A stretch of DNA of 22,153 nt from a virus, in IMG/VR virus record IMGVR_UViG_3300028176_000109, positions 1-22,153 of that record. One strand, given 5' to 3'. Under the pieces are notes generated by a model. It ran no database searches and was not told the DNA's origin. It saw only the letters and a program-made list of their open reading frames with translations. The position numbers and the translations under genes were made by a program. Of the stretch, positions 1-22,153 are shown piece by piece. How positions within the stretch are numbered: position 1 is the first letter of the stretch; every line of letters begins with the position of its first letter.

Positions 1-219
1 CATAAGTCAGGGACGTTGGCAAAGTTCCGGGTCAAGTCCCGAAAAGAGGCGATTGAAAAGTACCGGGAGTATATATTGGATACCCCGGAATTGTTAAACT
101 GTTTGGATGAATTGGAAGGACGTGTACTGGGCTGCCACTGCTACCCCAAACCATGTCACGGGGACGTTTTAGTGGAGTTGATAAACCAAAAGCATAATTT
201 ACAATCAATTCTGGAGTAA
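1..219 (+). CDS. DUF4326 domain protein, 5' end outside window
   Basis: The reading frame is open from base 1 and ends with TAA at 217-219, so this is the C-terminal part of a gene that starts upstream. A TTG at 16 could be read as a start, but the residues before it (HKSGT, leading into LAKFRV) fit the interior of the DUF4326 domain, so it is not the true start. Diagnostic parts are the SRKEAIEKYREYIL helix and the C-terminal LGCHCYPKPCHGDVLVELI, where Cys and His are spaced as in DUF4326 (usually GCWCxPxxCHGD). The function of the family is unknown; the Cys/His cluster suggests metal binding (inference). The family is common in phage genomes. It is followed after four bases by a late-type promoter for the next gene. 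Confidence 0.85.
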   Translation, partial: HKSGTLAKFRVKSRKEAIEKYREYILDTPELLNCLDELEGRVLGCHCYPKPCHGDVLVELINQKHNLQSILE

Positions 220-222
220 AAG

Positions 223-230
223 GTTAAATA
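223..230 (+). promoter_or_regulatory. late-type TAAATA promoter for the 236 gene
   Basis: GTTAAATA resembles the T4 late element TATAAATA (6 of 8) and lies exactly five bases before the ATG at 236. In T4 the start site is five bases after this octamer, so transcription would begin at the A of the ATG. No TTGACA-like -35 lies 15-18 bases upstream. The same octamer, at the same spacing, precedes the 1076 and 17526 genes. Confidence 0.6.
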
Positions 231-235
231 TATGC

Positions 236-676
236 ATGACCCGCTTTCTAAAACTTTGCGAACAATTCGACCCAACTCGTTCTGGGGATATCCATGATCT
301 TATATCCTTTCTAAAAGGACATAACATCAACGCTAGCCTAGTCTCTGGGGGACAATTAGGAGCGAAAAGCAACCAACTCACCATTGATATTGGGGATAAG
401 GTGGTTTATCTTACTGTCATGGAACCCGAGGAAGAAGCTGAATCCATAGATGCGTCTACCGGAACGTATGAGATTGATAAGGAAGTTACCAATCTGGCCA
501 ATTCCGCCAAAGGACTAACCGGACTGCTTAATCTTCCTGCTCAACGTGCCAAATCCGCCGTCAAAGACCGTGGACGACTAAGTTCTCAAGCAGTTGACGC
601 ATATAAAAATGGTACCATGCGAATCCAAAAAGGATTGGCCAAGGTGAAACAAGCTGGATTAGACCGCTCTTACTAA
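236..676 (+). CDS. small phage protein, possible internal/virion protein
   Basis: 146 residues, function not recognised. The N-terminus MTRFLKLCEQFDP is amphipathic and of a type common in small proteins of marine T4-like phages. Residues about 20-65 look like a small alpha/beta domain (DLISFLKGHNINASL, then LTIDIGDKVVYLTVMEP). An acidic linker follows (EPEEEAES). The C-terminal third is helical and basic, with several Ala/Lys-rich helices (AQRAKSAVKDRGRLSSQAV). Start: ATG 236 is five bases after GTTAAATA and no Shine-Dalgarno is present. It leads a block with the 678 gene (stop at 674-676, next ATG at 678). A late promoter and the neighbouring protease suggest a head or internal protein; that is inference. 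Confidence 0.75.
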   Translation: MTRFLKLCEQFDPTRSGDIHDLISFLKGHNINASLVSGGQLGAKSNQLTIDIGDKVVYLTVMEPEEEAESIDASTGTYEIDKEVTNLANSAKGLTGLLNLPAQRAKSAVKDRGRLSSQAVDAYKNGTMRIQKGLAKVKQAGLDRSY

Positions 677-677
677 T

Positions 678-1067
678 ATGAAATCGAAAACTTTAAGCCT
701 AATGGCGTATTATCATAAAATGATAAACGAGCAAGGGGAAGATCTACAACAACCACCCCCAAGCCCGGAACAACAAGGTCCGAATCCCGAACAGGATGTA
801 ATTGAAAACCCCCAAGTGGATGACAAGGATGTAATGCCGTTGACTTCAGAAGGGGAGAATGAACTGATTTCCCGTGTCGTGGATGCCGCCATCTTCCAAC
901 CAGACGCACAACAAATGGAACAACTTCGGAACTTCCAATATGTGTTGAAGTCCAATCCGTCTCGATTTAAAAACGCCCGGGAAGAAGTTCTTATGCCAGT
1001 TCTATCTATGATGGAACCCATGACCCAAGGAGAAGAGTTAAAACCTCTTATGAACCAAATAAGTTAA
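678..1067 (+). CDS. small acidic protein of unknown function
   Basis: 129 residues starting one base after the stop of the preceding gene, so probably translationally coupled. Residues about 20-50 are a low-complexity Pro/Gln/Glu segment (QQPPPSPEQQGPNPEQD), likely disordered. The C-terminal 70 residues form a helical domain (ENELISRVVDAAIFQ, then MEQLRNFQYVLKSNPSRF and REEVLMPVLSMM). No enzymatic motif is seen. An alternative start is the Met at residue 15 (MINEQGED), but neither has a ribosome binding site. Its stop lies at 1065-1067, inside the TAAATA promoter of the next gene. Context suggests a late morphogenesis protein; function is not recognised. Confidence 0.7.
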   Translation: MKSKTLSLMAYYHKMINEQGEDLQQPPPSPEQQGPNPEQDVIENPQVDDKDVMPLTSEGENELISRVVDAAIFQPDAQQMEQLRNFQYVLKSNPSRFKNAREEVLMPVLSMMEPMTQGEELKPLMNQIS

Positions 1068-1070
1068 ATA
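1063..1070 (+). promoter_or_regulatory. late-type TAAATA promoter for the 1076 gene
   Basis: GTTAAATA is identical to the element before 236 and again lies exactly five bases before an ATG (1076). No TTGACA-like -35 is found. It overlaps the stop codon of the preceding gene, which explains the small intergenic space. It predicts an mRNA starting at the ATG. Confidence 0.6.
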
Positions 1071-1075
1071 CTATC

Positions 1076-1462
1076 ATGATGAAAATGAAAAGACAGGAAA
1101 ACGATTTAATCTGGGAAATGTATGACTACGCCGAAGACGCCGAAGACGCGGAAGTTGTAATGAACATGGAACCCATGGGCGAAATGGAAGTTGAACCGGA
1201 AGTCGAACTGGAACCCGAGAGTGATTTAGATGACGTTCTAGGAGACGAAGATGATAATGAGATTGTCCTTCATTCCCTTAGAAAATTGGTAAAACGCAGT
1301 GGAGAGCTGTTGGAGCTATGTGCTTCCGAAAATCTGGAAACGTGGATGGTTGCCAAAATCATCAAAGCGGAAGACTATGTATCTGATGTTTGGGAACAGT
1401 TGGATGACAAAGCGGACTTTGCCAACGACGGTTTCGAAGACTCTGATAATATATCTCTGTAA
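1076..1462 (+). CDS. highly acidic small protein, scaffold-like composition
   Basis: 128 residues. Residues about 15-65 are extremely acidic and repetitive (YAEDAEDAEVV, then MEVEPEVELEPESDLDD), encoded in part by a short in-frame tandem repeat of nine bases near 1132-1152. The C-terminal half is a helical domain (LRKLVKRSGELLELC, then WMVAKIIKAEDYVSDVWEQL). I recognise that type of helical module from many small proteins of marine T4-like phages, but know no function for it. It lies two bases before the protease gene. In T4 the protease gp21 sits beside acidic core/scaffold proteins, so a prohead core role is a reasonable but unproven guess. Confidence 0.75.
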   Translation: MMKMKRQENDLIWEMYDYAEDAEDAEVVMNMEPMGEMEVEPEVELEPESDLDDVLGDEDDNEIVLHSLRKLVKRSGELLELCASENLETWMVAKIIKAEDYVSDVWEQLDDKADFANDGFEDSDNISL

Positions 1463-1464
1463 TA

Positions 1465-1908
1465 ATGAACACCTTTACCCACTTTTTCATTGAAAAGAAC
1501 GTCTTTGGGCTGGAAGAACCTATCCAACTGGACGGTGTGGGATTATTAAAGGCCAAGCTGGATACCGGAAACGGAGCGTTCAACGTTCTACACGGTACCG
1601 ACGTGGAGATCAATGGAAACGTAGCCAGATTCGTCACAGATAAGGGAATCGCTATAGAAAAGCCCGTCCACGATACGATTACCATCAATGTGGGAGCGGG
1701 AAACAAGGAAGATCGTCCGGTAGTATTGTTCGACGTTGTATTCGGACATAAAAAGTTCAAAGGAGTTCCATTCTCTATTGGAAATCGGGCGGAAAACACC
1801 CATAAGGTATTGATAGGTAAAAACTTTATCCAAAACGAGCTGGATGCCCTAATTGACGTCAGTCTCAGTTATGTGGCCAAACATAACTTGGAAGCGGATT
1901 ATGACTAA
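1465..1908 (+). CDS. retropepsin-like / RimB-type aspartic protease
   Basis: 147 residues. It matches the retropepsin-like fold of the RimB/ATP-dependent zinc protease family (PF05618 type): a strand and AKLDTGNGAFNVLHGTDV at residues 30-47, with the catalytic Asp-Thr-Gly at 33-35, then RPVVLFDVVF at 84-93, SIGNR at 104-108, VLIGKNF at 115-121 and a final IDVSLSYV. In the family these correspond to AKiDTGA..S.LHA, RPvV, ltdR and LLGR. One DTG per chain implies a dimer, as in retropepsins (known for the fold). It follows the acidic 1076 gene by two bases with no ribosome binding site. Its last codons overlap the 1901 gene remnant. Possible substrates are prohead or internal proteins; that is inference. 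Confidence 0.75.
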   Translation: MNTFTHFFIEKNVFGLEEPIQLDGVGLLKAKLDTGNGAFNVLHGTDVEINGNVARFVTDKGIAIEKPVHDTITINVGAGNKEDRPVVLFDVVFGHKKFKGVPFSIGNRAENTHKVLIGKNFIQNELDALIDVSLSYVAKHNLEADYD

Positions 1909-1978
1909 TTTCACCCAACAGGAAATATTAAGAGAAGGTTTCCATATAGCTAAATATATATATGGAACCAAGTTCTAA
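1901..1978 (+). pseudogene. 5' remnant of a small phage gene, truncated at the homing endonuclease
   Basis: A 25-codon frame begins at an ATG that overlaps the stop of the protease gene (ATGACTAA), the usual coupled arrangement in this genome. It reads MTNFTQQEILREGFHIAKY and stops soon after running into the endonuclease start. The EILREGF segment resembles the CSEGFW segment near the start of the 2952 protein and the N-termini of many small virion proteins of T4-like marine phages. The simplest reading is that the homing endonuclease inserted near codon 17 and removed or separated the rest. No continuation is readable in 2865-2951. It could instead be a tiny intact peptide gene. Confidence 0.5.
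1949..1956 (+). promoter_or_regulatory. late-type TAAATA promoter for the homing endonuclease
   Basis: GCTAAATA is followed by exactly five bases and the ATG at 1962. There is no TTGACA-like -35. The same octamer precedes the structural gene at 21021. The endonuclease therefore seems to carry or share a late-type leaderless promoter. Confidence 0.55.
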
Positions 1979-2864
1979 ATATACCGTAGGTGCCGGTATC
2001 TATAAATTGACATGTTTGAATAACGGAAAAATATATATAGGAAAAGCTGTAAATATTCGAAAAAGAATTAGCAAGCATAAACATTCAGGAAAAGGGACAG
2101 TTGGTAAATGTTATTTTCAAAATGCTATTATAAAATACGGTTGGGGGTCGTTTACAGTTGAAATATTAGAAACCATAAATGATTTTAATAAAGACAAAGA
2201 TAACGAGGCTCTCCTTAAACGAGAAGCGTATTATATAGAATTGTTTAATTCTGCTAATAAAGATAAAGGATATAATAGATGTGAGTTTTCCAACGATAGA
2301 ACCGGAGTGAAGTGTTCAGAGGAGACTAAAGCAAAAATTAAAAATGCTCTTTTCGGGAAACCCCTTTCTGAGGAACACAAGGCCAATATGAGACAACCTA
2401 GATCTGAAAAACATAAAGAAAATATAAGATTGGCTAGAATAGGTAAAAAGCATTCTGAAGAGACAAAAGCAAAGTTTAAAAATAGAACGCATTCTAAAGA
2501 AACAAAAGAAAAAATGAGACAAGCGAAACTCGGAACCCCTTTATCTGAAGAGACAAAGGTTAAAATGAGAAATAGAATATACACCGAAGAGACTAAAATT
2601 AAAATGAGTAACAGCCAAAAAGGTAGGATTCTTTCGGAAACCACACGTAAAAAATTGTCAGACGCCCGTAAAGGAGTACCTAAATCCGAAGAAACAAAGG
2701 AAAAAATGAGACAAGCGAAGCTTGGGAAGGCTCATACTAAAGAGCATAACAAAAAAATAAGCCAATCTAAAAAAGGAACCTCTAGTAATAGAAAGGGGGC
2801 CGTCCTATCTGAGGAAACAAAAGAAAAAATGAGACAGGCCAAACTAAGAAAGTCGTTACCGTAA
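1962..2864 (+). CDS. GIY-YIG homing endonuclease with NUMOD3 array
   Basis: 300 residues. The N-terminal GIY-YIG nuclease domain (about 10-105) shows GIYKLT at 12-17, KIYIGKA at 23-29, a catalytic-type Arg at 33 (NIRKR), Glu at 88 in LKREAYYIELF, and KGYN at 102-105. The rest, from residue 119, is an uninterrupted string of about 11 copies of the NUMOD3 DNA-binding motif (SEETKxKMRQAKLG and variants). It acts as a mobile-gene endonuclease, cutting a related genome lacking the element so repair copies it in. The TAAATA-N5-ATG element fixes the start. Base composition is more AT-rich than the flanking genes, consistent with transfer. A terminator follows at 2915. Related enzymes usually carry fewer NUMOD3 copies. 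Confidence 0.92.
   Translation: MEPSSKYTVGAGIYKLTCLNNGKIYIGKAVNIRKRISKHKHSGKGTVGKCYFQNAIIKYGWGSFTVEILETINDFNKDKDNEALLKREAYYIELFNSANKDKGYNRCEFSNDRTGVKCSEETKAKIKNALFGKPLSEEHKANMRQPRSEKHKENIRLARIGKKHSEETKAKFKNRTHSKETKEKMRQAKLGTPLSEETKVKMRNRIYTEETKIKMSNSQKGRILSETTRKKLSDARKGVPKSEETKEKMRQAKLGKAHTKEHNKKISQSKKGTSSNRKGAVLSEETKEKMRQAKLRKSLP
2316..2855 (+). repeat. degenerate in-frame repeats encoding NUMOD3 motifs
   Basis: Roughly 11 imperfect units of about 36-54 bases encode SEETKxKMRQAKLG-like motifs. Three units are nearly identical at DNA level, around 2500-2530, 2692-2728 and 2815-2850 (each with GAAAAAATGAGACA). The pattern suggests growth by unequal recombination inside the gene. Confidence 0.8.
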
Positions 2865-2914
2865 ACTGTAAAAAAATAAATGAGACCGGAAGTGTTGATA
2901 GACTAACTTATTTT

Positions 2915-2940
2915 ATGGTTAAACGCTTTAACCATTTTAT
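2915..2940 (+). terminator. rho-independent terminator after the homing endonuclease
   Basis: A perfect 9-bp stem, ATGGTTAAA and TTTAACCAT with a CGC loop (2915-2935), is followed by TTTAT. The stem is AT-rich, so it may be leaky. It lies directly before the TAAATA promoter of the 2952 gene and separates the two units. The rest of 2865-2951 holds no readable gene. Confidence 0.65.
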
Positions 2941-2946
2941 TAAATA
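2939..2946 (+). promoter_or_regulatory. late-type TAAATA promoter for the 2952 gene
   Basis: ATTAAATA with exactly five bases before the ATG at 2952. It abuts the tail of the upstream terminator. The flanks of the endonuclease unit share TAAATATA at 1951-1958 and 2941-2948. Confidence 0.6.
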
Positions 2947-2951
2947 TAGTT

Positions 2952-3356
2952 ATGATAACACAACGGACCCTTTGTTCGGAAGGATTTTGGAACGCTTTTG
3001 TAAAAGGAACCGCCCAAGCGTTGAACAGCGCACTTCCCGAACTGACCAGACCCATCAATCAACTGGATTCCGGTCTTAAAAACGTGGGTCGGGCAATAGC
3101 TACCGGATGGAGAGGAACTAAAGGAAGTCATAAGGCTCCCAAGGAAAACACATACTCTCCGCATTCCTCCAAGTACGCTATATACGAGTATAGGGGAAAG
3201 TATTATAAACAGGATTTGAATAGTCCGGTGGTTAAAAAGCCCGCTGGGACTGCGTTGAAAGTATGGGAGGTTGACCCAGATACCGGACATAAGACCAATT
3301 ATAGACTCCAGACGATGTGGGTTGACACCCATGGGGAGATATACAAGGTGTTTTAA
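2952..3356 (+). CDS. small EGF-motif phage protein, possible virion protein
   Basis: 134 residues, function not recognised. The N-terminus carries LCSEGFWNAFVKGTAQALN, of a kind seen in many small proteins of T4-like marine phages and like the remnant at 1901 (EILREGF). A short helical segment follows (PELTRPINQLDSGL), then a basic linker. The C-terminal half looks like a small beta domain (KYAIYEYRGKYYKQDLN, then LKVWEVDPDTGHKTNYR). The start is fixed by TAAATA-N5-ATG. The late-type promoter suggests a virion or assembly role. No membrane segment or catalytic motif is seen. Confidence 0.7.
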   Translation: MITQRTLCSEGFWNAFVKGTAQALNSALPELTRPINQLDSGLKNVGRAIATGWRGTKGSHKAPKENTYSPHSSKYAIYEYRGKYYKQDLNSPVVKKPAGTALKVWEVDPDTGHKTNYRLQTMWVDTHGEIYKVF

Positions 3357-3359
3357 TCC

Positions 3360-3388
3360 TTGACATTTCGATACTCTGTGGTTATATA
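3360..3388 (+). promoter_or_regulatory. sigma70-type promoter, leaderless, for the 3394 gene
   Basis: TTGACA (3360-3365), a 17-base spacer and TATATA (3383-3388) form a near-consensus host sigma70 promoter. Only five bases separate the -10 from the ATG at 3394, so the mRNA should start at or within a base or two of the start codon. It probably drives 3394 and YopX early in infection. Confidence 0.75.
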
Positions 3389-3393
3389 GTGTT

Positions 3394-3630
3394 ATGAATT
3401 ACACTATTCAGGCAGACACGGACGAGTTCTTCGTCTTGAAAAACGATAAACAGGTTCCAACCGAAACTACGGGCGTAACAACCATTGAGCTTCCAGTCGA
3501 GGCCGTAGAAGATGTTCCAGTAGCCTCCCCGCAACCAGCGTATGCTGCTCCTAGAGCGGCCCCCTTGGAGAACTATCGCACAACAGTTCCCGGGGAATGG
3601 TTTGGTGGTACATCATGGTCAACGAAATGA
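3394..3630 (+). CDS. small Pro/Ala/Val-rich protein of unknown function
   Basis: 78 residues. The first 25 residues look structured (YTIQADTDEFFVLKND). The middle is rich in Val, Pro and Ala (AVEDVPVASPQPAYAAPRAA) and probably disordered, and the end contains PGEWFGGTSWS. I do not recognise a family. The start lies five bases after a near-consensus sigma70 -10 with no ribosome binding site. The stop is three bases before the YopX gene, so both are likely one early unit. Confidence 0.65.
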   Translation: MNYTIQADTDEFFVLKNDKQVPTETTGVTTIELPVEAVEDVPVASPQPAYAAPRAAPLENYRTTVPGEWFGGTSWSTK

Positions 3631-3633
3631 AAT

Positions 3634-4143
3634 ATGGCCAAGTATAAGTTCAGAGTTTGGAATAAAGAGTTTAAATGCTGGGATAATACCGCGTGGTTGG
3701 AAGCCGATGACGATGGTGAACTTATCCATATAGGAGACCGAGAAGGTGTCAATACAGTTATCCAGCAATGGACCGGAATATTAGATATCAACGGTAAAGA
3801 GATTTACGAGGGGGATATTTTAAAGGAAACTCATTACGCCTGTGATTACAGTAAGATGATCCCGGTTAGAACGTCGGAGACGTACGAATATATAGGAGTA
3901 GTATATCTCCCAAAAGTATACCCGTACGCATCTATTATGAGTTCCCACGCTGAAGCGTACCCCGTCACGTATAGAACGCACCCCTTAAACACCACTCTAG
4001 GACAGATTATAGGCAACCATATTACCAAAGACCCGGAAGTAATTGGTAATATTTTTGACAATCCCGAATTGTATGTATACGGTCCCTACGGACCCAAAAC
4101 AGTAGACGAGAAGCCAGTTTCTACACGTTTAATACCTGTGTGA
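3634..4143 (+). CDS. YopX family protein
   Basis: 169 residues matching the YopX family (PF09643) found in phages and prophages, function unknown. Signature parts are KFRVWN at 5-10, the core QQWTGILDINGKEIYEGDIL at 44-63, and EVIGNIFDNPEL at 135-146. The region between (about 65-130) is longer than in typical members and includes a second GxIIGNH segment. It follows the 3394 gene by three bases. Its 3' end overlaps the convergent PhoH gene by 23 bases, with no terminator between. Confidence 0.85.
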   Translation: MAKYKFRVWNKEFKCWDNTAWLEADDDGELIHIGDREGVNTVIQQWTGILDINGKEIYEGDILKETHYACDYSKMIPVRTSETYEYIGVVYLPKVYPYASIMSSHAEAYPVTYRTHPLNTTLGQIIGNHITKDPEVIGNIFDNPELYVYGPYGPKTVDEKPVSTRLIPV

Positions 4144-4864
4144 TGTGCTTCAGTATATGTGACCGATTGATGTCGGAGTTATCAAAGCGCATACAATGGA
4201 TATGATTTTTACGGGAAAACTCGGTGTCGAACAACTCGTATATATTATTAAATCCGGAGTTGCTGATGTCGGATTGCTTCATATCACCACAAACGATATA
4301 CTTGGAGTTTCTACCAAACCTTGTTAAAATGGTGGTCAGTTCCGATCTGGTTGCGTTCTGAGCTTCGTCAACAATGACTATGGAGTTGTTGAAAGTGAGA
4401 CCCCTGACAAAGTTGACTGGTATCGCTTTGACATACTCTTGTTCAACCAGAGAGTGAACCGTAAAGGTATCCGTGGACTCTTTAAGCTTGTCTATTAGAA
4501 CTACCGCATAGGCGGCGAACTTATCTGTGATTTCACCGGGAATAGCTCCCATGGAGCGGGACGCACTCTCAATGACGGTCCTGATATAAATTATATGGTC
4601 AACTTTTCGGTTTTTTAAAAGTTCCAGCGCGGAATAAACCGATATATAGGACTTGCTGCTTCCTGCGGGACCATCTAGAAATATCATGTTGGTCTTGTCG
4701 TTCTGTGTCAAATAGTAAAAGGTGGTTTGGTTATCCGTAATCGGAAACATCCTCTTTATTTGTATACTGGAACAATCAAAGTTCTTTTGATACGATTCGC
4801 TAAACTCTTTTGTAATATCCTTACCCGACTCCTGCCTCTTCCGAGGTGCGCGTTTTGTGGCCAT
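4121..4864 (-). CDS. phoH: PhoH-like P-loop ATPase
   Basis: 247 residues. Walker A is GPAGSSKS at 65-72 and Walker B IVIVDEAQNA at 162-171; GAIPGEITDKF at 106-116 and IYIRTVIESA at 92-101 are also typical of phage PhoH, and VCGDMKQSD near the end is the sensor-like motif. The N-terminus is basic (MATKRAPRKRQ). PhoH is a phosphate-starvation ATPase related to RNA helicase and nuclease systems, and very common in marine phages; its phage role is unsettled. It is transcribed opposite to its neighbours, from a promoter at 4872-4899. Its ATG is the only start here with a weak purine tract before it (AAGGA). Confidence 0.93.
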   Translation of the reverse strand: MATKRAPRKRQESGKDITKEFSESYQKNFDCSSIQIKRMFPITDNQTTFYYLTQNDKTNMIFLDGPAGSSKSYISVYSALELLKNRKVDHIIYIRTVIESASRSMGAIPGEITDKFAAYAVVLIDKLKESTDTFTVHSLVEQEYVKAIPVNFVRGLTFNNSIVIVDEAQNATRSELTTILTRFGRNSKYIVCGDMKQSDISNSGFNNIYELFDTEFSRKNHIHCMRFDNSDINRSHILKHITQVLNV

Positions 4865-4871
4865 TCCTTAT

Positions 4872-4899
4872 TATTTAATTCAGAAAATCCACTTGTAAA
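4872..4899 (-). promoter_or_regulatory. promoter for phoH, sigma70-like with TAAATA -10
   Basis: On the minus strand TTTACA (4899-4894), 16 bases, and TAAATA (4877-4872) precede the phoH ATG by seven bases. The region is back-to-back with the plus-strand promoter at 4903, so the two -35 elements lie within ten bases of each other and may be co-regulated. Confidence 0.6.
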
Positions 4900-4902
4900 T
4901 AC

Positions 4903-4930
4903 TTGACATTCGCAATAAATATGCCATGAT
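4903..4930 (+). promoter_or_regulatory. sigma70-type promoter for the 4937 gene
   Basis: TTGACA (4903-4908) with a 16-base spacer to CATGAT (4925-4930), six bases before the ATG at 4937. A second element, AATAAATA (4914-4921, 7 of 8 to the T4 late consensus), lies inside the spacer and could give a short-leader late transcript. An ATG at 4926 opens only a short frame and is not the gene start. Confidence 0.55.
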
Positions 4931-4936
4931 AGCGAT

Positions 4937-5587
4937 ATGGACGACCCAATTGAATCTATTGACTCCGTGTGTGACTGCTGTGATAACCTTCCCTCCCCTC
5001 CCCCGGAGGAGTGGTTGTATGATAGTATAGATGAACCACAGTTCTATAACCCTTATAAACAAGCGTTGTTTAATTTTGTGTTAAACACACACGGGGAGAA
5101 AACCGCGTATGATGTTATTGACCAAGTGGATGAGGAGTTCTACGACTCTGGTCTGGTTAAACACGCGAGATCAGAGTTTAAGGCTTTAGGGTGGAAGGAC
5201 GAGGAGGAGGAAGTTTGGCTTTGCGAAGGTCTGCTGGATCTATTGGCGCTTTTCGGAGCGCAGGGACATAGCGGGGCAACCGCCCCTTATACGGTAGAAT
5301 TATTCAATAAACTTGCCAGATATAAGATTATCAGCCCGATAACCGGGGAAGACTCTGAATGGGTGGAAGTGGCCGAAGGGGTCTTCCAAAACCGTAGGTG
5401 TTCCCATGTGTTCAAAGAAGCCGATGGTAAAGCTTACGATATAGAAGGCAAAATGTTCGTGGAGCCAGATGGATGTGTATACCAATCCGGCGACAGTCGA
5501 GTATACATCGACTTCCCATATACCCCGAAACGGGAATATATTCATATCGATATCAATAACGAACAAATGGCAGACAACGCCGAATAA
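4937..5587 (+). CDS. conserved T4-like phage protein of unknown function
   Basis: 216 residues. I recognise it as a protein type found across large phages, mainly from the C-terminal block: GHSGATAPYTVELFNKLARY, then ISPITGEDSEWVEV, FQNRRCSHVFKEADG, and a final FVEPDGCVY and IDFPYTP. No function is known to me. The middle (about 85-115) is helical and acidic. The N-terminus is variable, Cys- and Pro-rich (CDCCDNLPSPPPEEW). It opens the forward transcription unit that runs into the kinase and the glycan island, so it may be expressed early from the TTGACA promoter just before it. Confidence 0.8.
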   Translation: MDDPIESIDSVCDCCDNLPSPPPEEWLYDSIDEPQFYNPYKQALFNFVLNTHGEKTAYDVIDQVDEEFYDSGLVKHARSEFKALGWKDEEEEVWLCEGLLDLLALFGAQGHSGATAPYTVELFNKLARYKIISPITGEDSEWVEVAEGVFQNRRCSHVFKEADGKAYDIEGKMFVEPDGCVYQSGDSRVYIDFPYTPKREYIHIDINNEQMADNAE

Positions 5588-5603
5588 GAAACTAATTATA
5601 ATT

Positions 5604-6332
5604 ATGAAAATAGCATTCTCAGGAACAGCCAACACCGGAAAAACCACGTTAGTCTCCGCATTTCTTAAAAGATGGCCCATGTATATCACGCCCCTCAAAA
5701 GTTATCGGGATGTAATAACTGAAAATAATCTGGAACATTCTTCCAAAACCAGCGGAGAAACCCAACTGTTGATTCTGGATTATATGATGCGGGAGCAGGA
5801 TAAGTATACCAAAGACGCCAAGGTTGTTTACGACAGGTGTCCATGGGATAACATCGCCTATACTTTACAAGGCAATCAGGATGACTTGATCAACGATGAG
5901 ATTACCGCCGCTTCCATTTCACTAGTGCGAGAAGCTTTAAAGCAGATAGATATTATCTTCTGGTTTAAGTATGACCCGTCCATTCGAGTGGTCAAAGACG
6001 GGTTACGAGACACCAACGTTGACTTTATCAAAGCTACCGATAAGATATTCGAAGACTTGTATTACCAATACTGTGAGAATCTGGAGTCAGATATCTTTTA
6101 CCCGAAGGATGACTGCCCCGCCATTATTCAACTCGACGGAAAGACCGTTGATGACCGTATACAGTTCATCGGGGAGTTTCTGGACTATAAAGGAGACCTG
6201 ATTGAAACCCAGAACAGCATTCTAGACCCCTCCAACACGGAGCTTCTGGAACAGTTGATTGGGGATCAGCAAAAGGAAATGGCCAACGATCTCCAAGTTA
6301 AGAAACTGATGAAACAAATCAGGAAGTCCTGA
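5604..6332 (+). CDS. P-loop kinase-like NTPase
   Basis: 242 residues from ATG 5604 (MKIAFSGTANTGKTT). An upstream in-frame ATG at 5469 lies inside the previous gene and was rejected because the P-loop strand begins right at MKIAFSG. Walker A is GTANTGKT at 7-14. A DRCPWDN motif near residue 80 resembles the DRx lid/catalytic segment of nucleoside and nucleotide kinases (NadR/AAA_28-like), and IDIIFWFKYDP is a core strand. The last 45 residues are a helical extension. A role in nucleotide supply is plausible; the substrate is not known. A weak CTAATTA lies five bases before the ATG and could be a degenerate version of the late element. Confidence 0.75.
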   Translation: MKIAFSGTANTGKTTLVSAFLKRWPMYITPLKSYRDVITENNLEHSSKTSGETQLLILDYMMREQDKYTKDAKVVYDRCPWDNIAYTLQGNQDDLINDEITAASISLVREALKQIDIIFWFKYDPSIRVVKDGLRDTNVDFIKATDKIFEDLYYQYCENLESDIFYPKDDCPAIIQLDGKTVDDRIQFIGEFLDYKGDLIETQNSILDPSNTELLEQLIGDQQKEMANDLQVKKLMKQIRKS

Positions 6333-6333
6333 C

Positions 6334-6519
6334 ATGACCTTTTATACTCCTCCAAAACCAAAGTTCCCCCACTCTAGGCTTATAGCAGAGGGAGACTTTT
6401 ATAAAAAATGTGAGATATGTGGTAGTAGCTGCCAACGAAAGTGGTGGTTATTTCCTACCAAAAAATGCGTTCATCCTGAATATAAGAATTATTATAAGAA
6501 TCAAGACGATGATAAATGA
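6334..6519 (+). CDS. small Cys-rich protein, possible zinc ribbon
   Basis: 61 residues. Cysteines at CEICGSSC (26-33) and CVHPEY further on could bind zinc. Function unknown. The ATG is one base past the preceding stop (TGACATG) and the 3' end overlaps the first glycosyltransferase by 11 bases, so it sits within a coupled chain. It could be a short regulatory protein; nothing proves that. Confidence 0.55.
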   Translation: MTFYTPPKPKFPHSRLIAEGDFYKKCEICGSSCQRKWWLFPTKKCVHPEYKNYYKNQDDDK

Positions 6520-7987
6520 CGAGAAAATAGGAGTTGGGATTATAACTTGTAACAGACCCGACTTTTATAAAAAGTGTTACGATAGTATAGCGGATAACCC
6601 TGATGTGGATGTCTTAGTCGTGGTCAATGATGGTGAATATCTTCCCCTCAACGACACCAAACCTTGTGTGTATATCCACAACGACGAGAACTTAGGGGTT
6701 GCTAAATCTAAAAACGAAGCTTTAAAGACTTTGATGGAATATGAGTGCGACCACATCTTTTTGGTGGAGGATGACATGTATATTAAAAATCCAATGATAT
6801 TCCAAAAATACATTGAAGCGTCTAAGATATCTGGAATCCAGCATTTGATGTTTGGATATCATGGCCCTGCCAATAAGAACGGAATTTCAGGCGGTACGCC
6901 AGATCCTAAGCTAGTAGTCAAATATACAGACGATATATCCTTGGCCTTTAATAAGCATTGTGTAGGCGCGTTTTGCTACTATTCGAAAGAATCAATCAGT
7001 AATTGTGGATATATAGATGAGGATTTTAAAAACGCCTTTGATCATGTGTCTCATAGCTACACTTTAGCATTGAAGGGATACTCCACCCCGTATTGGTGGT
7101 GGGCGGATTTGTCAGACTCGCTTGATTATATCGAAGAACAAGAGTGTTCTACTAAGTCGTCTTCCATTGTAACTCCTGAGAATCTAGACAACCATGCTAG
7201 AAATATAGCAACCTCTTACAATTTATTTAAAACCAAGTTTGGGTATTACCCATGGGGTGATTTTGGAGTAATTGAAGCCCCTCTAGACGAAGTTTGTTCT
7301 TTCTTAAGAAGGAAACAATCTTGTTGGACTTCAAAAGTTCTAGTCAAATTCCCTACTAGAAGTAGACCCGATAAGTTTTTCTATGCGCTGGACAAATATT
7401 ATGAGTTGGCCGAAAATTTAGACGATATGGTATTTATTATAACGTGTGATATAGATGATGTGTCTATGAACAATATAGACGTTATAAATAGACTGAAAAA
7501 GTATAAAAACCTGAAAGTGTATTTCGGAACCAGCACTAATAAGATAGAAGCGGTCAACGCAAACATAGAAGAAGGATTTGATGTTCTAATTTTAGCGTCC
7601 GATGATATGGTTCCTGTACACAAAGGATATGATGTGGTCATACGTCAACAAATGTTTAAATATTTCCCAGACGGGGATGGGGCGTTATGGTTCAATGATG
7701 GACACCAAGGAACCAATATAAACACTCTTCCTATCATGGGTAAGGCTTATTACGACAGGTTTGGGTATATATATCACCCGTCATACAAGTCTGTTTATTG
7801 TGATAACGAGTATACTGAAGTAGGAGTTTCCTTGAAAAAGCTTATCTACTTTAGTAATTGTATTATTGAGCATGTGCATCCTGCATTCAAGCCTAATTTA
7901 TGGGACAACCTATACCATACGAATGAACAATACGTGAAGAGTGATGAGTTTAATTATAAGCTTAGAAAGGCGAACAATTACCAATGA
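6509..7987 (+). CDS. two-domain GT-A glycosyltransferase
   Basis: 492 residues from ATG 6509; the frame is open further upstream, but the GT2 start strand KIGVGIITCNRPDFY begins right after this Met. Domain 1 (about 6-260) is a GT2-like GT-A fold: GIITCNRP at 10-17, VVVNDGE at 37-43, NLGVAKSKNEA at 61-71 and the metal site VEDDM at 86-90. Domain 2 (about 277-455) starts VLVKFPTRSRPDKFF and has a second acidic site LASDDMVP at 362-369, resembling another nucleotide-sugar transferase fold. Two catalytic sites in one chain suggest addition of two sugars. It overlaps the preceding small gene and the following one (ATGA), so it is part of a tight operon. Confidence 0.87.
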   Translation: MINDEKIGVGIITCNRPDFYKKCYDSIADNPDVDVLVVVNDGEYLPLNDTKPCVYIHNDENLGVAKSKNEALKTLMEYECDHIFLVEDDMYIKNPMIFQKYIEASKISGIQHLMFGYHGPANKNGISGGTPDPKLVVKYTDDISLAFNKHCVGAFCYYSKESISNCGYIDEDFKNAFDHVSHSYTLALKGYSTPYWWWADLSDSLDYIEEQECSTKSSSIVTPENLDNHARNIATSYNLFKTKFGYYPWGDFGVIEAPLDEVCSFLRRKQSCWTSKVLVKFPTRSRPDKFFYALDKYYELAENLDDMVFIITCDIDDVSMNNIDVINRLKKYKNLKVYFGTSTNKIEAVNANIEEGFDVLILASDDMVPVHKGYDVVIRQQMFKYFPDGDGALWFNDGHQGTNINTLPIMGKAYYDRFGYIYHPSYKSVYCDNEYTEVGVSLKKLIYFSNCIIEHVHPAFKPNLWDNLYHTNEQYVKSDEFNYKLRKANNYQ

Positions 7988-8871
7988 AGCACTTATGCAC
8001 TGTCTCGGATAAAAACTTTCTGTTACAAGGGTTGGCTTTATATGATTCATTATGTGAGACCTCCGAAGATTTTTTATTACACTTCTTCTTTTTCGACGAA
8101 GAACCTATTGAAAGTATAATAACCCTCCCATCTAACAGTAACATAGTGTTCTATAACGTGTCTGACATCGCAACAGATACCGATGAGTTTAAACAGTCGC
8201 AACTGCTGCGTAGCTCGGAGTATAGATACTACTGCTGGTCGTTGGCGTCATACTTCACAAAGTATATAATGGACAAGATCGATAAACCAGTCACTTATAT
8301 AGACAGTGACATCTACTTTCACAAACCCATCGATCTACTATACGAAAAGTTCAACAACAACGACGTAGGGATATTCAGACATAGACAGTTCAACTTGTCG
8401 ATCAATTACATAGAAGGTCACTATAATGTTGGAGTAGTGTATTTTAATAATAGCCGTGCGGGTAAGATTTTACTAAATTGGTGGGCAGACTCCGTGTTGT
8501 ATAAAAAACACCCCGAATACGCAACATGCGGCGACCAAAAGTATTTGGAGGTTTTCACACAACAGAAAAACGTTAGTGTTTACGCTGATCATGGAATAGG
8601 TCATGGCGCTCCATGGCAATGGCAGTTATACGATTATTCCAAGTATAACGACGGGAAGATTATTTGGAACGGAGAAGCCCAAGATCTGGTGTTCTCCCAT
8701 TTTTCACAATTCAAATACAGTTTACCAGACAACCAATATATCGCTTCTACGAGTCACCACTGCTACACCCCCATGCATTACTATAATACATGGCCCTTGA
8801 CGGACATATACAACAGGTATTTCGACAGACTAAAAAAATCACATGAAACATATATACGAGAACATAAATAA
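7984..8871 (+). CDS. GT8-like glycosyltransferase
   Basis: 295 residues. The N-terminus MKHLCTVSDKNFLLQGLALY is like that of GT8/putative nucleotide-sugar transferases, which start by opening a Rossmann-like fold. The metal site is TYIDSDIYF at 104-112 (Asp107, Asp109). HYNVGVVYFNNS at 146-157 and CGDQKYLEVF at 182-191 are typical conserved blocks in this clan. It likely transfers a sugar from a nucleotide donor to a growing glycan. It overlaps the preceding gene by four bases (ATGA), and its end overlaps the FkbM gene by 29 bases. The donor and acceptor are unknown. Confidence 0.8.
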   Translation: MKHLCTVSDKNFLLQGLALYDSLCETSEDFLLHFFFFDEEPIESIITLPSNSNIVFYNVSDIATDTDEFKQSQLLRSSEYRYYCWSLASYFTKYIMDKIDKPVTYIDSDIYFHKPIDLLYEKFNNNDVGIFRHRQFNLSINYIEGHYNVGVVYFNNSRAGKILLNWWADSVLYKKHPEYATCGDQKYLEVFTQQKNVSVYADHGIGHGAPWQWQLYDYSKYNDGKIIWNGEAQDLVFSHFSQFKYSLPDNQYIASTSHHCYTPMHYYNTWPLTDIYNRYFDRLKKSHETYIREHK

Positions 8872-9523
8872 CCATACTGTATGCAGTACGTTATTGACCC
8901 TTAATAATTGGGTGTTGGATTTGGGTTGTAATGGGTTTGATTTCTCATACTTGTTGCTCCAGAGAGGAATGAAGGTAATAGGGGTTGATCCGATGCAGAA
9001 TATTTCTATTCCCGACGTAGTGGGGGAAAACCCCAATTTTCATTTTATAAATAGTGCTTGCACAGGAATCAAACGAGAAAAACAAGTATATTACGAGTAC
9101 ATGGGATGGGGTGCTAACTCCATATACAACACTCCAGAAAATCTCCGTCGTCCCGAGCATCTTGGACACGCTGAGAACGCGTTCAAGTCGTCTTATCTGG
9201 TTGACATTACTACCATACAGGAGTTGATGGACCAGTTTAAAATATCTCAGTTTGATTGTATAAAAATGGACGTAGAGGGGGCCGAATACGAAATATTGGA
9301 CAACCTGCCACCCAAATGTACCAAGCAAATATCAATTGAGTTTCATGACTTTTTAAGTTTGAACCCCATGGGTGAAAACATAGAAGAGTATCATCGGCAA
9401 TTGGAAGATGTGGTTTTAAAAGATTACTGTATGGTGGTACAAGACACCAGTCCATACAAGGGCATCAATGACGGGCGGTTACAGCGCGACGATGTATTAT
9501 ATGTATTGAAAGATTTATTATGA
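8843..9523 (+). CDS. FkbM-family SAM-dependent methyltransferase
   Basis: 226 residues. SAM motif I is VLDLGCNGFDFS at 24-35, followed by VIGVDPMQN at 45-53. The family signature FDCIKMDVEGAEYEIL is at 137-152 (Asp143, Glu145, Glu148). FkbM enzymes O-methylate sugars and polyketides, and are common in cyanophage and polysaccharide gene clusters. No later in-frame ATG would leave motif I intact, so the start inside the previous gene (29-base overlap) is accepted. Probably O-methylates a sugar added by a neighbouring transferase (inference). Confidence 0.88.
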   Translation: MKHIYENINNHTVCSTLLTLNNWVLDLGCNGFDFSYLLLQRGMKVIGVDPMQNISIPDVVGENPNFHFINSACTGIKREKQVYYEYMGWGANSIYNTPENLRRPEHLGHAENAFKSSYLVDITTIQELMDQFKISQFDCIKMDVEGAEYEILDNLPPKCTKQISIEFHDFLSLNPMGENIEEYHRQLEDVVLKDYCMVVQDTSPYKGINDGRLQRDDVLYVLKDLL

Positions 9524-10398
9524 AAATAGCATTTGGAATGATAGTGTTCGAAGGGGATTATGTGTTAAAGCAGTGCTTGGAACAAGTGTATCCATTTGCT
9601 ACTCAAATTTTGATCTCGGAAGGGCCAGTTAGTTACTGGCAGCGTATGGGTAGGTCTACCTCACTAGACTCTACTAACAAGATATTAGAGACTTTTCCCG
9701 ACCCGGAGAACAAGATTATCATAACCCATGGACAGTTTAGGGAGAAAGACGACCAATGTCGCGCATATATGGCGCATATAAGACCAGATATTGACTACGT
9801 GTGGAACTTGGATTCGGATGAGATTTTTTCAACCGAAGATTTAACGAACATTGTTCAATACCTAGAACAAAAATCTCCGACCAGCGTAGGTATACAAAGC
9901 TGTTCTTTCTATGGAGGGTTTGATAGATTTTTAACTGGTTTTGAGTTAAACTGTGATAACTTTTTACGCATATTCAAATATGTTGAGGGTTCAACATGGG
10001 AAACCCATAGACCTCCGACGATACAGTACCCATACCACATCGACAGAAAGCATATTACTAGTGATATATTGTATCAAGAATTGGGAATGCAAATGTACCA
10101 CTACTCGTATGTGTTTCCTAAACAGGTGTATAATAAAGTCAGCTATTATAAAAGTGATGTCAGTAGACAAAACTGTATAGATAATTATTTTCAAAGTATA
10201 TACTTACCGTGGGTTTTGGGCGACGATAAACAGAAAAACGACATAGAAAAACAGTTTTGTGGAGTCCATGAGTTCAAGCCACATGTCAGAGGAGACTGCT
10301 ACACATGCAAGTTTAGAGGAAACCATCCAACTTCAATTTTAAATGATATGGCAGAGCTGAAAGCAAGCTTCGAAACCCAATTAAAAACATTCATATGA
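9520..10398 (+). CDS. GT2-like glycosyltransferase
   Basis: 292 residues. MKIAFGMIVFEGDYVLKQCL is the family-2-like opening and YVWNLDSDEIF carries the DSDE metal site at 98-101. ILISEGP at 30-36 is the second strand. The C-terminus has a CxxC-like stretch (GDCYTCKF). Starts with ATGA overlap on the preceding FkbM gene and ends with the same overlap on the next methyltransferase. Likely adds a sugar in the same pathway; donor unknown. Confidence 0.8.
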   Translation: MKIAFGMIVFEGDYVLKQCLEQVYPFATQILISEGPVSYWQRMGRSTSLDSTNKILETFPDPENKIIITHGQFREKDDQCRAYMAHIRPDIDYVWNLDSDEIFSTEDLTNIVQYLEQKSPTSVGIQSCSFYGGFDRFLTGFELNCDNFLRIFKYVEGSTWETHRPPTIQYPYHIDRKHITSDILYQELGMQMYHYSYVFPKQVYNKVSYYKSDVSRQNCIDNYFQSIYLPWVLGDDKQKNDIEKQFCGVHEFKPHVRGDCYTCKFRGNHPTSILNDMAELKASFETQLKTFI

Positions 10399-10976
10399 AC
10401 ACTGATATAGTTGATAATATCAAGAACTACTGGCATCCTGACGGACATACAAGTGAAACTCAACGAGACTTTCTAATAGAGTTTATCGTGCTGCATCAAC
10501 CTAAACAATGTATAGAGATTGGATTTGCGGGAGGTAGACACGCCTCAACCCTGATACATTCGACCAACATAGACAAGCTAATAAGCATAGACATAGATTT
10601 TGATTATTATAATGGTAGATCATACTGTGCTGAATTATGCAAACTGTGTAACAACCTATCCTTTATTGAAGGAAACTCGACGAATATATTGTCTGAGGAG
10701 TTTTTTGCCAAAGAGTTCCCGATAGATTTAGACTATATCTTTATTGACGGTGGTCATGATTACGACACAGTTATGACAGATATGAAAAATTGTATATCCC
10801 ATTTAAAAACCAACGGAGTGATGATCATTGATGATTACCGAAGTTCTGGTCCTGTGGGGTGTAATATACCAGACGTGGACCGAGCAGTGGAAACGTTTTT
10901 CAGTGAGAGAAACCTTAAGTATGAGTCTATCCATCTTTCAGATGGAAAGGGAATGGCTATCTTTAAAAACCCTTAA
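10395..10976 (+). CDS. class I SAM methyltransferase, Methyltransf_24/CmcI-like
   Basis: 193 residues. Motif I is CIEIGFAGGRHASTLI at 39-54. Later blocks are ISIDIDFDYY at 63-72, DYIFIDGGHDYDTV at 113-126 and GVMIIDDY at 141-148; the IDGGHxY and IIDDY pair is typical of Methyltransf_24 enzymes such as CmcI- and rhamnosyl O-methyltransferase-like proteins. Likely an O-methyltransferase for a sugar. It overlaps the preceding gene by four bases. The following gene starts eleven bases after its stop, the longest gap in this part of the island. Confidence 0.8.
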   Translation: MNTDIVDNIKNYWHPDGHTSETQRDFLIEFIVLHQPKQCIEIGFAGGRHASTLIHSTNIDKLISIDIDFDYYNGRSYCAELCKLCNNLSFIEGNSTNILSEEFFAKEFPIDLDYIFIDGGHDYDTVMTDMKNCISHLKTNGVMIIDDYRSSGPVGCNIPDVDRAVETFFSERNLKYESIHLSDGKGMAIFKNP

Positions 10977-10987
10977 TAAATTACAGA

Positions 10988-11482
10988 ATGAGCGAATTAA
11001 AAAAACCTTGGTTGGTGAACGAAGCGGTAGATTTTTTAGAGACATACCTAACTGACCAAATGACCATGTTGGAGTTTGGGTCTGGATATTCTACCTTATG
11101 GTTTCAAACCAAGGTCAAACAGATATTCTCCATAGAGTATAATAAGCAGTGGTACGACGACATTAGTAAGCAAGCCAGCTCAAACTGTAATTTGATATTT
11201 GTAGACGCGGTTGAAACCGTTCCAAATGATGAAACCGTTCCTAGTTACTCCTATATAGTTGACCAGTATGAAGACGAGTTCTTTGATTTTATCCTAGTGG
11301 ATGGAAGAAATAGGGTTGACTGCTTCCTAAAGTGTGATAGAGTGTTAAAAGCTGGTGGGGTCATAATGCTAGATAATTCGGAGAGACCGGAGTATTCCGA
11401 GGTTTTCAAGTTTTATGAGAACAAAAAACTCTTTGAAGTGTTCGGAGATTATGGGTGGAAAACAAGCTGGTGGATAAAATAA
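10988..11482 (+). CDS. class I SAM methyltransferase-like protein
   Basis: 164 residues. MLEFGSGYSTLWFQ at 27-40 is SAM motif I, IFSIEYNKQWY is motif II (acidic Glu), FDFILVDGRNRVDCFL the central strand, and GGVIMLDNSERPEY the following strand and loop. These are typical of small class I methyltransferases in polysaccharide loci. Target unknown. TAAATT lies exactly five bases before the ATG, a one-mismatch version of the phage promoter element, so an internal promoter is possible. Confidence 0.75.
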   Translation: MSELKKPWLVNEAVDFLETYLTDQMTMLEFGSGYSTLWFQTKVKQIFSIEYNKQWYDDISKQASSNCNLIFVDAVETVPNDETVPSYSYIVDQYEDEFFDFILVDGRNRVDCFLKCDRVLKAGGVIMLDNSERPEYSEVFKFYENKKLFEVFGDYGWKTSWWIK

Positions 11483-11483
11483 C

Positions 11484-12092
11484 ATGAGTGACAATCATTT
11501 GGATAGTTGGAAAAACGATGCAGTAGCTAGCAAGCAACTGGATTTAAATAAAACAGAACTTATATCTCACAATTACCCGCCTCATTGGGAGTTTATTTTA
11601 CAACACATAGCCCCTATCGTAACTATAGATACCAAGGTTTTGGATATTGGATGTGGAACTGGTAGCATGTGTAAATTATTAGTAGACAACGTAGGCGTAT
11701 GTCCTAAAAATTACACTGGAGTTGATTATTCGGAGCAAGCTATAAACCTAGCCAAACAAAACTATGAAGGAGATTTTCTGGTTATGAACTATAAAGATTT
11801 ATCGCCTTGTTATGTAAGTGGGTTTGATATAGTCATATCAAGCGCGTTGACTAATGTTCTGCCGAACGGAGACGAATGTCTAGAATTCATACTCTCGTTA
11901 CAATCAAAGGCGCTATTCCTATTAAAGATACTAACCACTTCAGGCGTATCTCATTATACAGAATACATGGCGTATGATATTATACCCACGTATAGATACG
12001 AGCATAATATAAACAATTTGGCGGATTTGATAAACCGTTACCACTATAACATCTTGGGCAGCACAGACACCAACTTTTACTTAAAACTATGA
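11484..12092 (+). CDS. class I SAM methyltransferase, Methyltransf_25-like
   Basis: 202 residues. KVLDIGCGTGSMCKLL at 51-66 is a textbook motif I; YTGVDYSEQAINLAKQN is motif II; FDIVISSALTNVL is the post-II strand. The N-terminal SWKNDAVASKQLDLN resembles the entry helix of small-molecule and sugar methyltransferases. It starts one base after the preceding stop and ends with ATGA overlap on the next. The specific substrate is unknown. Confidence 0.83.
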   Translation: MSDNHLDSWKNDAVASKQLDLNKTELISHNYPPHWEFILQHIAPIVTIDTKVLDIGCGTGSMCKLLVDNVGVCPKNYTGVDYSEQAINLAKQNYEGDFLVMNYKDLSPCYVSGFDIVISSALTNVLPNGDECLEFILSLQSKALFLLKILTTSGVSHYTEYMAYDIIPTYRYEHNINNLADLINRYHYNILGSTDTNFYLKL

Positions 12093-12805
12093 ACACGCGA
12101 GAAGACCTGAAAAATTATGTAGATGAGTTTTTATCCATCTACCCGAACAGACCAATACGAGACAACCATGGCGGATGCTTATCCGTCAACCTGTTTCATA
12201 TTTTCTATGTCCTTAAAAAGTATAAACCGAAGGTGATCATAGAAAGCGGGGTATTCAAAGGACAAACCACATGGTTGATAAACCAAGTATTGCCAGAGTC
12301 TCTAATAGTATGCATAGACCCCAACTTACAACAAATAGTGTATAGGAGCAAAAACGCCCAATACATGACAAACGACTTCTTATCAATAACAAAAAAAAGC
12401 ATAGCCGATGATGTGGTTGAAAACTCTTTGATAATTTTCGATGACCATCAAGACGCGCCCGCTAGATTGTTACACGCCCATGCGTTAGGGTTTAAGCTAC
12501 TATATTTCGATGACAATTACCCGGAGTACAGAGGACACCGACACCTGTCCATACAGGCAGTAATGGACGGGAAACATGACCCGGGATTCGTTATACCGGA
12601 GGGTGTGAAAGCTACGCTGGAAGCGGCTATGAAAGAATATTCGATTCTTCCGCCTGTTCTTCCATATGATAAGCCTATTACTATGGAAAGTTCTTACATA
12701 AATATACCACCAGTTTTCAATGATGTCACTGAACACGCTGGCATTGAGTTGTTTGAAAACGATTTACATAATTATAGGTGGCATACTTTAATAACCTTAA
12801 ACTAA
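12089..12805 (+). CDS. class I methyltransferase-like (CmcI/rhamnosyl O-methyltransferase-like)
   Basis: 238 residues. VIIESGVFKGQTTWLIN at 49-65 takes the place of SAM motif I (ESGVFKGQT), IVCIDPN at 73-79 is motif II, and LIIFDDHQDAPARLLHA at 114-130 matches the acidic metal or base site of CmcI-type enzymes. FDDNYPEYRGHRHLS at 140-154 is a conserved histidine-rich loop in related polysaccharide-cluster proteins. Likely O-methyltransferase, with less certainty than its neighbours because motif I is divergent. ATGA overlap with the preceding gene; nine bases before the next. Confidence 0.7.
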   Translation: MNTREDLKNYVDEFLSIYPNRPIRDNHGGCLSVNLFHIFYVLKKYKPKVIIESGVFKGQTTWLINQVLPESLIVCIDPNLQQIVYRSKNAQYMTNDFLSITKKSIADDVVENSLIIFDDHQDAPARLLHAHALGFKLLYFDDNYPEYRGHRHLSIQAVMDGKHDPGFVIPEGVKATLEAAMKEYSILPPVLPYDKPITMESSYINIPPVFNDVTEHAGIELFENDLHNYRWHTLITLN

Positions 12806-12814
12806 CTCGATAAC

Positions 12815-13618
12815 ATGAGTGAAAAGATTCCAGTATTACTAATACATAGAGGACACGATGAGTATGTCCAACACGCAATAAATCAAGCAGTGTATTGTGG
12901 AAACGAAGTTACTATCATAACTGATAGGGAGTATAGTAATTGTAAGGTGGTCAACATCGGTGATTTCCTAACAATGGCAAACCAGTTTAGAGACATATAT
13001 GTACCTTTGTCTACCCTCGGAGATTATGAGTTATTCTGTTTCCAAAGATGGTTTGTGTTGTATGAGTATATGACACTCAACAATCTGTTACAGGTTTTTT
13101 ATATAGATTCTGATGTTTTATTATATGATGATGTAACTAGCGATAAAGCCTACTTCGATAACTTCATATTCACCCTGATACTAAAATCCGTGGGGTGTTG
13201 CTCTTATTTTTCCTACATAGGGCTATCAAGCTTTTGTAAATTTCTATTCGACATCTACCAGAATAAAACGTCCTATGAGTTTGCCAAGATCGCGTCTCAC
13301 TTTTCAGTTAGACAGCAACATGGTCTAGCTGGGGGAGTTTGTGATATGACCCTGTTTGAATACTTTGGAAGATACAAGTGCGCGAATGGCGTGGGAGAAC
13401 TAACATTTGTTAGAGACAACTCTACATACGACCACAATATAAACGACAAAGATACGTTTTACGAGTTTGACGGTACTAAGAAAATCAATTTTTATGGGAA
13501 TCATCCTTACTGCTTCAACAAGTTTTTAAACACTAACGTTCGATTCAAGTCGATACACTTCCAAGGTGGGAGCAAATCCTTAATACCCGACTACTGCACA
13601 TACAACAAGCAACACTAA
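12815..13618 (+). CDS. DSD-type glycosyltransferase
   Basis: 267 residues. It begins IPVLLIHRGHDEYVQHAINQ, the opening of a nucleotide-sugar transferase family seen near FkbM genes. LFCFQRWFVLYEYM at 73-86 and VFYIDSDVLLYDDV at 94-107 (DSD metal site 98-100) are its strongest blocks. The GVCDMTLFEYF segment and the late NHPYCFN fit the same family. It likely adds a sugar to the island's glycan. No ribosome binding site; the start lies nine bases after the preceding stop. Confidence 0.8.
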   Translation: MSEKIPVLLIHRGHDEYVQHAINQAVYCGNEVTIITDREYSNCKVVNIGDFLTMANQFRDIYVPLSTLGDYELFCFQRWFVLYEYMTLNNLLQVFYIDSDVLLYDDVTSDKAYFDNFIFTLILKSVGCCSYFSYIGLSSFCKFLFDIYQNKTSYEFAKIASHFSVRQQHGLAGGVCDMTLFEYFGRYKCANGVGELTFVRDNSTYDHNINDKDTFYEFDGTKKINFYGNHPYCFNKFLNTNVRFKSIHFQGGSKSLIPDYCTYNKQH

Positions 13619-13619
13619 C

Positions 13620-14459
13620 ATGAATAAGCTCTCACAAACAGAAGGAAACGACTGGATCTCCAATAGAATTAAAAACGCCGTCCCTTCGGCTATTGGTAAA
13701 ATTGGTAACGTCGAAGGGGAATGCTTGCTAATCTATGATCGATATTCCCCCGTGCCGTGGGGGAACGTTGGACAGGCGGCGATGTTATATATAAACGCAG
13801 GAGTGTACCCGTTTGACGGTGATGTTTTCGACTCATACTGTAACCAGACTTTGAAACTGTTGCCCAACTTCGACATGCTGGTTTCGTGGAACGGGTTTGA
13901 CGGCGAACTAATCTCAAAGTATGGGAGTGTGGGCATAACTACTACGGAGCTAAGAGCGTTGGAACCATTCTACCATGAATGTCCATGGAGTTTGGAACTC
14001 AAAGATAAAAACGTGTTACTGATAAGCCCTTTCACCGAAACCGCCAAACTGCAATATGTGAATCGAAAGGCGGTATGGTCTAAAAAAGAAGTGTTACCAG
14101 ATTTTAACCTGTTGACTATAAAATCCCCGTATAGCTCTGGAGTAGACCCCAACACACCTTTTGGATCTTGGTTCGAAGCGTATGACCATATGCAGAATTT
14201 GATGTCTAATATGTCTTTCGATGTGGCTATTGTCGGAGCAGGAGCCTATTCATTATGGTTGGTAAACCATGCTAAAAGCTTAGGAAAAATCGGAATACAT
14301 ATAGGAGGAGGCACACAAATCCTGTTTGGAATTAAAGGAAGACGCTGGGACGCCCACGACGATATATCCAAGTTTTTCAATGATTCGTGGTGTAGACCTT
14401 CGGTGGAAGAAACCCCAATCAACCCAAACCTTATAGGAGACGGAGCTACTTACTGGTAA
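13620..14459 (+). CDS. GT-D-like protein of polysaccharide clusters, putative glycosyltransferase
   Basis: 279 residues. The N-terminus SAIGKIGNVEGECLLIY (23-39) has the glycine and Glu pattern of GT-D fold proteins (DUF1792-like, in which an acidic residue binds metal). The C-terminal third is typical of a family I know from capsule and O-antigen loci: FDVAIVGAGAYSLWLVNHAK, GIHIGGGTQILFGIKGRRWD, WCRPSVEETP and a terminal YW. The biochemical role of that family is poorly known; glycosyl transfer is an inference. It starts one base after the previous stop and the DegT gene follows four bases later. Confidence 0.65.
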   Translation: MNKLSQTEGNDWISNRIKNAVPSAIGKIGNVEGECLLIYDRYSPVPWGNVGQAAMLYINAGVYPFDGDVFDSYCNQTLKLLPNFDMLVSWNGFDGELISKYGSVGITTTELRALEPFYHECPWSLELKDKNVLLISPFTETAKLQYVNRKAVWSKKEVLPDFNLLTIKSPYSSGVDPNTPFGSWFEAYDHMQNLMSNMSFDVAIVGAGAYSLWLVNHAKSLGKIGIHIGGGTQILFGIKGRRWDAHDDISKFFNDSWCRPSVEETPINPNLIGDGATYW

Positions 14460-14463
14460 AAAC

Positions 14464-15390
14464 ATGATACAATTATTCAACATACCCAATCACGTAATAG
14501 ACACCTCGAAGTTTTCAAACATGCTCCACGATAAGGTGGTTGAAGAGTTTGAGCATAAGTTTTCGGAATACGTTGGAGCAAAGTATGCATGTTCCGTAAA
14601 TAGCGCCACAAACGCTATTTTTATAGCTCTCCTCGATAAGAAAGAAGTCATAAACGTACCTAGCATAATCCCGCCTGTTGTATTGAACGCGATAGTCACG
14701 TCGAACAACTTTATAAACTTTGTTGATAACGTTGATTGGGTGGGTGGTTCTTACACTCTGTATGAGTCCGACGAGTATAAAATAATAGACTCCGCTCAAA
14801 GGGTTGTAAAAGACCAGTTCAAAAACGAGGCCAATGATAATGATTTGATGATTTTCAGCTTTTACCCGACTAAACCGATAGGAAGTTGTGACGGTGGTAT
14901 TATAGTGTCTAATGACAAACAGAAAATCAACCACTTTAGAACATTGGTTATGAACGGCATGAGTTTTTCTGAACATAATTGGGAAAGAAAGCTGAAGTTT
15001 CCGGGTTATAAGATGTATATGAACTCGATACAAGCCCATATAGCGTACGCAAACTTTAATACGTATGCCGATAAACTAGACAAGCTAAACGAGATACGAG
15101 AAACTTACAACCGTCTGTTGGGTCTAAGTAATAAAAGCGATCACCTTTATAGGATAAAGGTTAAAAACAACAAACAGTTCTTGTCTAGAATGAGGGAAAA
15201 ACAAATTGTTTGTGGTATCCATTACGAGTGTCAGCACAATAATCCGATATACTTATACCATACACCTGTTGATAACTGCCCGCTGTCCCAGCAGGAAGCT
15301 CTAACAACCGCCAGTATTCCCTTTCACGAAGGACTTGACAAACAGGATGTCCAGTGTATAGTAAAGAGCGTATATGAATGTGACGTATGA
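14464..15390 (+). CDS. DegT/DnrJ/EryC1-type sugar aminotransferase
   Basis: 308 residues, shorter than the usual 370-400. PLP-enzyme signatures remain: CSVNSATNAIFIAL at 43-56, IIDSAQRV with the cofactor Asp at 109, SFYPTKPIGSCDGG with the Schiff-base Lys at 137, and YKMYMNSIQAHIAYANF as the subunit helix. The family transfers an amino group from glutamate to a nucleotide-linked keto sugar. The next gene is an FdtA/QdtA ketoisomerase overlapping it by 17 bases, so an FdtB/QdtB-like role (3-amino-3,6-dideoxyhexose) is likely. Shortening is mainly between motifs, not loss of the active site. A mRNA-level fault is not seen. Confidence 0.87.
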   Translation: MIQLFNIPNHVIDTSKFSNMLHDKVVEEFEHKFSEYVGAKYACSVNSATNAIFIALLDKKEVINVPSIIPPVVLNAIVTSNNFINFVDNVDWVGGSYTLYESDEYKIIDSAQRVVKDQFKNEANDNDLMIFSFYPTKPIGSCDGGIIVSNDKQKINHFRTLVMNGMSFSEHNWERKLKFPGYKMYMNSIQAHIAYANFNTYADKLDKLNEIRETYNRLLGLSNKSDHLYRIKVKNNKQFLSRMREKQIVCGIHYECQHNNPIYLYHTPVDNCPLSQQEALTTASIPFHEGLDKQDVQCIVKSVYECDV

Positions 15391-15760
15391 AGCCTTGAAA
15401 GATTGTCGGGGAGACTTAACTCCAATAGAGTTTAGAGATGTCCCGTTTATTCCGAAGCGAGTTTTTGTAGTAAAAAACGTACCGAAAAACGTAACGAGAG
15501 GAGGACATGCCCACTTTGAAACCATGCAGGTAGTAATCTGTATTCAAGGTGAAATAGAGGTTGTGTTAGACGACGGAACGTCTAAAAGACGGGAGGTCTT
15601 AACCGAGGGACAGTCATGTTTTATTGATAGTTTAGTTTGGGACGAACAAGTATTTTTAACCGGAAACGATATTTTACTAGTTCTATGCTCCACTTCTTAC
15701 GATAAGGAAGATTATATTACAGACTATTTAACTTTCCAAACCATATTAAAAAGCCTATGA
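15374..15760 (+). CDS. FdtA/QdtA-like dTDP-4-keto-6-deoxyhexose 3,4-ketoisomerase (cupin)
   Basis: 128 residues, normal for the family. Cupin core: RGGHAHFETMQVVICIQG at 42-59 includes the His pair (45, 47) that in FdtA is essential; VLDDG at 64-68, SLVWDEQVFL and STSYDKEDYITDY follow as in FdtA/QdtA. The enzyme moves the keto group of dTDP-4-keto-6-deoxyglucose from C4 to C3 so that the aminotransferase can add N at C3. Its substrate is made by RmlA and RmlB, which are not in the window, so the host probably supplies it. Overlaps DegT at 15374-15390 and the next gene by ATGA. Confidence 0.9.
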   Translation: MNVTYEALKDCRGDLTPIEFRDVPFIPKRVFVVKNVPKNVTRGGHAHFETMQVVICIQGEIEVVLDDGTSKRREVLTEGQSCFIDSLVWDEQVFLTGNDILLVLCSTSYDKEDYITDYLTFQTILKSL

Positions 15761-16524
15761 CCGCTCTTGTTATTTGCCCGACGTATGGTAGACTTCCTTA
15801 TCTGGGGAGGGTTCTGGCTGGATTTCTTCGTCAAACCTACCAGAACAAGCATCTGGTTTTTATAAACGATGACCAGTATGTTACTTTGAAGTGTTCCTAC
15901 GATGATGTTACATGTATAAACATGCGGGACCGGATGCTGCTACCCCATAAACGAAATTTGGGGATAGCATACAAGGAGTTTGACGTGATATTCTCTCATG
16001 ATGATGATGATATATTTTTGCCTAACCGAATAGCCAACCATATTAGAAAGTATATTGAGAACCCTGGAATCAACCTATACCGGAACGGCGCTTCATATGT
16101 GACATACGATGAACAGTTTTACGACATCGCTTATAAAACTCCCAATGACGTGTCGTTCCTAAAAAAAGCATGGTATGAAGTAGGGGGATACAGTCTACAA
16201 TCTTCCCGAGGAGACGACGACGATTTATATAGTAGAATCGATAAGAAATTGGTGGAGTTTGACCGAACCAACATGGACTTCGTGTACAACATCAGCGGGA
16301 TAAACTACCATCTATCATCAGGAGACTCGGATGCGTTGATAGAACGGGTGGCATATGAACAGCGGATCGAGATGAACATTCACAACAAACCATTTAACAT
16401 CGAACCGGACATTGAAGAGTATAACAAGTTTATACGAATGACGGTAGAATACCAAGTAACAGGATATCCGGTCTGCTTTAAACACTACGATACACATAGG
16501 ATTGAAATATGTTCAACACCGTAA
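15757..16524 (+). CDS. GT2-family glycosyltransferase
   Basis: 255 residues. ALVICPTYGRLPYLGRVLAG at 3-22, HLVFINDDQ at 32-40 and VIFSHDDDDIFLPNRI near 78-92 are classic GT2/GT-A parts, with the acidic metal site in HDDDD. A second acidic patch, RGDDDDLYSRI, lies near 147-157. ATGA overlap with FdtA, and its 3' end overlaps the gp62-like gene by 16 bases. It is the last clear sugar-transfer gene of the island. Confidence 0.87.
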   Translation: MTALVICPTYGRLPYLGRVLAGFLRQTYQNKHLVFINDDQYVTLKCSYDDVTCINMRDRMLLPHKRNLGIAYKEFDVIFSHDDDDIFLPNRIANHIRKYIENPGINLYRNGASYVTYDEQFYDIAYKTPNDVSFLKKAWYEVGGYSLQSSRGDDDDLYSRIDKKLVEFDRTNMDFVYNISGINYHLSSGDSDALIERVAYEQRIEMNIHNKPFNIEPDIEEYNKFIRMTVEYQVTGYPVCFKHYDTHRIEICSTP

Positions 16525-16877
16525 ATTACCTATTACACGAAAAACGAAGGCCGGGACTGGACCCGGAACTACTGGAAAACTTCAACCCGTTCATAACGAC
16601 GAAGAGCTTTTCATTCTATAATAACGGACAGTTTTGTAATTACATCAACGACACCCTGAACGTCTACTCGGGGATATTTAAATCCCGAGAAGCAGAGTTT
16701 CGTTTTTTCGAGAACCTTATTCCAAGACTATCACGAAGGAAGTCGGAATACATTAAGAAGGGAAAAAGAGATCTGGTAGAAACATCGGCGGTTCCGGAGT
16801 TTTATTCAAGACGTGAGATCGAAGAACTTAAAAATTATGACGAAAGAAGAAATACGGGCGGAAGCGATAAGGGTTGA
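16509..16877 (+). CDS. gp62-like clamp loader small subunit
   Basis: 122 residues. The layout fits the short T4-superfamily clamp-loader accessory protein gp62: an N-terminal FNTVNYLLHEKRR, the central NFNPFITTKSFSFY in which aquatic-phage gp62 homologues have a YNPFIVNRxLSY-like segment, INDTLNV, and ENLIPRLSRRKSEYIKKGK as the basic C-terminal block. In T4 gp62 with gp44 loads the sliding clamp gp45. No gp44 or gp45 gene is in the window. The identification rests on pattern memory, not on a search. It overlaps the last glycosyltransferase, so this replication gene may be translated from the glycan operon message. Confidence 0.6.
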   Translation: MFNTVNYLLHEKRRPGLDPELLENFNPFITTKSFSFYNNGQFCNYINDTLNVYSGIFKSREAEFRFFENLIPRLSRRKSEYIKKGKRDLVETSAVPEFYSRREIEELKNYDERRNTGGSDKG

Positions 16878-17109
16878 GCATGATTTGCGCGAAGAACGCG
16901 CAAATATTATGCGGGAGATTCATGACAGATATAAATCTATAAAGCAGACGTTGGTAGATGAGTGTCTAGAGACCGGGGGGCATAATTATAGACCAGCGTA
17001 TTACTTAGACGAAACCGCTTTACAGTGCCAATGGTGTAAAGACTTCATAATAGTATCTTACGAAGAATCAGAACGCATACTTGACAAACAAAAAACCCAA
17101 TCTAAATAA
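16837..17109 (+). CDS. small helical protein with Cys/His cluster
   Basis: 90 residues from ATG 16837 (MTKEEIRAEAIRVEHDLREE); an earlier in-frame ATG at 16813 lies deeper in the previous gene. The N-terminal half is a long charged helix, probably coiled coil. The C-terminal half has CLETGGHNY then ALQCQWCKDF, a possible zinc site (Cys, His, CxxC). No family recognised. Its end overlaps the -35/-10 promoter of the co-chaperonin gene. A strong 9-bp hairpin lies within its codons 16-23. Confidence 0.65.
   Translation: MTKEEIRAEAIRVEHDLREERANIMREIHDRYKSIKQTLVDECLETGGHNYRPAYYLDETALQCQWCKDFIIVSYEESERILDKQKTQSK
16883..16905 (+). repeat. 9-bp perfect hairpin inside a coding region
   Basis: ATTTGCGCG and CGCGCAAAT flank AAGAA (16883-16905), a GC-rich stem in an otherwise AT-rich region, close to the start of the 16837 gene. 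No T-run follows, so it is not a standard terminator. Confidence 0.7.
17081..17108 (+). promoter_or_regulatory. promoter for the co-chaperonin gene (TTGACA plus TAAATA)
   Basis: TTGACA (17081-17086), a 16-base spacer, and TAAATA (17103-17108) precede the ATG at 17114 by exactly five bases. It has both a host-type -35 and the phage TAAATA box, so it may work early and late. It fixes the start at 17114 rather than at an upstream in-frame ATG at 17081. Confidence 0.7.
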
Positions 17110-17113
17110 AATT

Positions 17114-17521
17114 ATGGCAAAAGTATCAATTGACGCACTACCCACCCAGAAATCCCACATCGACCTGACTGACCGGATGCTCCCTACCGACTTCGGTATG
17201 GATGACTACGTTCTATGTAAGTTGTACGATGACATCATTCTCCTTGAATACGCGGATTTGGTAATGGATGAAGTCGCGGGAGACTACATCATGCGAGGGG
17301 GGATCGCGATTCCCGTAAACCAGATCCACAGTGCATGGAGAAAGGGGAGGGTAGTTCTTCAAGGGCCGAACGTGAAATATACCCAATTGGGAGATATCGT
17401 GGTTTTCCCAAATAACATGGGGATTCCCATCACCAATCTGGAAGTTGAAGGACATGGGAAGCTGAAAAGCGGGCTGTTCCTCAACGAGCAGCGGATGTTT
17501 GGTATTTGCAAGGTTAAATAA
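17114..17521 (+). CDS. GroES/gp31-like co-chaperonin
   Basis: 135 residues. The beta-barrel pattern of GroES is seen: DYVLCKLYDDIILLEY at 31-46, RGGIAIPVNQ at 61-70, KGRVVLQGPNV at 77-87 and LGDIVVFPNNMGIPI at 92-106, followed by FLNEQRMFGI. These match phage GroES-like proteins, which in T4 (gp31) act with host GroEL to fold the capsid protein. The mobile loop is not clear by eye. The start is set by TAAATA-N5-ATG. It ends two bases into the GTG-start promoter zone of the next gene. Confidence 0.65.
   Translation: MAKVSIDALPTQKSHIDLTDRMLPTDFGMDDYVLCKLYDDIILLEYADLVMDEVAGDYIMRGGIAIPVNQIHSAWRKGRVVLQGPNVKYTQLGDIVVFPNNMGIPITNLEVEGHGKLKSGLFLNEQRMFGICKVK
17513..17520 (+). promoter_or_regulatory. 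late-type TAAATA promoter deciding a GTG start
   Basis: GTTAAATA, identical to the elements at 223 and 1063, is followed by exactly five bases and a GTG at 17526. There is no -35. It overlaps the stop of the co-chaperonin gene. Confidence 0.6.
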
Positions 17522-17525
17522 TTAA

Positions 17526-18047
17526 GTGGCATCTCCTCTTGATTTTTATAAAAGCATAGCTTCTAAAGCTACCGGGAAGATTAAATCCGCGTGGAATAAG
17601 TTTCTCGACCAGTGGAGGGACGTCCAGTCTTATAAGGACAATATCCAGCAAGTTGACAGGGTGGTTGGACGTCCTGAGTTAAAGTCTCTCCTAGCGAATA
17701 ATGTGTGCGAGATTGTGTTCACACGTAGGAGACCCGAACGCGCACCCGGAAGACCATATGTCAGACGAATGCTATGTTCCAACTCCATGAACGTTCTAAA
17801 CTCATGGAACGGTCATTTGTCTCTACACTTCCATCTTCCGAGAACAGGAAGACGAATCGATGAAGTTAAGCATAATATAGTAGTGGTGTGGGATATTCTG
17901 GAGTGTGATTATAGAAATGTGAGCATGGACGAATGTTATCTAAGGCAGATTATCCCCGGAGATGACACGTTCTGGCAATACTATAACGAGGTTCTCTATC
18001 CAATGACACCCGAACAAAAAAGATCATTCGAAGATACCATGGGTTGA
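17526..18047 (+). CDS. WYL_2/SH3-like (DUF2693-like) phage protein
   Basis: 173 residues from GTG 17526. An N-terminal helical part (about 1-50) is followed by a domain with LLANNVCEIVFTRRR at 55-69, RRMLCSN and HNIVVVWDILECDYRNVSMD, fitting the WYL_2 SH3-like family of phages (LxxGxxxVxFTKxDG..R.M.CT, then VWDxxxxxWR). Here the loop between strands is long and has extra Arg residues. Function unknown. The GTG start is supported only by the promoter spacing; the next in-frame Met lies inside the domain. Confidence 0.65.
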   Translation: MASPLDFYKSIASKATGKIKSAWNKFLDQWRDVQSYKDNIQQVDRVVGRPELKSLLANNVCEIVFTRRRPERAPGRPYVRRMLCSNSMNVLNSWNGHLSLHFHLPRTGRRIDEVKHNIVVVWDILECDYRNVSMDECYLRQIIPGDDTFWQYYNEVLYPMTPEQKRSFEDTMG

Positions 18048-18075
18048 TTTGTGTGGTTCTGTGGATAATTAAGGT

Positions 18076-18420
18076 ATGCATAAGTTGGAAGAGCAATTGA
18101 AGGATGTCATGCTTAAAACCGTGGATTTTCAATTAGACGGGAAGAGTATTAAAAAGGGGAAAATTAAAGTCTTCAATACCAAACAGTTCTTTATCCGTTT
18201 CAAGTTTGAATCTGAATCAGAAAACAAGGAATACGATTTACCGTATCCATTTAGGGTAGTAAAGATTCCCGATGGGTACCTATTCGATTATAGTTTATCC
18301 GCCTTCTGTCCTAGAACGGAAGAGACTTATTGGAGGATGAGAATGATGAATAAAGCAGAAGCATCCAAGCTGCACGACAGTCATTTATACGTTTTGACGC
18401 TATCCTCCTACACTGCTTAG
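18076..18420 (+). CDS. conserved small phage protein of unknown function
   Basis: 114 residues. VDFQLDGKSIKKGKIKVFNT, then FFIRFKFES and PYPFRVVKIPDGYLFDYSL, ending with LYVLTLSS, recalls small beta-rich proteins found widely in T4-like phages, with no known function. The ATG is preceded by GATAAT six bases before it, a possible -10 with no good -35, and no ribosome binding site. It is separated from the previous gene by 28 bases. Confidence 0.7.
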   Translation: MHKLEEQLKDVMLKTVDFQLDGKSIKKGKIKVFNTKQFFIRFKFESESENKEYDLPYPFRVVKIPDGYLFDYSLSAFCPRTEETYWRMRMMNKAEASKLHDSHLYVLTLSSYTA

Positions 18421-18435
18421 AACTCTTAAAGAGAC

Positions 18436-18464
18436 TTGACAAGAGGGCAGTCGGGTGGTATACT
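18436..18464 (+). promoter_or_regulatory. sigma70-type promoter for the helicase
   Basis: TTGACA (18436-18441), a 17-base spacer, TATACT (18459-18464). It is close to the sigma70 ideal. A TTG lies exactly five bases after the -10 and an ATG eight bases after it; the ATG at 18473 is the preferred start. The mRNA would be leaderless or nearly so. Confidence 0.75.
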
Positions 18465-18472
18465 CATCCTTG

Positions 18473-20089
18473 ATGACCAACCTGATACTCAATTTTCCCG
18501 AAGGCTTCAGTCCCAACCCTACTCAGGTAGAGATTCTCAAAGAGATGGAACGGGCGTTAGCAGATGGGCATAAGTTTATAATCTGCAACGCCGCAACAGG
18601 AGCGGGAAAGAGTTTTATACCGAAAACCTTGGCCAATGCTGTCAATGGGCCGTCTGATCTTTTCAAGAGCAGAGTAGATGATTATTCCATATTCGGAGAC
18701 GATGGACCCGCGTATATGGACGAGGAGGAATCTTTCGGTTGTTACGCGCTTACCATAACAAAAGCTCTTCAAGACCAGTATTACAACACTTTCGAGAATA
18801 CCGGGATTTTAAAAGGGCAATCAAACCATGCTTGCGATATAGACACTTCTTTAAGTGTGGACATAGCTCCCTGTACATATATCCCGAAATTAAAAAGAGA
18901 GTGCTGGAGATCTAATAGATGTCCGTATTATAACCAGCGCAACAACATGTTGAAAAGTGATTTCGCGGCCTTGAATTACAGCATGTTCTTCTCACTGCCT
19001 GCACACTTAAAACGCCGTAAGATCATAGTTTGTGATGAGGGATCGGAACTAGAAGAACAACTAGTGAGCCAGTTTACATGTGAAGTGGACATCCCCTTCC
19101 TAGTTAAAACGAACACTACTCTGACGTCTTTCCCGGTGGAAGAAACCCCGACAAAGGTTCTGAACTGGTTGTCCGTACTTTTGCGGAACGTAATAAACAA
19201 CATTGACGATTACGCGGATTTCTTCAAAAACACTTCCAGAGACCATACTGAGCTGTCGAAAAAGAAAACCGAGTATACCCGTCTAATGTCTCTTCAAAGT
19301 AGTCTGGAAGTCTTAATCGGAACGTATTACGATAGTCAGTATATAATAATTAAAGATAATAGAATCATTAAGTTTGTTCCCCTGAAGGTCGATAAGCTAG
19401 CAAGATTTATCTTCGATTACGCGGATCATGTGGTTATAATGTCCGCTACAATCATCGACCCTCCCAACTTCTGTAAGAACTTGGGTATTGTAAAATATAA
19501 GTACATTGAAGTAGCTTCGACGTTCGACCATGAAAAGGCTCCCATATATATTCTCGCCAAACAGAAACTAAACTTCAAAAACATGACAGAAATGCTTCCT
19601 AAACTGGCCCATCAGGTGGAAGGACTTCTGGAAGAACACGCGAGCGATAAAGGACTTATACATACCCATACTCAGTTTATCACAGACTATATTAGAACCA
19701 ATGTACCTAGCTCCCGGTTACTCTGTAGGGAAGCGGGGGTGCGTAACGAGGAGCTTTTGGATATGCATGAACGAAGCAGTTCTCCCACCGTTCTGGTAAG
19801 CCCTAGCATGACCTACGGGGTGGATTTGAAGGGGGATTTGGCCAAGTTCCAAATCATAATGAAAGCGCCTTGGCTACCCACCAAAGATCCTAGAATTGAG
19901 AAAATGATGAAGCTTGACAAGGCGTGGTATACAAACAAAATGCTTTGTTCGGTTGTCCAAGCGTCCGGTAGGGGTATAAGATCGGAAGAGGATGAGTGTG
20001 TGACTTATATTCTGGATGGTTGTATATTCGATGCGATTGATAAAAACAGGAATAAGCTGCCAAAGTTCTTCTTAGATCGATTCCAGTGA
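18473..20089 (+). CDS. XPD/DinG-type Fe-S superfamily 2 DNA helicase
   Basis: 538 residues from ATG 18473 (an upstream in-frame GTG lies inside the promoter). Walker A is NAATGAGKS at 39-47. Four Cys at 121, 134, 144 and 150 fit the XPD/DinG iron-sulfur site. Motif II reads VCDEGSELE at 186-194 (DEGS in place of DEAH). MSATIID is motif III, IHTHTQF motif IV, PSMTYGVDLKG motif V, and QASGRGIRSEED motif VI. A segment at about 55-88 between motifs I and Ia is an acidic insertion. These helicases unwind 5'-3', probably in phage recombination or repair. The last codons overlap the reverse homing endonuclease gene by 18 bases. Confidence 0.92.
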   Translation: MTNLILNFPEGFSPNPTQVEILKEMERALADGHKFIICNAATGAGKSFIPKTLANAVNGPSDLFKSRVDDYSIFGDDGPAYMDEEESFGCYALTITKALQDQYYNTFENTGILKGQSNHACDIDTSLSVDIAPCTYIPKLKRECWRSNRCPYYNQRNNMLKSDFAALNYSMFFSLPAHLKRRKIIVCDEGSELEEQLVSQFTCEVDIPFLVKTNTTLTSFPVEETPTKVLNWLSVLLRNVINNIDDYADFFKNTSRDHTELSKKKTEYTRLMSLQSSLEVLIGTYYDSQYIIIKDNRIIKFVPLKVDKLARFIFDYADHVVIMSATIIDPPNFCKNLGIVKYKYIEVASTFDHEKAPIYILAKQKLNFKNMTEMLPKLAHQVEGLLEEHASDKGLIHTHTQFITDYIRTNVPSSRLLCREAGVRNEELLDMHERSSSPTVLVSPSMTYGVDLKGDLAKFQIIMKAPWLPTKDPRIEKMMKLDKAWYTNKMLCSVVQASGRGIRSEEDECVTYILDGCIFDAIDKNRNKLPKFFLDRFQ

Positions 20090-20791
20090 TACCTTACATT
20101 CTTTATAGTTATGCTTGGCGAGTAATATTGACTGTCTTCTTTTTTCTATAACCTCTACGGGATCTTTTCTCCCTTTACCAGCTTTTGAAATTTTTTGTTT
20201 ATGCTCCTCTGTCAACGAGCGTCCTTTTAAAGGACTAGGCTTGCCGATATGAGATAACGATTGCTTATCTCTCCATTCTTTTGAACGAGGAGGACGCGTC
20301 TTACCCATGTGACTTTTGGATATTTTTGCCTTGGTTTCTTCTGAGACGGGGTGGCCCGGTTTACCCTTTTTAAGAATAGACATTTTATTTTTAGTTTCCA
20401 ATGAGTGCTTTCTTTTCGGGTTATCAATACAAGAATTTTTTATCTTCGCTATTGCTTCTTTGGTGTGTTTGTATCCGTTACTATCATTTCCTCTAGGGGA
20501 AACGTTATATCCGTTTGGAATCAATGACCCAAATCTAATTATCAATTGCTCTTCTAAATCAAGAAGATCTTTCTTTTTAAACCCAGATAAGTACTCCACA
20601 TACACTTCAAAATTTTCGATACCGTGTTTAGATATAGACTTATGAATTATTTGACAGTCTCTCCTATTTCTATGAAAAGACATTCTTTCTCTTATGTTTA
20701 AAGATTCGCCAATATAATATTTTTTTGTTATATTGTTTCTTATAATATAAACTCCTCCACATTTTTTAAACGAGTTATCTACGATTTTCAT
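20072..20791 (-). CDS. GIY-YIG homing endonuclease with NUMOD3 repeats
   Basis: 239 residues. GVYIIRN at 13-19, YYIGES at 25-30, Arg34 (NIRER), Glu80/81 in LDLEEQLIIRFG and NGYNVSPRG at 93-101 define the GIY-YIG domain; SxETKxKMSxxxKG-type NUMOD3 motifs follow from about 130. The start is taken at 20791 because its ATG overlaps the RHH stop (ATGA); an in-frame ATG at 20809 would lie inside that gene. It lies between the helicase and the gp15-like structural gene, on the opposite strand, and its 3' end overlaps the helicase end. More AT-rich than its neighbours. Confidence 0.9.
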   Translation of the reverse strand: MKIVDNSFKKCGGVYIIRNNITKKYYIGESLNIRERMSFHRNRRDCQIIHKSISKHGIENFEVYVEYLSGFKKKDLLDLEEQLIIRFGSLIPNGYNVSPRGNDSNGYKHTKEAIAKIKNSCIDNPKRKHSLETKNKMSILKKGKPGHPVSEETKAKISKSHMGKTRPPRSKEWRDKQSLSHIGKPSPLKGRSLTEEHKQKISKAGKGRKDPVEVIEKRRQSILLAKHNYKECKVSLESI

Positions 20792-20937
20792 AATGTTGTA
20801 TCTACCCAAGACTCTAACGCCCTCCGGACTATTTCGCTTATAGTAACTCCTTTTTTATTTGCCTGCGCTCTCACCTTTCGTTTTAACTCTTCCGTTACAA
20901 ACACTTCTATTTTCACCTTTGCTGATTTTTCCATCAT
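20788..20937 (-). CDS. ribbon-helix-helix (CopG/Arc-type) repressor, 49 residues
   Basis: A short gene read on the minus strand: MMEKSAKVKIEVFVTEELKR then a KVRAQANKKGVTISEIVRR-type helix and ALESWV. The pattern strand (KVKIEVFVTEEL), helix, turn with G, then SEIVRRALESW is the standard RHH fold; RHH dimers insert the N-terminal strand into the DNA major groove. The stop overlaps the ATG of the endonuclease (ATGA), so both form one operon. The start at 20937 lies exactly five bases after TATAAATA. A 27-bp palindrome next to that promoter is the likely binding site. A second ATG at 20934 would also work. Confidence 0.85.
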   Translation of the reverse strand: MMEKSAKVKIEVFVTEELKRKVRAQANKKGVTISEIVRRALESWVDTTL

Positions 20938-20942
20938 ACTAT

Positions 20943-20950
20943 TATTTATA
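20943..20950 (-). promoter_or_regulatory. consensus TATAAATA promoter of the RHH-endonuclease cassette
   Basis: Read on the minus strand, this is the exact T4 late consensus TATAAATA, followed by exactly five bases and the ATG at 20937. It is the best match among the TAAATA elements here. The palindrome at 20951-20977 ends directly at it, so a repressor there would block it. Confidence 0.7.
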
Positions 20951-20977
20951 CGTTTTCATGAAATTTTCATGAAAACG
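20951..20977. promoter_or_regulatory. 27-bp perfect palindrome, likely RHH operator
   Basis: Arms CGTTTTCATGAAA and TTTCATGAAAACG around one central T. Inside it are two copies of TTTTCATGAAA 11 bases apart, each with its own palindromic core TTTCATGAAA, so two RHH dimers could bind on one face of the helix. It lies directly upstream of the RHH promoter and about 30 bases from the opposite-facing promoter of the structural gene. Confidence 0.75.
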
Positions 20978-21006
20978 ACCAACTAGGTCTTTATGATAAG
21001 AAACGA

Positions 21007-21014
21007 GCTAAATA
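21007..21014 (+). promoter_or_regulatory. late-type TAAATA promoter for the gp15-like gene
   Basis: GCTAAATA, six bases before a GTG at 21021. Same octamer as at 1949. An ATG overlapping its end (21014) is followed by a stop four codons later, so the GTG is the likely start. Faces away from the RHH cassette. Confidence 0.55.
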
Positions 21015-21020
21015 TGGGTA

Positions 21021-22153
21021 GTGGATAAGTATAGCTATTTTAGAGAAAACTATAATGTATTGGCCCAATTCATGGCAGCCTTCGACGGAGCTTTCGTTTA
21101 TAGATATACGAAAGATCGTGTAGCTAAAGAGAAAATCAACGTTCGATACGTCATGGGTCCGAAGCATCGGGTGATGTACGATATCGTAAATCAGGCGAAA
21201 AACATCACATTGCCAGTTGTGGCGATGGAACAGAAGAACATACGCCGAGACTCTTCCAGAATCCAGAACAAGGATTTTCGGATGTATCGCCACCATCTAA
21301 ACAGCAAAGACATCTCAAAAATCCCCCAACCTGTCCCGGTTTTGATCGACGTGGATGTAGCCATTGTCGCGAATTATAAGGAGGATATCGATCAGATCAT
21401 ATCAAACTTCATTCCATGGTGCAACCCGTACTTCATAATCTCATGGAAGATCCCCGAAGGGTTTGATCTTGATTTCGACGATGAAATAAGAACAGAGGTA
21501 TCATGGTCTGGGGATGTCAGCTTTGAAAGCCCTATAGACATATCCGCCCAAGACAAGTATAAGATTGTAGGGAACACCTCGTTTACCATAAAAGGATGGA
21601 TATTCCCTCCATTGGAAAACATATCCGCTCCCATTTATGTGGTTCGTAATAATTTCCACCCTGTAGCGACTGGTGATGACTTATACACGTATAGCGCATA
21701 CTCCACTCTTTCCAGCGTCGATTACACCGGAACTGACGTGGTTCTGATTTCCGCCTACCCGGAATTCACCAACTTCTTCTATGGTTCGTATCCGTTGTTT
21801 GAAACCACAAGGATACCTGACTATATAGATGCCACGGTCACTCTTTTTGGGAAGAGATTTAGCTATAACAACACATGGTACTTAAGTTCTAATGAGAATA
21901 TTCCAGCTTTGGCATACGAAGAAATCGACACCGCTAAGTTCCCAACCATCTCCGCTTATAGAATCCCAGACGACAGTGTAACCATTGTATCTGATAACGT
22001 GGCGACTATCTCACTTTCATCGGTATGGTTGTCAGGGTTTAACGAGTTTACATTCGTAACTGCTAACAGCGCGGGCTGGACAAACCTAAACTTCAGTTTT
22101 TTTTTAGATAATTCCGCCACAAATATATACGTTCAGCCTAATTTTATGTATAC
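21021..22153 (+). CDS. gp15-like tail sheath stabiliser/structural protein, 3' end outside window
   Basis: The frame is open from GTG 21021 to the window end (at least 377 residues). The first 145 residues resemble T4 gp15 and its phage relatives: AQFMAAFDGAFVYRYT, then INVRYVMGPKHRVMYDIVNQ at 39-58, ITLPVVAMEQKNIRRDSSR at 62-80, and ANYKEDIDQIISNFIPWCNP at 117-136 followed by FIISW. gp15 caps the tail tube and sheath and joins it to the head. The part beyond about 200 has beta-rich, low-charge sequence and is longer than T4 gp15 (272 residues), so extra domains are present. The late-type promoter fits a structural gene. The name is based on pattern memory. Confidence 0.6.
   Translation, partial: MDKYSYFRENYNVLAQFMAAFDGAFVYRYTKDRVAKEKINVRYVMGPKHRVMYDIVNQAKNITLPVVAMEQKNIRRDSSRIQNKDFRMYRHHLNSKDISKIPQPVPVLIDVDVAIVANYKEDIDQIISNFIPWCNPYFIISWKIPEGFDLDFDDEIRTEVSWSGDVSFESPIDISAQDKYKIVGNTSFTIKGWIFPPLENISAPIYVVRNNFHPVATGDDLYTYSAYSTLSSVDYTGTDVVLISAYPEFTNFFYGSYPLFETTRIPDYIDATVTLFGKRFSYNNTWYLSSNENIPALAYEEIDTAKFPTISAYRIPDDSVTIVSDNVATISLSSVWLSGFNEFTFVTANSAGWTNLNFSFFLDNSATNIYVQPNFMY

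Follow-up and report, generated by a model that had tools for sequence, protein, structure and literature searches.

The window analysed here, a 22,153-base IMG/VR virus fragment from a T4-like phage, carries an inserted cassette in which a GIY-YIG endonuclease gene is preceded by a short RHH gene, a late promoter box and a repeated operator. We consider it probable that this cassette is a mobile element whose free-standing homing endonuclease is made late in infection and kept in check by an autorepressor of the element's own, a CopG/Arc-like protein. It extends approximately from 20090 to 20980, as judged by comparison with the related locus L032, the right border being good to a few bases. 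On the minus strand, the palindrome CGTTTTCATGAAAATTTCATGAAAACG (20977-20951) is followed by the box TATAAATA (20950-20943) and, after a five-base gap, by the RHH gene (20937-20788, 49 aa, first of the operon) and the endonuclease gene (20791-20072, 239 aa). The endonuclease start ATG (20791-20789) and the RHH stop TGA (20790-20788) overlap as ATGA. A 49-codon RHH gene with this overlap, and a promoter octamer that abuts a perfect 27-bp palindrome, had been noticed in a preliminary description; both were confirmed, the former from the sequence and the Pfam RHH_1 match, the latter at 20943-20950 (minus strand) and 20951-20977. A longer endonuclease open reading frame starting at TTG (20072-20809) is unlikely because the homologues begin at the ATG. 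The gene to the right of the cassette matches T4 gp15, the tail sheath stabiliser; it starts at a GTG (21021) and has its own TAAATA box (21009-21014, plus strand) outside the cassette, an arrangement repeated in L032, L034 and L045. Elsewhere in the window (6410-16524), the open reading frame list includes a run of about 12 genes that resemble glycosyltransferases, methyltransferases, a DegT-like aminotransferase and a cupin, which would fit a phage that modifies sugars on its own surface.

The RHH protein matched Pfam RHH_1 with 25.9 bits, against a gathering score of 20.5 (E 9e-6), and a PHROG Arc-like repressor (E 7e-5). Its AlphaFold2 model (pLDDT 87) has the strand-helix-helix fold, with helices at residues 16-29 and 33-48, and its top PDB matches were CopG, ORF56, PutA and Arc. 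Foldseek gave a probability of 0.99 to ORF56 and 0.98 to CopG, with no E-value below 0.001. VIA-align gave Z scores of 6-7 across 43-49 residues, a Z below 8 being by itself no proof of fold; all the listed VIA-align matches that we recognised are RHH proteins. Among relatives dN/dS was 0.03-0.12, and zero in a pair without amino-acid change; these values indicate that the short gene is under real constraint, and by this measure it is subject to strong purifying selection. Searches of deposited phages with the RHH protein returned weak matches to Sulfolobus rod-shaped virus (E 0.2) or none, and the output of a PDB sequence search was dominated by designed helical repeat proteins. The first RHH match (L002) was discarded as an unrelated RHH gene with no adjoining endonuclease.

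The endonuclease carries a GIY-YIG domain (Pfam, E 8e-10) and five NUMOD3 stretches (E 4e-17), and matches a PHROG homing endonuclease (E 6e-29). The motifs of the GIY-YIG catalytic domain are kept in the endonuclease alignment, and KVP40 SegD is a distant relative. The enzyme is predicted to cut cassette-free alleles, and it may be copied into them. The window contains a second GIY-YIG/NUMOD3 gene (1962-2864), which is preceded by TAAATA and 5 nt before its ATG, with neither an RHH gene nor an 11-bp repeat upstream; a relative of this second gene is found at 3787-4599 of L038.

Mobility was assessed with the helicase relatives of the window, from which the cassette-free neighbourhood was taken. 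The comparison with genomes lacking the cassette, proposed in the preliminary description, yielded an empty site in L032: its helicase is 99.8% identical and only 34 nt separate helicase from gp15. The same gap measures 28 nt in L034 and 30 nt in L045, so that close relatives differ in whether an endonuclease gene lies between these conserved genes, in the manner of Seg-like genes. A rise in identity between the window and L032 toward the insertion was considered as a trace of co-conversion and rejected, as L032 has no cassette and conserved gene ends explain the rise equally well. The junction is occupied otherwise in L033 (6632-6988), L035 (3638-4015) and L039 (3456-3830), by an AAA ATPase gene or by small genes that we take to be YopX-like; an open reading frame at 3634-4143 of the window is listed with these. 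The helicase-gp15 junction is empty in some relatives and holds other genes in others, which makes it a general hot spot for insertions.

At the helicase-gp15 junction, and oriented as in the window, L038 carries a tandem of two RHH-endonuclease pairs, with RHH proteins 48% and 44% identical and endonucleases 64% and 34% identical to those of the window. Searching IMG/VR viral contigs with an alignment of these three endonucleases gave 26 loci. The search for RHH-GIY-YIG pairs suggested earlier supported the proposal: an RHH gene of 44-51 aa, directly upstream and overlapping the endonuclease start or at most 5 nt from it, was present in all 24 closer loci (L051-L074). L075 (41% identity, catalytic domain only) and L076 (28%) had no RHH gene at the endonuclease. 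With the addition of L095, L101 and L050, found via the operator or the RHH gene, the set grew to about 28 contigs, representing about 12 distinct cassettes; the latter is the number of independent cassettes, because many contigs are near-identical copies. Two insertion sites were used. In the window, L038 and L052-L072 the cassette neighbours gp15 and points away from it; in L073, L074, L095 and L050 it sits where an RNA ligase gene has its 3' end. In L050 (2998-3200) the RHH gene and operator are intact and the endonuclease is reduced to about 25 codons; a LAGLIDADG-like open reading frame (3681-4547) lies near this remnant. On this distribution, the cassette is a recurring mobile unit of uncultured T4-like phages and not a one-off. 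A nucleotide search of deposited phages with the cassette gave no match, and no member of the family was found in that collection. No such RHH gene was found at the distant GIY-YIG loci L003-L031 or at the bacterial-genome loci L119-L138. Because distant GIY-YIG genes (L075, L003-L031 and the second gene of the window) lack it, the RHH gene is a trait of one clade.

The operator of the window is a perfect inverted repeat (20951-20977) with 13-bp arms and a 1-nt centre, made of two self-complementary TTTTCATGAAA units 11 bp apart, one annotated as distal to the promoter (20953-20963) and a second at 20964-20974. On the minus strand, the ATG cores of these units precede the TAAATA box by 11 and 22 nt. 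In eight distinct cassettes, the DNA upstream of the RHH start matched itself at a shift of 11 bp with a mean of 11.4/14, compared with 7.6 (sd 0.4) in shuffles, and 11 bp was the only shift from 6 to 16 to give a strong self-match. Eight of the nine distinct cassettes tested had this periodicity, the exception being L073, which has an irregular element. Only 2 of 84 late-gene upstream regions reached the level of the cassettes, and both are the cassette operator read from the gp15 side; the 82 other late promoters of these loci had no 11-bp periodicity. The units are CATGA-like except in cassette A of L038, where CTGGAAAAAAT occurs four times in a row; the second cassette of this tandem (L038:7799-9976) has CATGAAAAAAA twice. 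The two different operators of L038 look as if they had been selected against cross-talk. In the window, L038, L074, L095 and L050 the TAAATA box is preceded by two unit cores, at distances of 11-14 and 22-25 nt; the L052-L072 clade has a TAAGTA box instead, with exact cores 23 and 34 nt upstream of it and a CATT variant 12 nt upstream.

The exact 23-bp core of the window operator had no match in IMG/VR, so the letters of this palindrome were not found elsewhere. The perfect palindrome is a by-product, because two self-complementary units sit one helical turn apart. The preliminary description had taken the palindrome as the conserved element; this part did not hold, and the conserved feature is the 11-bp-spaced units. 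We infer that RHH binds these units; their 11-bp spacing is what would be anticipated if two RHH dimers sat next to each other on a single DNA face. Among RHH proteins, RelB has been studied with adjacent dimers bound in this way (PMC2812701).

A pattern combining operator, box and start codon was run against 2.9 million viral contigs and gave 20 matches, of which 19 lay directly before a cassette-type RHH gene and one is a chance match. Since known cassettes had served to build the pattern, their recovery is no news and the result lies in the near-absence of other downstream genes; the scan also revealed L095 and L101, which prior protein searches had missed. A genome has about one copy of the operator core, located at the cassette (two exceptions among 18 records), and RHH therefore looks dedicated to its own promoter. 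Conservation of the palindrome without the RHH gene would have spoken against the original proposal; the operator core was found essentially only at cassettes.

The TATAAATA octamer occurs three times in the window, compared with 2.5 expected, and its presence alone is no evidence; it becomes meaningful because of its position before start codons. Among 164 open reading frames of the helicase-family loci, the spacing from the end of TAAATA to the start codon was exactly 5 nt in 33 cases and 6 nt in 13, compared with 2 and 8 cases at these spacings for the control hexamer ATAAAT. None of the 46 TAAATA-type starts had a Shine-Dalgarno-like motif, and no conserved upstream element of the -35 type was found at the genes with a TAAATA box. 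Starts of this kind, with TAAATA 5-6 nt upstream and no Shine-Dalgarno motif, are found in the window at 21009-21021 and at starts 17526, 1076 and 236, and in the open reading frames of L032-L046. The sequences suggest that late messages of this phage group are leaderless or nearly so. A Kozak-like translation signal was rejected as the main reading of TAAATA, 41 such starts having no enrichment of A at -3. Homologues of T4 gp55, the late sigma factor, were found in all nine large related genomes. In L143 (G021:33973-34335) and L144 (G020:62001-62363) the gp55 match crosses one TAG codon; the alignment may run beyond the true end, or the codon may be read through. Because of the box position, the lack of Shine-Dalgarno motifs and the gp55 homologues, the cassette promoter is of the phage's own late-promoter type. 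T4 late transcription begins about 6 nt after the box; with this geometry, transcription would start at or near the RHH ATG and the operator would lie at about -14 to -40.

In five related cassettes, conserved DNA starts at the operator: identity was 62% from -130 to -61, rose to 86% in the 60 nt of operator and promoter and to 92% in RHH, and was 72% across the first 110 codons of the endonuclease. In L052 and L054 the RHH proteins are identical and the endonuclease N-domains share 62%. It follows that operator, promoter and RHH act as one expression module. Across all cassettes the divergences of RHH and endonuclease correlate (r 0.68, Mantel p 2e-4), and so the two mostly travel together.

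A self-regulated endonuclease cassette made of RHH gene, operator and late promoter, as first proposed, is supported by the 24 of 24 loci and by the near-restriction of the operator core to cassettes. We propose that the phage late promoter would transcribe RHH and endonuclease as a single message. RHH dimers would then occupy the 11-bp-spaced units immediately upstream of the box, adjacent to one another along a single face of the DNA, and bound RHH would shut the promoter, leaving only a late pulse of endonuclease. The likely purpose would be to cap the amount of endonuclease made late in infection. Because the operator is inside the cassette, the regulatory circuit moves with it. In its arrangement, a short RHH gene first in the operon with a conserved operator at the promoter, the cassette has the layout of a classical autorepressor such as CopG.

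Several observations stand against this explanation. The operator is upstream of the box and not over it, a place open to an activator too. L073 has no regular 11-bp repeat, and the independent cassettes are only about 12. L050 has kept RHH and operator despite a truncated endonuclease; RHH may be useful without the nuclease, or the loss of the endonuclease may be recent. Because of the operator position, activation is the main rival: RHH would recruit polymerase from about -20 to -36 and produce a delayed, self-reinforcing burst of endonuclease. The place of the operator is fixed relative to the box, the last unit cores being 11-14 nt upstream. A -35 element is lacking in T4 late promoters, activation by T4 MotA takes place from about -30, and there are activators among the RHH proteins (AmrZ). 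However, an identical box works without operator at dozens of genes, including the other GIY-YIG gene of the window, and therefore an activator is not needed. Where a short RHH protein controls its own operon, it is in most cases a repressor (CopG, Arc, antitoxins). We therefore regard activation as unlikely, and repression as the probable mode of action.

The preliminary description had likened the layout to a plasmid copy-control or toxin-antitoxin circuit. Copy control by CopG proved the better analogy and the toxin-antitoxin likeness is weak. A pair in which RHH neutralised the nuclease, the cassette being kept by addiction, would account for a small RHH gene that overlaps a nuclease gene in an autoregulated operon, and the window RHH has a weak, sub-cut-off similarity to Pfam CopG_antitoxin. 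However, the RHH proteins of the cassettes (44-51 aa) end at helix 2, with no toxin-binding tail past the DNA-binding fold, nearly identical RHH proteins precede widely differing endonucleases, and close relatives have empty sites. Mainly because the RHH protein is too short, this reading fails, and we hold it to be very unlikely. Slightly less credible still is a general phage regulator of many promoters with which the endonuclease is paired by hitch-hiking: L050, where RHH lacks an intact endonuclease, would fit, but the operator core is found about once per genome, cassette-free relatives have no such RHH gene, and the pairing persists at two unrelated insertion sites. That RHH is a targeting partner, helping the endonuclease to find or cut its site, is suggested by the tight operon of DNA-binding protein and nuclease but is extremely improbable, as the endonucleases have their own NUMOD DNA-binding parts, which vary among cassettes while RHH and operator are constant, and the recognisable RHH sites are at the promoter.

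In addition to autorepression, RHH could also act as a cassette immunity factor, resident RHH silencing incoming cassettes with a matching operator and thereby defining incompatibility groups; we consider this additional role rather doubtful. If it were true, two cassettes could share a genome only with diverged operators. The tandem operators of L038 (CTGGAAAAAAT versus CATGAAAAAAA) would fit and L050 would be an immunity remnant, suggestions that are equally tentative.

To persist without damage to the phage, a homing endonuclease probably has to be produced late and in small amounts. A portable brake, consisting of a dedicated repressor and its operator, would achieve this in a new way, as it moves with the endonuclease into different sites and is retained as the endonuclease diverges. 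How a free-standing endonuclease limits its own cost can here be put to a direct test, with a protein of 45 residues and a DNA element of 60 bp. The RHH gene also illustrates that a gene too small for the usual annotation cut-offs can be a conserved component of a mobile element. No example of this arrangement had been known to the preliminary description, and no described pair of RHH protein and homing endonuclease was found among the open-access papers searched.

The nearest parallel in function is I-TevI of T4, which autorepresses at a late promoter via its own DNA-binding domain (Edgell et al., 2004, reviewed in PMC2988022). Both are GIY-YIG homing endonucleases of T4-type phages with an operator at the endonuclease's late promoter that limits expression (or, in the cassette, would do so), the late-type box being here directly downstream of the operator. 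I-TevI is its own repressor and is intron-encoded, whereas the cassette has a separate RHH gene, a free-standing endonuclease and an operator of 11-bp repeats. The cassette also resembles T4 SegA-SegG, free-standing GIY-YIG genes between conserved phage genes. The T4 seg genes are served by neighbouring promoters, by middle or late promoters or by RNA hairpins, and several T4 endonucleases are limited by such hairpins (PMC2988022); in contrast with the cassette, the annotation of KVP40 shows no RHH gene beside its SegD-like gene. Mobile elements with their own small regulator are also found among CRISPR-associated transposons, which carry Arc_1 and Arc_2 (RHH proteins of 53-72 aa) and the MerR-type CvkR, the mRNAs of CvkR and cas12k being leaderless (PMC9938897). 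These differ from the cassette in the kind of element, in a regulator reversed upstream of cas12k and in their location on a bacterial chromosome. The protein itself is, from its predicted structure, most like CopG and ORF56, RHH proteins of about 45 residues that consist of the DNA-binding fold alone. These are encoded first in their operons, whose promoters they repress, and serve plasmid copy control. CopG limits a plasmid replication protein, whereas the gene downstream in the cassette encodes a homing endonuclease of a lytic phage.
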